Source: an uncultured Bacteroidota bacterium (GTDB lineage: Bacteria > Bacteroidota > Bacteroidia > Chitinophagales > Chitinophagaceae). From it: a stretch of 64,000 nucleotides of DNA. A program made the position numbers and the translations under genes. Under the pieces are notes generated by a model that saw only the letters and a list, made by a program, of their open reading frames with translations, was not told the origin of the DNA and made no database searches. The stretch is taken from the NCBI GenBank assembly GCA_903824725.1, contig CAIJXU010000054.1:1-64000 (forward strand), written 5' to 3'. Shown piece by piece: positions 1 through 64,000 of this stretch (position 1 is its first letter; the number at the start of each line of letters is the position of its first letter).

Positions 1-7
1 GATATAG

Positions 8-38
8 TTGTAATTGGTAAAAAATTGATTTATTTTTA
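8..38 (+). promoter_or_regulatory. candidate promoter of the HU gene
   Basis: A TTG at 8-10 lies 20 nt upstream of TATTTTTA at 31-38, one mismatch from the Bacteroidota -7 consensus TAnnTTTG. A transcript would start near 45, about 18 nt before the HU start codon. This is a pattern match only, and the window edge hides anything further upstream. Confidence 0.35.
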
Positions 39-62
39 ATACTGAACCTAAAACCAAACTTC

Positions 63-347
63 ATGAGAAAATCTGATCTCATTAATCAAATTTCTGAAAA
101 AACTGGAATCCCAAAAGTGGATGTACTAGTTACTTTAGAAACGATGTTTAAGGAAGTAAAAGAAAGCTTATCCAACGGTGAAAACATTTATATCCGTGGG
201 TTTGGGAGCTTTATTACTAAAAAAAGGGCCGCAAAAATTGGACGCAATATCAAAAAGAATATAGCGGTCGAAATCCCTGAACATTTTATTCCTGCCTTTA
301 AGCCTGCAAAAGAATTTGTAAACGATGTGAAAAGCAAACGGAAGTAA
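63..347 (+). CDS. HU family DNA-binding protein
   Basis: Histone-like nucleoid protein that binds and bends DNA as a dimer. The 94-residue length is standard for the HU/IHF family. The body carries the expected dimerisation helices followed by the beta-arm signature (IYIRGFGSF near residue 42) and a basic C-terminus. In Bacteroidota an HU gene often sits just upstream of rng, as it does here. The next gene starts 27 nt downstream, so the two are probably cotranscribed. HU versus IHF cannot be decided from the sequence alone. Confidence 0.93.
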   Translation: MRKSDLINQISEKTGIPKVDVLVTLETMFKEVKESLSNGENIYIRGFGSFITKKRAAKIGRNIKKNIAVEIPEHFIPAFKPAKEFVNDVKSKRK

Positions 348-374
348 GCTACCTTTGCTTGAAATCGATTTACA

Positions 375-1223
375 TTGAAAAAGCCTCAATTTATTGTTGT
401 TATTATTGCTATTGCCTTAATTAGTGGGCTATACTTTTTTGCTCCAAGAAACAAAAAAGCGGATGCCTCAGCTATAGCCACCGCTACTGAAAATCAGGAA
501 GTTACCTCCAAATCTGTGTTAGAAGGTGCAAAATTAAACCTCCCTTCCGATCAAAAATTATCACTCTTAAGCATTGAAAACCAATTAGATAATAAATCAT
601 CTATTGCGGACAGTATTCGCATTTACAAGCAATTATCTAGATTTTGGGCCGATTCTGCTCATAAAATGGGTCCTTATTTATATTATACTTACAGTACAGC
701 TTTGTTGGAAAGTTCTGAAAAAAGCCTCACTTTTGCAGCCCAGCAGTTGGTTGATAACTTGACCGACCCTGAAGCACCGCCCGCTTTCCTAAAATGGATG
801 GCAGGTAATGCAAAAGTTCTTTTAGATAAAGCATTGGTTATTAATCCTAATAATGATTCTGCAAAAATAAACTTAGGCGCCTGTTATTTGTTTGGCAATA
901 TTTCAGACAACCCTATGCAGGGCATATTAAAGATCAAGGAAGTAGTAGACAAAAATCCACATAACATTTATGGTCAAATGGTATTGGCTTTAGGAGGTAA
1001 AAAATCCGGTCAAAACCAAAAAGCGATCGAAAGGTTTTTATTGATATTAAAAGATCAACCTTATAATATCGAAGCCTTGGTTAACTTAGCTGAATGTTAT
1101 GAATTAACAAACCAAAAACCATTGGCATTGGAGTGTTACTTAAAAGTAAAACAATCCAATAAAATGAATTCGAAAGAATTCACCAATGCAATTGACAAGA
1201 GAATACAACAATTAAAGAAATAA
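375..1223 (+). CDS. tetratricopeptide repeat protein, membrane-anchored
   Basis: A 282-residue protein with an N-terminal hydrophobic segment (about residues 5-22, IVVIIAIALISGLYFF) that is probably an uncleaved anchor or signal. An Ala/Glu-rich linker and helical TPR-like repeats follow in the C-terminal half (around 150-280; NPNNDSAKINLGACYLFG and YNIEALVNLAECYELT fit TPR spacing). The start is TTG at 375; no nearby ATG in frame keeps the membrane segment. It probably acts as a periplasm-facing scaffold, but its partner is unknown. It lies between HU and the small basic protein gene and likely shares their transcript. Confidence 0.8.
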   Translation: MKKPQFIVVIIAIALISGLYFFAPRNKKADASAIATATENQEVTSKSVLEGAKLNLPSDQKLSLLSIENQLDNKSSIADSIRIYKQLSRFWADSAHKMGPYLYYTYSTALLESSEKSLTFAAQQLVDNLTDPEAPPAFLKWMAGNAKVLLDKALVINPNNDSAKINLGACYLFGNISDNPMQGILKIKEVVDKNPHNIYGQMVLALGGKKSGQNQKAIERFLLILKDQPYNIEALVNLAECYELTNQKPLALECYLKVKQSNKMNSKEFTNAIDKRIQQLKK

Positions 1224-1250
1224 TATTATATAACAAAAAAAATATCGGAC

Positions 1251-1346
1251 ATGCCTTGTGGTAAAAAAAGAAAACGTCATAAAATTGCGACTCACAAAAG
1301 AAAGAAACGTTTAAGAAAAAATAGACATAAGAAAAAGAATAAATAA
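1251..1346 (+). CDS. 31-residue Lys/Arg-rich mS38/AURKAIP1-like small protein
   Basis: Too short for the ORF track. It begins MPCGKKRKRHKIATHKRKKR and continues with further basic residues to 31 aa, with an ATG start and TAA stop. The sequence matches the short 'AURKAIP1/COX24 domain' proteins widespread in Bacteroidota (the family that includes mitochondrial ribosomal protein mS38 and mycobacterial bS22). A role as a tiny ribosomal small-subunit protein is inferred from that family. It starts 27 nt after the TPR gene and is followed directly by a strong palindromic terminator, so it is the last gene of the HU-TPR transcript. Composition is almost entirely K, R and H. Confidence 0.8.
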   Translation: MPCGKKRKRHKIATHKRKKRLRKNRHKKKNK

Positions 1347-1355
1347 TTCATTTTC

Positions 1356-1391
1356 TATACAAGCGTATTTGAATTCAAATACGCTTGTATA
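1356..1391 (+). terminator. 36-bp perfect palindrome, intrinsic terminator
   Basis: A perfect inverted repeat centred on GAATTC (left arm TATACAAGCGTATTTGAA, right arm its exact complement), 9 nt after the small basic gene, followed by ATTTTAAAAT. It separates the HU-TPR-small protein transcript from the rng leader. The downstream T-tract is weak, so the stem itself would do most of the work. Confidence 0.65.
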
Positions 1392-1419
1392 TTTTAAAAT
1401 TGCACACCACTTACCTACT

Positions 1420-1533
1420 TAGCAACTTTACCTTTACCTATTCCTTCCTTTGTAAAGTGGTCGTGTTTCAAATAATTATAAGGCAGTATTTGCGTTTTAT
1501 TTCGCTATGCGTGCTTTAACAAAGTTGCTATAA
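1420..1533 (+). promoter_or_regulatory. structured leader and 8-codon upstream ORF before RNase G
   Basis: TAGCAACTTT (1420-1429) is the exact reverse complement of AAAGTTGCTA (1521-1530), which ends 3 nt before the GTG start of rng. The left arm can alternatively pair locally: ACTTTAC (1425-1431) with GTAAAGT (1451-1457). A short ORF, MRALTKLL, runs 1507-1533, and its TAA directly abuts the GTG at 1534. Autoregulation of rne/rng through the 5' leader is known in other bacteria. That this leader does the same is inference. Confidence 0.4.
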
Positions 1534-3084
1534 GTGAACAAAGAATTAATCATTAATAGTTCCTTAGATGGGGTTGAAATTGCCTTGTTAGAGGAAAAAA
1601 AGTTGGTTGAAATACACAACGAAAAAATGGACGCCCGCTGGTCCGTTGGCGATCTATATTTAGGTAAAGTCAAGAAAATTATACCTGGATTAAATGCAGC
1701 CTTTGTAGATGTTGGTTTTGAAAAAGATGCCTTTCTACATTACACCGATTTAAGCCCTTATGCTAAATCTATCATTAAATTCACGCAATTAGCGATGAAT
1801 GATCAAGATAAAAGTTTGGACTTCGCCAGTTTTCAATCGGCTCCTGAAATTGTAAAAACAGGAAAAATAAGTGAAGTACTAAATGGTAAGCCAAATGTAT
1901 TGGTTCAAATTTTAAAGGAACCTATTGCAGCTAAAGGACCAAGGTTAACTTGTGAAATATCCTTAGCAGGCCGATTTGTGGTTCTTACTCCATTTAATGA
2001 AATTGTTGCCGTTTCTAAAAAAATACATTCTGGTGATGAACGCAAAAGATTACAAAAAATAATTGAAGCAGTTCGTCCAAAAAACTTTGGTGTGATTGTG
2101 CGTACTGCTGCAGAAGGAAAAACCACTGCAGAACTACACGAGGATTTATTAACCCTTGAAGCAAATTGGAAAAATATCCAATCCAATTTACAAGGTGCCT
2201 TGCCTCCTACGCGCATTATGAACGAAGCAAGTAAAACTACTAGTATATTAAGAGATTTACTGAATGAGGATTTCAATAAAATTGTAGTCAACGATAAAAA
2301 AATATTCGATCTTACTTTAAGTTATTTACAAAGAATCGCTCCTAGTAAAAGCAATATTTTAAGTTTACATAATGGGGATCAACCTATTTTTGATCAATAT
2401 GGCATTACCAAACAAGTAAAGTCCTCCTTTGGAAAAACAGTAAACCTTCCAAGTGGGGCTTATTTAATTATTGAGCATACCGAAGCATTACATGTCATTG
2501 ATGTGAATAGTGGTTTTAAAAGTGTTTCCAACAACCAAGAGGAAAATGCACTACAAACCAATATGGAAGCTGCCGAGGAAATCGCAAGGCAATTAAGATT
2601 AAGAGATATTGGTGGTATCATCGTGATTGACTTCATTGATATGAAGCTACCAGACAATCGTCGTAAGGTGCAAGAGTCTTTGGAAAACTTCATGAAAACC
2701 GACCGCGCTAGGCATTCAGTATTACCTATATCAAAATTTGGTTTATTGCAAGCCACTCGTCAACGCATTCGCCCCGAAGTCAATATTAATACCTCTGAAG
2801 ATTGTCCTGCTTGTAATGGAACAGGTAATATTACAGCTACTTTGCTATTGGAAGATGAGATGGAGAAAAAACTAGCTTATTTGACGACACATGGTCATAA
2901 AAATTTACAGATTCTTGTTCATCCAATCATTCATTCACATTTAACCAAGGGAATTTTTAATAGTATCATTAAAGGTTGGAGAAAAAAATATAAAATTAAA
3001 TTGAAGTCCCAGGCGTCTACAATTAGCCACTTAGTGGAATATAAATTCTTAGATGAACACTTAGAGGAAATTAAGATTTACTAG
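1534..3084 (+). CDS. rng: ribonuclease G/E family endoribonuclease
   Basis: Single-strand-specific endoribonuclease for rRNA maturation and mRNA turnover. An N-terminal S1-like RNA-binding domain (about residues 38-130; GDLYLGKVKKIIPGLNAAFV) is followed by the RNase H-like/5'-sensor and DNase I-like regions, with catalytic Asp segments LHVIDVNSG and IVIDFIDM. The Zn-link motif CPACNGTG lies near residue 425. At 516 aa it has RNase G length and no long disordered RNase E scaffold tail. The start is GTG, supported by the usual family N-terminus (MNKELIIN). The leader upstream is unusually structured (see separate entry). Confidence 0.95.
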   Translation: MNKELIINSSLDGVEIALLEEKKLVEIHNEKMDARWSVGDLYLGKVKKIIPGLNAAFVDVGFEKDAFLHYTDLSPYAKSIIKFTQLAMNDQDKSLDFASFQSAPEIVKTGKISEVLNGKPNVLVQILKEPIAAKGPRLTCEISLAGRFVVLTPFNEIVAVSKKIHSGDERKRLQKIIEAVRPKNFGVIVRTAAEGKTTAELHEDLLTLEANWKNIQSNLQGALPPTRIMNEASKTTSILRDLLNEDFNKIVVNDKKIFDLTLSYLQRIAPSKSNILSLHNGDQPIFDQYGITKQVKSSFGKTVNLPSGAYLIIEHTEALHVIDVNSGFKSVSNNQEENALQTNMEAAEEIARQLRLRDIGGIIVIDFIDMKLPDNRRKVQESLENFMKTDRARHSVLPISKFGLLQATRQRIRPEVNINTSEDCPACNGTGNITATLLLEDEMEKKLAYLTTHGHKNLQILVHPIIHSHLTKGIFNSIIKGWRKKYKIKLKSQASTISHLVEYKFLDEHLEEIKIY

Positions 3085-3104
3085 TTTTAATGAAAAGATG
3101 AAAA

Positions 3105-3128
3105 TGGGCGCTTCGTTTTTGAAGCCCA
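3105..3128 (+). terminator. weak stem-loop after rng
   Basis: TGGG-CG-CTTC pairs with GAAG-CCCA around a GTTTTT loop, 20 nt after the rng stop. The stem has a 2-nt bulge and is not followed by a clear T-run, so termination here is uncertain. Confidence 0.3.
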
Positions 3129-3239
3129 ATGGCCTGTTTAATAATACATAATACTAATTATTAATATATTAAGACCACTAGTTATTGATTTTCGGAAAAT
3201 ACGGTGTGTCAATTTCAACTAAGCCATTATCTTTATGGT

Positions 3240-4610
3240 ATGAGTAAAGCTAAATCAGCGTTTTTTTGTAATAATTGCGGATATGAAGCTGCAAAGTGGG
3301 CAGGTAAATGTCCCGCTTGCAATGAATGGAACACCTTCACTGAAGAATTGATTGAAAAGGGAAAGGAAACCAATACCGATTGGGAAGGTTACCATCAAAA
3401 TCAAAAAGGGAATCAAGCTATTTCATTAAATGAAGTAAATAGTCAATCTGAAAAAAGAATTGATAGTTCAGATGTGGAACTGAATCGAGTTTTAGGAGGT
3501 GGTATTGTGTTAGGGTCTATTATTTTAGTAGCAGGCGAACCTGGTATTGGAAAAAGTACTTTGTTTTTACAACAAGGTTTAATGATGAAGGACCAAATCG
3601 TTTTATACATCAGTGGAGAGGAAAGTATACAACAAATAAAAATGAGAGCCGATCGCTTGAATTTACAAAACGAAAATTTTTATTTACTAACCGAAACACA
3701 TACTGCACAAATTTTTAAAGCCATTAAAAAATTAAAACCTACGGTGGTGATTGTGGATTCAATTCAAACATTAGAATCTAACTTAATTGACGCAGCGGCA
3801 GGAAGTGTATCGCAAATAAAACAAACCGCTGCCGAATTTCAACGTTTTGCAAAAGAAACAGGCACCCCCGTTTTTTTAATTGGCCATATCACCAAGGAAG
3901 GCACCATAGCAGGTCCTAAAATTTTGGAACACATGGTGGATACGGTATTGCAATTTGAAGGAGATAGGCATTATGCTTATCGTATGTTGCGCACTTTAAA
4001 AAATAGATTTGGAGGTACTAGTGAATTAGGGATTTATGAAATGACAAGCGAAGGAATGAAAGTAGTCAACAACCCTTCTGCTTTTTTAATTGCGCAACGC
4101 AATGAAACATTAAGTGGTAGTACCATTGCCGCTTCCATGGAAGGAATGCGCCCCTTGTTAATTGAAGTACAAGCCCTTGTTACGCAAAGCGTATATGGCA
4201 CGCCACAGCGCACTGTGACTGGATTTGACTTAAGAAGATTGCAACTTTTATTAGCCGTGTTGGAAAAAAGAGGAGGATTTGCTTTTGGAATGAAAGACGT
4301 ATTTGTGAATATTGCAGGTGGATTAAAAATCGAAGATCCTTCCTTAGATTTAGCCATTATACTTTCTTTATTATCCTCTTATGAAGACATCCCATTACCA
4401 CAAGGAATTTGTTTTGCCGGCGAAGTGGGATTGAATGGAGAAATTAGAGCGGTGAATCGCATACAACAACGCATTGCAGAAGCAGAAAAATTAGGGTTTG
4501 AAAAAATATACATATCCGAGTTTAATAAAAAAGGATTAGAACAAAAAAAACACGGTATACAAATTATTGCTGTTGAAAGAGTGGATGAAGCCTATCGATT
4601 ATTTTTTTAA
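3240..4610 (+). CDS. radA: DNA repair protein RadA
   Basis: RecA-like branch-migration factor (456 aa). It has a C4 zinc finger at the N-terminus (CNNCGYEAAKWAGKCPAC), a Walker A motif GEPGIGKST, the RadA-specific KNRFG motif and a C-terminal Lon-protease-like domain. The ORF track extends 12 codons upstream to a GTG at 3204. The ATG at 3240 is preferred because RadA proteins typically begin MSKAKS-aromatic just before the zinc finger. It acts in recombination-intermediate processing in the cytoplasm. comF follows 25 nt later. Confidence 0.95.
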   Translation: MSKAKSAFFCNNCGYEAAKWAGKCPACNEWNTFTEELIEKGKETNTDWEGYHQNQKGNQAISLNEVNSQSEKRIDSSDVELNRVLGGGIVLGSIILVAGEPGIGKSTLFLQQGLMMKDQIVLYISGEESIQQIKMRADRLNLQNENFYLLTETHTAQIFKAIKKLKPTVVIVDSIQTLESNLIDAAAGSVSQIKQTAAEFQRFAKETGTPVFLIGHITKEGTIAGPKILEHMVDTVLQFEGDRHYAYRMLRTLKNRFGGTSELGIYEMTSEGMKVVNNPSAFLIAQRNETLSGSTIAASMEGMRPLLIEVQALVTQSVYGTPQRTVTGFDLRRLQLLLAVLEKRGGFAFGMKDVFVNIAGGLKIEDPSLDLAIILSLLSSYEDIPLPQGICFAGEVGLNGEIRAVNRIQQRIAEAEKLGFEKIYISEFNKKGLEQKKHGIQIIAVERVDEAYRLFF

Positions 4611-4635
4611 CGCCTCCCTATTTTATAAAATATAA

Positions 4636-5340
4636 ATGCTCCTTTTTTTAAAAAAGTATTTTGATGGCTTTTTGCATTTAATATTTCCAAAAATATGTTT
4701 GCATTGTGGCTCAGAGGATCTTCCCAATCAAAATGTAATTTGTTCCAATTGTTATGCGAAACTCCCCTTCACCGATTTTTTACAAATCGAAAACAATGTC
4801 GTTGAAAAAATATTTTGGGGCAGGGTATCACTAGGCGCAAGTGGAGCAGCTTTATTTTTTACCAAAAATAGTATTGTACAATTATTAATTTTTGAATTAA
4901 AATACAAGAAAAATAAAAGAGCAGGATGGATGTTGGGACATATCATTGCAGAGACAATGAAATTGTCTAATCGATTTAATCATATTGATTATTTAATACC
5001 TGTTCCGCTAAGGCGAAAAAAAGAGCGAAATAGAGGTTATAATCAAACTTATATTATCTGTGAAGGTATTGCTCATGTGTTGGCCATCCCCATTGAAAAG
5101 AGGGTTTTATATAAAAAGAAGCCATCCCATACACAAACCCAAAAAGGCCGAATTGAAAGGGGACAAAACAGCAATCGCCTTTTTTCACTAAAGAATTCGA
5201 CTGCCCTTTTCAATAAAAGGCTGTTATTGGTGGATGATGTTATTACAACCGGGGCCACTGCCGAATCGGCTTGCTTATGTTTAAAACAAGCCAGGCCTGC
5301 TGATATTCAGTTTATAGCCGCCGCCTATACCCTAACTTAA
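4636..5340 (+). CDS. comF: ComF family phosphoribosyltransferase-like protein
   Basis: 234-residue protein of the ComF/GntX family. An N-terminal Cys pair motif (CLHCGSED...CSNC, about residues 21-42) could bind zinc. A type I phosphoribosyltransferase domain carries the PRPP-loop signature LLVDDVITTGATAE near residue 200. In transformable bacteria ComF serves DNA uptake. Elsewhere the family's substrate is unknown, so a competence role is not claimed for this host. It lies 25 nt downstream of radA in the same orientation and is probably cotranscribed. Confidence 0.88.
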   Translation: MLLFLKKYFDGFLHLIFPKICLHCGSEDLPNQNVICSNCYAKLPFTDFLQIENNVVEKIFWGRVSLGASGAALFFTKNSIVQLLIFELKYKKNKRAGWMLGHIIAETMKLSNRFNHIDYLIPVPLRRKKERNRGYNQTYIICEGIAHVLAIPIEKRVLYKKKPSHTQTQKGRIERGQNSNRLFSLKNSTALFNKRLLLVDDVITTGATAESACLCLKQARPADIQFIAAAYTLT

Positions 5341-5409
5341 ACTTTTTTGTAGTATTGTTGTTATATTTATAAATTACTGTTTCTTTTCAAAGCGTTAAAT
5401 CAAAATAAA

Positions 5410-5934
5410 ATGAAATCTATTTTAAGTTTTTTATGTATGGCCATTGCCATTTTTTCGAGTGCCCAAAGTATCCATAGTTTTAAAGTAAAGGGTATTGACG
5501 GGAAACAAATTAATTTAGCTGCATATAAAGGCAAGAAAATATTAATAGTGAATACCGCTTCTCAATGTGGTTATACCCCACAATATGAGGCTTTGCAAAA
5601 AGTATACAAACAATATGGCAACAAATTAGTGATCATTGGTTTCCCTTGTAATCAATTTGGTGGTCAAGAGCCAGGAACCAATGAAGAGATTGTTGCTTTT
5701 TGTGAAAAAAACTTTGGTGTCAATTTCCCTTTAGCCGATAAAATTGATGTGAAGGGTGCGCAAATAGCGCCCATCTATCAATGGCTTACGCAAAAAGCAA
5801 AAAATGGCGTATTAGACGCAAGCATTGGATGGAATTTTAATAAGTTTTTATTAGATGAAAATGGAAAAATGTTGGCTTACTTCCCAAGCAGTGTTAAACC
5901 AGATGGCGCTGAAATTTTAGCCTATTTGAAATAG
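5410..5934 (+). CDS. glutathione peroxidase (thiol peroxidase type), exported
   Basis: 174-residue GPx-family peroxidase reducing hydroperoxides. It has a short cleavable signal peptide (about residues 1-19, ending FSSAQS), which places it in the periplasm. The catalytic site is Cys53 in NTASQCGYTP, i.e. the cysteine rather than selenocysteine form. The Gln and Trp of the catalytic tetrad are visible in FPCNQFGGQEPGT and WNFNKFL. Bacterial Cys-GPx enzymes generally use thioredoxin, so the glutathione name is historical. It has its own short upstream gap (69 nt) and no clear operon partner. Confidence 0.93.
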   Translation: MKSILSFLCMAIAIFSSAQSIHSFKVKGIDGKQINLAAYKGKKILIVNTASQCGYTPQYEALQKVYKQYGNKLVIIGFPCNQFGGQEPGTNEEIVAFCEKNFGVNFPLADKIDVKGAQIAPIYQWLTQKAKNGVLDASIGWNFNKFLLDENGKMLAYFPSSVKPDGAEILAYLK

Positions 5935-5988
5935 GAATCCAACCTGATTTTTATCGATGCTTTATAAAGTAAACATTATCTTCGTTAC

Positions 5989-7188
5989 ATGTTATTAAGC
6001 GAAGTGATTGGGCAGGAAAAATTAAAGCAACAATTAGTGGATATGGTGCATCAGCAAAGGCTGAGCCATGCATTACTAATGGTGGGCCCTGAAGGTTCAG
6101 GCGCTTTACCATTGGCCATTGCCTTTGCTCAATACATCGTTAGTATTCCAAATCAAGCTACTGCTAGCGGAGATTTATTTGGAGCTCCTGCAGAACCTAT
6201 CAAGCCTGTATTTTATAGTCCTGCAGAAATTGAAAACTTACCAGCGTATCATAGGGCAAGTCAACTCATGCACCCCGATTTGCATTTTTCATTTCCTACC
6301 ATTACAGAAAAGCCAGGTCAAAAAAATATCAGTGCTAATTTTATTGAACAATGGCGCGAATTTATAAATGGATATCCTTATGGCAATGCATTTGATTGGT
6401 TGCAATTTATTAAAGCAGAAAATAAACAAGGAAATATTAGCGCAGATGAGTGTAATGAAATTATAAAAAAATTATCTTTTAAAAGTTTCGAAAGTGCTTA
6501 TAAAGTTTTGGTATTATGGATGCCTGAATATTTGGGTAAAGAAGGTAATAAATTATTAAAATTAATTGAGGAGCCCCCTGATAATACTATTTTTATTTTA
6601 GTCGCCAACTCTGAGGAGAATATTTTACCGACTATTTTAAGTAGATGTCAATTTATTAAAGTGCCTCGACTAAGTTCAAATGAAATTGAAACTGCTTTAA
6701 TTCAGCGGGCTAAATTAGCACCTGAAAAAGCAAAACAAATTGCTATTTTATCAGATGGCAATTATAGGGAGGCCCTGCATTTAATCCAGCACAGTGACCA
6801 GGATTATATTGGCTTAATTAAGGATTGGTTAAACGCCATTTTAAAAACAGGCCCTTTGGCCCAATTGAAATGGGTAGAGGAATTGAATAAGATGGGAAGA
6901 GAGCAACAAAAGCAGTTTCTGAAGTATTTTAACCATTTACTAGAGCATAGTATTAGGTTGAAAACCATGGGGACCGACCTCCCTTTGGATAGTGATTTAA
7001 AGGATTTTGCCCTCAGAATCAATAAAATTGCCGGGGTAAGTCAGATGGAAAGCATTGTAAATGAACTAGATAAGGCCATTTATTACATAGAAAGGAATGC
7101 CAATGCTAAAATGCTATTTATGGCACTTAGTATCAAGTTGTACCATATCATTCAGAACAAAACCTTAATTTTGACAGAAGCATCATAA
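5989..7188 (+). CDS. holB: DNA polymerase III subunit delta-prime
   Basis: Clamp-loader delta-prime subunit (399 aa), AAA+ fold. It starts LLSEVIGQEKLKQQL and contains a Walker-A-like loop GPEGSGALPLA in which the usual GK[ST] is replaced by GAL. This fits a non-hydrolysing delta-prime. The SRC sensor-like motif ILSRCQFIKV is present. The gene lies immediately upstream of ricT (67 nt), the same order as holB-yaaT in Firmicutes, which supports both identifications. Confidence 0.9.
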   Translation: MLLSEVIGQEKLKQQLVDMVHQQRLSHALLMVGPEGSGALPLAIAFAQYIVSIPNQATASGDLFGAPAEPIKPVFYSPAEIENLPAYHRASQLMHPDLHFSFPTITEKPGQKNISANFIEQWREFINGYPYGNAFDWLQFIKAENKQGNISADECNEIIKKLSFKSFESAYKVLVLWMPEYLGKEGNKLLKLIEEPPDNTIFILVANSEENILPTILSRCQFIKVPRLSSNEIETALIQRAKLAPEKAKQIAILSDGNYREALHLIQHSDQDYIGLIKDWLNAILKTGPLAQLKWVEELNKMGREQQKQFLKYFNHLLEHSIRLKTMGTDLPLDSDLKDFALRINKIAGVSQMESIVNELDKAIYYIERNANAKMLFMALSIKLYHIIQNKTLILTEAS

Positions 7189-7255
7189 GGAACAGCGAAG
7201 TGAACAGGTGATATGCGAGGGTATTTTAATTATTAACAGTTTGAATTAACGATAT

Positions 7256-8599
7256 ATGGGATGTGGATCATGTGGAACTGGTAAACCAGGCGGTTGCAAA
7301 AGCAACGGCGGGTGTAGCACAGGTGGTTGTAACCGTTTAAATGTGCACGATTGGTTAAGTGACTTAGCGATTGACGATATCAATAGTCAATGCAAAGTGG
7401 TCGAGGTAAGCTTTAACCAAGGAAGTCGAAAGGAATTCTTCAAAAATTTAAGTAATCAGCAATTTGAAAAGGGTGACTATGTCACTGTCGAAGGCGTTAA
7501 TGGCTTTGACCTTGGAGAAATATGTTTAACCGGAGAATTAGTAAGGTTACAACTTAAAAAAAGAGGTATTGAAGAAACTAGTGTCGAGATTAAAAAAATT
7601 CTTAGACCAAGTAATGAGCGCGATATAGAAGCTTACAAAATAAGTAAAAGTAGAGAAGCTGCAATTTTAGCTAGGAGTCGTGCTGCAGCAAGGCAACTAA
7701 AATTAGCCATGAAATTAAGTGAGGTAGAAATTCAGGCAGATGGGAAAAAAGGAACTTTCTTTTATACTGCTGATGATCGTATTGACTTTAGAGAACTCAT
7801 CCGAATATTTGCAGGCGAATTTAAAGTAAAAGTAGAGATGCGTCAAATAGGCATCCGTCAAGAAGCTGCCAAAGTGGGTGGTATTGGGAGTTGCGGAAGG
7901 GAACTATGTTGTAGTACTTGGTTGCATGATTTTAAAAGTGTCAACACAACAGCTGCGAGATATCAAAATTTATCAATCAATCAAACTAAATTAAGTGGTC
8001 AATGCGGTCGACTTAAATGTTGTTTGAATTTTGAATTAGATACTTACTTAGATGCATTACAAGCTTTCCCTGATTATGCAGACAATTTACAAACAGTGAT
8101 GGGACAAGCATTTTTGATTAAAAAAGATATTTTCAAAAATTTGATGTGGTATACCTTACCTAATAACACAAAACATTATCCTTTAACCATTGAGCGTGTG
8201 AAGGAAATAAAAAAATTAAACCAACAAGGTATTGCTGTTGAGGAATTACAAGCGGTGGAAGTAACCAGTGGGAAGCCTAAGGAAGTAGAACCTGATTTTG
8301 TAGATGTAGTGGGTCAAATTAGTTTAAAGAGTTTGGAGAAAAATGATCGTCGACGCAGAGACCAACAACGATTTAATAATAATGAGCGTCGTCCAAATCA
8401 AAACGATCGACCATCAGGTCCCCCTCGTCAAGGTGGACAACAACAAGGAAATAATGGAGGAAGGCCTATGAATAATAATCGACCTAATAATGGGCCTGGG
8501 CCTAGCCGACCACCAATGAATCGCCCAAATAATGGTCCTAATAACAGACCTAATAATGGGCCTAACAATGGACCCAATAGAGGACCTTCATCAAATTAG
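7256..8599 (+). CDS. ricT: PSP1-domain protein, RicT/YaaT homologue
   Basis: 447 aa. The N-terminus is Cys/Gly-rich (MGCGSCGTGKPGGC..., five Cys within 25 residues), followed by a PSP1 domain. The RicT Cys clusters are clear (GSCGRELCCSTWL and GQCGRLKCCLNFE near residues 210-260). In Bacillus RicT belongs to the RicAFT (Y-) complex, which carries [4Fe-4S] clusters and modulates RNase Y. Here that role is inference. The C-terminus (about residues 365-447) is a low-complexity Asn/Arg/Pro/Gly tail with repeated RPNNGP units. Its context next to holB is conserved across phyla. Confidence 0.88.
   Translation: MGCGSCGTGKPGGCKSNGGCSTGGCNRLNVHDWLSDLAIDDINSQCKVVEVSFNQGSRKEFFKNLSNQQFEKGDYVTVEGVNGFDLGEICLTGELVRLQLKKRGIEETSVEIKKILRPSNERDIEAYKISKSREAAILARSRAAARQLKLAMKLSEVEIQADGKKGTFFYTADDRIDFRELIRIFAGEFKVKVEMRQIGIRQEAAKVGGIGSCGRELCCSTWLHDFKSVNTTAARYQNLSINQTKLSGQCGRLKCCLNFELDTYLDALQAFPDYADNLQTVMGQAFLIKKDIFKNLMWYTLPNNTKHYPLTIERVKEIKKLNQQGIAVEELQAVEVTSGKPKEVEPDFVDVVGQISLKSLEKNDRRRRDQQRFNNNERRPNQNDRPSGPPRQGGQQQGNNGGRPMNNNRPNNGPGPSRPPMNRPNNGPNNRPNNGPNNGPNRGPSSN
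8471..8590 (+). repeat. degenerate tandem repeat encoding RPNNGP-type tail of RicT
   Basis: Short imperfect repeats of the form CCTAATAATGGGCCTAAC encode repeated Arg-Pro-Asn-Asn-Gly-Pro. The tract is coding and in frame. It is likely to vary in copy number between strains. Confidence 0.6.
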
Positions 8600-8607
8600 T
8601 TCCCAAC

Positions 8608-10332
8608 CTATTGATACAATTTTTCTAAGGCCTCATTCGTGAAATCCATTAAAGATTTTACATAGGCAGAGGAAAAGTCAAAGGAAATGCCTGCTGTTTT
8701 ATATAGATCAGGAAGCGTTCTAGTCCCCCCTAAACTTAAAGCATTCATATAATTTTCTAAAGCTAGTGAAGGATTTTTTTGATACTGCATCCACATACCT
8801 ATAGCACCTAATTGAGCAATCCCATATTCGATATAATAAAAAGGCACTTCAAATAAATGTAATTGCCTTTGCCATCCTATCGCTCGATACACATCTAATC
8901 CTGAATAATCAATACTATTTGTCGAAAATTCTTTTGTAATTTTTGTCCACTCTTGTGTTCGCTCTTCAATCGTATGATTTGGATTTTCATACACCCAATG
9001 TTGGAATTTATCAATGATCGCAATCCAAGGAAAAATAGTAATGGTTCTTTCTAATTGATGTTCTTGTGCACGTTTTAAATCTTCGTCATTATCAAAAAAT
9101 GCTTGCCAATGATTCATTGTAAATAATTCCATGGACATACTTGCTACTTCTGCAATCTCCATTGGATATTCTTTAAAACCACTTAATGGTAATGGATGCG
9201 CTAAAAATGAATGAATCGCATGTCCCACTTCGTGTACCATGGTAGTCACATCTCCCATTTGGCCCGCTGCATTCATAAAAATAAACGGCGCACCTGATTC
9301 TGCTAATGGACAATTGTATCCTCCCGGCGCCTTACCTTGTCTACTTTCTAAATCAAAATGTTTTAATGCATCCATCTTTTTTAAGCAGTCAGCAAAAAAA
9401 GGATCGATTTGCTCAAAACAAGTGACTGACTTATTGTATAAATCTTTTCCATCGGTAAATGGGCGCAAAGGCTTGGTACCAGTAGGTTCTGCTTCGGTAT
9501 CCCATGGCTTAAGTGTGGTTAATCCTAATTTATTTTTTTTACGCGCATAAATTTTATCAATGATAGGAAGGACATGTAATTTAATCGCTTCATGAAATTG
9601 ATAGCAGTCTTCTTTGTTGTAATCAAATCGACCTAATTCAACAAACTTATAATCACGATAATTTTGAAAGCCAGCATTCAATGCCACTTGATGTCTTTTT
9701 TGAATAAGCGATGTAAATAAATCATGCATCGCTTGCTTATCTTGTAAACGGCGCTCTTGTATTTTTATATACACTTCTTCTCTTTTTGAACGGTCTTCAC
9801 TTTCTAAAAATTGCGCTGCTTGTTGTAAAGTATATTCTTTATCATCAACAGTAATGGTCATTCTTCCAGCAATGGTGCCATATTGTTGTTGCAATACACT
9901 TAACTCCGCTTGTAAGGGTATATTTTGTTCTCTAAATAAATCAATACTTTTTTTCACAGATCGTAAATAAGTAAAATATTCATTTTGATCTAGGCTGCTC
10001 GTAAAAGAACATTGAATTAATTTTTTATTTAAAGCATCTGCATAAGGTTGAATTTTAGGCTGAATTTCCATGCAGAAAAAAGTAAATGCCGCTTCCAAAC
10101 TGGCATCAGTGGTATCACAAGTCATTTTAATTTGACGCCAACAGGCATCTTCACTTATAAAAGCCTCCAATTCACTCAAATCCTGCATCCACTTTTCAAG
10201 ACTGGTTTTGTCGGTAATTTCCCTGTCTACTAAGGCTTTAAAATACGGCTCAAGGCTTTCCCATTGGGTGAGTTCAAAATTAGACGGTAAAAAATGATGG
10301 GGTAGTTTTTGAATGTCCGCAGTTCTCAGCAT
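8608..10332 (-). CDS. M3 family oligoendopeptidase (PepF-like)
   Basis: 574-residue zinc metallopeptidase of the thimet oligopeptidase/PepF family that cleaves short peptides in the cytoplasm. The HExxH zinc site is MVHEVGHAIHSF near residue 367, with the third-ligand Glu region MEIAEVASMSME about 25 residues on. No signal peptide is seen. It converges on ricT with only 8 bp between stop codons and no terminator in the gap. Its 5' end faces mutL, so the two share a divergent promoter region of about 57 bp. Confidence 0.93.
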   Translation of the reverse strand: MLRTADIQKLPHHFLPSNFELTQWESLEPYFKALVDREITDKTSLEKWMQDLSELEAFISEDACWRQIKMTCDTTDASLEAAFTFFCMEIQPKIQPYADALNKKLIQCSFTSSLDQNEYFTYLRSVKKSIDLFREQNIPLQAELSVLQQQYGTIAGRMTITVDDKEYTLQQAAQFLESEDRSKREEVYIKIQERRLQDKQAMHDLFTSLIQKRHQVALNAGFQNYRDYKFVELGRFDYNKEDCYQFHEAIKLHVLPIIDKIYARKKNKLGLTTLKPWDTEAEPTGTKPLRPFTDGKDLYNKSVTCFEQIDPFFADCLKKMDALKHFDLESRQGKAPGGYNCPLAESGAPFIFMNAAGQMGDVTTMVHEVGHAIHSFLAHPLPLSGFKEYPMEIAEVASMSMELFTMNHWQAFFDNDEDLKRAQEHQLERTITIFPWIAIIDKFQHWVYENPNHTIEERTQEWTKITKEFSTNSIDYSGLDVYRAIGWQRQLHLFEVPFYYIEYGIAQLGAIGMWMQYQKNPSLALENYMNALSLGGTRTLPDLYKTAGISFDFSSAYVKSLMDFTNEALEKLYQ

Positions 10333-10389
10333 AAGATGAAATTTTAAGTGGCAAATTTACTACTTTTACACACTTTAAAACATTAAAAA

Positions 10390-12261
10390 TTGTCGGACAC
10401 TATTCATTTACTTCCTGATCACATTGCGAATCAAATTGCTGCTGGCGAAGTGATTCAAAGGCCGGCTAGTGCCGTAAAGGAATTAATGGAGAATGCCGTA
10501 GATGCAGGCGCCACTCAAATTAGATTAATTGTCAATGACGCTGGAAAAGCCTTGATACAAGTAATTGACAATGGCAAGGGCATGAGTGTAGGTGACGCCC
10601 AAAATGCATTTGCCCGACATGCCACAAGTAAGATTAGTACGATAGAGGATCTTTTTCAAATTAGAACCATGGGTTTTCGTGGTGAAGCTTTAGCTTCTAT
10701 TGCGGCAGTGGCGCAAGTAAGTTTAAAAACCAAGCGAGCCGAGGACGAATTAGGCACTTTAGTAGAAATTGAAAATAGCAAGGTTATTGAATGCAATTCG
10801 GTTGCACATGAAAATGGGACCAGCATTTCAATGAAGAATTTATTTTTTAATGTGCCTGCAAGGCGTAATTTTTTAAAAAGTAATTCAGCCGAATTAAAAC
10901 ATATCATTGAAGAGTTTACAAGAGTAGCTTTATCCTTTCCTGAAATACTTTTTACTTTAAGTAGTAATGGACAGGATGTATATCATTGGGAAGGTGGTAG
11001 CTTTAAACAAAGAGCCATTCAAGTATTAGGCAATCAATATCAAACAAAATTAGTAGCTGTTGGAGAACAAACCGATTACTTAACCGTTTCTGGTTTTGTA
11101 GGCAAGCCCGAAACGGCGCGCAAAACAAGAAGTGATCAGTATTTTTTTGTGAATCGTCGTTTTATTAAAAGCGCCTATTTACATCATGCTGTAGCCAATG
11201 CCTTTGAAGGTTTATTGCCAAAGGATAGTTATCCAAGTTATATTTTATACATTGATGTTGACCCTTCACAAATAGATATCAATGTACACCCAACTAAGCA
11301 AGAAATTAAATTCGAGGACGATAAAATTATATACGCTTTTGTTCAAGCAGCCGTGAAACATGCACTTGCACAGTTTAGTATTGCCCCTTCACTTGATTTT
11401 TCTTTAGATGCTGATATCCAACAATTGGACGCAATTCAAAAACCATTTACAGCCGACAAAATACAAAGTGCCACAAGCCATTCTCTTTATGCTGGCTTTA
11501 CGCAAAAAAATCAAGCTCACTTAATTCCTAAATCCGAAAAAGCAGGAAATTCCGATTTAGAAAACTTCTTTACTAATATTCCGAGTAGCCATTCCCAAAG
11601 CAATGAAATGGGAGAAATGCAGGTATCGCCTGATTCCTATATTGTAAAATCCTCATCAATGGGTTTGTATAAGGAAGAAGAGGGATTGAGCGTAATCGAA
11701 GACACTGTATTATTACAATTACATCAAACCTATATCATTGCGCCTACACAAAGTGGTTGTATTATTTTACACCAACAATTAGCCCATGAAAGGGTATTGT
11801 ATGAAAAATATCAAAAAGCGAGTATCCAACCTCATGCCACTCAAAAAAGTTTATTCCCAGTTGTCTTAGAATTAAATCCCAGCGATGCCATCTTATTAGA
11901 CGAAATGTTAGAAGACTTAGCCATTATTGGTTATGAAATTGAATCCTTTGGAAACAATAGCTTTATCATTCAAGGTATCCCGGCCGATATATTATCGGGT
12001 AATGAAAAAAATGCGATTGAATTATTGCTTGAACAATTCAAACATTTTAGTGGCGAGGTAAAATACAGCAAGCGTGAAAAATTAATACGTTGCATGTCAA
12101 GACAGATGGCCATTAAAGCAGGACAATCGCTTACGCAAAAGGAAATGCATTCTATTATTGAAATGTTGAGCCAATGTGATATCCCCAATGTTACCGCCTC
12201 TGGGGCACCTACTTATGTCGAATTTAAGGAAGGCTACTTAGATGGATTATTTAGCAGGTAG
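10390..12261 (+). CDS. mutL: DNA mismatch repair protein MutL
   Basis: 623-residue GHKL ATPase coupling MutS recognition to strand removal. N-terminal motifs are intact: ELMENAVDAGA (Mg/ATP), DNGKGM, TMGFRGEAL. A variable linker (about 330-430) is followed by the C-terminal dimerisation domain. The endonuclease motif DQHAxxExxxxE reads HQQLAHERVLYE at residue 461, lacking the metal-binding Asp, and the region corresponding to CPHGRP reads TASGAP. Nicking activity is therefore doubtful. The start is TTG at 10390, since the family N-terminus (IHLLPDHIANQIAAGEV) follows directly. Confidence 0.94.
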   Translation: MSDTIHLLPDHIANQIAAGEVIQRPASAVKELMENAVDAGATQIRLIVNDAGKALIQVIDNGKGMSVGDAQNAFARHATSKISTIEDLFQIRTMGFRGEALASIAAVAQVSLKTKRAEDELGTLVEIENSKVIECNSVAHENGTSISMKNLFFNVPARRNFLKSNSAELKHIIEEFTRVALSFPEILFTLSSNGQDVYHWEGGSFKQRAIQVLGNQYQTKLVAVGEQTDYLTVSGFVGKPETARKTRSDQYFFVNRRFIKSAYLHHAVANAFEGLLPKDSYPSYILYIDVDPSQIDINVHPTKQEIKFEDDKIIYAFVQAAVKHALAQFSIAPSLDFSLDADIQQLDAIQKPFTADKIQSATSHSLYAGFTQKNQAHLIPKSEKAGNSDLENFFTNIPSSHSQSNEMGEMQVSPDSYIVKSSSMGLYKEEEGLSVIEDTVLLQLHQTYIIAPTQSGCIILHQQLAHERVLYEKYQKASIQPHATQKSLFPVVLELNPSDAILLDEMLEDLAIIGYEIESFGNNSFIIQGIPADILSGNEKNAIELLLEQFKHFSGEVKYSKREKLIRCMSRQMAIKAGQSLTQKEMHSIIEMLSQCDIPNVTASGAPTYVEFKEGYLDGLFSR

Positions 12262-12270
12262 TCCCTTTTT

Positions 12271-13587
12271 TTAATTTTTACTCGCAACCGTTCTTAAATA
12301 AGCTTCTACTGCTTTTCGTACCGCTGCACTTGTAGGACTCATGTGATTAGAAACCAATACTGAAAAATATAATTTCTGATTTTTTTGAGTGAATATAAAT
12401 CCACTCAATGCTATCTGATTACCTAAACTTCCTGTTTTAGCATGTAGTTCACCAGGAAAATCTTTATAATAGGAAGAAAGGGTACCTACCCCGCCTGTTT
12501 CAAATATATTAGCAACACGTGCTTGTCCAAATTGATCTTGCATTTGTTTTAAAATAGCAATATAGTTTTCAGGGGTATTTAAATTGTACCTACTTAAACC
12601 GCTTCCATCTGCCCATCGCATTTTTTGTGGTAGTGAAGCAAAATCGGTTTTAAGTACCGTGTCAATAAATGCAGCGTCATCCATCTTTCCTAATAATTGC
12701 TCACTCGCCATTAACAATACTTGCTCAGCAAAAAAATTGTCGCTTCGACGCATCATTATCTTTAATAAAGAATCAGTGGGTACTGTTTTAATTATTTTAC
12801 TGTTCAATAAATAAGAATAGACTACTGAATGAATTTCTTTTTTTAAAGTATCACCTAAGAGCGCTACAGGTAATTGTGGCTGCGCATAAGTATCAAAAGG
12901 AACTTGAAAATAAGGGGCTGTATTTTGTTTCGCCGTATTATAAAAAACATTTCCAGATGGATTTCTTGTCCAATTTTTTTGATAACCGCTTGCTACATCG
13001 ATCATGTCTTGGAAAAAATAAAAAGGCTGTATCCCTAATCTGCCATTGTTCTGATAAAAATGAACCACATTACCATAGATGGGCATTCTGCTTCTTTGAG
13101 GTTGATAATCTTCTGCATAATCATTCCATGCCCAACCATTTCCCATTGATTCAAAGTGATCATCTGATTCTGCTACATTAATCACTATTTGTTTTTTGGA
13201 ATTTTTAATCAAATCTACTACTGGTTGATAAGTGAAATCGGGATGCAAGAAACTCGGATCACCCAATGGCGTTAAAAATAGGGTATCTGCATTTTCTGCC
13301 ATCTTAAAACCTGACAAAGAATCTCCTAAATATTTTAAAGCAACATAGGTCGCTAATATTTTTGTATTGCTAGCTGGCGTAAAGTAATGATCACTTTGAT
13401 ATTGATCTATCCATTGTTGCTTGGTGTCATTGTATACAGCAATACCAATATGTGCCCCCTTTAAAGCATCTGTATGTAATAATGTTTTTTGCGCCTTTTG
13501 AATACTACATGCACTTAAAACACAGCAAAATAAAATTGAAATAAAATGGGATGAATGAACTACTCCCTTTCTAAAGCCCTTAGCCAT
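12271..13587 (-). CDS. dacB: D-alanyl-D-alanine carboxypeptidase/endopeptidase, PBP4 (S13) family lipoprotein
   Basis: 438 aa. A lipoprotein-type signal ends in LLFCCVLSAC-like sequence (lipobox LSAC, Cys about residue 27). Penicillin-binding motifs are SxxK (TPASNTKIL), SxN (RRSDNFF) and KTG (HAKTGSLGNQ). This family trims peptidoglycan peptides in the periplasm. The start overlaps the end of the arginase-like gene by 28 bp, and the ATG is the only start that retains a basic n-region. It converges on mutL with a 9-bp gap. Confidence 0.9.
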   Translation of the reverse strand: MAKGFRKGVVHSSHFISILFCCVLSACSIQKAQKTLLHTDALKGAHIGIAVYNDTKQQWIDQYQSDHYFTPASNTKILATYVALKYLGDSLSGFKMAENADTLFLTPLGDPSFLHPDFTYQPVVDLIKNSKKQIVINVAESDDHFESMGNGWAWNDYAEDYQPQRSRMPIYGNVVHFYQNNGRLGIQPFYFFQDMIDVASGYQKNWTRNPSGNVFYNTAKQNTAPYFQVPFDTYAQPQLPVALLGDTLKKEIHSVVYSYLLNSKIIKTVPTDSLLKIMMRRSDNFFAEQVLLMASEQLLGKMDDAAFIDTVLKTDFASLPQKMRWADGSGLSRYNLNTPENYIAILKQMQDQFGQARVANIFETGGVGTLSSYYKDFPGELHAKTGSLGNQIALSGFIFTQKNQKLYFSVLVSNHMSPTSAAVRKAVEAYLRTVASKN

Positions 13588-14693
13588 CTTTCTGGAATTT
13601 CGTTATTGGAAGCTACTAAATAATCCTTATAACTACAAGGACCCCACTCATTATTATGCATTTGCATCCACCATCTGCCGGTACTCTTACTTTGTAAAAA
13701 GTTAGTTTCGATATCTGAAAAAGCAATATGAAATTCTTTAAACCTATCCGAATCACTTAATGGCGCTTCCTTTTTTCCTTTTTGAACACCATCCATAATA
13801 TACCAAATCATTTGTGCCATTTGAATCGCTGTCATACCATGTACATCTAATTCGGCTTGATACCCAAACAATCCTATCGTACTTGTTTTCCAGCTCATGC
13901 CTGCATACTGCATTAAGGTACAAGCTTCCTCTCCATTAAATCCATTGGGTGTTATTAAATTAGCAGGGGCTTGTGCATTTTGTATGGCACTAATATCAAA
14001 GCTCATCATGTGACTATCTCTAATGACAGGTTCCATTTCCTCAATACCTTCACGCACTTTACCTAATCTAAAACAATCAAATCTAAGTTTATCAATAGTC
14101 TCCAACATATGCGGATGCATAAAATAACTTTGGAAACCAATATGACTATAATGGTTTAAATGATTGGGTAAGCCTGTAAATAATTCCTCTAAAAAATGAT
14201 CCCTAGGTAAGCGTGCTTCAAGGTCTAAGTCAATTTTAGCATCTACCACAACCGCATTCACTAAAGTAGGAATAGAAGTATAGGAATGGTATTGCGCCAA
14301 AGTCAAATCATGAGCACCCCCAATAATCACTACTTTTTTATTCTGTATAATCAGCTCGGAAATAACCGTCCTCAAGGCAGCATAACTATCTTGAATACTT
14401 TGACCAATTTTCACATTACCAATATCTACTACATTCACCTGCGCATGCCAATAATACAAATCGTACAAAGCCGTCCTTATCGCATTAGCTGCAGTATGTC
14501 CATTTAATGCAAAACCTGCCCCGCGGCATTCACCTGCGCCAATAATGACAATATCGGCATCCGTAATATCCGGAATCGACCCCTCATTTACTTTGATATG
14601 TTTGCCTAATTGAGTATCCCTATAGCCCTCATCCTTTGAGATATGGGCCACATTAATAGGTTCAACAAAATCTTTTATGGACGACAATGACAT
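13560..14693 (-). CDS. arginase/formimidoylglutamase-like protein with altered metal ligands
   Basis: 377-residue ureohydrolase-fold protein. The three diagnostic metal motifs are recognisable but changed: GGDHS reads GGAHD, DAHxD reads DAKID, and SFDxDxxDP reads SFDISAIQ. Several manganese ligands are therefore missing. Similar divergent arginase-like proteins occur in Bacteroidota, so this is probably a lineage-specific family rather than a decaying gene. The reaction, if any, is unknown. It is translationally coupled to the downstream dacB-like gene through a 28-bp overlap. Confidence 0.78.
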   Translation of the reverse strand: MSLSSIKDFVEPINVAHISKDEGYRDTQLGKHIKVNEGSIPDITDADIVIIGAGECRGAGFALNGHTAANAIRTALYDLYYWHAQVNVVDIGNVKIGQSIQDSYAALRTVISELIIQNKKVVIIGGAHDLTLAQYHSYTSIPTLVNAVVVDAKIDLDLEARLPRDHFLEELFTGLPNHLNHYSHIGFQSYFMHPHMLETIDKLRFDCFRLGKVREGIEEMEPVIRDSHMMSFDISAIQNAQAPANLITPNGFNGEEACTLMQYAGMSWKTSTIGLFGYQAELDVHGMTAIQMAQMIWYIMDGVQKGKKEAPLSDSDRFKEFHIAFSDIETNFLQSKSTGRWWMQMHNNEWGPCSYKDYLVASNNEIPERWLRALERE

Positions 14694-14753
14694 TTTAGTA
14701 GTTTAACTACTAGAATTAACGACAAAATGGGCTAAAGATTGCTTAAAAATCGA

Positions 14754-15458
14754 TTAATCTTGAAATTTATAGCCGATCCCACGGATCGATATAAAATGGA
14801 GGGGATTTTTACTATCTGATTCGAAATATTTCCTAAAATTGAGAATAAAATTATCAATGGTACGGGTATTGGGAAATACCTGATAACCCCATACTGTTTG
14901 CAAAATGCGCTCTCTGGTAATAATGGTATTTTTATTTTCAATGAGCAACTTTAGCAACATCGCCTCTTTTTTAGTCAAATTTATTTTTTCTCCGCTAGCT
15001 AAGGTGGCTTGTAATAATTTAAAATAAACAGTATGACCTGAAAAAGAATAAGCATCGTTGGAAAGAAGTGTAGGGGTAGGTGTTCCTGATTTTTGAATTA
15101 ATTTTGAAACACGTAATAATAATTCTTCCAAATTAAAGGGTTTGGTTAAATAATCATCAGCGCCTAATTTTAAACCTTGCACCCTATTCGCGCTCGAATT
15201 TTTTGCACTTAAAATTAAAATAGGTGTGTTGATGTGATTTAATCGCACTGTTTCAATAATAGTATAGCCATCCATACCAGGCAACATCACATCTAAAATA
15301 ATTAAATCAAAATGTGCATGTTGTATCTGATGTAAAGCATTGGGCCCATCAAAAGCAGAACTTACTTCATACCCTTCTAATTCCAAATTTAATTTGAGTG
15401 CTTCGTGCAAATGAACTTCATCTTCTACTACTAAAATAGTATGCTTTTGTATACTCAT
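14754..15458 (-). CDS. two-component response regulator, OmpR/PhoB family
   Basis: 234 aa. The N-terminal receiver domain carries the phospho-acceptor Asp in LIILDVMLPGMDGY (about residue 53) and the KP motif DDYLTKPF. The C-terminal winged helix (about 135-234) ends in the typical SIRGIGYKF. Its ATG overlaps the stop codon of the kinase gene by 4 bp, so the pair is translationally coupled. Target genes are not evident. The gene order yicC-gldH-kinase-regulator suggests an envelope-related signal, which is inference. Confidence 0.93.
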   Translation of the reverse strand: MSIQKHTILVVEDEVHLHEALKLNLELEGYEVSSAFDGPNALHQIQHAHFDLIILDVMLPGMDGYTIIETVRLNHINTPILILSAKNSSANRVQGLKLGADDYLTKPFNLEELLLRVSKLIQKSGTPTPTLLSNDAYSFSGHTVYFKLLQATLASGEKINLTKKEAMLLKLLIENKNTIITRERILQTVWGYQVFPNTRTIDNFILNFRKYFESDSKNPLHFISIRGIGYKFQD

Positions 15459-16438
15459 CTTAATGGAAAATTTAAAATGAAATTACTCCCGTTGGGCATA
15501 TTGGGTTCCACTTTAAGAGAAGCATGGTGGAATGCACTTATTTTTTTACATAAATAAAGACCTAGGCCCGTGCCTTTGGTGGTTCTTGTAGACTCATCTC
15601 CGATTCGATAAAATTTTTCAAATACTTTTTCTCTCTCTTCCTCAGGAATCCCTACTCCATTGTCTTTTATCATTAATATAATTTCATGGGATGTCGTCTT
15701 AAGTAATATGTTAACAGCGCTTGTCAATGGCGAATATTTATGCGCATTGTCTAATAAGTTATTAATTAATAATTGAATGAGTAAAGGTTCGCCTTGTATA
15801 AAAATTGAAGAGTCTATATCTAAAATTAAATTCCGATTCGGAAAACGCTCTTGAAATGAATGAAGCACAGATTGAAGTGTACTTGATAAATCCATTACCT
15901 GCATGTCAGAAACATACTGACCCATATCTAATTGAGAGGCTAATAAAATATTATTACAAAGCGCATCCAGTCGGTGTGTTTCTTTTAAAGTATTTTCAAT
16001 CAGCATTTTTTGTTGTGTCGCGTCTAAGTCCCGCTTCAGTAAGGTTTCTATATTCAATTGGGTAATGGCAATAGGTGTTTTTAATTCATGCGTAACCGCC
16101 ATCATAAAATTTTGCTGCTGATTGGAATACTTTAATTGTTTTAATAAGGATCGATATACATACAAAGCCCCCCATAAAAATAAAAATAAAAAAGTGATGC
16201 CCTCGCCTATATATTGCTTTGTTTTACGAGCTTCATACGTCTCGATACTTTTTACTTTTTCGGTTAAGGCAGGATCGTCCAATCGAATAGATTGAAATTT
16301 GACGAAAGCTATTTCATTGTTTTGCTTTTCGAGTGAAACATACCACCAAACAAAGGCAGCAATCATATAAGTCAAAAAAATCCAGTAAATAAAATTGACA
16401 AATTTTAATTTGTTTATTTTAAACCTTCTTGTTTTCAT
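15455..16438 (-). CDS. sensor histidine kinase
   Basis: 327 aa. Two transmembrane helices (about residues 11-31 and 80-97) flank a short periplasmic segment of about 50 residues. The H-box is MMAVTHELKTPIA, the N-box LLINNLLDNAHKYS, and the G-boxes DNGVGIPEEE and GTGLGLYLCKK. It phosphorylates the regulator encoded immediately downstream (4-bp ATGA overlap). The upstream gldH-like gene also overlaps by 4 bp (ATGA), an unusually tight three-gene block. The ligand is unknown. Confidence 0.93.
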   Translation of the reverse strand: MKTRRFKINKLKFVNFIYWIFLTYMIAAFVWWYVSLEKQNNEIAFVKFQSIRLDDPALTEKVKSIETYEARKTKQYIGEGITFLFLFLWGALYVYRSLLKQLKYSNQQQNFMMAVTHELKTPIAITQLNIETLLKRDLDATQQKMLIENTLKETHRLDALCNNILLASQLDMGQYVSDMQVMDLSSTLQSVLHSFQERFPNRNLILDIDSSIFIQGEPLLIQLLINNLLDNAHKYSPLTSAVNILLKTTSHEIILMIKDNGVGIPEEEREKVFEKFYRIGDESTRTTKGTGLGLYLCKKISAFHHASLKVEPNMPNGSNFILNFPLR

Positions 16439-16914
16439 AAATGGACTTTTTCGACACGCAAGCCTGTTGACAAAATGCCAGAAAGTGGATCCTCCCGCAT
16501 GGTATGTTGCATACTAAATTGATATACCCCTTTCTTGAGCTTAGTGGGGACCGCATTAATAGGAATTCTTTGATCATACACATCGTCCATCCCAACGCCC
16601 AACCATCCCTTTTGATCATCTGCTAACTGTAAATTAAGCGTCTGCTTGACAACTGAATCCAAGGGAGATTGCGTATCCATTTGCAACCAGATGTTTTTAT
16701 AGCGATAGGTATTGTGGTGTCTTATTACAAAAAATATTTTATACAATGCATTGGTATCCGTAATGTTAAACTGATAATGATTTACCTGCTTGCTCGACCA
16801 CTCATGTTGGGGATAGATGGTGTTTTGCTCATATAACTGAATGGGCTCACAACTAGACATTAACAAACTCAATAATAGTCCAGTAAATAATATATGAAAT
16901 ATGAACGACCGCAT
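16435..16914 (-). CDS. gldH: GldH-type gliding-motility lipoprotein
   Basis: 159-residue lipoprotein with a hydrophobic signal and lipobox LLMSSC (Cys about 22). The body follows the GldH pattern: Gln/Trp-rich N-terminus (YPQHEWSSKQ), FNITDTNALYKIFFVIRHHNTYRYKNIWL, and a C-terminal Gly-rich segment. In Flavobacterium GldH belongs to the Gld set needed for gliding and is linked to type IX secretion. Many non-gliding relatives retain it. The ATG at 16914 is preferred over the one at 16926 because it starts after the yicC stop and gives a compact signal peptide. It is sandwiched between yicC and a two-component system. Confidence 0.8.
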   Translation of the reverse strand: MRSFIFHILFTGLLLSLLMSSCEPIQLYEQNTIYPQHEWSSKQVNHYQFNITDTNALYKIFFVIRHHNTYRYKNIWLQMDTQSPLDSVVKQTLNLQLADDQKGWLGVGMDDVYDQRIPINAVPTKLKKGVYQFSMQHTMREDPLSGILSTGLRVEKVHL

Positions 16915-16915
16915 T

Positions 16916-17791
16916 TTACAATACATTTAAAATTTGCTCTTTTGCTTTCTCTAACTCATCCTTCATCATGATGACAGCCTTTTGAATATCCACGTCATTG
17001 GCTTTGGAACCCGTGGTATTAATCTCTCTTCCTATCTCCTGTAAAATAAAAGAAAGTTTTTTTCCTTTGCAAGGCTCTGATTCCTTTAACATGTCTTTAA
17101 AATAATCGCAATGATTTTTTAAACGGACGCTCTCTTCGGAGATATCTATTTTTTCAATATAATAAATAAGTTCTTGCTCTAATCGGTTATGATCATATTT
17201 ATCTGCGCCTACATGTTGCTCTAATAACTTAACCATGCCTTCTTTAATTTTTTCGCGGCGATTGGGTTCATGTATTTCAACGACAGCTTGTTGCTTTTCA
17301 ATAGCAATGATTTTTTCTAATAAATCCTTTTCAATCGATTTACCTTCTTCCCCGCGATGTTTTATTAAATGATCAATGGCTTGTTTTAATAAAGCAAATA
17401 AAAACTGCCATTCCTCTTCGGTCAACACCTCGTTGGTGGATGACACCACATCGGGCATTTTTAAAAGGGTACTCAAAATATTTTCGGTTCCCATACCCAA
17501 TTCTTGGGCCAGTTCCATAATGGGTTGATAATAAGACTTTGCAAGTTCTTTATTGACACTCACTGGTTTTGAAGCACCATTAGATTTTATAGAAATAGAA
17601 CATTCAACACTTCCTCTGTATAATTCCTCATTGAGTTTATTCCTTATTCCAACTTCATAAGGCTTTAATAAAGACGGGGCATTTAAGCGCACATCAAATT
17701 GCTTGCCATTCAAGGATTTCACCTCCACTAAAAAAGTTTTGTCTTTTAAAATGGATTCTGCTCTTCCGTAACCTGTCATTGAATACAACAT
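16916..17791 (-). CDS. yicC: YicC family endoribonuclease-like protein
   Basis: 291-residue member of the YicC/YloC family. The N-terminus MLYSMTGYGRAE and the C-terminal EIGREINTTGSKANDVDIQ signature (DUF1732 part) are diagnostic. E. coli YicC is reported to be an endoribonuclease involved in small RNA turnover. It is first in a run of overlapping or abutting genes (gldH, kinase, regulator), so it probably leads that operon. Confidence 0.92.
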   Translation of the reverse strand: MLYSMTGYGRAESILKDKTFLVEVKSLNGKQFDVRLNAPSLLKPYEVGIRNKLNEELYRGSVECSISIKSNGASKPVSVNKELAKSYYQPIMELAQELGMGTENILSTLLKMPDVVSSTNEVLTEEEWQFLFALLKQAIDHLIKHRGEEGKSIEKDLLEKIIAIEKQQAVVEIHEPNRREKIKEGMVKLLEQHVGADKYDHNRLEQELIYYIEKIDISEESVRLKNHCDYFKDMLKESEPCKGKKLSFILQEIGREINTTGSKANDVDIQKAVIMMKDELEKAKEQILNVL

Positions 17792-17852
17792 AATAATGCC
17801 AAATTTTAATGGTATGTAAAGGTATCAAATTATGGGCAAGCCGGCTTCTTTT

Positions 17853-18575
17853 TTAAAAATCTATTCCGAACCAATTTTTCTTGCGTAATTGATAGGCCTT
17901 AAAGTCAAATGAATACAGTTTTCCTGGGCGATGAGTGACTTGGGTCTCCATTTCATTAATATCAATTAAAAAGCCCATGCTTGCAAATTTCTTTCTAAAA
18001 TTGCGTCTATCTAATGAGGTATTCAAAATGGCTTCGTACACATTTTGTAGTTGTCTTAATGAAAATTTTACAGGCAATAAATTAAATGCCAATGGATGTT
18101 CTTGAATACGCTTTTGCAACCATTTGTGACAAGTATCTAAAATTTCCATATGATCAAATGCCATTTCCTTAATGTCCTTTACAATATGCCAGCTTAATTC
18201 ATTCTCCAAAATTTTTAATTCATGATGTTTGATGTTTAATAAGGAAGCATATACCGAAGTCACTACCCTTCCTCCCGGATGTCGTTTGGGATGACTAAAT
18301 GTATATACTTGTTCTAAATAAACATCTTGCATACCCGTTCGCTCTAGCAAGACCCTATTGGCAGCATTACCTAAATCCTCATTCGATAAAATCGTATCCC
18401 CTAACAAGGACAATTTCTCTTCAAATTGAGGTAAATCACTTTTAATGGTGAGCACTTTCAGGGAATTATCGTCAAACCCAAATATGACACAATCCACTGT
18501 TAATGGTACAGTTGGATAGGTTTGTACTAACTTTATAGCATCTTTCTTAATCAAATTCATATAAGGAGTCGGCAA
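17853..18575 (-). CDS. Nudix-domain transcriptional regulator (NrtR/AraR-like)
   Basis: 240 aa. An N-terminal Nudix fold (about residues 20-145) is joined to a C-terminal winged helix (about 150-225). The Nudix box GX5EX7REUXEEXGU reads GDTILSNEDLGNAANRVLLERTG, so the catalytic REUXEE core is lost and the domain should bind rather than hydrolyse its ligand. This architecture is that of NrtR-type regulators. In Bacteroides a member (AraR) controls arabinose use, so a sugar or nucleotide effector is plausible. It is divergent from ligA, and nested dyads in the shared gap are candidate operators. A link to the xylBA genes at 61-64 kb is speculative. Confidence 0.85.
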   Translation of the reverse strand: MPTPYMNLIKKDAIKLVQTYPTVPLTVDCVIFGFDDNSLKVLTIKSDLPQFEEKLSLLGDTILSNEDLGNAANRVLLERTGMQDVYLEQVYTFSHPKRHPGGRVVTSVYASLLNIKHHELKILENELSWHIVKDIKEMAFDHMEILDTCHKWLQKRIQEHPLAFNLLPVKFSLRQLQNVYEAILNTSLDRRNFRKKFASMGFLIDINEMETQVTHRPGKLYSFDFKAYQLRKKNWFGIDF

Positions 18576-18617
18576 ACTAGCTTTGCCTTTTAATAACTGG
18601 TTTCAAAAAAGCGAATT

Positions 18618-18654
18618 ATAGTTTCGAAAATACGAAATAAAAGATTAAAACTAT
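18618..18654. promoter_or_regulatory. nested dyads in the nudix-regulator/ligA divergent gap
   Basis: ATAGTTT (18618-18624) and AAACTAT (18648-18654) form an inverted repeat with 23 nt between the arms, enclosing TTTCG-N6-CGAAA (18622-18637). It lies 43 nt upstream of the regulator start and 27 nt upstream of ligA. It may be an operator for the divergently encoded regulator; this is inference. Confidence 0.35.
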
Positions 18655-18665
18655 TTGTATTTTAG

Positions 18666-21750
<3,085 letters not shown>

Positions 21751-21794
21751 ATTTTTTATTTTTACTATTTTAATAAACCATTTCTGACCCATAC

Positions 21795-21822
21795 AAAAAA
21801 GCCTTCCATTTCTGGAAGGCTT
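21795..21822 (-). terminator. intrinsic terminator/attenuator between pfkB and asd
   Basis: On the minus strand AAGCCTTCCA-GAAA-TGGAAGGCTT is a perfect 10-bp stem capped by a GNRA tetraloop and followed by TTTTG. It lies 145 nt after the PfkB stop and 45 nt before asd. It either ends the upstream transcript or acts as an asd leader attenuator. Confidence 0.7.
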
Positions 21823-21966
21823 CTGAATATATTTAGCATACAAACAATCAGCACCTTCCTATTTATAGGGGTTTCTTAATTTGTTTTGTATGTTTATTTT
21901 TTTGCATCTAATTTTTTTAATCAATATCGAACACGAAAATAATTCGATACCCTCATTTTACCAAAT

Positions 21967-22887
21967 TTAAACCAACTCAATGTCAAAATTGACCAACTGA
22001 ACAAACGATTGTATGCGCTCTTTAATATCCGCTTCATTTATTTCAGTTAAGCGTTGGGTACCAAATTTTTCAACACAAAAACTCGCTAAAGCACTACCCA
22101 CAATGATAGCCGACTTCATGTTATTAAATGATAAGTCCTTTGTTTTTGCCAAATGGGCTACAAAGCCTCCTGCAAAAGTATCTCCTGCTCCAGTTGGATC
22201 AAATACTTCCTCTAATGGCAATGCGGGTGCAAAAAATACTTCCGACTCATGAAATAACAATGCCCCATGTTCTCCTTTTTTAATAATTAAATAACGAGGA
22301 CCCATTGCCATAATTTTCTTAGCCGCTTTCACCAAACTATATTCTCCACTCAATTGACGCGCTTCGCTGTCATTGACCATTAAGACATCCACTAAACTTA
22401 TGGTATGTAATAAATCGTCCATCATGATCTCCATCCAAAAATTCATTGTATCCATTACAATTAGTTTTGGACGCTTTTTCATTTGCTTGATCACACTACT
22501 TTGTACAGCAGGTACCAAATTTCCAAGCATTAAAATTTCACAATCCTGATAACTGTCTGGTACCACTGGTTCAAAATTCTCCAATACATTTAATTGTGTT
22601 TCAATGGTATCACGGGTATTCATATCTAAATGATACTTACCACTCCAAAAAAATGTTTTTTCGTCTTTCTTGATTTGAACACCTTCCAAAATTACCCCTC
22701 TATTGGATAAGGCATCTAATTCAGATTGAGGAAAATCCCCACCTACCACTGAAATTTGTTTCACTGTGGTAAAATTAGAAGCACACCATGCTATATAAGT
22801 AGCAGCACCGCCTATTATTTTATCACTTTTACCAAATGGGGTTTCAATGGCATCAAAGGCCATGGATCCTACTACAACTAATGACAT
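21967..22887 (-). CDS. PfkB family carbohydrate/nucleoside kinase
   Basis: 306-residue ribokinase-fold kinase that phosphorylates a sugar or nucleoside with ATP. The N-terminal GGAATYIAW motif matches PfkB signature 1 and DPTGAGDTFAGGFVAHLA matches signature 2 with the catalytic Asp. The ORF track adds 34 upstream codons. ATG at 22887 is chosen because MSLVVVGSMAFD begins the first beta strand. The substrate cannot be read from the sequence. A 7-bp stem (21925-21949) follows the stop. Confidence 0.88.
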   Translation of the reverse strand: MSLVVVGSMAFDAIETPFGKSDKIIGGAATYIAWCASNFTTVKQISVVGGDFPQSELDALSNRGVILEGVQIKKDEKTFFWSGKYHLDMNTRDTIETQLNVLENFEPVVPDSYQDCEILMLGNLVPAVQSSVIKQMKKRPKLIVMDTMNFWMEIMMDDLLHTISLVDVLMVNDSEARQLSGEYSLVKAAKKIMAMGPRYLIIKKGEHGALLFHESEVFFAPALPLEEVFDPTGAGDTFAGGFVAHLAKTKDLSFNNMKSAIIVGSALASFCVEKFGTQRLTEINEADIKERIQSFVQLVNFDIELV

Positions 22888-23082
22888 GTGGATGGTTTTA
22901 TTTTCAGCTGCGAAACTACGATTTTTACTGTTAATTAAATTCCGATTGCTTAAAGGAAGACCCAAAATTGGTAAAGCCTTGATAATCAAAAACTAACAAA
23001 AAGCCTATTTATTTTAAAAATTATTCATATTTAAAGAATTAAATCTATAATTTTGTGCTAACAAATCACTAAAAATAGAGTT

Positions 23083-23679
23083 ATGGCTAGAATTAAGACC
23101 GAAAAGAATGGTTCAAGAAAAGATGTGATCGTACGTAAGGCAGCCACTCTATTTAGAGAAAAAGGATATAAGGCCGCAAGTATGCGCGACCTTGCTGAAG
23201 CCGTTGGGGTGGAAGCCGCTAGTTTATACAACCATATTAAATCAAAAAGTGAATTATTGCACGAATTGGTATTTAGTGTCGCTAATAAGTTTGTATTAAA
23301 AATGGACGAAATAGAATCTGAAAATATTTCCTCCCTTCAAAAAATGGAAAAACTATTACGATTCCATATTACTGAAATGATTCATAATTATGAGGAAGTA
23401 TATGTAAGTGATAGAGAATGGAAACACTTATCAGATCCTTATTTATCCAATTTCCAAAATCAACGAAGAGTATACCGCAAAAGGATTGCAGCCATTATTG
23501 AAGAAGGTATCAGAAACAAAGAAATCAAACCTATTGATGCCCCTACGGTGGTACTTATATTTTTACATGCCGTAAGTGGTATTGAAAGTTGGCACCGATC
23601 TACTAAAAAAATTACAGCGACCGAATTAGAACAAAATATGGTCACCATTTTAATTGATGGTTTGAAATTATCAAAATAA
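23083..23679 (+). CDS. TetR/AcrR family transcriptional regulator
   Basis: 198 aa. The N-terminal helix-turn-helix (about residues 14-60; AATLFREKGYKAASMRDLAEAVGVEAASLYNHIKSK) is a strong TetR match, followed by a helical ligand/dimer domain. A TAATTTTG element (23048-23055) resembling the Bacteroidota -7 box lies 27 nt upstream. No divergent or downstream catabolic operon is present to indicate targets; the next gene is obg. Confidence 0.9.
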   Translation: MARIKTEKNGSRKDVIVRKAATLFREKGYKAASMRDLAEAVGVEAASLYNHIKSKSELLHELVFSVANKFVLKMDEIESENISSLQKMEKLLRFHITEMIHNYEEVYVSDREWKHLSDPYLSNFQNQRRVYRKRIAAIIEEGIRNKEIKPIDAPTVVLIFLHAVSGIESWHRSTKKITATELEQNMVTILIDGLKLSK

Positions 23680-23760
23680 GCCATTCAATAAATAAAGCAC
23701 CAAAGTTTCCTTCAGAAAAACTCCATTTCAACCCAATAGGGCCGTTTTTTTAATAATCAG

Positions 23761-23789
23761 TTGGCTCTACTTGGATTAGCTTAACTTTG
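23761..23789 (+). promoter_or_regulatory. promoter of obg
   Basis: TTG (23761-23763), an 18-nt spacer and TAACTTTG (23782-23789) match the Bacteroidota TTG-N19-TAnnTTTG pattern closely. The expected start, near 23796, would give a leader of about 10 nt before the GTG of obg. Confidence 0.55.
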
Positions 23790-23805
23790 CGCAAAATAAA
23801 ACCTC

Positions 23806-24807
23806 GTGTCAGAGAAGAATAATTTTATAGACTACATCCGTATTTTTTGCCATAGCGGGCACGGTGGACCTGGTGCGCGACATTTGATGCGCAATAAGCT
23901 AACCGCAAAAGGTGGCCCTGATGGAGGCGATGGAGGTCGCGGAGGTCATATTATATTAAGAGGGAATGCTCAGCTTTGGACCTTACTCCACTTACGCTAT
24001 TTTAAAAATGTGATCGCAGAAGATGGCGAGGGAGGAAGTAAAAATAATTGTACCGGTAAGGATGGGAAAGATATTATTATTGAAGTGCCTTTAGGAACCA
24101 TTGCAAGAGATGAAGAAACAGGAAAAGTAGAAGCCGAAATTTTAACCGATGGTCAAGAGATTATATTAGCCAAAGGAGGTCGAGGTGGTTTAGGTAATTC
24201 TAATTTTGCCACCCCTACCAATCAGGTGCCTGAACACGCACAACCAGGAGAGGATGGTATTGAAGGCTGGAAACAAATTGAATTAAAGGTTTTAGCAGAT
24301 GTGGGATTGGTTGGATTTCCCAATGCAGGTAAGTCTACTTTATTATCCGTGATTACGGCTGCCAAACCTAAAATAGCTAATTACGCTTTTACCACTTTAA
24401 CACCTCAGTTAGGCATGGTGGCTTATCGTGACAATCGATCCTTTTGTATTGCCGATTTACCTGGTATCATTGAAGGAGCTGCCGAAGGCAAAGGTTTAGG
24501 ACATCGCTTTTTAAGACATATTGAACGAAATGCTGTTTTACTCTTTATTATTCCATCTGACAGTGATGATCATAAAAAAGAATTTGAAATTCTAAAAAAC
24601 GAATTGTCCGAATTTAATCCTGAATTATTACAAAAGGAATTCATCATTGCGATTAGCAAATCTGATTTATTAGATCAAGAATTAACGGATGCGATTGTAA
24701 AGGAGCTTCCTAAAAATATTCCACATATTTTTATTTCCTCTGCCACACAAAAAAACTTAGTTAAATTAAAAGATTTACTTTGGAAGGCATTGAATAAACC
24801 CATCTAA
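23806..24807 (+). CDS. obg: GTPase Obg/CgtA
   Basis: 333-residue ribosome-assembly GTPase. The Gly-rich Obg fold (residues 1-158; [13 protein letters not shown]) precedes the G domain: G1 [11 protein letters not shown]3 [17 protein letters not shown]4-like ISKSD. The C-terminal OCT domain is absent, as is common in Bacteroidota. The start is GTG, supported by the promoter position and the family N-terminus (NFIDYIRI). It converges on typA across a bidirectional terminator. Confidence 0.96.
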
Positions 24808-24839
24808 TTGAAATTATTTTTTTTAAAAAAATATTCCCT

Positions 24840-24883
24840 TATAAAAAAATTCCCCCCGAGTACTCGGGGGGAATTTTTTTATA
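24840..24883. terminator. 44-bp perfect palindromic bidirectional terminator
   Basis: A perfect inverted repeat centred on GAGTACTC with CCCCCC/GGGGGG in the stem and A/T runs on both flanks. It would terminate both obg (+) and typA (-) transcripts. Confidence 0.9.
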
Positions 24884-24900
24884 TTGTTACTTGAGTAAAA

Positions 24901-26703
24901 CTAATTAGAGCTGGCCTTGGTGGCCTTACTTCTGTTATTTTCGTCTAATATAGATTTACGCATTCTTACTGATTTTGGAGTTACTTCAATACACTCATCA
25001 AATTGAATATATTCCATACACTCTTCTAAAGTATATTGCACTTTTGGTGTAATACGAACGCTATCATCAGAACCACTCGCACGGTGGTTGGTTAATTTTT
25101 TCATCTCGACCGCATTGATATTTAAATCACCTGGCTTAATATGCTCGGCCAAAACTTGTCCTGCATAAATTTCTTCCCCTGGTTCAATAAAGAAACGTCC
25201 TCTGTCTTGTAATTTATCAATGGAATACGCCGTTGTTAAACCACTAAACTTAGCCACCAACACACCATTGCTACGTCCAGGAATAGGTCCTTTCCAAGGC
25301 TTGTATTCATTGAATCGGTGTGCCATAACAGCTTCACCAGCAGTTTGTGTTAGCATTTGAGAACGAAGACCAATTAAACCTCTTGAAGGAATGTCAAATT
25401 CTAAATGTTGCATGGTACCCTTAGATTCCATGATCAACATCTCTCCTTTTTTCTGAGTCACTAAGTCAATCACTTTACCGCTAAAATCAGCAGGTACATC
25501 CACTACCAATATTTCAAACGGCTCATGTTTACGGCCATCAATTTCTTTTACTAAAACTTGAGGGTTTCCAACTGTTAACTCATATCCCTCACGACGCATG
25601 GTTTCAACCAATACGCCTAAGTGCAAAATACCACGACCAAATACTAAGAAACTATCAGCACTATCTGTTTCTTCAACTCGTAATGCTAAGTTTTTTTCAG
25701 TTTCTTTCATCAAACGATCACGAATATGTCGAGAAGTAACAAACTTACCTTCCTTACCAAAGAAAGGTGAATTGTTAATACTAAAAGTCATACTCATAGT
25801 TGGTTCATCAACACTAATAACAGGTAATGCTTCTGGATTTTCCGGATCCGCAATGGTATCACCAATACTAAAATCTTCTAATCCTACTACAGCACATAAA
25901 TCGCCAGAAACTACTTCAGTTACTTTGCGCTTTCCCATTCCTTCAAAAACATATAATTCTTTTACTTTATTCTTCTTTAAACTTCCATCCGCTTTAACCA
26001 ATACAATATTTTGACCTTCTTTGATGGTTCCTCTTTCTACTTTACCAATGGCAATACGACCTAAGAATGAAGAATAATCTAATGAAGTAATTTGCATTTG
26101 TGTATGTCCTTCTTTAACATCAGGACCTGGCACATATTTTAAAATACCATCCATCAAAGGAAAAATATCTTCGCAAGCTGTTAAGCTATCATTAAACCAA
26201 CCATTTTTTCCACTACCATAAAAAGTAGGGAAATTTAATTGTTCCTCTGTGGCATCCAAGTTGAAAAATAATTCGAAAACGGCATCATGCACTTCATCAG
26301 GGCGGCAGTTTTCTTTATCCACTTTATTGATGATAACAATTGGTTTTAAATTTAATTGTAAAGCCTTTTGTAAAACGAAACGCGTTTGTGGCATCGGGCC
26401 TTCAAAAGCATCTACTAATAAACAAACGCCATCTGCCATTTTTAAAACACGTTCTACCTCGCCACCAAAATCACTGTGACCTGGCGTGTCAATAACATTG
26501 ATTTTAACATCCTTATAGGTAACTGATGCATTTTTACTTAAGATGGTAATACCTCTTTCTCTTTCAAGCTCATTGCTATCCATGATCAAGTCCCCAGTCT
26601 CCTGGTTGTCTCTGAATACTTTTGTAGCGTGTAAAATTCTGTCTACCAAGGTGGTTTTACCATGATCAACGTGGGCGATAATAGCGATGTTTCTTATTTC
26701 CAT
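24901..26703 (-). CDS. typA: translational GTPase TypA/BipA
   Basis: 600-residue ribosome-associated GTPase involved in 50S assembly and stress adaptation. G1 is AHVDHGKTTL, G3 DTPGHSDFGGE and G4 NKVDKENCRP. EF-G-like domains II, III and V and the BipA-specific C-terminal domain follow (GLTTAYSIDKLQDRG). A TACCTTTG -7 element lies about 18 nt upstream of the ATG. Confidence 0.97.
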   Translation of the reverse strand: MEIRNIAIIAHVDHGKTTLVDRILHATKVFRDNQETGDLIMDSNELERERGITILSKNASVTYKDVKINVIDTPGHSDFGGEVERVLKMADGVCLLVDAFEGPMPQTRFVLQKALQLNLKPIVIINKVDKENCRPDEVHDAVFELFFNLDATEEQLNFPTFYGSGKNGWFNDSLTACEDIFPLMDGILKYVPGPDVKEGHTQMQITSLDYSSFLGRIAIGKVERGTIKEGQNIVLVKADGSLKKNKVKELYVFEGMGKRKVTEVVSGDLCAVVGLEDFSIGDTIADPENPEALPVISVDEPTMSMTFSINNSPFFGKEGKFVTSRHIRDRLMKETEKNLALRVEETDSADSFLVFGRGILHLGVLVETMRREGYELTVGNPQVLVKEIDGRKHEPFEILVVDVPADFSGKVIDLVTQKKGEMLIMESKGTMQHLEFDIPSRGLIGLRSQMLTQTAGEAVMAHRFNEYKPWKGPIPGRSNGVLVAKFSGLTTAYSIDKLQDRGRFFIEPGEEIYAGQVLAEHIKPGDLNINAVEMKKLTNHRASGSDDSVRITPKVQYTLEECMEYIQFDECIEVTPKSVRMRKSILDENNRSKATKASSN

Positions 26704-26720
26704 GTACTGTTTTGAGGGTG

Positions 26721-26728
26721 CAAAGGTA
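26721..26728 (-). promoter_or_regulatory. -7 element of the typA promoter
   Basis: Minus-strand TACCTTTG matches TAnnTTTG. The nearest TTG lies 24 nt further upstream, longer than the usual spacing. It predicts a very short leader. Confidence 0.4.
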
Positions 26729-26780
26729 CATGGTTTAAGGCTCCTAAAAAAACAAAAGGGATAAAATGGAGTAATAAGAT

Positions 26781-27872
26781 TTACACTCTTATATATATCT
26801 TATATTTATCTAATATATAACCCAATAGCCAGCAAACCAACATATAAGCAAAGGCGAATCCCAGGGATCCCCAATAAGGTGCTAAATGAGCAAAGCTATT
26901 TTGATACAAATAAGTGAATAATGGTAGTCCATTGGGGCCATGAAACATAAATAAACAGGCTACAAGTAGCTCTGAAAAAAGGTAAATGACCAAGGGATTT
27001 TGACCAAAAATGGTAAAAAAGCTCGAAAACTGTAATTGTCTTTGTAATTCAATACGGTATATAATAGTTGCAATAATGACCATATCGATACCTACTGTTA
27101 GCATCACAAATGAACTAGTCCATAATTTTTTATTGATAGGGAATTGATAATTCCACATAAAGGCTAAAAAGATAAAGCCAGCACCCCACATAAACAACAA
27201 TGCCAATCCTTCATAAGTTTTACCTTTTTCTTGAATAAATCTTCCAACACGATATCCAATAAGCACATTCACTAAAGCGGGAATGGTGCTTAACCAACCT
27301 TCAGGATCAAATGCAAAACCTTCACCATGGTATAAATGGGTTTCGCCCATAAGCCAGGTATCAAATTTTAAAACTGCATTGCTATGCATACCAAATGGAT
27401 TTCCTGCATCACCAAAATGAACAGAAAGATACCAGTACATTAATAATAGGAGCGCCGATAAAATCATGATGACGCGTTCATGCATATAGTATGCAATCAA
27501 GGAAGCCAATCCATAACAAAGTGCAATTCGTTGCAATACACCCATGATGCGAGTTTGAGAGAGCGGCCCAGTAAAAGGAAACCAATACATTAAAAATCCT
27601 ATTAAAAAAATAAGCGCTGTTCGTTTAAAAATTTTTAATAACGCCGACGAAGCATTTAGCTTGGCCCAATGAGGTTCCACTAAACTGATTGAATTGCCCA
27701 CCGCAAATAAGAAAGAAGGGAAAACTAAATCTGTGGGTGTAAACCCATTCCAGTTCGCATGTAAAAGCGGAGCAAAAGTAAGTCCTCCATCACCTGGGGT
27801 GTTGACAATGATCATTAAGCAAATGGTCATGCCTCTAAAAACATCTAAGGATATAAATCTTTGATTTGACAT
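26781..27872 (-). CDS. NagX/HGSNAT-like membrane protein (DUF1624/DUF5009 type)
   Basis: 363-residue polytopic membrane protein with about ten hydrophobic helices. The start MSNQRFISLDVFRGMTICLMI and the segment FTPTDLVFPSFLFAVG are characteristic of the heparan-alpha-glucosaminide N-acetyltransferase-like family (NagX, YeiB-related). Eukaryotic HGSNAT transacetylates terminal glucosamine. In Bacteroidota these genes often accompany amino-sugar use, but no such genes occur here. It is 41 nt downstream of the RND pump gene in the same orientation. Confidence 0.8.
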   Translation of the reverse strand: MSNQRFISLDVFRGMTICLMIIVNTPGDGGLTFAPLLHANWNGFTPTDLVFPSFLFAVGNSISLVEPHWAKLNASSALLKIFKRTALIFLIGFLMYWFPFTGPLSQTRIMGVLQRIALCYGLASLIAYYMHERVIMILSALLLLMYWYLSVHFGDAGNPFGMHSNAVLKFDTWLMGETHLYHGEGFAFDPEGWLSTIPALVNVLIGYRVGRFIQEKGKTYEGLALLFMWGAGFIFLAFMWNYQFPINKKLWTSSFVMLTVGIDMVIIATIIYRIELQRQLQFSSFFTIFGQNPLVIYLFSELLVACLFMFHGPNGLPLFTYLYQNSFAHLAPYWGSLGFAFAYMLVCWLLGYILDKYKIYIRV

Positions 27873-27913
27873 TGTAATCGTTGATCATTTTTTCCAACTA
27901 TGTTACCAATAGA

Positions 27914-30900
27914 TTAATCTAAATTTCTCTTATGCTTACTTGAAACATAGGTGTACACAGCTGGAATCACAAATAAAGTGAGTATTAACGAAAATAAAAG
28001 TCCTCCAACTACCACTGTTCCAAGTGGCTTACGGCTTGTAGCAGCAGCCCCTATGCTAATGGCAATAGGCAATGCCCCTAAGGCTGTTGCTAAGCTGGTC
28101 ATTAAAATGGGGCGGAATCTTTGTGAGGCCGCTACGAGTACTGCTTCTTTTAATTCTAAACCCGCTGCTCGTTTTTTATTTGCAAACTCGACAATTAAAA
28201 TTCCATTTTTGGTTACCAATCCTATCAACATAATAATACCAATTTCGGAAAATATATTTAAGGTTTGGCCAAATAACCATAAGCATAATAGCGCACCCGC
28301 AATGGCCAATGGCACTGTAATCATTATAATGAATGGATCTTTAAAACTTTCAAATTGAGCAGCAAGTACTAAATAAATTAAAATCAATGCTAGTATTAAA
28401 GCATATGAAATATTAGATGCGCTTTCTTTAAAATCTCGAGAAGGTCCACTCAATGCAGTTTGAAAACTTTCATCCAATTTATCTTTCGCAATGCGTTCCA
28501 TAGCAGCAACACCATCTCCAATGGTTTTGCCTTCTGCCAAAGAAGCAGAAATAGTAGCCGAATTAAACCTATTATAATGATATAAACTTGGTGGATTACT
28601 GTTCTCTGTAACCGTTAAAACACTTGAAATAGGAATACTTTCACCTCGATTGTTTCTTAAATATATTTTATTGATGTCAGCAGGTTTACTTCGGTCCGAC
28701 CTTGGTACTTGCGTGATGACTTCATATTGGCGATCATTCATTACAAAATAAGCCGACCTGGCACCACTAAATGCCGATTGCAATGCTTGGGAAATATCTG
28801 CAGTTGTTAAACCTAAATCACGCGCGCGCATACGATCAATATTCAAATCAAATTCAGGTTTATTGAATTTTAAATTCACATCCACATTTTGAAAGGTCTT
28901 ATCCTTTCTTGCTGCATCTAAAAACGTTGGAATGACATTCCGTATTTTTTGAAAATCTAAATTTTGAATGATAAACTGAACAGGCAATGAACCTCTTGAC
29001 ATAATGCCCACTGAAATTGTTTGCTCCTCAATGGTAAACACCCTTACATCCTTAAACTTTTTTAATCTTTTATTTAAATCAACCACAATTTCTGATTGAC
29101 TTCTTTTGCGTTCATCTAATGGGACAAAACCAATTCTACCAGAGGCACTACTACTTCCACTTGATCCACCATATCCAGGTACACTACCCCAAGTAAAAGC
29201 ATGCTCGGGTATCGAATCCTGCATTAATCGAATGGTTTTTAATAAATTAGTTCTCATGTCATCAAAGCTAGTGCCCTCTTGACCAGTCATGGTGACACGA
29301 ACAGTTCCCTTATCCTCCATTGGCGCTAATTCAGTTTGTATAGTACTACCTATAATAACTATAATAGCAATACAAGACAAGATGATGACCCAGGCCATCC
29401 AACGAATTTTTAAAAAGCGCTCTAGTAAATTTTTATACCCATTTTCTAAACCTTTAAAAAAGGGTTCTGTTCTTTCATAAAATTTTCCGTGCTTACCATC
29501 TTTACGATTTAAATAAACATTGAGGACAGGCGTTATAGTCAAGGAGACAAAGGCAGAAACCAACACCGCCCCTGCAACCACCACTCCAAATTCCTTAAAT
29601 AAAGAACCTACAAATCCTTCTAAAAATATAACAGGCATAAATACCACTGCTAGCGTAATAGAAGTTGAAATAACGGCAAAGAAAATTTCTTTACTTCCTT
29701 CTCTTGCGGCATCTTTTAAATTCAAGCCCTCTTCTAATTTTCTAAATATATTTTCTGTGACGACAATTCCATCATCCACCACTAATCCAGTTGCTAACAC
29801 AACAGCTAATAAAGTCAACACATTAATCGAAAACCCAGAAAGATACATAATAAAGAAGGTAGCCATTAATGAAATAGGAATATCAATTAATGGGCGAATG
29901 GCAATAAGCCAATTTCTAAAAAAGAAGAAAATCACCAATACCACTAATGCAAAAGAGATAAAAATAGTTTCCTTTACTTCTTGCAATGCACGTCTTACAT
30001 TTTTAGTATTGTCGATAGGAACATCAAAAATAATATCTGTCTTATTGGATTTTTTAATTTCATCCAATCGCTTATAAAATTCATCTGCAATTTTAATATA
30101 GTTTGCGCCCGGTTGTGGTGCAAGCGAAATCATGACCGACTGTACCCCATTAAAATAAACTGCTTGATCTTCTTGCTCTGGGCCTAATTCTACTTTTGCA
30201 ACATCTCCTAGCCTAACGATACCAGTAGCATCTTGTTTTAGAATAATGGATCTAAAATCATTCTCAGTAGTGAGTCGACCTAATGTTCTAATAATGTATT
30301 CAGCCTTGGTTCCATTTATTTTTCCTGCTGGCAATTCTACATTTTCTTTCATCAATGCAATCTGTATATCATTAAATGCAATGCCAAAAGCATTCAGTAA
30401 ATCGGAATTGGGGAAGATACGCATCGAATAACGTTTACCCCTTACACTCACACTGCTCACTTCGTCAATGGTTTGAAAGCGTTGTTGTAAAATATTTTCG
30501 GCGTATTCTGTTAATTCAAAAATACTTTTCGACTTACTCTTGATGGTCATCAATACAATAAAGTCAGAACTGGCATCCGCTTTTGAAACCACTGGTGGAC
30601 TGCTAATGTCATCTGGCAAAATTCGTGCTGCTTGTGTTACTTTATCACGCACATCATTCGCGGCTGTCTCTAAATTAACACCTAAATTAAATTCAACGGT
30701 AATATTAGAGGAACCAATGGAACTAGATGAATTAATCGTTTTAATACCCGGTATACCATTGATTGATTTCTCTAGTGGTTCTGTAATTTGATTCTGTATT
30801 ACTTCCGAATTGGCTCCTGTATAATTAGTTTGCACATTGATGATGGGAGGATCGATTGCGGGATATTCACGCAAAGCTAAAAAGGAAAAGCCTACAAGTC

Positions 30901-30973
30901 CAAAAAGTACAATGGCAATATTCATGACAGTGGCAAGCACTGGTCGTTTTAAAGAAAGTTCAGATATATTCAT
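27914..30973 (-). CDS. RND multidrug efflux permease (AcrB/MexB-like, HAE1)
   Basis: 1019 aa with the full RND layout: TM1 at residues 10-30, a first large periplasmic loop, TM2-6, a second loop, TM7-12. Proton-relay residues are present: the Asp pair in TM4 (GLVVDDGIVVTE) and the Lys in TM10 (GLVTKNGILIVEFANKK). It exports drugs or amphiphiles across the inner membrane and periplasm with the adaptor encoded 36 nt upstream. No TolC-type outer-membrane gene is adjacent, so the pump must recruit one from elsewhere. Confidence 0.95.
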   Translation of the reverse strand: MNISELSLKRPVLATVMNIAIVLFGLVGFSFLALREYPAIDPPIINVQTNYTGANSEVIQNQITEPLEKSINGIPGIKTINSSSSIGSSNITVEFNLGVNLETAANDVRDKVTQAARILPDDISSPPVVSKADASSDFIVLMTIKSKSKSIFELTEYAENILQQRFQTIDEVSSVSVRGKRYSMRIFPNSDLLNAFGIAFNDIQIALMKENVELPAGKINGTKAEYIIRTLGRLTTENDFRSIILKQDATGIVRLGDVAKVELGPEQEDQAVYFNGVQSVMISLAPQPGANYIKIADEFYKRLDEIKKSNKTDIIFDVPIDNTKNVRRALQEVKETIFISFALVVLVIFFFFRNWLIAIRPLIDIPISLMATFFIMYLSGFSINVLTLLAVVLATGLVVDDGIVVTENIFRKLEEGLNLKDAAREGSKEIFFAVISTSITLAVVFMPVIFLEGFVGSLFKEFGVVVAGAVLVSAFVSLTITPVLNVYLNRKDGKHGKFYERTEPFFKGLENGYKNLLERFLKIRWMAWVIILSCIAIIVIIGSTIQTELAPMEDKGTVRVTMTGQEGTSFDDMRTNLLKTIRLMQDSIPEHAFTWGSVPGYGGSSGSSSASGRIGFVPLDERKRSQSEIVVDLNKRLKKFKDVRVFTIEEQTISVGIMSRGSLPVQFIIQNLDFQKIRNVIPTFLDAARKDKTFQNVDVNLKFNKPEFDLNIDRMRARDLGLTTADISQALQSAFSGARSAYFVMNDRQYEVITQVPRSDRSKPADINKIYLRNNRGESIPISSVLTVTENSNPPSLYHYNRFNSATISASLAEGKTIGDGVAAMERIAKDKLDESFQTALSGPSRDFKESASNISYALILALILIYLVLAAQFESFKDPFIIMITVPLAIAGALLCLWLFGQTLNIFSEIGIIMLIGLVTKNGILIVEFANKKRAAGLELKEAVLVAASQRFRPILMTSLATALGALPIAISIGAAATSRKPLGTVVVGGLLFSLILTLFVIPAVYTYVSSKHKRNLD

Positions 30974-31009
30974 CTATGATAACTTATTATAAATATTTAA
31001 AGCAAGTAA

Positions 31010-32059
31010 CTATTTAGTGATGTCTGCTAATTTAACCGTTTTAGCTACTTTAACTAAACTGCCTTGTCTTACAAACAACATACCTGAAACAATAATACTA
31101 TCTCCCACTTTTAATCCCTTAGTAATTTCAACAGAGGAAGTAGTACGGAAACCCGTTTCGATATCTATTAATTTTGCTATGCCTCCTTGCACAATCGACA
31201 ATTGCTTGTTTCTAGAATCGGGTATGACCACATTAGCAGGAACCATAATGGTTGGTTTTTGTTCATTTTCACCTAACGCTACTTTAACATAAGAACCAGG
31301 CAATAATTTTCCTTGTAAATTGGCACGTACTTTAATGTTTCTTGAAGTTGCAATAATTTGTGGCTCAATTGCAAAAACGGTTGCTGTTAAAATAGTATTA
31401 CCTCCACTAATGCTTTGTATTTTTACTTTTTTACCAATTTTAATAAAATTTTGATACACTTCGGGTAAAGTGAAATCTACTTTTAATTGATCTACCTTTT
31501 GAAGTGAAGCAATGGTGGTTGCATTATTAATATAGGCACCTACACTCACTTGTCTTAACCCTAGTTGACCTGTAAAAGGCGCTTTGACAATGGTCTTATC
31601 TATTAAAGATTGTGTATATGCAAGATCGGCTTTAAAACTTTTTACTTGTTGCAATGAAATATCATAATCACTTTGATTGATCCCTTTCACATTTAATAAT
31701 TGCTTGTTTCGTTGTTCATTGATATTTGCTAATTCTAATTGTACTTTAATTTTTTCCAATTGCGCTTGCAAATCTGCATCATTTAACTTTGCCAAAACGG
31801 TACCTGCTTGTACTATTCTACCTTCGGGGATTTGTAAATAAACAATACGGCCATTGCTCTCAGGATGTAAGTCGATATAATCGCTGGCTATTACCGATCC
31901 ATTGACTTCAATTGATTTATCAATGATTTGATTTTCGATCACAGCAATATCTACCGAAACTGGTGTATTCGGATTGAATTTATCGACCGACTTTGGCATT
32001 TTAGAACATCCAAAAGTCAACCACAAGGCGGTTATTACAAGTAGGTTTATTTTTCTCAA
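31010..32059 (-). CDS. RND efflux periplasmic adaptor (membrane-fusion lipoprotein)
   Basis: 349 aa. A lipoprotein signal ends LWLTFGCSK (Cys about 18). A barrel-sandwich/lipoyl half (NGRIVYLQIPEGRIVQAGTVL), an alpha-helical hairpin with coiled-coil character, the second lipoyl half (KAPFTGQLGLRQVSVGAYI) and the beta-barrel/MP domains follow. It bridges the RND permease and an outer-membrane channel. A minus-strand TTG-N21-TATCTTTA upstream (around 32079) is a possible promoter. Confidence 0.94.
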   Translation of the reverse strand: MRKINLLVITALWLTFGCSKMPKSVDKFNPNTPVSVDIAVIENQIIDKSIEVNGSVIASDYIDLHPESNGRIVYLQIPEGRIVQAGTVLAKLNDADLQAQLEKIKVQLELANINEQRNKQLLNVKGINQSDYDISLQQVKSFKADLAYTQSLIDKTIVKAPFTGQLGLRQVSVGAYINNATTIASLQKVDQLKVDFTLPEVYQNFIKIGKKVKIQSISGGNTILTATVFAIEPQIIATSRNIKVRANLQGKLLPGSYVKVALGENEQKPTIMVPANVVIPDSRNKQLSIVQGGIAKLIDIETGFRTTSSVEITKGLKVGDSIIVSGMLFVRQGSLVKVAKTVKLADITK

Positions 32060-32133
32060 AGCAAAACAATTTTATCTTTAAAGATAGCCAAAAAATGCTT
32101 TTATGAGCAACTAAATAGATGAATGGCAGACAA

Positions 32134-32865
32134 TTACAAACCTTTTTTGAAGGATATATACTTTTTTTGAATATACAAGCCTAATTCTAAGTCATTTAAG
32201 AGGCCTAAAAAAGTATAATCGGGCCTACAGAATGTCATGAATTTATCTAATTCTGACCCCTCTAAGTGGGTTAACTTTTGGACAAATCTTTTAGTAAATC
32301 GATAGTTTACATATTTTTCTTGCTCCTGTGCCAATAACCTATTCTGTAGAAATTCTAAATTTCTATTTCGCTTAGTACGGAACGAATTAATAATTTCATC
32401 TAAATCAAACCCAAAGGTTAATCCATTCGGACCAAAAAAGTTTTGATTAGTACTCATTTTTAATGCCGGAGGACGATAATTAAAATAGGTTGCATAATCT
32501 GCTCTGTTTTGTATAGAATCTAGTTTAAAGTAGGAATTACGAACACTCACTTCTGGCAGATCAAAGCCAGCAACATGTATCATGATATTAAAATGATGAA
32601 GATCGTCGATGGTGTCAATAGCATATTTTTGTGTATTCCTTCCAAATAAAGAAAACCAAAGTGAATCTTTTACTTTAACTGTAATCAAATATCTACCTAA
32701 AGAATCAGTGACAGCATGACTAGTCGAGCTATAAACCATGACTGACTCAATAGGCCTCAATCCAGAAATGTCATAGACATTTCCACTAATGGTCATGGTT
32801 TGCGCATTCAATTGGGCACCATAAAATAGTGTACAAAAAAGAAGGTAGACTGCGCTTTTATTCAT
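32134..32865 (-). CDS. carboxypeptidase-regulatory-like domain protein, exported
   Basis: 243 aa with a signal peptide (about 1-21, ending QLNAQT). An N-terminal CarboxypepD_reg-like beta-sandwich (residues 24-100; TISGNVYDISGLRPIESVMVYS) is of the type found at the front of SusC-type receptors, but no plug or barrel follows. The C-terminal half is helical and charged with no recognised domain. Stand-alone proteins of this kind are common in Bacteroidota; function unknown. It sits 74 nt upstream of the efflux adaptor in the same direction. Confidence 0.75.
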   Translation of the reverse strand: MNKSAVYLLFCTLFYGAQLNAQTMTISGNVYDISGLRPIESVMVYSSTSHAVTDSLGRYLITVKVKDSLWFSLFGRNTQKYAIDTIDDLHHFNIMIHVAGFDLPEVSVRNSYFKLDSIQNRADYATYFNYRPPALKMSTNQNFFGPNGLTFGFDLDEIINSFRTKRNRNLEFLQNRLLAQEQEKYVNYRFTKRFVQKLTHLEGSELDKFMTFCRPDYTFLGLLNDLELGLYIQKKYISFKKGL

Positions 32866-32936
32866 TATGGTTGCAATATTAAGAAAGGAAACATCAAAAA
32901 CGCCTCCTTATTATACAATTAACAGGTTTTTACCTT

Positions 32937-34202
32937 TTAACTTAATAAATGTATAATTCCTCCAAGAGAAAAACAACATAAGGCAATCCATTGTGGCGCT
33001 AACTTATTTTGATATAATAAATAAGTACTTATAACAAAAACTATAGGATAAGTAAAATAATCAGATGCACTCCCCTGTTGTAGTTGTATTATTATATCCT
33101 TTATTAAATAAAAGGTGGCACCAATCATGATTCCAACAATCGAAGCATGTATACCTTCTAAAGATCTATAAAAGACAGCGAATTTTTGTAATATCTGCCA
33201 AAGTGGAAAAAAGAATAATACAATTAAAAAGCTAGGTAAAAATACGCCTACGCTTGCTATGATGGCGCCTGTTATTTGCCAAACTATTCCCTTTTCTTTA
33301 AATGCAACAGCACCTGTATAACTCGCAATTGAAAAAATGGGACCTGGTATTGCCCTCACAAACCCAGAGCCAGTTAAAAATTCAGTGCTTGATAATTTCA
33401 AAACATCTCGTTTATTTTTTTTCACCCTATCTGAGTTGGGCCTAGTGACATATTGTTCATACATCATAGGAATAAGTACATCACCTCCTCCAAAAACCAA
33501 ACTACCAAAACGATAATTATTTTCAAATAAATTAAATGCTTTTTGATATTTCCACTGATGTCGAGTTGATTGCTCTGATAAAATACCAGCAAATACAAAT
33601 AATAAAATAAAAATAATCAAGCTGCTCCATTTTATTTTTTTAGGAGCAGGGCCATCATTGGGAATTCTTTTACTACTAAAATTAGTGATCACGCCAGCTA
33701 ATACTATAATGATGGGGATAGTCCATGGTGTTTTAAAACCAATAAAAGTAATTAAGCAAGCAAATAAAAATATAAAAAAAGTAATGGTACTTTGAACTGC
33801 TTTTTTATACAATAATAAACCCGCACTTGCTAAAAACCCAATCGCCATGGGTTGTAATAAAGCCACCATTTTTAATCCTTGTGTGAGCTCGAAGCCCGTC
33901 GTCAATATTGCTAAAGAGGCCATCAAAAAAGTAGCAGGTAAAATCCAAACTAATAAAGTTAAAAATGCAAGCAAGGTGCCTCCTCTTTTATATGCAATTA
34001 ATATAATAGTTTGAGTAGACGAGGCTCCAGGCAATAACTGACAAAAGGCATTGTATTGCATCAATTCCTCTGCACTCAAATCCTTTCGTTTTTCAACAAA
34101 TTGATTCTGCATTAACGCTACCGCTACTTGAGGCCCTCCAAATGCAGTTATACTGTAATTAAATACGGCACGTAAAAAAGGGATATGACGAAAAATGGGC
34201 AA
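32937..34202 (-). CDS. chrA: ChrA-type chromate transporter family protein
   Basis: 421-residue, two-domain CHR family transporter with about ten to twelve transmembrane helices. Each half carries the repeat signature: FGGPQVAVALMQNQFVEKR and LLPGASSTQ in the first, FGGGDVLIPMMYEQYV and AIPGPIFSIASYTGA in the second. Long bidomain ChrA proteins export chromate by proton antiport or act on sulfate-like anions. Substrate here is not proven. It is divergent from the DUF3089 gene. Confidence 0.88.
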   Translation of the reverse strand: MPIFRHIPFLRAVFNYSITAFGGPQVAVALMQNQFVEKRKDLSAEELMQYNAFCQLLPGASSTQTIILIAYKRGGTLLAFLTLLVWILPATFLMASLAILTTGFELTQGLKMVALLQPMAIGFLASAGLLLYKKAVQSTITFFIFLFACLITFIGFKTPWTIPIIIVLAGVITNFSSKRIPNDGPAPKKIKWSSLIIFILLFVFAGILSEQSTRHQWKYQKAFNLFENNYRFGSLVFGGGDVLIPMMYEQYVTRPNSDRVKKNKRDVLKLSSTEFLTGSGFVRAIPGPIFSIASYTGAVAFKEKGIVWQITGAIIASVGVFLPSFLIVLFFFPLWQILQKFAVFYRSLEGIHASIVGIMIGATFYLIKDIIIQLQQGSASDYFTYPIVFVISTYLLYQNKLAPQWIALCCFSLGGIIHLLS

Positions 34203-34305
34203 TTGAGTAGTTTAACCTAAAAATAAAATATTTTTCACAGATACCCTCCATAAATTAATTTAGCATAATACACAGCAGGAAGGAGCCTTTTACTAATTTT
34301 ATATT

Positions 34306-34313
34306 TAACTTTG
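34306..34313 (+). promoter_or_regulatory. -7 element upstream of the DUF3089 gene
   Basis: TAACTTTG matches TAnnTTTG exactly, 30 nt upstream of the ATG. No convincing TTG lies at the -33 position, so this is only partial support. Confidence 0.35.
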
Positions 34314-34343
34314 GGTTTACCATTAGTATAATAATCCATTCAT

Positions 34344-35399
34344 ATGCGTTTTATAAAATTTATCCTCCTATTATTTATAATAAGCAGCTGTGCTCAAAGT
34401 AATTATAGCAAGTTTTCGTCCAGTTACGAAAAAGAGGGATATAGCGATGTTCCGGATTATAGTAATTTGATTTACTGGGCAGCCCATCCCAATAAAAAAG
34501 ACCCCTCCGATAGTCTTCCAGAAGCATTAGCCAATCAATTTCAACCTCGAGATAAAGTAGATGTTTTTTTTATCCACCCTACCACCTATCTTGATACTTC
34601 AAAACCTTATGGATGGAACGCCTCTTTGAAGGACATTAAAACAAATATCATTACCGATTACGGCACCATTCTAAACCAGGCAAGTATATTTAATATAGCA
34701 GGCAGAGTTTTTGCACCAAGATATCGTCAAGCGCATATTAAATCTTATTCACCCATTGGACATAGCGATACCTTAATCGCATTGGCTGCTTTTGAATTAG
34801 CATACCAAGATGTTAAAAAGGCCTTTGAATATTATATGGCACATGATAACAATGGACGACCAATGATTATTGCCTCTCATAGTCAAGGTTCTACTCATGC
34901 AAAAAGATTATTAAAAGAATTTTTTGACAATCAACCACTAGCTAAAAAATTAGTAGCAGCCTATATAGTAGGTATGGCTATTAATCCGGCAGACTATACT
35001 CAATTAAAGCCTTGCGCAACGCCCACTTCCACAGGATGTATATGTGCTTGGCGCACTTTTAAGGATGGAGATACACCCGATTGGGTAAGTAAAGAAACTT
35101 ACACCTCTATCGTTACCAATCCTTTAAGTTGGAGTGATCAAATAACAAGTATTGAACGAAAAGATAATCCAGGTACTGTATTATATAATTATAAAAAAAT
35201 TACTCCTCAAGTTTCAGGTGCAATAAATCACGAAGGAATACTTTGGATTAAAAAACCACATTTTTTCGGGAGTTTTTTATACAACCCACCTAACTACCAT
35301 TTTGCAGATTATAATTTATTTTATTTAAGTGTTCGAAATAATGTTGCAGAAAGGGTAAACACCTATTTAAGTGTTGGGCAACATTACATTAAAAAATAG
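34344..35399 (+). CDS. DUF3089 lipoprotein, alpha/beta-hydrolase fold
   Basis: 351 aa with a lipoprotein signal (LLLFIISSCAQ, Cys about 17). The DUF3089 family is predicted to have an alpha/beta-hydrolase fold, and the nucleophile elbow is visible as IASHSQGSTHAKRLL near residue 180. The VFFIHPTTYLD segment is typical. The substrate is unknown; an envelope-facing esterase or lipase-like role is an inference. Its stop is 6 bp from that of convergent recQ. Confidence 0.82.
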   Translation: MRFIKFILLLFIISSCAQSNYSKFSSSYEKEGYSDVPDYSNLIYWAAHPNKKDPSDSLPEALANQFQPRDKVDVFFIHPTTYLDTSKPYGWNASLKDIKTNIITDYGTILNQASIFNIAGRVFAPRYRQAHIKSYSPIGHSDTLIALAAFELAYQDVKKAFEYYMAHDNNGRPMIIASHSQGSTHAKRLLKEFFDNQPLAKKLVAAYIVGMAINPADYTQLKPCATPTSTGCICAWRTFKDGDTPDWVSKETYTSIVTNPLSWSDQITSIERKDNPGTVLYNYKKITPQVSGAINHEGILWIKKPHFFGSFLYNPPNYHFADYNLFYLSVRNNVAERVNTYLSVGQHYIKK

Positions 35400-35405
35400 T
35401 ATAAT

Positions 35406-37658
35406 TTAATTTCCTACTACGCTTAAAAATTTAATGCGCATTATTTTGAGTTGCTCCCAGCTATAGTCATTATCGCTTAATTCTTCTTGCGCAATTTGCA
35501 AAGAGGAAGTATCACAGTTTTTAAAGTAGTCTAAAATTTCTGCTTGATCATATTCATCTAGCCATTCATCAATGGCATAATCCAAATTTAATTTAGTGCC
35601 GCTAGCCGCAATGGTCTCCATTTCCTCCAATAAAGCTTCTAATTTTAAATCTTTATTTTTTGCAATGGTTTCCAATGGAATTTTTTTATCTACGTTTTGT
35701 ATGATATATATTTTATTGCTAGACTTATTCGCCACCGACCGCATGATAAAATCATCTGGTTTTTCTATATTATTGTCGGCAACATATTGCTCAATAATTT
35801 GAATAAAAGGTTTCCCGTATTTTATGGCCTTCCCCTTGCTCACCCCTTGGCATCGCTCTAATTCAGCCAATGTAGTGGGATACAAAGTGGCCATATCCTG
35901 TAATGAATTTTCAAGGAAAATGACAAAGGGAGGTAGTCCTATTTTTTTAGCTTCGGATTGTCTTAAACTTTTAAGCATTTCAAACAACTTATCATCAGCT
36001 GAAGCGCCTACGTTAGATTCATTTTCATCCTCATCATCTGCATTGTCATCAAAAACAGTATTTAAAATAAATTTAAATGGTCCTGGTTTTTTTAAATATT
36101 TTTTACCCTTGTCCGTTAATTTTAATAACCCATATTCTTCAATATCTTTTTCAATCATTTGTTCCAACATCGCTTGACGTATCAAACTATTCCAAAATAA
36201 ATTGTCAAAATCTTTTCCGATTCCAAATACAGGTAATTTTTCATGTCTGTATAAACCTATTTGGGGAGTATATTCACCAGATACAATTTGCACTACATAA
36301 TCAGCAACAAATCTTTCATCCAATGCTTGTATCACTTGAAGCAAACTAACCAATTGAGCTTTTGCTTCAATTTTTTCCTTAGGGTGCAAACAGTTATCAC
36401 AATTTCCACAATATTCTTGTGGCCATGGCTCTCCAAAATAATGCAATAAACTGCGTCGTCTACAAACACCACTTTCGGCAAACGCTACTGTTTCGTCAAT
36501 TAATTGAGATCCCACTTCACGTTCACTTAATGGCTTATCTTTTAAAAAATGTTCCAGCTTTGAAACATCTTTATGCGAGTAGTATAAAATACAATTGCCT
36601 TCCAACCCATCCCTTCCTGCACGACCTGTTTCTTGATAGTAATTTTCAATAGATTTAGGAATATTATAGTGGATGACAAACCTAATGTCTGGTTTATCAA
36701 TACCCATACCAAATGCAATGGTAGCAACAATTACCTGCACATCTTCATTTAAGAATTGGTCTTGTCTAAGTGCTCTCAGTTTTTGATCTAAGCCTGCATG
36801 ATAAGCAACTGCTTTTATGTTATTAGCTAATAATAAATCGGCTAATTCCTCGGTGGTTTTACGGTTTAAAGTATAAATAATACCACTCTTGCCTTTGTGT
36901 TGTGAAATATATTTTACAATACTTTTTACAGTGACTTCCTTTTTAGTTTTAGGCTGCACTTCATAATATAAATTAGCACGATTAAAAGAAGATATTAAAA
37001 CCTCAGGATCACGCAATGCTAAATTTTTAACAATATCACTTTGTACTTTGGGTGTAGCAGTGGCAGTTAATGCAATGATGGGAACGCTAGGATTAATCTC
37101 TTCCATCATTTCTTTTAAGCGACGATATTCGGGTCTAAAGTCATGACCCCATTCTGAAATACAATGCGCTTCATCTACTGCAAAAAAGGAAATAGTTAAA
37201 TCACTAAAAAAATCAAGGTTCTCTTGTTTGGTTAAAGTTTCAGGTGCGACATACAGTAATTTAGTTTTGCCACTAATCAAATCCTCTTTAACTATTTTAA
37301 TTTGTCCTTTATTTAAAGAAGAATTTAAAAAATGCGCTACTTCTTCATTTTCACTATAGCCCCTCACTAAATCCACTTGATTTTTCATTAACGCAATCAA
37401 AGGAGACACTACAATGGCACATCCAGGTAATACTAATGCAGGTAATTGATAACATAAACTCTTGCCACCACCAGTGGGCATGATCACAAAAGTGTCACGG
37501 CCACTCATTAAGGACATGATGGCCTTTTCCTGTGTTCCTTTAAATTCAGAAAATCCAAAATGATCCGACAAAGCAGTTAAAAGTGTTGCTTTATCCAAGG
37601 ACCTATCGTTTTTAGGGATTTTAGGGGCTTTGGAGATGGTTTTTTTTGTAGTCGCCAT
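35406..37658 (-). CDS. recQ: ATP-dependent DNA helicase RecQ
   Basis: 750-residue 3'-5' helicase for recombination and fork repair. Walker A is [14 protein letters not shown], the DEAH box [19 protein letters not shown], motif [12 protein letters not shown]. The RecQ zinc site is CRRRS...CGNCDNC (about 400-425), then RQC winged helix and an HRDC domain (about 555-640). A further ~100-residue C-terminal helical region resembles the helix-turn-helix tail seen in Bacteroidota RecQ. The terminal stretch makes it longer than E. coli RecQ. Confidence 0.96.
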
Positions 37659-37786
37659 TATAATTATCTTAGAATCAGCCTATTGTATAAAGTGAACTTC
37701 CATTAAGTTAACGAAAATAATGCATGAAAGGTTCAATTGGATGGCCTTTTTTAAAAAATATACTCATTTTAGCAAATTCTTAAAAA

Positions 37787-37819
37787 TTGAGGTGTAAAGT
37801 GTATGAAACATTAACTTTG
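37787..37819 (+). promoter_or_regulatory. promoter of the kdsD-manC pair
   Basis: TTG (37787-37789), 22 nt, then TAACTTTG (37812-37819), an exact -7 match. A start near 37826 would leave about 11 nt to the ATG at 37837. Confidence 0.45.
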
Positions 37820-37836
37820 TCCCGTCAGAATTGACA

Positions 37837-38817
37837 ATGTCGCGAAAATCAAATATGAAAGAAAACATTATATCTATTGCTAAAAAAGCTTTAGCGATTG
37901 AAACAGGTGCCATAAATGAATTAAATAGTTTTATAGATGCTTCCTTTGAGCAGGCAGTTAATGCTATTTTAAATAGCAAAGGAAGGGTGGTGGTGAGTGG
38001 TATTGGTAAAAGCGCCATCATAGCACAAAAAATTGTAGCCACCTTTAATTCAACGGGTACCCCTGCCCTATACCTTCATGCAGCCGAAGCCATCCATGGT
38101 GACTCTGGAATGATTCAATCCAATGACATTGTCTTTGTTATAAGTAAAAGCGGGGAGAGCCCAGAGATCAAAAGCTTAGTGCAATTAATAAAGCAGTTTG
38201 GAAATACCCTTATTGGTATGGTGGGAAATAAACAAAGCTTTTTGGCACTACAATCTGATTTTATCATTGATACGACTGTTGAAAAAGAAGCCTGTATTAA
38301 TAATTTAGCCCCAACTTCTTCCACCACTGCACAAATGGTGATGGGCGATATCATTGCAGTATGTTTAATGGAAATGAAACAATTTAGTGCCTTACAATTT
38401 GCACAGTTTCATCCAGGTGGCAATTTGGGCAAAAGGCTAACATTGACTGTCCAAAAAATGGCTGACACGAATTCCAAACCCTGTGTTAAAAAGGAAACAA
38501 GTATCAAGGATGTGATTATTGATATTTCAAAAAATAGATTGGGCGCTACTGTCATTACAGATGCCGACAATAATGTATTGGGTATTATTACCGATGGAGA
38601 TATTCGCCGCATGTTAGAGCAGCATAATAGTATTCAACATTTAACTGCACAAGATATTTTTCATAAAGGACCTGCCACCATTTTACCCACTGCATTAGCC
38701 GTTGAAGCTTTAGCATTGATGGAACAAAAGGACATCAGCCAACTAATTGTAGCGAAGGACAACCAATATTTAGGAATGATCCATATTCATGATTTAATGA
38801 AGGAAGGTATTTTATAA
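37837..38817 (+). CDS. kdsD: D-arabinose-5-phosphate isomerase (KpsF/GutQ family)
   Basis: 326 aa. A SIS isomerase domain (about 35-180; GIGKSAIIAQKIVATFNSTG, SKSGESPEI) is followed by two CBS domains (about 205-326). It converts ribulose-5-P to arabinose-5-P for Kdo in lipopolysaccharide. The ORF track starts at a TTG (37831); ATG at 37837 or 37855 is more likely. manC follows after 6 nt, so the two nucleotide-sugar precursor genes form an operon. Confidence 0.92.
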   Translation: MSRKSNMKENIISIAKKALAIETGAINELNSFIDASFEQAVNAILNSKGRVVVSGIGKSAIIAQKIVATFNSTGTPALYLHAAEAIHGDSGMIQSNDIVFVISKSGESPEIKSLVQLIKQFGNTLIGMVGNKQSFLALQSDFIIDTTVEKEACINNLAPTSSTTAQMVMGDIIAVCLMEMKQFSALQFAQFHPGGNLGKRLTLTVQKMADTNSKPCVKKETSIKDVIIDISKNRLGATVITDADNNVLGIITDGDIRRMLEQHNSIQHLTAQDIFHKGPATILPTALAVEALALMEQKDISQLIVAKDNQYLGMIHIHDLMKEGIL

Positions 38818-38823
38818 AAAACA

Positions 38824-39921
38824 ATGAGCGCTGATATGAAAAATAAACATCATTATGTTGCGATTATGGCAGGAGGAATAGGAAGTCGCTTTTGGCCCAT
38901 GAGCAGGACTTCGTTTCCTAAGCAATTTTTGGATGTATTAAATACCGGTAAAACTTTAATACAATGGACTTACGATAGATACACAAAATTTATACCCGAG
39001 GAAAATATTTATATAGTGACTTCGGAAGAATATGTAGATATCGTAAAAAAACAATTACCTAATTTACCTGTTCAAAATATATTAGCAGAGCCTAGTAAAA
39101 AAAATACAGCTCCTTGTATCGCTTATATATCATTCAAATTAAATCAGATTGATCCAGAAGCTTGTTTTGTTGTTGCCCCTAGTGATCATTTAATTTTAGA
39201 AGAAGATAATTTTCAAAAAATTACGCTACAAGCACTTGACTTTGTTGCGAATATAAAAGCCTTAGCTACCCTAGGTATCAAGCCTACACATCCCAATACG
39301 GGATATGGTTATATTCAATACGAAGGCCTCGAAGTAGCTAAGGGTATTTATAAAGTAAAAACATTTACCGAAAAACCTGATTTAGAAATTGCAGCCTCCT
39401 TTTTAGCAAGTGGCGATTTTTTATGGAACGCAGGTATTTTTGCTTGGAAAGTTTCCACTATATTAACTGCTTTTGAAATCAACCAACCAGAAATGTATGA
39501 ATTGTTTGATCAACAAAAACAATTCTTCAACACGCCTGATGAAGCAAAAGCAATTCAAAAAATATATCCGCAGTGTACTAATATTTCGATTGACATTGCT
39601 ATTATGGAAAAGGCAGATAATGTATTTGTGATCCCATCTAGTTTTGGATGGAGTGATTTAGGTACATGGAACAGTGCTTATGAAAACATTGAAAAAGATT
39701 ACTTTGGCAATGCAGTTGCTTCAGACAATGTCATTGTGATTGATGCTACTAAGTGTATGATAAATGCACCTAAGGATAAACTAGTAGTAGTGCAAGGTTT
39801 AGATGATTTTATTATAGTAGATACCAAAGATGTATTACTCATCTGTAGTAAAGAAAAAGAACAGTCTATCAAAGAATATGTGGCAGAAGTGAAACGACAT
39901 AAAGGCGATAAATACATTTAA
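38824..39921 (+). CDS. manC: mannose-1-phosphate guanylyltransferase
   Basis: 365 aa. It makes GDP-mannose from mannose-1-P and GTP for surface polysaccharides. The pyrophosphorylase signature is MAGGIGSRFWPMSRTSFPKQF, with FTEKPD and NAGIFAWK further along. It lacks the C-terminal cupin isomerase domain of bifunctional ManC/AlgA proteins. It sits 6 nt after kdsD in the same transcript. Confidence 0.94.
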   Translation: MSADMKNKHHYVAIMAGGIGSRFWPMSRTSFPKQFLDVLNTGKTLIQWTYDRYTKFIPEENIYIVTSEEYVDIVKKQLPNLPVQNILAEPSKKNTAPCIAYISFKLNQIDPEACFVVAPSDHLILEEDNFQKITLQALDFVANIKALATLGIKPTHPNTGYGYIQYEGLEVAKGIYKVKTFTEKPDLEIAASFLASGDFLWNAGIFAWKVSTILTAFEINQPEMYELFDQQKQFFNTPDEAKAIQKIYPQCTNISIDIAIMEKADNVFVIPSSFGWSDLGTWNSAYENIEKDYFGNAVASDNVIVIDATKCMINAPKDKLVVVQGLDDFIIVDTKDVLLICSKEKEQSIKEYVAEVKRHKGDKYI

Positions 39922-39980
39922 CATTATTTATTAAGCTTACCTTAGCTTTACACAAACATTGCTTACTAAAGCCCCTCAAC

Positions 39981-41045
39981 ATGGCAACCATCATAAGCGG
40001 AACTGGAAGTTATATTCCTAGCATTATTAAAACCAATCAATCTTTTGAAGATCATACCTTTTATGGAGAGGATGGCGAATTGATTAAAACACCTAATGCC
40101 GAAATATTTGAAAAGTTTAAGGACATAACGGGTATTTATGAAAGAAGGTATGCCGAAGAAAATATGAATACTTCGGAGATGGCGACCAAAGCTGCACAAA
40201 TGGCAATAGCCGATGCGGGTATTGATCCTGAAACCATTGATCAAATCATTGTAGCCCATAATTTTGGTAATGTATTGCCCGGAACAATTCAAACAGATAC
40301 CATTCCTGCAATTGCTTCAAGGGTAAAACATGAATTGGGTATTAAAAACCCAAACTGTGTGGCTTATGATATATTATTTGGTTGTCCAGGTTGGATTCAA
40401 GGAGTAATTCAAGCAGATTCATTTATTAAATCAGGCATGGCTAAAAGATGTTTGGTCATTGGTGCCGAAATTTTAAGCAGAGTGGTAGATAGCCATGATA
40501 GAGATAGTATGATTTTTAGTGATGGCGCCGGAGCTTGTATTGTTGAAGGCGATTCCACAAGCACAAGTGGCATTTTAGCTTCTAGTGTGCAAAGTCATTG
40601 CGTGGATGAAACCTATTATTTGTATTTAGGCAAGTCCTATCATCCAGAGGGAGAGGAAGCGACACGTTATATTAAAATGAAGGGTCGAAAAGTATATGAA
40701 TATGCCATTAAAAATGTGCCTTTGGCAATGAAAGAATGTATTGAAAAAGCAGGCATAGATATTCATGATGTAAAAAAATTCTTTTTGCACCAAGCCAATG
40801 AAAAAATGGATGAAGGATTTATTAAAGCCTTATTTAAATTATATAATATCAGAACCATTCCAGAAAACATAATGCCAATGAGTATTCATGATTTGGGAAA
40901 TAGTTCAGTAGCCACCATCCCCACTTTATACGACTTAGTAAAACGAGGAAAATATAAGGAACATCAATTACACAAAGGTGATATTGTAATTTTTGCTTCA
41001 GTAGGAGCAGGAATGAATATTAATGCTATTTGCTATCGCGTATAA
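39981..41045 (+). CDS. 3-oxoacyl-ACP synthase III family protein (FabH-like)
   Basis: 354-residue thiolase-fold condensing enzyme. The Cys-His-Asn triad is visible: Cys in LFGCPGWIQG, His in FFLHQANEKM, Asn in LGNSSVATIP. It lengthens an acyl-CoA/ACP primer with malonyl-ACP. Long N-terminal and mid insertions relative to E. coli FabH (317 aa) and the loner position, away from other fab genes, suggest a specialised paralogue (for example branched-chain or secondary lipid) rather than the housekeeping enzyme. Its stop lies 6 bp from that of the convergent PurF-like gene. Confidence 0.88.
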   Translation: MATIISGTGSYIPSIIKTNQSFEDHTFYGEDGELIKTPNAEIFEKFKDITGIYERRYAEENMNTSEMATKAAQMAIADAGIDPETIDQIIVAHNFGNVLPGTIQTDTIPAIASRVKHELGIKNPNCVAYDILFGCPGWIQGVIQADSFIKSGMAKRCLVIGAEILSRVVDSHDRDSMIFSDGAGACIVEGDSTSTSGILASSVQSHCVDETYYLYLGKSYHPEGEEATRYIKMKGRKVYEYAIKNVPLAMKECIEKAGIDIHDVKKFFLHQANEKMDEGFIKALFKLYNIRTIPENIMPMSIHDLGNSSVATIPTLYDLVKRGKYKEHQLHKGDIVIFASVGAGMNINAICYRV

Positions 41046-41051
41046 GGGTTA

Positions 41052-42899
41052 TTAATAACCTCTTACATTTTTACCTTCCATAAAGTTCACAAAAGCTTTG
41101 TTACAAACCTTATTGCCACCTGGCGTAGGATAGTTTCCTGTAAAATACCAATCTCCTGTATTGGTAGGGCAACACTCATGTAAATCCTCAATTGTTTGAT
41201 AAATTACTTCTACTGGAATTGTAATATTATCTGGTGTTATTAATTGAGCAATTTTATCTGATATTTCTTCGGGAGTAAATGGCTTATATAATTGACGAAC
41301 CACATTTTCAGTATGTAAGGCTCCTTGTGTTTCAAGTTCTTTAATCTTATGTAAAACATCGTCAATCACATTGGTCATTCCCTTTTCATTCAATAATGCG
41401 ATCACGGCTCTAAAAGCAATGAAATCGCCCATCTTGCTCATGTCAATGCCGTAACAATCAGGATACCTAATTTGTGGTGCCGAGGATACGACAATAATTT
41501 TTTTAGGAGATAGTCTTGATAACATTCGAATGATACTTTCCTTTAAGGTAGTACCGCGTACAATACTATCATCAATCACTACTAATGTATCTTCATCTTT
41601 TCGAACCGTGCCATAAGTGATATCATATACATGCTGAACCATTTCATTACGATTGGCATCCTCTGTAATAAATGTTCTTAATTTAACATCCTTAATTGCA
41701 ATTTTTTCTTGTCTAATTTTTCGATTAACCATGGCTTCTAACTTCTCCGGATCTACATCATTGCCCCAACTTAAAATGCGTTCTACTTTTATTTTATTCA
41801 AATATTCCTCCATGCCTTTTACCAAACCATAAAAAGCCACTTCGGCGGTATTGGGGATATAAGAAAATATAGTATTTTTTAAATCTTTTTCTATTCGATC
41901 TAATACACGCTTGCTTAAATGATTTCCTAAAGCAATTCTTTCGCGATAAATTTTTTCATCACTTCCTCTCGAGAAATAGATACGCTCAAAGGAGCATGCT
42001 CTTCTTTCCTTTGCAGGAATAATTTGTTCAACTGAATACTTTCCATGATCATCTACCACCAAAGCCATGCCTGGCATGAGTTCCAACACTTCATTTTCGG
42101 CAACATTAAAAGTAGTTCTGATAGCAGCGCGTTCGCTTGCAGCAACAATGACCTCGTCATCAATATAATAATAAGCAGGTCTAATGCCATGCGCATCTCT
42201 CATTATAAAACTATATCCATTGCCCAATAAACCCCCTACTGTAAAACCTCCATCAAATAAAGGAACTGCATTTTTTAATACATTCACTATATTAGGCTGA
42301 TTGGGGTTGAGCTGTTCTTCTTTCTCCAAAAAATGATGAATCACTTCCATCATAGCAGCTAAATCACTTTCTTTTTCAAATGCGCCTGGCTCTAATTGAA
42401 TATGTTGATATAATTCATCTGTGTTGACTAAATTAAAATTACCCGCTAAAGCCAAATTTTTTCCAGGAACTAAATTTCTTTTGATGAATGGATGACAAAA
42501 TTCAATATTATTTTTGCCTTGTGTCCCATATCTTAAATGTCCTAAAAGTATTTCACCCATAAATGGCAAATGCCCTTTCATTAATCCAGGGTGCTTGGTA
42601 ATATCTGGTTGGAATTTTTCTAACTCTTGAATTTCTAGCCCTATTTTATAAAACAAATCTGCAATAGGCTGTTGTGCGTTACTACGAAGTCGATATAAAA
42701 AAGGATTCCCTGGCTCAATATTTAATTTTAAAGTGGCTAATCCCGCGCCATCCTGTCCACGATTATGTTGCTTTTCCATCAACAAATACAGCTTATTTAA
42801 GCCGTAGGTGACCGATCCTCTTTTTTGAAGATAATAAGAAAGAGGCTTTCTAAGTCGAATGTAAGCTAGCCCACATTCATGTTTGATTTCATCACTCAT
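41052..42899 (-). CDS. amidophosphoribosyltransferase-like protein, long PurF form
   Basis: 615 aa. An N-terminal class II glutamine amidotransferase domain starts at CGLAYIRL with the nucleophile Cys at residue 9, so an 8-residue propeptide would have to be removed. RGQDGAGLA and GHLRYGTQG are conserved. The phosphoribosyltransferase domain has the PRPP motif VVIDDSIVRGTTLKESI. The protein is about 100 residues longer than ordinary PurF and has extra insertions plus a C-terminal extension. In Bacteroidota such long forms exist beside a canonical PurF, so a second role is possible. No other pur genes are nearby. Confidence 0.85.
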   Translation of the reverse strand: MSDEIKHECGLAYIRLRKPLSYYLQKRGSVTYGLNKLYLLMEKQHNRGQDGAGLATLKLNIEPGNPFLYRLRSNAQQPIADLFYKIGLEIQELEKFQPDITKHPGLMKGHLPFMGEILLGHLRYGTQGKNNIEFCHPFIKRNLVPGKNLALAGNFNLVNTDELYQHIQLEPGAFEKESDLAAMMEVIHHFLEKEEQLNPNQPNIVNVLKNAVPLFDGGFTVGGLLGNGYSFIMRDAHGIRPAYYYIDDEVIVAASERAAIRTTFNVAENEVLELMPGMALVVDDHGKYSVEQIIPAKERRACSFERIYFSRGSDEKIYRERIALGNHLSKRVLDRIEKDLKNTIFSYIPNTAEVAFYGLVKGMEEYLNKIKVERILSWGNDVDPEKLEAMVNRKIRQEKIAIKDVKLRTFITEDANRNEMVQHVYDITYGTVRKDEDTLVVIDDSIVRGTTLKESIIRMLSRLSPKKIIVVSSAPQIRYPDCYGIDMSKMGDFIAFRAVIALLNEKGMTNVIDDVLHKIKELETQGALHTENVVRQLYKPFTPEEISDKIAQLITPDNITIPVEVIYQTIEDLHECCPTNTGDWYFTGNYPTPGGNKVCNKAFVNFMEGKNVRGY

Positions 42900-42910
42900 G
42901 ACGGATAAAA

Positions 42911-44302
42911 TTAATACACTTTTTCAGTAAGAATGGCATCAGCTGCTTTGCTCCAATTTATTAATTCAGGGCAAGCATGATATTCAGTATCTACAAAAAT
43001 GTAATAATTAGGGATATGTTCTTTAAACCACGCTTCAATTTGCTTTTGCTTTTTTTCATCCAAAGCGCGCTGTGAAACACGGTTGTAATCTTCTCTTAAA
43101 TTTTCTTTATGTGGTGTAGTTCGTTCTCTAAAATAAACCAATCTAACAGTTTGTCTGCCACGTTCATCTGTTGTGATCTGTGGTTCAGAAACATCGCCTG
43201 GTTTTAAAGTTTGTAATAGAATGACCATGTCCTTATCTAATTGGTCAATATTAACATAGGAGGAACCGTCTGAACCAGAAATAGCGCCACCGCTAAACTT
43301 ACTATTCTCGTCATCACTATATTTATTAACCGCTTCCCCAAAAGTCATTCTATTGGCAAGAATCTCTTTTCTTATACTATCTAAGAAATGTTTTGTTTCA
43401 TTAATTTCATCTTTGGTAATGGGAGGCATACGTAATATATGCTTCACCACGGCATCATCTCCTGAGCGAGAAATGAGCTGTATAATATGATATCCAAACT
43501 TAGACTTAATGGGTGCTGAAATTTGTCCTTCTTTTAAACGGAAAGCGCCCGCCATAAAAGCAGGATCCCAAGTTTTTTCATTTCTATTTAAATGGAATTG
43601 GCCAAGGTTGTCTTTTGCACTTGGATCCTCAGAATACAACTTCACTAATTGGTCAAATTTATTAAGGCCCGCTTCAACTTGTCTTCTATAATCTGATAAT
43701 TGTTTGATTACATATTCTTCAATATCACGATTGGCTTTAGGATGCACAATGATTTCAGCCATATTCACTTCACTTTCATACAAAGGCAAACTATCTGATG
43801 GAATTTTATTATAGAAGGCCCTCACTTCAAAAGGTGTAATTTTAATTTTATCCACTACCTTTTTCTGCATTTCCTCAGCCAATTTTTGCTCCTTAATCAT
43901 TGTTCTAAAGTCCTCCTTTAACTGAAAAACACTACGGCCTGCTACTTCTTCTAGCACTTCTTTAGAACCAAATTGCTGAAGAAAACTTCTGATTTTGCTA
44001 TCAATGGCACTCTCAACCTCTTCATCTGTGACTAAAATAGAATCCTTCTCAGCTTGCAAAACCAATGCTTTTCTCATCATTTGTTGCTCTACTACTTGAC
44101 AGCTTGAGGGGAGTATTACATTTTCCTGACCTTGCGCTTGTCGCTTCATGTCAAGAATGGAATTGTCGATGTCGGACTTTAAAATATATTTATCACCAAC
44201 CGTTCCCACAATTTTATCTGCTAATACTTTTTTAACCTGTGCATTCATTTGAACGGAAAAGGATAAAAAAACAATGGAAAAAACAATGCTAACTATTTTC
44301 AT
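42911..44302 (-). CDS. periplasmic peptidylprolyl isomerase, SurA-like
   Basis: 463 aa with a signal peptide (about 1-22, ending FSVQMNAQ). An N-terminal SurA-type chaperone region is followed by two parvulin domains (NMAEIIVHPKANRD... about 175-280; VKHILRMPPITKDE... about 285-385) and a short C-terminal helix. It assists folding of outer-membrane proteins. It lies 11 nt upstream of the purF-like gene. Confidence 0.9.
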   Translation of the reverse strand: MKIVSIVFSIVFLSFSVQMNAQVKKVLADKIVGTVGDKYILKSDIDNSILDMKRQAQGQENVILPSSCQVVEQQMMRKALVLQAEKDSILVTDEEVESAIDSKIRSFLQQFGSKEVLEEVAGRSVFQLKEDFRTMIKEQKLAEEMQKKVVDKIKITPFEVRAFYNKIPSDSLPLYESEVNMAEIIVHPKANRDIEEYVIKQLSDYRRQVEAGLNKFDQLVKLYSEDPSAKDNLGQFHLNRNEKTWDPAFMAGAFRLKEGQISAPIKSKFGYHIIQLISRSGDDAVVKHILRMPPITKDEINETKHFLDSIRKEILANRMTFGEAVNKYSDDENSKFSGGAISGSDGSSYVNIDQLDKDMVILLQTLKPGDVSEPQITTDERGRQTVRLVYFRERTTPHKENLREDYNRVSQRALDEKKQKQIEAWFKEHIPNYYIFVDTEYHACPELINWSKAADAILTEKVY

Positions 44303-44370
44303 CGAAATTAAATTAATGTTTAAAGGTCAGATACTAGGTTGATTTTTCCAAGCATCATATCTTAATTATT

Positions 44371-47217
44371 TTATAAAGTACGCTTTACTTCCTCTTCTTC
44401 AAATGCTTCCACGATATCCCCCACCTTTAAGTCAATAAAGTTTTTAATCGTTAAGCCGCATTCCATATTAGAAACCACTTCCTTGGCGTCGTCTTTGAAT
44501 CGCTTCAAACTTCCCAATTCTGCAGCTTGCCCTTCCCCTTTAGGGTATTCCACAATACCATCACGGATAATACGTATTTTACTATTTCTACTCAATTTAC
44601 CATCCAATACAAAACATCCTGCAACGGTTGCTTTATCAAATTTGTATACTTCTCTTACTTCAACATTTGCAGTAATTTTTTCCTGAATCTTAGGTTCTAA
44701 CATACCTTCCATTGCACTCTTAATTTCATCAATGGCGTTATAGATAATGGAATATAATTTGATTTCCACCCCTTCCGTTTCAGCTAATTTATTTGCTTGC
44801 ATACTAGGTCGAACATTAAATCCAATAATAATGGCATCTGACGCAGCAGATAACAATACATCTGATTCAGAAATTTGACCTACCCCTTTTAATACAACTC
44901 TTACAGCAATTTCTTCGGTAGATAATTTTTGTAATGAGTCACTCAAGGCTTCAACTGATCCATCCACATCCCCTTTGATAATAATATTCAATTCCTTGAA
45001 ATTACCTAAGGCCAAACGACGACCAATTTCATCTAATGTAATATGTTTTCTAGTTCTTAAACCTTGCTCTCTTAATAATTGAGCGCGTTTAGTAGCTAAT
45101 TCTTTTGCTTCGGACTCATCTTCAAATACTTTGAATTTCTCACCCGCTTGTGGTGCTCCATTCAAACCTAATATCACCACTGGTGTAGAAGGAGGTGCTG
45201 AATCAATACGTTGATTACGCTCATTAAACATCGCTTTTACACGTCCATAATATTGTCCAGATAAAATTAAATCACCTTGTCTTAAAGTTCCGTTTTGTAC
45301 TAAAATAGTGGCGACATAACCACGCCCTTTATCTAAAGAGGCTTCAATGATGGTTCCTGTACCTTCTCTGTTTGGGTTGGCTTTTAAATCTAATAAATCA
45401 GATTCTAAAATAACTTTTTCTAATAAGGTATCTACATTCAATCCTTGCTTAGCAGACAACTCTTGGTTTTGGAATTTACCACCCCAAGCTTCTACTAAAA
45501 TATTCATTTGAGAAAGTTGCTCGTATATTTTTTGTGGATTAGCACCGTCCTTATCAATTTTGTTGACAGCAAATATCATGGGAACACTCGCAGCTTGCGC
45601 ATGCGAAATAGCCTCTTTTGTTTGAGGCATTACAGCATCATCCGCTGCTACTACAATGATGGCGATATCGGTTACTTTAGCACCTCTTGCACGCATCGCT
45701 GTAAACGCTTCGTGACCCGGTGTATCTAAGAAAGTAATGGCTTTACCATTTGGTAAGGTTACCTCGTATGCACCAATATGTTGTGTAATACCTCCAGCTT
45801 CACCTGCAACAACATTGGCATTACGTATATAATCCAATAAAGAAGTTTTACCGTGATCTACGTGACCCATAATGGTAACAATAGGAGGACGCTCCACTAA
45901 GTTGGCTAAATCTTCTGCTTCTTCTTCTTCATCCATTTCTTCTACATCTTCTAGTCCAACAAATTCTACTTCAAAAGCAAATTCACTTGCTACTAATTCA
46001 ATGACTTCCGCATCTAATCTTTGGTTAATAGAAACCATGATACCCAAATTCATACACTTGCTAATGATATCAGCAAAACTGACATCCATTAAACTTGACA
46101 ACTCACTTACAGTTACAAATTCAGTTACTTGTAATTTATTATCTCTTACTTCACTTTGTTCATTCTCTGCAGCTTCTTCTCTTTTAGCACGACGATATTT
46201 AGATTTCAAACTTTTACCTCGACCTCCTTGGCCTGATAATTTAGCCTGTGTTTCTTTGATCTTATCTTGAATGGCTTTTTGACCAATTTCTTTTTGTTCG
46301 GGTGTTTGTGGTGCATTGCGATTACCTCCTGGTCTGTTACCACCTGGTCTATTGCCCCCTTGTCCTTGGTATCCACCACCTGGTTTATTACCACCTGGTC
46401 TGTTTCCACCTTGGGCTCCGCCCCCTGGACGATTGCCTCCACCTTGCGCACCGCCTTGTTGTGGAGGACGACCTGTTGGAGTAGGAATGCGTTTACGAAC
46501 TCGCTTTTCCTCCTGACTCATTGGTTTTGGCCTTGTATCGCTATTAACAGGTAAATCAATTTTACCCATCACTTTTGGACCTTCTAATTTGTCAGCCCTA
46601 ATATTTTCAATTTTACCATGCACATTTTCGGGCGCAATAGAATGATCGACTGGAGCTGATTTTTTGGATGCCGATTTAGCAGCTGGTGCTTTTTCGGCTG
46701 GCTTGGCTTCTGGCTCTTTGGGAGCATCTGCTTTTTTGGTTGCTTTTTTAGGTCGAGTAGAGGAATCAATTTGAGATAAATCAATCTTGTTGATGACCTT
46801 TGGTGTTTCTACTTCAGGTACTTTGATATTGGTAGTTACTTGTTCAGCAGGAACTTCTTCAATTGTCTTTTCAGCTTTACTTGCTTTTTTATCGGCAGCT
46901 ACTTTAGTTTCTTTTGCCTTAGGCGCATCCGCTTCTTCAGCTTCAGGTGCTTTTTTGGCAACGGCTTCCTCTGGCTTTTTAGCTTTATCAGTAATTGCAT
47001 TTTTAGGCAATTCAACATGATCTGCTTTATCCCTGGCCACTTTGTCGCCCTGAAATTCAGCTTGTAAAGCGTAATACTGATCCTCCGTTAATTTAGCCGC
47101 TGGCTTAAGGTCATCCTTGGGGAAACCTTTCTTAGCTAGGAACTCAATCAAGGTATCTTGACCGATGTTGAACTCCTTAGCAGCTGCTAACAATCTTGGT
47201 AATTTCAATTCTGACAT
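44371..47217 (-). CDS. infB: translation initiation factor IF-2
   Basis: 948 aa. A long N-terminal region (about 1-340) contains an IF2_N-like helix bundle, an Ala/Lys/Pro-rich linker and a Gly/Arg/Asn-rich tract. The GTPase core follows: G1 [16 protein letters not shown]3 [13 protein letters not shown]4 NKIDKDGA. Domains II, III and the fMet-tRNA-binding C2 domain end the protein. It positions initiator tRNA on the 30S. It is third in the rimP-nusA-infB operon, 68 nt after nusA, an order conserved across bacteria. Confidence 0.97.
46324..46468 (-). repeat. Gly-rich in-frame repeat tract of infB
   Basis: Imperfect repeats of GGTGGTAACAGACCAGG type encode [12 protein letters not shown]. The opposite strand yields spurious Pro/Cys-rich ORFs in the ORF track. 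The tract is coding and likely variable in length. Confidence 0.6.
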
Positions 47218-47285
47218 TCTAATGTTTTTTGTCCCTTTTTATGGGAACGAGTAACCTAATACAAATATACTTTCAAAAATCAAGG

Positions 47286-48536
47286 TTATTCACCTTTATC
47301 AAACTCTTCTTGTAAAATTCGACGCACATCCGCGATGGTCTCTTTTTCTAAATCGGTTCTTCTTTCTAGTTCATCGGCACTTAGCTTGATAACGCTGCGA
47401 GCAGTATCACAACCCACACGCTTGAATTCATCAATAATCCAAGTTTCAATTTCATCGCTAAATTCATCTAAATCAATGTCAAATTCATCAACGATTTCCT
47501 CGTCTTCACGATAAACATCTAATTCAAAGCCTGTTAATTCAGCAGCCAATTTAATATTCACCCCACGACGGCCAATGGCTAAAGAAACCTGATCAGCTGG
47601 TAAGTATACTTCGACACGCTTTGTTTCGGTGTCAATATTCATGTAGCTAATTTTGGCAGGTGTTAATGAACGTTGTATTAATAATTGAGTATTAGTTGTA
47701 AAATTAATGACATCAATATTTTCATTTTTTAATTCTCTTACAATACCATGGATACGACTTCCTTTCATTCCCACACAAGCACCTACTGGATCAATACGAT
47801 CGTCAAAAGATTCAACGGCCACTTTAGCACGCTCACCTGGTTCACGCACAATTTTTTTAATGGTAATTAAACCATCAAATATTTCAGGTACTTCAATTTC
47901 TAATAATTTAGCTAAGAATAAAGGACTTGTTCTAGATAAAATAATAACAGGTGAATTATTTTTCATATCCACTCTTGCTACTACTGCACGAATATTTTCC
48001 CCCTTCTTAAAAAAGTCTTGAGGAATTTGTTCTGTTTTTGGAAGAATCAATTCATTTCCTTCTTCATCTAATAACAAAACTTCTTTTTTCCAAACTTGAT
48101 AAATTTCAGCATTAATAATATCGCCAATACGATCAGAATATTTTTTTACTAAAACATTTTTCTTAAGATCATTGATACGAGAAGCCAAAGTTTGTTTAGC
48201 TGCTAATATAGCCCTACGACCAAAGTCTAAAATATCTACCTCTTCATATAAATCCTCACCTATCTCAAAGTCAGGCTCTATCTTGATTGCGTAAGAATAA
48301 GGTACTTCCTCTAAAGGATTGTCAACATCATCATCGGGTCTAATTTGACGACGACGAATTATTTCCAAATCTCCTTTTTCGGCATTCACGATAACATCAA
48401 AGTTTTCGTCACTACCATACTTTTTTCTGATCAAAGTTTTAAAAACATCTTCTACCACTTTCATCATCGTTGGGCGATCAATATTTTCAGCGTCTTTAAA
48501 CTCCTGAAAAGCTTCGATCAAATTTATACTTGCCAT
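47286..48536 (-). CDS. nusA: transcription termination/antitermination factor NusA
   Basis: 416 aa. N-terminal RNAP-binding domain, S1 domain (IGDIINAEIYQVWKKEVLL about 130-200), two KH domains (GACVGMKGSRIHGIVREL; AIGRRGVNIKLAAEL) and a short acidic C-terminus ending in a helix-hairpin-like segment. The ORF track begins at a TTG 18 nt upstream; ATG at 48536 is chosen because MASINLIEAFQEF is the family N-terminus. A 6-bp stem (48551-48567) lies just upstream of the start. It is second in the rimP-nusA-infB operon and may control that operon through the leader terminator. Confidence 0.96.
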   Translation of the reverse strand: MASINLIEAFQEFKDAENIDRPTMMKVVEDVFKTLIRKKYGSDENFDVIVNAEKGDLEIIRRRQIRPDDDVDNPLEEVPYSYAIKIEPDFEIGEDLYEEVDILDFGRRAILAAKQTLASRINDLKKNVLVKKYSDRIGDIINAEIYQVWKKEVLLLDEEGNELILPKTEQIPQDFFKKGENIRAVVARVDMKNNSPVIILSRTSPLFLAKLLEIEVPEIFDGLITIKKIVREPGERAKVAVESFDDRIDPVGACVGMKGSRIHGIVRELKNENIDVINFTTNTQLLIQRSLTPAKISYMNIDTETKRVEVYLPADQVSLAIGRRGVNIKLAAELTGFELDVYREDEEIVDEFDIDLDEFSDEIETWIIDEFKRVGCDTARSVIKLSADELERRTDLEKETIADVRRILQEEFDKGE

Positions 48537-48574
48537 AACATAATTTTTTTTCAAGCTTTACGCTTGATGATTTG

Positions 48575-49045
48575 TTAAAATTGAACTTGAACTATAGTTG
48601 ATTTAATATTCTCAAATGGGATCAGCAATTGTTGTTGGATTGCTTTTTTTCCTTTTCCGTCGGTCCACTCTAATACAATGTCATTATCCGAAACTGTCAT
48701 CAGTTGACCTATTTTTTCACTTGCATCATTTAAAGTAACCATCACTTTGCGACCTATATTTTTTTGATATTGACGATTCAATATTAAAGGTTCGTCTACA
48801 CCAGGCGATGACACTTCTAATGAAAAATCGCCTTCGGGAAACCAAGCTTCTTCTTCGATGGCTTTGTACAATTTTCGATTAAAAAAAGTACATCGCTCAA
48901 TAGGCAACCCTTTGTCCCCATCTAAAAACACTTTAATGTTATTAGTAGGTTTAATTTTTATCTGAACGCAAAAATAGCTTTGATCCTCTTCTAAAAAAGG
49001 GTCGATGACTGCTTTTACCTTATCTATTAATACACTTGGTTCCAT
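48575..49045 (-). CDS. rimP: ribosome maturation factor RimP
   Basis: 156 aa. N-terminal ferredoxin-like domain (CTFFNRKLYKAIEEEAWFPEGDFSLEVSSPGVDEPL) and C-terminal SH3-like barrel match RimP. It helps 30S assembly. It is first gene of the rimP-nusA-infB operon. The ATG lies only 13 nt after a terminator-like hairpin. Confidence 0.93.
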   Translation of the reverse strand: MEPSVLIDKVKAVIDPFLEEDQSYFCVQIKIKPTNNIKVFLDGDKGLPIERCTFFNRKLYKAIEEEAWFPEGDFSLEVSSPGVDEPLILNRQYQKNIGRKVMVTLNDASEKIGQLMTVSDNDIVLEWTDGKGKKAIQQQLLIPFENIKSTIVQVQF

Positions 49046-49052
49046 ATTTAAA

Positions 49053-49082
49053 AAAGAAGAAGGGAACGATTTCGTTCCCTTC
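49053..49082 (-). terminator. leader terminator (candidate attenuator) of the rimP-nusA-infB operon
   Basis: On the minus strand GAAGGGAACG-AAAT-CGTTCCCTTC is a perfect 10-bp stem followed by TTCTTTTTT and then the rimP ATG. It lies between a good promoter (49102-49134) and the first gene, so it can only act on the operon's own transcript. In E. coli the nusA operon leader is likewise subject to termination. NusA control here is inference. Confidence 0.7.
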
Positions 49083-49101
49083 GATAGCTTTTATACTAGA
49101 C

Positions 49102-49134
49102 CAAAGGTAATAAAAGAGGATGAAATATCCCAAA
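49102..49134 (-). promoter_or_regulatory. promoter of rimP-nusA-infB
   Basis: Minus-strand TTTG (49131-49134), a 21-nt spacer and TACCTTTG (49102-49109) fit the Bacteroidota promoter pattern. The predicted start near 49095 places the terminator hairpin within the leader. Confidence 0.55.
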
Positions 49135-49163
49135 ATTATTGTGAGAGCCCTTATTTTTGCACT

Positions 49164-49412
49164 ATGAGTAAGTTGATATTTTACGGTATAATGGTGTATT
49201 TCCTATACAAATTGATATTTAATGTGGTAGTTCCTGTGAGCAATGGAGTGAATACCATGCGTCAAAATATGGAACAAGCCAAGGCGGCTGAAGCCAACAG
49301 ACAGGCTGCAGCCAATGCGAAGTTTAACCAAAATGCCACCCATACCCAAAAGGCGGATGGACCTCCAGTTGAAGCAGAATACATTGAATTTGAGGAAGTT
49401 AAGAAGAAATAA
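49164..49412 (+). CDS. small DUF4834-type membrane protein
   Basis: 82 residues. One N-terminal transmembrane helix (about 4-24, IFYGIMVYFLYKLIFNVVVP) followed by a Gln/Ala-rich, helical cytoplasmic segment and an acidic end (EYIEFEEVKKK). The pattern matches short Bacteroidota proteins annotated DUF4834; function unknown. The ORF track's 135-aa version runs back through the rimP promoter and is rejected; ATG at 49164 starts the hydrophobic helix. A TATTTTTG box lies at 49152-49159, too close to the ATG to be a sure promoter. It converges on the HAD gene with a 3-bp gap. Confidence 0.72.
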   Translation: MSKLIFYGIMVYFLYKLIFNVVVPVSNGVNTMRQNMEQAKAAEANRQAAANAKFNQNATHTQKADGPPVEAEYIEFEEVKKK

Positions 49413-49415
49413 CCT

Positions 49416-50039
49416 TTATAAATAGGCCTCAATCTCATTTTCTAGATACATTCCTTCCTTTAGATGCAGTACTTTAATCCCTACCCCTGCAGCGGCAATA
49501 ATATTGGGTTCATTGTCGTCAATAAATAGGGTTTCACTTGCCAATAAACCTTGTTGCTCTAATATATAAGTAAAAGACGAGGGATCGGGTTTTCGCATAC
49601 CCATTTCATGAGAGTAATACGGTTTTTTAAATAAGGTCTCAAATGGATAATCGGCTACTTCATTTTCAAACTCAGGAATAAAATGATCATAATGAATTTG
49701 ATTGGTATTGGAATATAAAAAAATATTAAAACGATCTTGGTTTGCGTGTACCCAAGCGATACTTGTTTTTCTAAAACCCACCAACAAAGCATTCCATGCA
49801 AATATAATTTGCTCATTAGACAAAGGTAAATTTCCCAATACTCTGAAGCCATCACAAAATTCAGATTCATTAACAAAGCCCATTTCCAAATCTAAAAAAA
49901 GTGGGTTGGATTTATTTAAAGTAAAATGTTGCTCTATATTTTCGATACCTATTGAAGTAAAAGCATCGTTCATAATTTTAAAATCAATATCATATAAAAC
50001 ATTCCCTAAATCAAAGATTAAATTTTTTATGCCTGCCAT
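49416..50039 (-). CDS. HAD family hydrolase, subfamily IA
   Basis: 207-residue phosphatase-like protein. HAD motif I is LIFDLGNVLYDID, motif II LYSNTNQIHY, motif III/Lys MGMRKPDP and motif IV FIDDNEPNI. The helical cap between motifs I and II is of the YihX type, which acts on small sugar phosphates. Substrate unknown. A PaiB-like fragment lies directly upstream. Confidence 0.88.
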   Translation of the reverse strand: MAGIKNLIFDLGNVLYDIDFKIMNDAFTSIGIENIEQHFTLNKSNPLFLDLEMGFVNESEFCDGFRVLGNLPLSNEQIIFAWNALLVGFRKTSIAWVHANQDRFNIFLYSNTNQIHYDHFIPEFENEVADYPFETLFKKPYYSHEMGMRKPDPSSFTYILEQQGLLASETLFIDDNEPNIIAAAGVGIKVLHLKEGMYLENEIEAYL

Positions 50040-50068
50040 TTTTAATTGTTTATACTTTATGATTAAAA

Positions 50069-50185
50069 TTATTTTTTCATACTAAATTTCCAATGAAATT
50101 GAGATTGGGTGGCTGCTGGATGGGCCTGCATTAAGCGAATTACTTCATGATGGTCTTTGGCTTTAAAATGTGGAACATGATACAT
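50069..50185 (-). pseudogene. 38-residue PaiB-like N-terminal fragment
   Basis: An ATG-to-TAA ORF too short for the track: MYHVPHFKAKDHHEVIRLMQ then AHPAATQSQFHW. The spacing of MYxPxHF, a DxxE step, LMxxHPxAT resembles the N-terminus of FMN-binding negative regulators of the PaiB family, which are about 200 aa. The frame ends after 38 codons, and the HAD gene starts 29 nt later, so the rest of the domain is missing. It is probably a remnant, less likely a functional microprotein. It sits 9 nt after the lrp-like gene. Confidence 0.5.
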
Positions 50186-50194
50186 ACTATATTT

Positions 50195-50653
50195 TTAAAG
50201 TGGAAGTTCGGTTGTAGTTTTAATTTCATCCATCACAAACAAACTATTAATATGTGCAACCATGGGAAGCACTGCTAATTTTTCTTGATAAAATTTGTTG
50301 TAAGATTCCACATCCTTGGTCACTAGTTTTAAAAAATAATCAAAATTGCCAGATACCAAACTACAGGAAATTACTTCGGGGTACTGAGCAATAATTTGTT
50401 CAAATTCGGAAAAGTTATTGGTGGTTTGTTTGTCTAAGGTCACGTGACAATGTACAATTAAACCAAGGTCAATTTTTTTTCTATCTAAAATACCCACATA
50501 CCCTTGAATATACCCTTCTAATTCCAAACGTTTAATGCGATCATGTGTTGGGCTCATGGAAAGGTTCACTAGAGCACTGATATCTTTAATTTTTGCCAAA
50601 GCGTTTTTTTGTAAAATTTTCAAAATGGCAATATCAATGGAATCTAAACTCAT
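50195..50653 (-). CDS. Lrp/AsnC family transcriptional regulator
   Basis: 152 aa. N-terminal winged helix (about 1-60; LDSIDIAILKILQKNALAKIKDISALVNLSMSP is the AsnC HTH) and a C-terminal RAM ligand-binding domain. It is divergent from alanine dehydrogenase across a 174-bp gap holding an Lrp-consensus palindrome, so it probably controls ald in response to alanine or another amino acid. Confidence 0.93.
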   Translation of the reverse strand: MSLDSIDIAILKILQKNALAKIKDISALVNLSMSPTHDRIKRLELEGYIQGYVGILDRKKIDLGLIVHCHVTLDKQTTNNFSEFEQIIAQYPEVISCSLVSGNFDYFLKLVTKDVESYNKFYQEKLAVLPMVAHINSLFVMDEIKTTTELPL

Positions 50654-50745
50654 AGTTAGTCAAATTCAAGGTGAAGGAATAATTTCTGCCTAAGGGCAAA
50701 ACAGCAGTCAAAATTACCGACAATTTCTTAAAATACTAAATTTTA

Positions 50746-50760
50746 TAGTAATATTTACTG
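50746..50760. promoter_or_regulatory. Lrp-type operator in the lrp/ald gap
   Basis: TAGTAATATTTACTG agrees with the E. coli Lrp consensus YAGHAWATTWTDCTR at 13 of 15 positions and contains a perfect AGTAA-TAT-TTACT dyad. Flanking ACTAAAT (50735-) and ATTTAGT (50771-50777) arms form a wider inverted repeat around it. Confidence 0.55.
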
Positions 50761-50827
50761 AATATTTGATATTTAGTCATAATATTTCCTTTTTGATGAT
50801 ATTTATGCAGTAAATAAAACCAATTTT

Positions 50828-51913
50828 ATGATTATCGGATGCCCAAAAGAAATTAAGATTCAGGAGTACAGAGTAGGTTTAACCCCTGAAGGAGCAGATG
50901 CTTTAGTAAGACAAGGCCATACGGTTTATGTTGAAACCAAAGCAGGAGCTGGTTCGGGATTTTCAGACGAGGCTTATATTAAAGCGGGTGCTGCAATTTT
51001 AGCAACTGCAAGCGAAGTATATGCAATCGCTGAAATGATTATAAAAGTAAAAGAACCTTTAGCGGCGGAATTCCCACTAATTAAAGCAGGACAAATTTTA
51101 TTTACTTATTTCCATTTTGCGGCGTCAAAAGAATTAACGGATGCGATGATGAAATCATTGGCAGTATGTATTGCATATGAAACAGTTGAATTACCTGATG
51201 GATCATTACCATTACTAGTTCCTATGTCGGAAGTAGCAGGAAGAATGGCAGTCAATGTGGGAGCCTATTATTTAGGAAAACCTTTTGGTGGAAAAGGAAA
51301 ATTATTAGGAGGTGTTCCGGGTGTAAAACCAGCAGAAGTATTAATTATAGGTGGTGGTATCGTAGGAACACAAGCTGCAAAAATGGCTGCAGGTTTAGGT
51401 GCCAATGTCACCATCATGGATACTAATTTAACAAGATTAAGATATTTATCAGATGTGATGCCAGCCAATGTGGTGACACAGTATTCCACTTTAATGGCCA
51501 TACAAGAAAAATTACCAACTGTTGATTTAGTGATAGGGGCTGTTTTATTACATGGTGCTAAAGCGCCACATTTAATTAAGAAAACAGATTTAGCAATGAT
51601 GGAAGCAGGTACTGTTGTAGTTGATGTAGCAGTGGATCAGGGAGGTTGTATTGAAACATGCAAACCAACGACACATGAAAATCCAGTTTATATGGAACAA
51701 AATATTTTACACTACTGTGTCGCTAATATGCCAGGTGCCGTTCCACAAACTTCTACACGCGCTTTAACGCAAGCCACTTTGCCTTACGCCATTGCGATTG
51801 CAAATAAAGGATGGGAAAAAGCATGTGTTGAAAATGCAGCTTTAGCAAAAGGTTTAAATATTAAAGCAGGAAAAATTTTACATAAGGGCGTTGCAGATGC
51901 GTTTAACGGATAA
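50828..51913 (+). CDS. ald: alanine dehydrogenase
   Basis: 361 aa, typical length. NAD-dependent oxidative deamination of L-alanine to pyruvate and ammonia. The N-terminal signature is MIIGCPKEIKIQEYRVGLTP, the Rossmann loop VLIIGGGIVGTQAAKMA (about 170), and the catalytic Lys and His regions are VKVKEPLAAEF and FTYFHFAASKE. It has its own divergent Lrp-type regulator and is followed by a bidirectional terminator. Confidence 0.96.
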   Translation: MIIGCPKEIKIQEYRVGLTPEGADALVRQGHTVYVETKAGAGSGFSDEAYIKAGAAILATASEVYAIAEMIIKVKEPLAAEFPLIKAGQILFTYFHFAASKELTDAMMKSLAVCIAYETVELPDGSLPLLVPMSEVAGRMAVNVGAYYLGKPFGGKGKLLGGVPGVKPAEVLIIGGGIVGTQAAKMAAGLGANVTIMDTNLTRLRYLSDVMPANVVTQYSTLMAIQEKLPTVDLVIGAVLLHGAKAPHLIKKTDLAMMEAGTVVVDVAVDQGGCIETCKPTTHENPVYMEQNILHYCVANMPGAVPQTSTRALTQATLPYAIAIANKGWEKACVENAALAKGLNIKAGKILHKGVADAFNG

Positions 51914-51939
51914 TTAATTTATACAAACGAAAGCATAAT

Positions 51940-51976
51940 AAAAAAGGCCGACTTCTTTCGAAGCCAGCCTTTTTTT
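51940..51976. terminator. bidirectional terminator between ald and the beta-helix lipoprotein gene
   Basis: AAAAAAGGC (51940-51948) pairs with GCCTTTTTT (51967-51975), with inner CTTC/GAAG pairs and two mismatches. Poly-A and poly-T flanks make it work in either direction. Confidence 0.75.
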
Positions 51977-51994
51977 ATATCTATTAATTATATT

Positions 51995-53503
51995 CTAGTA
52001 ATTGAATCTAGCCCAACCTTTCCACCATGTTGCATCTTCGCCATTTAAACCAACTGCGCCTCTAAATGTAACTTTTTTAATAAATGCATCTTGCAATTTA
52101 GAATCTGTGAAACTACCATTACTTGCATAGTTGAAGTTTCCTACAACACCCACTGGTAAGTTAGCTGTAGCAGGACCTGCAGTACCTGCATAAGGTGTAG
52201 GATCAAACATAGTATAATTGAATGGCTGAATCAACTTTGCATCTATTGCGTTAGTCGTAATCGCATTACCATAACCTGCATTTGAAACCCATGCCAACAT
52301 ACTTGCATCATCAGCACCAGTAGCAGCAGAAGTACTTTTTGAATATTTCACATTAACAGTATTACCAGCTAAAGTATTATTCTTAAAACGAATGGTTGTG
52401 CTATCTGCAATATTTAAATCGGTTGGAGAACCTGTAGTTGCATCAATTAATAAGGCAGTAGGCCAGCCTATGAAAACCGAGTTTTGAATTGAGATACCAG
52501 AGTTTCTTCTAATTTGAGCGCCTGCTAAAAACAAGCTATTACCTACATTAGACAAAGTAGCTTTTGGTCCTATCACAGTCATATTAGAGAATACTGCTGT
52601 TGTTTTTGGAGTAGCAGTACTTCCTGAAGAATTATTATCTGATTCAAAAGCTTCAGATTTAGAAATATCTGCAATAACAGAATCGCGAATACCAATACCA
52701 AATTGCACATAACCGCTATATCCATTATCTGTATCAAAATCATCATCTTGACCTTTGTATGCGATTAAATACTTACAGTTTACTGTACCTCCAAACCACT
52801 CAAAGCTATCATCTTTGCCAAAAGCAGTTTCTATGTGATCGATAGTAGTTCCACTACCCACAGCAGCCATGGTTAAACTATTAATTTCTTTATCCGGTTG
52901 GTAAGCATATCCTGCATATTCAATTCTGATATATTGTAAAATACCTGAATTATCTGCTGGGTTTACGGTTGGGAAAGCTGCATCTCCAGCTCCTGCTAAA
53001 CCATCGCCATTTGCATTATCTACGCCACCTTCCACTTGATATAAGCCTGTAACTGAAGCACCATTTGAAGTAGCGCTAGTATTGATAGGTGCAGTTCCGC
53101 ATAAAACGATACCACCCCAGTCACCTGATTGTGGATTTGCAGAAGCAGAAGTAAATACAATCGGTTTGTCTACAGTTCCTTTTGCTATTAACTTAGCCCC
53201 TCTAGAAATAATTAAAGCAGATACATCTGATCCAGAATATTTTCCTTTTACTGTAGCACCTTCCTGAACGGTTAATGTTACCCCTTTAGTGATGTACACT
53301 ATGCCTTGTAAATAGTTAAAATCCTTAGCATACAAAGTTGTATCCTTGGTAATTCTTCCTGATAATGTAACTGTATTTGCAGTAGGTCCTGAAGGAATCA
53401 CTGGTTGGTTTACGATTACGATTTCTTTTTCTCCATCAGTTTCGATCTTTCTACAACCTGTAATGGCTAAAAAAGCGAATGATAAAATTAATAGCTGTTT
53501 CAT
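51995..53503 (-). CDS. exported lipoprotein with probable right-handed beta-helix
   Basis: 502 aa. Lipoprotein signal MKQLLILSFAFLAITGC (Cys 17). The body is rich in Gly, Ser, Thr and Asn with short beta-strand repeats (GVTLTVQEGATVKG, LIISRGAKLIAKGTVDKPIVFTS), suggesting a parallel beta-helix surface protein. It lies 43 nt downstream of the TonB receptor gene, a pairing often seen in Bacteroidota. It may be the receptor's partner, though it does not look like SusD. Ligand unknown. Confidence 0.75.
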   Translation of the reverse strand: MKQLLILSFAFLAITGCRKIETDGEKEIVIVNQPVIPSGPTANTVTLSGRITKDTTLYAKDFNYLQGIVYITKGVTLTVQEGATVKGKYSGSDVSALIISRGAKLIAKGTVDKPIVFTSASANPQSGDWGGIVLCGTAPINTSATSNGASVTGLYQVEGGVDNANGDGLAGAGDAAFPTVNPADNSGILQYIRIEYAGYAYQPDKEINSLTMAAVGSGTTIDHIETAFGKDDSFEWFGGTVNCKYLIAYKGQDDDFDTDNGYSGYVQFGIGIRDSVIADISKSEAFESDNNSSGSTATPKTTAVFSNMTVIGPKATLSNVGNSLFLAGAQIRRNSGISIQNSVFIGWPTALLIDATTGSPTDLNIADSTTIRFKNNTLAGNTVNVKYSKSTSAATGADDASMLAWVSNAGYGNAITTNAIDAKLIQPFNYTMFDPTPYAGTAGPATANLPVGVVGNFNYASNGSFTDSKLQDAFIKKVTFRGAVGLNGEDATWWKGWARFNY

Positions 53504-53546
53504 TGTTTTTTGTATTTAAAAAAATTTTTAATGTATTTGTTATGTG

Positions 53547-56309
53547 TTATAGTGAATAGTTAAAGGAAATTCCAAAAGTGGTACCAAATTTTCTAGAAAA
53601 ACGAACCGCATCAATTCCTTTTTCGTATTTAGGATTATTGGTACTTAAATTTTGATAAAATGTTTGTTGTTGATTTAATAAATCAGAGGCAGTGAATTTA
53701 ATTTCTGCTTTATTTTTCATTATTTTTTTACTCATTTGAAAATCAACTAAAGATCTTGGCGCTTCATAAATATCTGGAGAAGCCGAACCCGCTTGCATAT
53801 CCCCTACCAAATAAATACGCTCTCCAATTTGATTGAATAACAAAGTTGCATTAAACCCTTTTTCAACTAAATCATACAATAAACCTACGTTTACTAAATA
53901 AGGTGACTGCCCTTGTAATTGACGTTCCAATTTCAAGTTCTCATCTTTAATTTTACTATTGATTAAAGAAGCGTTTGCTTGAAAAGTAAAGAATTTATTT
54001 AATTTTTTTCTAGCTTCTAATTCTATACCATAAGTAGTGGCAGTTTTTGCATTCTGGTAGGAGAAAGTACTTGCACCTCCCGAACCTTCGCTAAATATTT
54101 GCTCAATAGCATTATCGAAATTTTTATAGAATACACCTGCTGTAAAAACTTCTCCAGATCCAGGATATAATTCATATCTGATATCCGTATTCGTAATTTT
54201 TGTGCGCTTTAAACTAGGATTACCTTGAACAGATGCATTTAATTCAAAATCAAATATATTCAAAGAAGACAACTCTCTTAATTCTGGACGAATCACTGTT
54301 TGTGAAGCCGTAATTCTTAAATTACTATTTTGATTTAATTTAATAGTGGTATTTACACCAGGTAAATAGTCTATCACTTTAGAATAAGTATGTCTTGGAT
54401 CCCACACTTTCACGCTACCTATTAATTGATCAAAATTTTCAACACGTAAACCCCATACCATTCTTATTTTTTCAGAAACTTTATTATCAAATTGCAAATA
54501 ACCCGCATTTAAAATAGTATTTGCCATGTATCTGAAATTACGTCCTTTGATGGCATCAAAACCAAACATATTGTCGGTACCATTACCAAAATTTTCAGGA
54601 GCAAATACCACATCAGCAGGCAAAGCTCTTAAAGTTGGATTGTCTCTAGGTAAAAAATTAGCAAATAAGGCAGCATCATAAATACGATCCTTTACTTGAA
54701 TAAAATAACCGGCTTTAATGGTATTTTGTTTTAGCTTATAGGTTAAATCGCCACCACCTGAATATATATAATCACTTAAGCTTTGAAAAATACGGCTGCC
54801 TGATTGTTGAGACAATGAATTCGAAATATTTAACACATATGCATCAGACCCTGTAGCACTTTTGGTATATAATAATCTTCTTTGATCGGGACTATAGCTA
54901 TCCAAAATATTAAAAGCGCCGTACCAATTTAATTTTAACTTATTGTTTAAACTATGTTCGCCATTTAACTGATTGGTGAAAAAAGTATTTTGAGCAAAAG
55001 TAAATTCATTCCCTTTCATCAAATCACCTCTAGAATAATCATTACCATACCTTTGAGTATATGAATTATTAGATTTTACATTTACAATTGCTTTATAGCT
55101 GATTTTGTTTAATGGATTCAAATAAATTGAGAAGCCGGCAATCGCGCCCATGTTAATATCAGTAATGAATTTTTTATCATCATACGTATAAATGGCAGTA
55201 AATTTATTGGCTTCTAAAGTATTTTGTTGATTTAAATTGTCTTGAATTTTTTGATTTTCAGAAAAGTTAACACCAATCATACCACCAATTTTCTTACCCC
55301 ACAAAGTACTTGCAAAACCTCCATTCAATTGAAATGAGTAGTTAGGAGATGCAACAGATTTAACTGGCACCCAATGGTTTGACATCGTTTTTCCTAAAGA
55401 AGTTTTAAACGCAATATTAGAGGTATCAAAATTAGACTTAGTGGTATAACCTGCTGGTAAGGATCTCGTGCCATCATCTATGCCATACCAATCAGTTTTA
55501 CCACCCTTGTCTTTGAAAAAATCTTTACCTGTTGATTGTGTATTATAACTAGTTGCTATTTGTATATTTAAAAAGTTTTTAGTAGGAATATCCTTCGTAT
55601 TTACTTGGATTAAACCACCCGCCCACTCTCCAGGTAATTCCGGTACAAATGCTTTATTAATAATGATATTATCAATGATTTGCGAAGGAAATAAATCAAA
55701 AGAAAAAGTTTTACGATCCGGCTCGGTACTAGTTAATAAAATACCATTCAACATTGCTTGATTATATCTATCTGCTAAACCTCTTACTACAATATACTTT
55801 CCTTCTTGAATTGAAGTACCAGGTGTTCTTTTTAAAATTTCAGCTGTGTTTCTATCTGGACTACGTTTGATAGATTCTGCAGAAATAACAGAAGCGACTG
55901 TATTGGTATTTTTTTGGTATGAAATTAATGCGTTATCAGTAGCGCCTTTATTACTTGATCTATTGGCACTCACTGTTACGTCTGCTAATTTTACTCCTGA
56001 CTCTTCTAATAAGATATCCAAAGTAACTTCTTCACCTGACTGTGAAGCATTAATATTTTCGATAGTTTTCGCCTTATATCCAACATAGGATAAAGCAACA
56101 CTATACTTTTTATTGACATCTATATTGAAACTATATCTACCTTCTACATCTGTTTTAGTGACTTGACTTCTGTCTGACTTTAAAGTAATGGTAACGCCTA
56201 TTAAAGATTCATTTCTGGCACTTGTAACTTTACCAGATAATTTAGCTTTTTGGGCTTGTGCTATGAATGCAGTAACAATAAAACAAATTAAGAGTAGTAA
56301 CCTTTTCAC
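53547..56309 (-). CDS. TonB-dependent outer-membrane receptor with carboxypeptidase-regulatory domain
   Basis: 920 aa. Signal peptide (about 1-19, ending IAQAQ), CarboxypepD_reg-like domain (residues 22-105), TonB plug (about 125-230; RNTAEILKRTPGTSIQEGKY) and a 22-strand barrel ending FGTTFGISFNYSL. The start is GTG at 56309. It imports an unidentified ligand across the outer membrane using TonB energy. It heads a two-gene operon with the beta-helix lipoprotein. No SusD homologue follows, so it is not a standard SusCD polysaccharide locus. Confidence 0.92.
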   Translation of the reverse strand: MKRLLLLICFIVTAFIAQAQKAKLSGKVTSARNESLIGVTITLKSDRSQVTKTDVEGRYSFNIDVNKKYSVALSYVGYKAKTIENINASQSGEEVTLDILLEESGVKLADVTVSANRSSNKGATDNALISYQKNTNTVASVISAESIKRSPDRNTAEILKRTPGTSIQEGKYIVVRGLADRYNQAMLNGILLTSTEPDRKTFSFDLFPSQIIDNIIINKAFVPELPGEWAGGLIQVNTKDIPTKNFLNIQIATSYNTQSTGKDFFKDKGGKTDWYGIDDGTRSLPAGYTTKSNFDTSNIAFKTSLGKTMSNHWVPVKSVASPNYSFQLNGGFASTLWGKKIGGMIGVNFSENQKIQDNLNQQNTLEANKFTAIYTYDDKKFITDINMGAIAGFSIYLNPLNKISYKAIVNVKSNNSYTQRYGNDYSRGDLMKGNEFTFAQNTFFTNQLNGEHSLNNKLKLNWYGAFNILDSYSPDQRRLLYTKSATGSDAYVLNISNSLSQQSGSRIFQSLSDYIYSGGGDLTYKLKQNTIKAGYFIQVKDRIYDAALFANFLPRDNPTLRALPADVVFAPENFGNGTDNMFGFDAIKGRNFRYMANTILNAGYLQFDNKVSEKIRMVWGLRVENFDQLIGSVKVWDPRHTYSKVIDYLPGVNTTIKLNQNSNLRITASQTVIRPELRELSSLNIFDFELNASVQGNPSLKRTKITNTDIRYELYPGSGEVFTAGVFYKNFDNAIEQIFSEGSGGASTFSYQNAKTATTYGIELEARKKLNKFFTFQANASLINSKIKDENLKLERQLQGQSPYLVNVGLLYDLVEKGFNATLLFNQIGERIYLVGDMQAGSASPDIYEAPRSLVDFQMSKKIMKNKAEIKFTASDLLNQQQTFYQNLSTNNPKYEKGIDAVRFSRKFGTTFGISFNYSL

Positions 56310-56455
56310 GATATAATTATTTATACCGCAAATATTAGACTCCTATGTTATCGAATTGTTAACTGAACGTGAACTTAATATTAACTTTAATATTGTCCTT
56401 TAAAATAATATAAAATATTGGAAATCAGTTGAATAATAATGAAAAATAAGATGTG

Positions 56456-56475
56456 GGTAGTTCAACAAAACTACC
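56456..56475 (-). terminator. weak stem-loop after carbonic anhydrase
   Basis: Minus-strand GGTAGTT-N6-AACTACC stem, 7 bp, followed by CACATCTTATTTTT. A modest terminator for the upstream carbonic anhydrase gene. Confidence 0.4.
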
Positions 56476-56519
56476 ATAATTACTAAGAAAACGTATCCCA
56501 AAAAATGAAGTTTGCCTAG

Positions 56520-57152
56520 TTAATCCAAATGAAAAACGCTGTGTAAATCATTGGTTCCTTTAAAATTAACTCCTAAGTCCTTAATAAGGCCATCTTTCAC
56601 ATCGTATACCCAACCATGAAGATGCAATGGTTGTTCTCTTTTCCATGCATTTTGAACAATCGAGGTTTTTCCTAAATCTTGTACTTGTTCAATCACATTG
56701 AGTTCCACCAATCTATCTGCTCTTAACTTGGTATCTTGTAAAGCATCTAACTCTTTAAAATGTAAACGATATACATCTTTGATATGTCTGAGCCAATTGT
56801 CAATTAAACCGAATTGTTTGTTTTCCATCGCGGCCAAAACACCTCCACAACCATAGTGTCCGCAAACAATAATATGTTTTACTTTCAATACTTCAACTGC
56901 ATAGGATAATACACTTAACATATTCATATCGCTATGAATCACCATATTGGCAATATTGCGATGCACAAAAATGTCCCCTGGTAAAGTTCCGGTAATTTGA
57001 TTAGCGGGTACCCTACTGTCCGAACAACCTATCCATAAATATTCTGGGTGTTGACTGTTGGCTAATTTTTGAAAATAAGAAGGATCAATAGACAATTGAT
57101 CTGCGACCCATTTTTTATTATTTTCTAGGAGCTGATTGTAAGATTTTTCCAT
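56520..57152 (-). CDS. can: beta-carbonic anhydrase
   Basis: 210 aa, cytoplasmic. Zinc ligands are Cys in [13 protein letters not shown] and the pair in HYGCGGV. The Asp-Arg dyad in SDSR is intact. It interconverts CO2 and bicarbonate for carboxylations and pH balance. It is divergent from the small membrane protein/ClC pair. Confidence 0.95.
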
Positions 57153-57244
57153 ACGAGAATAAAATTAGTCAATATTTTGGATTTTGCTTAAAGTTTAAAC
57201 ATCATTTGATGACCCTTTTATCCTATTTAACCTAATTTTATTAC

Positions 57245-57496
57245 ATGAGTATACTAATAGAAGTGATGGGCTGGATTGCCTCTGTATTAATTGTGGGTTC
57301 TTATGCACTCAATATAACCGGTAAATTGCCTGCATCTAGCAAAGTATATGTACTTGCCAATATTATTGGTGGTTTATTTTTTGTTGTAAATACTTATTAT
57401 CATCAGGCTTACCCCTCGATGTTAGTTAATATAATATGGGTGATTATTGCCATTGTGATGTTAAGTAAAAAAGAGAATAAAAATGCAAGTAAGTAA
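57245..57496 (+). CDS. small three-helix membrane protein, CBU_0592-like
   Basis: 83 aa with three predicted transmembrane helices (about 5-22, 36-52, 57-76) and a Lys-rich C-terminus. The pattern (GWIASVLIVGSYALN... ANIIGGLFFVVNTYYHQAYPSMLVN) resembles the small CBU_0592-type membrane family; function unknown. Its end overlaps the ClC-type gene by 14 bp, so the two are translationally coupled. Confidence 0.72.
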   Translation: MSILIEVMGWIASVLIVGSYALNITGKLPASSKVYVLANIIGGLFFVVNTYYHQAYPSMLVNIIWVIIAIVMLSKKENKNASK

Positions 57497-58745
57497 ATTG
57501 AATATCTTTTTTTCATCAATGATAAAATGGATAATCATTTGCATTCTAGTGGGTGGAATTGTAGGATCCGCCACTGCCCTGTTTTTAATATCCTTAGATC
57601 TTGTCACACTTTGGCGCAGTGATCATATATGGATTGTCAATTTTTTACCCTTTATTGGTTTAGCTATTGGATTAGCATATTACTATTATGGTGAGGAAAG
57701 TAAGAAAGGGAATAATCTAATTATAGAAACACATCAAAATGCTGAAACTGTAAGCTACTCAAAGCCTATTCCTTTCATCATGGCGCCCCTTGTTTTTTTT
57801 AGCACCCTTCTAACGCATGTTGGTGGTGGTTCTGCGGGTAGAGAAGGAACTGCAGTACAAATGGGTGGAGCTATCGCTGATCAATTAACGCGCCTATTTA
57901 AATTAAATACCACAGAAAGAAAGACGATTTTAATTATAGGCATTAGTGCGGGGTTCGCTGCTGTGTTTGGAACGCCAATGGCAGGTGCTATTTTTGCTTT
58001 GGAAATAATGTCTTTTAAAAAAATAAAATGGGCAGATGTAATTCCTAGTATCATTACTGCATATGGCGCTCACCATATTTGTTTGGCATGGCAAGTGAAA
58101 CACACTATTTATTCTATTTCATCCATCCCCACATTATCATTCACTAATTTATCTTGGACAATGGTTGCAGGACTTATTTTTGGTTTAGCTGCTTTTGTAT
58201 TTATATATTTTGGTAAATTATTTGAAGGCATATTTTTTAAAATAAAATTTGCTCCATTGCGTCCTTTTATCGGTGGTATTGTTATTGCATTGTTTATTGT
58301 ATTATTTAACTCCACTCAATACATTGGATTAGGAATACCTCAAATCATAGATGCATTTGTACATCCTGCTGGTCATTATGATTTTTTAATTAAAATTTTA
58401 CTAACTGCATTTACATTGGGTGCAGGATTTAAAGGAGGAGAAGTGACTCCCCTATTTTTTATAGGAGCAACATTGGGTAATATTTTAATTTGGTTCATTC
58501 CTTTACCAATGGCTTTATTAGCCGGAATGGGCTTTGTTGCTGTATTTGCAGGAGCCACCAATTGTATCATAGCTTCTATCGTATTAGGAATAGAATTATT
58601 TGGATTATCAAGTGGAATTTTTGTAGGACTCGCATGTATCATGGCTTATTTTACTTCTGGCATGACAGGAATTTATAGCGCACAACTTAAGATGGGCTTA
58701 AAATACGACTTGTATAACTTTATAAAAAGAAGTGCGCGCCTTTAA
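57483..58745 (+). CDS. ClC family chloride channel/transporter
   Basis: 420 aa, about ten to twelve membrane helices. The ClC motif GREGT (in GGGSAGREGTAVQMGG) carries the gating Glu. A third-motif equivalent is GGEVTPLFFIGATLGN. It lacks C-terminal CBS domains. Ion specificity (Cl- channel, H+/Cl- exchanger or F- type) cannot be settled by eye. The start may be the ATG at 57483 or a Met 12 residues later. Overlap with the preceding small membrane gene suggests joint function. Confidence 0.85.
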   Translation: MQVSKLNIFFSSMIKWIIICILVGGIVGSATALFLISLDLVTLWRSDHIWIVNFLPFIGLAIGLAYYYYGEESKKGNNLIIETHQNAETVSYSKPIPFIMAPLVFFSTLLTHVGGGSAGREGTAVQMGGAIADQLTRLFKLNTTERKTILIIGISAGFAAVFGTPMAGAIFALEIMSFKKIKWADVIPSIITAYGAHHICLAWQVKHTIYSISSIPTLSFTNLSWTMVAGLIFGLAAFVFIYFGKLFEGIFFKIKFAPLRPFIGGIVIALFIVLFNSTQYIGLGIPQIIDAFVHPAGHYDFLIKILLTAFTLGAGFKGGEVTPLFFIGATLGNILIWFIPLPMALLAGMGFVAVFAGATNCIIASIVLGIELFGLSSGIFVGLACIMAYFTSGMTGIYSAQLKMGLKYDLYNFIKRSARL

Positions 58746-58776
58746 ATAAAGATTGAATCCATAACTTTCAAATAAT

Positions 58777-59652
58777 TTAACCACGCGATATGGGTCTTGT
58801 TAAACAAGTAGGACCGCCACCGCCTTTAACACTAATATCAGCACCTTCATATTCAATTACTTTGCAGCCAGCTGCTTCGAGTCTTGATTTAGTGATCGGA
58901 TTTCCTTTCACCATGAGGCATGTTCGTGGCGCTAATGCCAATACATTACAACCCATACTATCAAATTCTTCTTCAGGTACTTCCACCAATTCAAATCCAC
59001 GCGCTAATAATTCATTTCTAAAAACAATTGGAATCAATGGAGAATAAACCACGGCTATATTATCAGCAACAGGACTTAATACTGACATTAAATGAAATAC
59101 ATCCGAAGGACCTCTGTAATGTGGCATAGGGACCGTGATGACATTGACTCCCAATGGTTGTAATAATACTGTCACTTGTCTAATACCTTCTTCATTGGTT
59201 CTATAAGTATGTCCAACCGCTAAAGTGTTTGCATCTAACCAGGCAACATCACCACCTTCAATCGTACCAGGTGCAACAATGACACCCAATACTGGAATAC
59301 CATTTGCTTCAAAGGCTTTTTGTTGTGCGGCAGGTTCCTCTTTTCGACCCTCTTTTCCCATCCTGCATATAATCATCCCTTTACTTGTAGCAATTGATGC
59401 ATCACGACAATAAATAGAATCCATATTCACTGAACTGTCTTCTGGAAAATATAATATTTGAGCGCCCTGTTCTTGCAATATCTTTTCAAATGATTCATAT
59501 TCAGCAAGGGCGTTATGGATAATAGGCTTGTCTAGATAATTTAAATTAGCCCAATGCTTTTCAATATGCGCATCATCAATAAAGGCAGCAGACACTTTTT
59601 TTATAAATAAAGATTTTAATTTTCCTGATTCAGAATGAAATAAGTGACTCAT
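58777..59652 (-). CDS. arginine deiminase superfamily hydrolase (DDAH-like)
   Basis: 291 aa. The guanidino-modifying fold is indicated by EGGDVAWLD (substrate Glu/Asp), the catalytic His in SDVFHLMSVLSP and the C-terminal nucleophile Cys in GGGGPTCLTRP. The family hydrolyses arginine or methylarginines to citrulline. Substrate choice between them is not decidable here. It is 45 nt downstream of an AdiC-like transporter gene, so an arginine-type substrate is plausible. Confidence 0.85.
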   Translation of the reverse strand: MSHLFHSESGKLKSLFIKKVSAAFIDDAHIEKHWANLNYLDKPIIHNALAEYESFEKILQEQGAQILYFPEDSSVNMDSIYCRDASIATSKGMIICRMGKEGRKEEPAAQQKAFEANGIPVLGVIVAPGTIEGGDVAWLDANTLAVGHTYRTNEEGIRQVTVLLQPLGVNVITVPMPHYRGPSDVFHLMSVLSPVADNIAVVYSPLIPIVFRNELLARGFELVEVPEEEFDSMGCNVLALAPRTCLMVKGNPITKSRLEAAGCKVIEYEGADISVKGGGGPTCLTRPISRG

Positions 59653-59697
59653 TTACTAATGAAGTTTATAATTGAAAATGGAAGTTGCGTATTTGTA

Positions 59698-61008
59698 TTA
59701 AGATTTATCTCTTTTCCAAACTGCCCAAACATAAATGGGGACAGAGGATATGGTTAACAAAAAGCCCCAAAATACGGTTTCTTGTCCAGTGCCATAAACC
59801 ATCCACATAAAAAATAAAAAAGATAAAGTAGCTAAAGATATTGCAGAATAGAGAACCAATTTAGAATTAAATTTATGTTTGAGTCGAATGATCATATATG
59901 CTGCTGTTGAAAACAAATAGGGTATCAACGCGGATAAAGTGCTTAATAAAATTAAAAATTTAAACTGGTCAACCAATCCCTTTGTATAATTCATACACAT
60001 AAACAACGAAACAAAAACACTTGAAATGGCTAAGCCAAAAGCAGGTACACCATTTGCATTTAGTTTCATAAATACTTTGGGGAATAATTTATCCTTTGCA
60101 ATGGCGTATGGCAATTGTCCTTGAATTAAAATATAACCATTCAGAGCGCCAAATGCAGCAATGGCAATACCGGCACTTACCCAATATTTTGCTGAACTAC
60201 CATAGATAATTTCCGCCGCGTCTGCAAATGGGGTGAGTGAATGTTGCAATTTTGAAATTGGGATCATCCCCATTACACTCACCGTACTAATGATATAAAC
60301 AAATGTAGCTAACAGTGTCCCAATCATGGTTGCTCTTGCAACTGTATTAGCCGAATCTTTAACGCTACCCGAAGGTATGGTGGCACATTCCACTCCTAAA
60401 AAAGCAAAGAAAGCTAAAGTTGTGGCTTGTGTGATCGCAGAAAAAGTAGAAGTGCCAGAAACATTAAAGGGTAAAAAATTATTCCAATGAATAAAAAATA
60501 ATCCGCCAATCCCAATGAGCACCAATGGAACTACTTTTAAAATGGTAGTGACCAATTGTAATTTTCCAGAAGTTAAAATACCCAAGGAATTCACCCAAGT
60601 TAAAATCCAAATAGTAGCCAGCCCTGCAATCACTGCAACTAATGGATTGGTCGCTAAAATTGGAATGAACGCACTCAATGCACTTATAAAGGAAACAGCA
60701 ATCGCTGCATTCGTAAACCAAACTGAAACTAGATAACCCCAGGCTACTAAAAAGCCTGCGAAATCACCCAGCCCTTTTTGTGAATAGGCATAAGGGCCAC
60801 CTTCGGATTCAGGTAATAGCCTACTTAAATTAGCAAATACTTTTGCTAATAAAAATGCTCCAAATGCAGCACAAATCCATCCAATCAAACTAATGCCACC
60901 AATAGAAGCGAGTGTGGCAGGCATTAAAAAGACACCTGCTCCAATCATATTCCCTAATACCAAGGAAGTGGTTGTCCATAAACCTAATTTTTTATTGGCA
61001 GTTTGCAT
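59698..61008 (-). CDS. APC family amino acid transporter, AdiC-like
   Basis: 436 aa, 12 transmembrane helices. TM1 carries the unwound substrate motif GNMIGAGVFLMPATL, and the N-terminal half resembles the arginine:agmatine antiporter AdiC. A GGPYAYS-type motif lies between TM2 and TM3. It likely moves arginine or a related basic amino acid for the DDAH-like hydrolase encoded next. It begins only 3 bp after the xylA stop, which puts it in the xyl transcript. Confidence 0.88.
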   Translation of the reverse strand: MQTANKKLGLWTTTSLVLGNMIGAGVFLMPATLASIGGISLIGWICAAFGAFLLAKVFANLSRLLPESEGGPYAYSQKGLGDFAGFLVAWGYLVSVWFTNAAIAVSFISALSAFIPILATNPLVAVIAGLATIWILTWVNSLGILTSGKLQLVTTILKVVPLVLIGIGGLFFIHWNNFLPFNVSGTSTFSAITQATTLAFFAFLGVECATIPSGSVKDSANTVARATMIGTLLATFVYIISTVSVMGMIPISKLQHSLTPFADAAEIIYGSSAKYWVSAGIAIAAFGALNGYILIQGQLPYAIAKDKLFPKVFMKLNANGVPAFGLAISSVFVSLFMCMNYTKGLVDQFKFLILLSTLSALIPYLFSTAAYMIIRLKHKFNSKLVLYSAISLATLSFLFFMWMVYGTGQETVFWGFLLTISSVPIYVWAVWKRDKS

Positions 61009-61011
61009 GAA

Positions 61012-62340
61012 CTAAATAAATCGATTAATAATATTCTCCAAATATTCTTGTTGACCACTAGTGGTTTTAGGTTCTCCATTTTCAATTGCAAAATTTCTTA
61101 AATCTTCAAGGGTTAATTTTCCTTGTTCAAAATCTTTACCCTTTCCTGCATCAAAGGAAGAATACCTGTTTGAACGAATTTTTTTATACTCTGATTTTTG
61201 TAAAATTGAATCTGCAGTAATTAAAGCACGAGCAAAAGCATCAATTCCTCCAATGTGCGCATGAAATAAATCGGCAGCATCCGTTGAATTACGGCGTCTT
61301 TTTGCGTCAAAATTAATTCCACCTCCCTGAAAACCACCTGCCTCAATGATGATCAACATAGATTCTACCAACTCATTAAGATTGGTTGGAAATTGATCCG
61401 TATCCCATCCATTTTGATAATCACCACGATTGGCATCCATACTGCCTAACATACCAGCATCCACTGCTACTTGTAATTCATGTTGGAAAGTATGACCAGC
61501 AAGTGTTGCATGATTCACTTCAATATTTAATTTAAAATCATTCAATAAATCGTACTGACGCAAAAATCCAATGACGGTTTCGCAATCATAGTCATATTGA
61601 TGTTTAGTAGGTTCACAAGGTTTAGGTTCAATAAAAAAAGTTCCTTTGAAGCCATTTTTTCGAGCATAGTCTTTAGCTGTATGTAAAAATTTAGCTAAAT
61701 GATCCTTTTCCCTTTTCATGTTGGTATTTAACAAAGACATATATCCTTCACGACCTCCCCAAAAAACATAATTTTCTCCACCCAATGCTATTGTAGCATC
61801 TAATGCCCCCTTTACTTGCGTTGCAGCATGCGCGAGTACATGAAAATCAGGATTGGTAGACGCCCCATTCATATATCTTTTGTTACTAAAAACATTCGCA
61901 GTACCCCATAATAATTTAACACCGCTTGCGTCTTGCTTTGCTTTTAAGTAAGAAGTTAAAGCTTGTAATCGTTTTTCATTGTCATGAACATCGTTTGTAA
62001 AATCGACTACATCTACATCATGAAAACAATAATAAGGCAAGCCCAATTTTGTTATGAATTCAAAAGCAGCATCTGCTTTATCTTTTGCACGCCCTACCGC
62101 GTCAGCATTATTATTCCATGGATATATTAAAGTAGGTTCACCAAATGGATCACTTCCATTTCCAACAAAACTGTGCCAATAAGCAACTGCAAATCGAAGC
62201 CATTCTTTCATAGGCTTACCTGCTACCACTTTGGTTTCATCATACCAACGATATGCTAAAGGGTTATCGCTTCCTTGTCCTTCAAATGTAATTTTTTCAA
62301 TTCCTTTGAAAAATTCTTTTTCTCCTAATACTACTGACAT
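61012..62340 (-). CDS. xylA: xylose isomerase
   Basis: 442 aa, class II type. Catalytic His in YYCFHDVDV; metal ligands in [35 protein letters not shown] and [20 protein letters not shown]. It converts D-xylose to D-xylulose. The track start lies 17 codons upstream, overlapping xylB; ATG at 62340 with [14 protein letters not shown] is preferred. xylB is 20 nt upstream. Confidence 0.97.
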
Positions 62341-62360
62341 AATTTTCTTTTTTAAACGAA

Positions 62361-63836
62361 TTACAAATATTTTTCTAACGCATTTCTCCAATTCAAATAT
62401 AGTTCATTAAATAGCTTTTCCCTAGTGGGCTCCACTACTTTAATAGGTTTAAAATTACTAAAAGCTTCATTGGCATTTTTATATGCACCCGAACCAATTC
62501 CTGCGCCTATGGCTGCCCCAACACTTCCATCCGTATTATACAAGGCAACAGGCACATTTGTTGCATTCACAAAAGCATCGGTAAATACATCACTCAAAAA
62601 CATATTGGAAAATCCAGCACGAATAATACTTGGAGACATTCCATTTTCACGCATAATATCAATACCATATCTAAATGTAAAAGCAATCCCTTCCTGTGCT
62701 GCTCTATAAATATGTGCTTGGCTGTGTTTATTAAAATCTATATTAATAAATTGTGCGCCAATTATTTTATTATTAAAAATACGCTCTGCTCCATTTCCAA
62801 AAGGCATGATTTGCAAACCATCACTTCCTGCATTGATGCCAGCAGCGGCTGTATTCATTTGGGCATAATCCATTTGAGAGGCTGCCATTTTTTTTACCCA
62901 ACTATTTAAAATGCCAGTACCATTAATACAAAGTAATACGCCTAATCTATTTAAATTGTCGGTATGATTTACATGCGCAAAAGTATTTACCCTTGATTGT
63001 GGATCATAAGTAATGCTGTCTGTCACACCATATATAACCCCTGAAGTGCCTGCTGTGGCTGCTACTTCGCCTGGTTCCAAAACATTTAATGATAAAGCAT
63101 TATTAGGTTGATCGCCTGCTTTATAAGTGATTGGGATACCTTCTTTTAAATGAAGTGCACTTGCAATGTGCGAAAGTAAATGCCCATGATCACTAAATAC
63201 AGGTTGGACACTGGGTAGCATAGATGGATTTAATCCATAATGATTTATGATATCCTTGGATAGTTCGTTGTTTTTAAAATCCCAAAAAATACCTTCAGAT
63301 AAAGCCGAAATGCTGGTGGTAATGGTACCGGTTAATTTCATAGAAATAAAATCGCCAGGCAACATCACGTGTGCAATTTTTTCATAAACAGCGGGCTCGT
63401 TTTTCTTTACCCAAGCTAATTTTGAAGCAGTAAAATTTCCAGGAGAATTTAATAAATGGGATAAACATTTTTCATGCCCTATTTGATTAAATGCAGCATC
63501 TCCTATTTCAACTGCCCTGCTATCACACCATATAATACTATCTCGAAGTACTTGTTGATCTTTATCTACTAACACTAAACCATGCATTTGATAAGAAATA
63601 CCAATTGCACTAATGTCAGACGATTCGTATTTTTTTGTAGCATGTAATTTTAAAATGGCTTTTTGCATATGCTCCCACCACATTTCGGGAGATTGTTCGG
63701 CCCATCCAATTTGCAAGGAAGTGATGGCCGATTCATTATCTGGATATTGAGCAGAAGCAATACATTTAGTACTATTTACTTCTACCACCGATACTTTAAT
63801 TGAAGAAGTGCCAATATCAATGCCTAATAAATACAT
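62361..63836 (-). CDS. xylB: xylulokinase
   Basis: 491-residue FGGY kinase phosphorylating D-xylulose. Phosphate-1 motif [16 protein letters not shown] at the N-terminus, substrate Asp in [12 protein letters not shown], adenosine-loop region [13 protein letters not shown]. The track's 25 extra N-terminal codons are rejected because [12 protein letters not shown] is the family start. First gene of the xylB-xylA-transporter-deiminase run. A CCTTTTT/AAAAAGG dyad (63857-63871) lies 20 nt upstream of the ATG and could be an operator. Confidence 0.95.
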
Positions 63837-63907
63837 AACAATTTGAACATGTTTATCCTTTTTAAAAAAGGTAATGTTGTCATTAAAAATAAGAAATAAA
63901 TGCAAGC

Positions 63908-63933
63908 ACACCTATTGCTTATAATATAGGTGT
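63908..63933 (-). terminator. stem-loop after the right-edge gene fragment
   Basis: ACACCTAT-N10-ATAGGTGT perfect 8-bp stem 11 nt after the stop of the partial gene, followed on the minus strand by a T-rich stretch. It would separate that gene from xylB. Confidence 0.4.
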
Positions 63934-63944
63934 TATTTACCTTT

Positions 63945-63998
63945 CTACTTTTCCCATCCAGTGGGCTTTAATGCAGGGTCATTTTCTTTTTTTAGAAA
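63945..63998 (-). CDS. C-terminal end of a gene running off the right edge
   Basis: In one minus-strand frame the last bases read FLKKENDPALKPTGWEK then TAG. The other two frames stop at once. The short tail looks coding (charged, Pro/Gly/Trp ending). Position immediately upstream of xylB in the same direction would suit a sugar-use gene such as a transporter, but 17 residues cannot identify it. Confidence 0.45.
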   Translation of the reverse strand, partial: FLKKENDPALKPTGWEK

Positions 63999-64000
63999 AT

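Follow-up and report, generated by a model that had tools for sequence, protein, structure and literature searches.

A promoter-proximal terminator in the rimP-nusA-infB leader of Bacteroidota as a probable antiterminator-free attenuator

The rimP-nusA-infB operon of an uncultured bacterium of the Chitinophagaceae (Bacteroidota) is preceded by a terminator hairpin and U-tract, placed between a predicted promoter and the rimP start codon. This intrinsic terminator lies in the 5′ leader close to the promoter and is probably an attenuator without an antiterminator, where termination stimulated by NusA would limit nusA-infB expression. The element is not a new kind; rather, it is the Bacteroidota version of the known leader terminator of this operon. 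The original prediction, made from this DNA alone, had proposed a control special to the lineage, a view that we abandon because the same kind of element occurs in nearly the whole phylum and the rimP-leader has been known since 2010 (PMC2965389). The operon is near-universal and its control known but little studied; our analysis widens that control to an entire phylum (the 2010 supplementary lists may already include Bacteroidota), in a very short form that consists of promoter, terminator and gene. Owing to the simplicity of the leader, a direct test in vitro would be easy.

Anatomy of the leader

The window, i.e. the whole stretch of 64,000 nt that was analysed, encodes the operon and its leader on the minus strand (Table 1). 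The start of nusA was taken at the ATG of MASINLIEAF; the list of open reading frames begins this gene at an upstream TTG, 48554.

Table 1. Features of the operon and its predicted leader in the window
Feature	Coordinates	Strand	Basis
rimP, ribosome maturation factor, first operon gene	48575..49045	-	ORF; PF02576 match above cut-off
nusA, transcription factor, likely sensor	47286..48536	-	ORF; PF08529 match
infB, translation initiation factor IF-2	44371..47217	-	ORF; PF11987 match
-33 element TTTG, predicted promoter	49131..49134	-	sequence; fits Bacteroidetes consensus TTTG / TAnnTTTG (PMC7366714)
-7 element TACCTTTG (TAnnTTTG)	49102..49109	-	sequence; box position common in Bacteroidia leaders
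Terminator hairpin GAAGGGAACG-AAAT-CGTTCCCTTC, 10 bp, 4-nt loop	49059..49082	-	sequence, terminator scan, folding, covariation
U-tract TTCTTTTTT, predicted termination zone	49050..49058	-	sequence, terminator scan, conserved T-rich tail

Read on the minus strand, 21 nt separate TTTG from TACCTTTG and a further 19 nt separate TACCTTTG from the stem, in which all ten positions pair (10/10, six of them G-C). Four nucleotides, AAAT, lie between TTCTTTTTT and the rimP ATG at 49045. The arrangement TTTG-N21-TACCTTTG, perfect 10-bp stem, 4-nt loop, TTCTTTTTT and rimP had been predicted correctly to the base; the ATG does follow 13 nt on, as was said, if the count begins at the stem, and not if it begins at the T-tract, whose end is 4 nt before the ATG. 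Both promoter elements are positioned as expected for the primary sigma factor of Bacteroidetes, TTTG near -33 and TAnnTTTG near -7, in agreement with the published consensus (TTTG / TAnnTTTG; PMC7366714).

Judging from the position of the box, transcription would start at ~49098, ~4 nt past TAnnTTTG, and the terminated RNA is predicted to be ~45-50 nt long, with its end ~48 nt from the start. Folding of the predicted 49-nt leader yielded -18.3 kcal/mol (z = -4.9), a value that 0 of 200 shuffles equalled, and the hairpin was also picked up by a terminator scan of the window. With up to three mismatches allowed, the hairpin pattern has a single match in the window and none in 100 shuffles, while the exact stem pattern is single-copy in the genome, the next-best copy having two mismatches and lying at another place. 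In the window, 41 genes are preceded by intergenic sequence, and rimP alone among them shows the succession of TAnnTTTG box and terminator. Elsewhere in the window, at 51940-51975 on the minus strand, a terminator of 16 pairs with TTTTTT, strong and to all appearances bidirectional, occupies an ordinary position between two convergent genes.

The close spacing of promoter and terminator is general. Of 143 Bacteroidia leaders, 140 carry an exact TAnnTTTG no more than 60 nt upstream of the stem; in control windows taken further upstream, the box turned up in 6 of 385. Across the full set of leaders that have a box, box and stem are mostly 18-21 nt apart. If transcription starts ~4 nt after the box, ~16 nt would precede the stem, and an upstream ORF therefore has no room. 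An antiterminator was sought by complementarity between the 17 nt before the stem and either arm; pairing did not rise above that of shuffles, and none was found in the window. As this segment shows no better pairing with either arm than shuffles do, attenuation of the classical type, through competing structures, is unlikely. With no antiterminator possible, the element is a set-point terminator rather than a two-state switch.

Conservation and covariation across Bacteroidota

A terminator-like hairpin, counted as a perfect-stem terminator above threshold, precedes rimP in 193 of 211 Bacteroidota leaders, a sample in which the named and unnamed collections overlap and some genomes stand twice (126 of the Bacteroidia leaders are distinct), compared with 15 of 2110 dinucleotide shuffles (0.7%). 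The remaining 18 of the 211 leaders contain imperfect or bulged hairpins with T-tracts, as judged by folding or by eye, two or three of them less clear. A terminator-like hairpin was also sought upstream of rimP in genus g137 of family f55 (L263 and L272) and none was found, the only clear absence; the element is thus not indispensable. A TATTTTTG promoter-like box is present before rimP in both.

In the genus of the window, hairpin and T-tract precede rimP in all 29 loci with enough upstream sequence (29/29, the window's own counted), and the hairpin is kept even though RimP identity falls to 56%; near relatives with a name are Sediminibacterium along with other Chitinophagaceae. In the remaining families of the order the typical form is GAGGGGAC-loop-GTCCCCTC-TTTTT, as it is in other orders of the class. 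In other classes the stems differ (AGTGGG/CCCACT, TGGGC/GCCCA, CGCCC/GGGCG, TAGCCCG/CGGGCTA), and the terminator is still there. Leaders differ in loop length (3 to 8) and in the distance from stem to ATG (9 to 126 nt), and the T-tract stays adjoining the stem; a T-rich tail directly 3′ of the stem is conserved over the 126 distinct leaders. Near the stem, the U-tract is interrupted in the genus and family of the window (CTTC-TTC-TTTTTT or CTTC-TCC-TTTTTT), where other families have CTC-TTTTT; this interruption may weaken the terminator.

Leaders for covariation analysis were picked by their TAnnTTTG box, and not by a hairpin, in order to avoid circularity. Of 75 sampled leaders 64 were aligned and 11 dropped by hand, namely L097 and L038, where the search had hit a box other than the promoter's, and nine more that were for the most part near-duplicates. 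In the 64-leader alignment 92.3% of cells are paired and all ten stem pairs show changes on both sides (10/10). The covariation score of 0.392 compares with 0.210 +/- 0.012 for shuffled alignments and at most 0.258 for slid controls, and RNAalifold recovers 9 of the 10 stem pairs unaided. A covariance model built from the alignment scores the window site at 47.5 bits and the runner-up in that genome at 30.9 bits; across 40 genomes its best 21 matches are all rimP leaders, many of them in or near the training set. Conservation of hairpin and T-tract in relatives, the check that had been set beforehand, thus holds for every genus-mate examined and for nearly the whole phylum, with compensatory changes. 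Conserved hairpin, T-tract and covariation also support in part the conditional attenuator that was originally proposed, though not as a two-state switch, for which an antiterminator would be required.

Sensed product and alternative readings

In 2010 it was left undecided which of the two products, RimP or NusA, exerts control; a family of another class (f50) bears on this point. PF02576 (RimP) finds no match in any of 11 genomes of this family (7 genera; L231-L234, L239, L241, L244, L249, L258, L261 and L262, i.e. G238 and kin; L235-L238 not included), all of them at least 96% complete, and NusA is present; rimP thus appears to have been lost altogether and nusA kept. Upstream of nusA, a GGGC/GCCC-type terminator occurs in all 11 genomes, nine by automatic scan and two (L232 and L261) by eye. 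Among rimP-bearing sisters of the same order, by contrast, only 1 of 31 has a terminator upstream of nusA, whereas the scan finds one upstream of rimP in 28 of 31 (and inspection by eye in L268 also). The element therefore tracks the head of nusA-infB, not rimP, which disfavours RimP as the sensor. Wherever both genes share one contig, infB lies downstream of nusA, so that breaks in the operon do not separate NusA from IF-2 as sensor, and the sensed product remains NusA, or the linked IF-2. Demand for NusA or for RimP/IF-2 had been put forward as the signal; RimP becomes an unlikely member of that list, as the rimP-less family keeps a terminator before nusA, and the other two stay together.

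In the mechanism that we favour, RNA polymerase would start at the TTTG/TAnnTTTG promoter and make ~16 nt of RNA, followed by the hairpin; a fraction of polymerases would halt in the U-tract ~48 nt from the start, with the rest continuing into the operon. NusA would stimulate termination, such that the operon encoding it would be transcribed less when NusA is abundant and more when it is scarce. Termination in vivo presumably takes place at the predicted terminator, and the proposal that NusA sets its efficiency draws on analogy with other bacteria. A broader version, which we regard as evenly balanced, is that of an ancient NusA meter across Bacteroidota: all it would need is a terminator at a set place just after the promoter, the stem sequence changing from class to class with structure and position preserved, and the element standing ahead of nusA after the loss of rimP, with NusA (or linked IF-2) and not RimP being sensed. 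The transcriptome paper on Bacteroides thetaiotaomicron mentions neither rimP nor nusA.

A real leader terminator could also hold operon transcription at a constant low level, without any regulating factor. Such a reading agrees with the lack of an antiterminator and of a sensor domain, and with the conservation, across classes, of stem and T-tract alone while stem sequences differ (GAGGGGAC, AGTGGG, CGCCC, TGGGC). We nevertheless consider it rather unlikely, as a weaker promoter would be a simpler means to this end, near-universal retention, also before nusA after rimP loss, suggests control, and NusA control is reported in B. subtilis in the account given by PMC12288461.

A role of the 5′ hairpin in mRNA stability or in tuning rimP translation would suit the window, where the stem ends 13 nt before the ATG; yet elsewhere this distance ranges over 9-126 nt, and the T-tract conserved directly after the stem is needed for termination only, making this explanation very improbable. 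Nor can much be said for control of termination by RimP, or by a ribosome-assembly intermediate, bound to the hairpin: rimP is the first gene in the operon, feedback by RimP was raised as a hypothesis in PMC2965389 and Bacteroidia strongly conserve the stem sequence, but a terminator persists before nusA in 11 rimP-less genomes, and we give the idea scant credence. The Bacteroidia stem keeps its sequence, GGGRAC/GTYCCC, and not pairing alone; such conservation exceeds the needs of a plain terminator and counts against NusA-stimulated attenuation, our best explanation.

Just downstream of the promoter, the stem might instead be a palindromic DNA operator for a repressor, being a perfect dyad at ~+16 to +40, with covariation that is compatible with a DNA dyad as well. 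However, the half-sites are spaced 3 to 8 nt apart depending on the leader, the stem sequence differs between classes and the conserved T-tract is asymmetric, which renders an operator highly doubtful. Intrinsic terminators usually lie at gene ends, and the hairpin could accordingly belong to the upstream gene, as its terminator or an insulator outside the operon transcript, a reading that barely merits consideration given that the upstream neighbour (49164-49412) is on the plus strand, divergent from rimP, so that the hairpin is not a neighbouring gene's end, that a promoter box stands upstream of the hairpin in nearly all Bacteroidia leaders (see above), and that the 13 nt between stem and ATG in the window are too short for a promoter.

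The divergent small ORF encodes a hydrophobic N-terminus and has a TATTTTTG box of its own at 49152-49159 on the plus strand, 4 nt before its ATG at 49164. From the position of this box, its mRNA would be nearly leaderless. As the box would serve the divergent gene, the hairpin would fall outside that gene's transcript.

Comparison with known leader terminators

The E. coli metY-nusA-infB leader is longer, with metY and further elements. Repression of that operon by NusA is cited in PMC2965389 and PMC4448216. In S. agalactiae, gbs0413-gbs0418 (rimP-nusA-infB-rbfA) is transcribed from a single start site into a long RNA and a short one, which stops 31 nt downstream, and NusA-linked leader termination was proposed (PMC4448216). 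This leader and that of the window have in common that the intrinsic terminator follows the start site very closely (a predicted start in the window), with termination at 31 nt by RNA-seq in S. agalactiae (PMC4448216) versus ~48 nt predicted from sequence here.

Rfam scanning of the window site returned no credible family, and RF01770 (rimP) had no match there even at E up to 10. In 100 genomes of the order, 0 matches reached the gathering score of 47 bits; there were sub-threshold matches only, none of them at the window site among the matches listed. The Rfam model, of 102 positions, shares operon position and general idea with the Bacteroidota element.

The nusA leader of B. subtilis is reportedly free of antiterminator structures. 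As far as PMC12288461 relates the work of Mondal et al. (2016), nusA is autoregulated there through NusA-stimulated leader termination. Intrinsic termination in the leader would control the nusA operon in both systems, the effect of NusA being experimental in B. subtilis, according to the same account, and proposed by analogy in Bacteroidota; the leaders measure ~180 nt (PMC2965389) and ~50 nt in the window, respectively.

The closest counterpart is the rimP-leader terminator that Naville and Gautheret described in 2010 in Firmicutes, Gammaproteobacteria and others and called the most ubiquitous attenuator of transcription; its terminator stem is conserved, its general form has no antiterminator and NusA was favoured as regulator (PMC2965389). 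The Bacteroidota element likewise stands directly before rimP-nusA-infB, with a T-stretch, and resembles the rimP-leader in part in its arms, which in the latter are G-rich (5′) and C-rich (3′); the window has this hairpin and T-stretch in the 5′ UTR of the operon, again with no visible antiterminator. The rimP-leader, lacking an antiterminator in its general form, lies 4-130 nt from the gene start (PMC2965389), a range that also covers the Bacteroidota element. Its arms read GGGc/gCCC (PMC2965389), whereas those of Bacteroidia read GGGRAC/GTYCCC; a GGG/CCC core is there, followed usually by A or G, not C. The G-first arm is general in Bacteroidia, and CGCCC...GGGCG occurs in some other classes. 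Unlike the rimP-leader of PMC2965389, the Bacteroidota element is very near a Bacteroidetes-type promoter, and the stems of other classes differ, some having the C-rich arm first.
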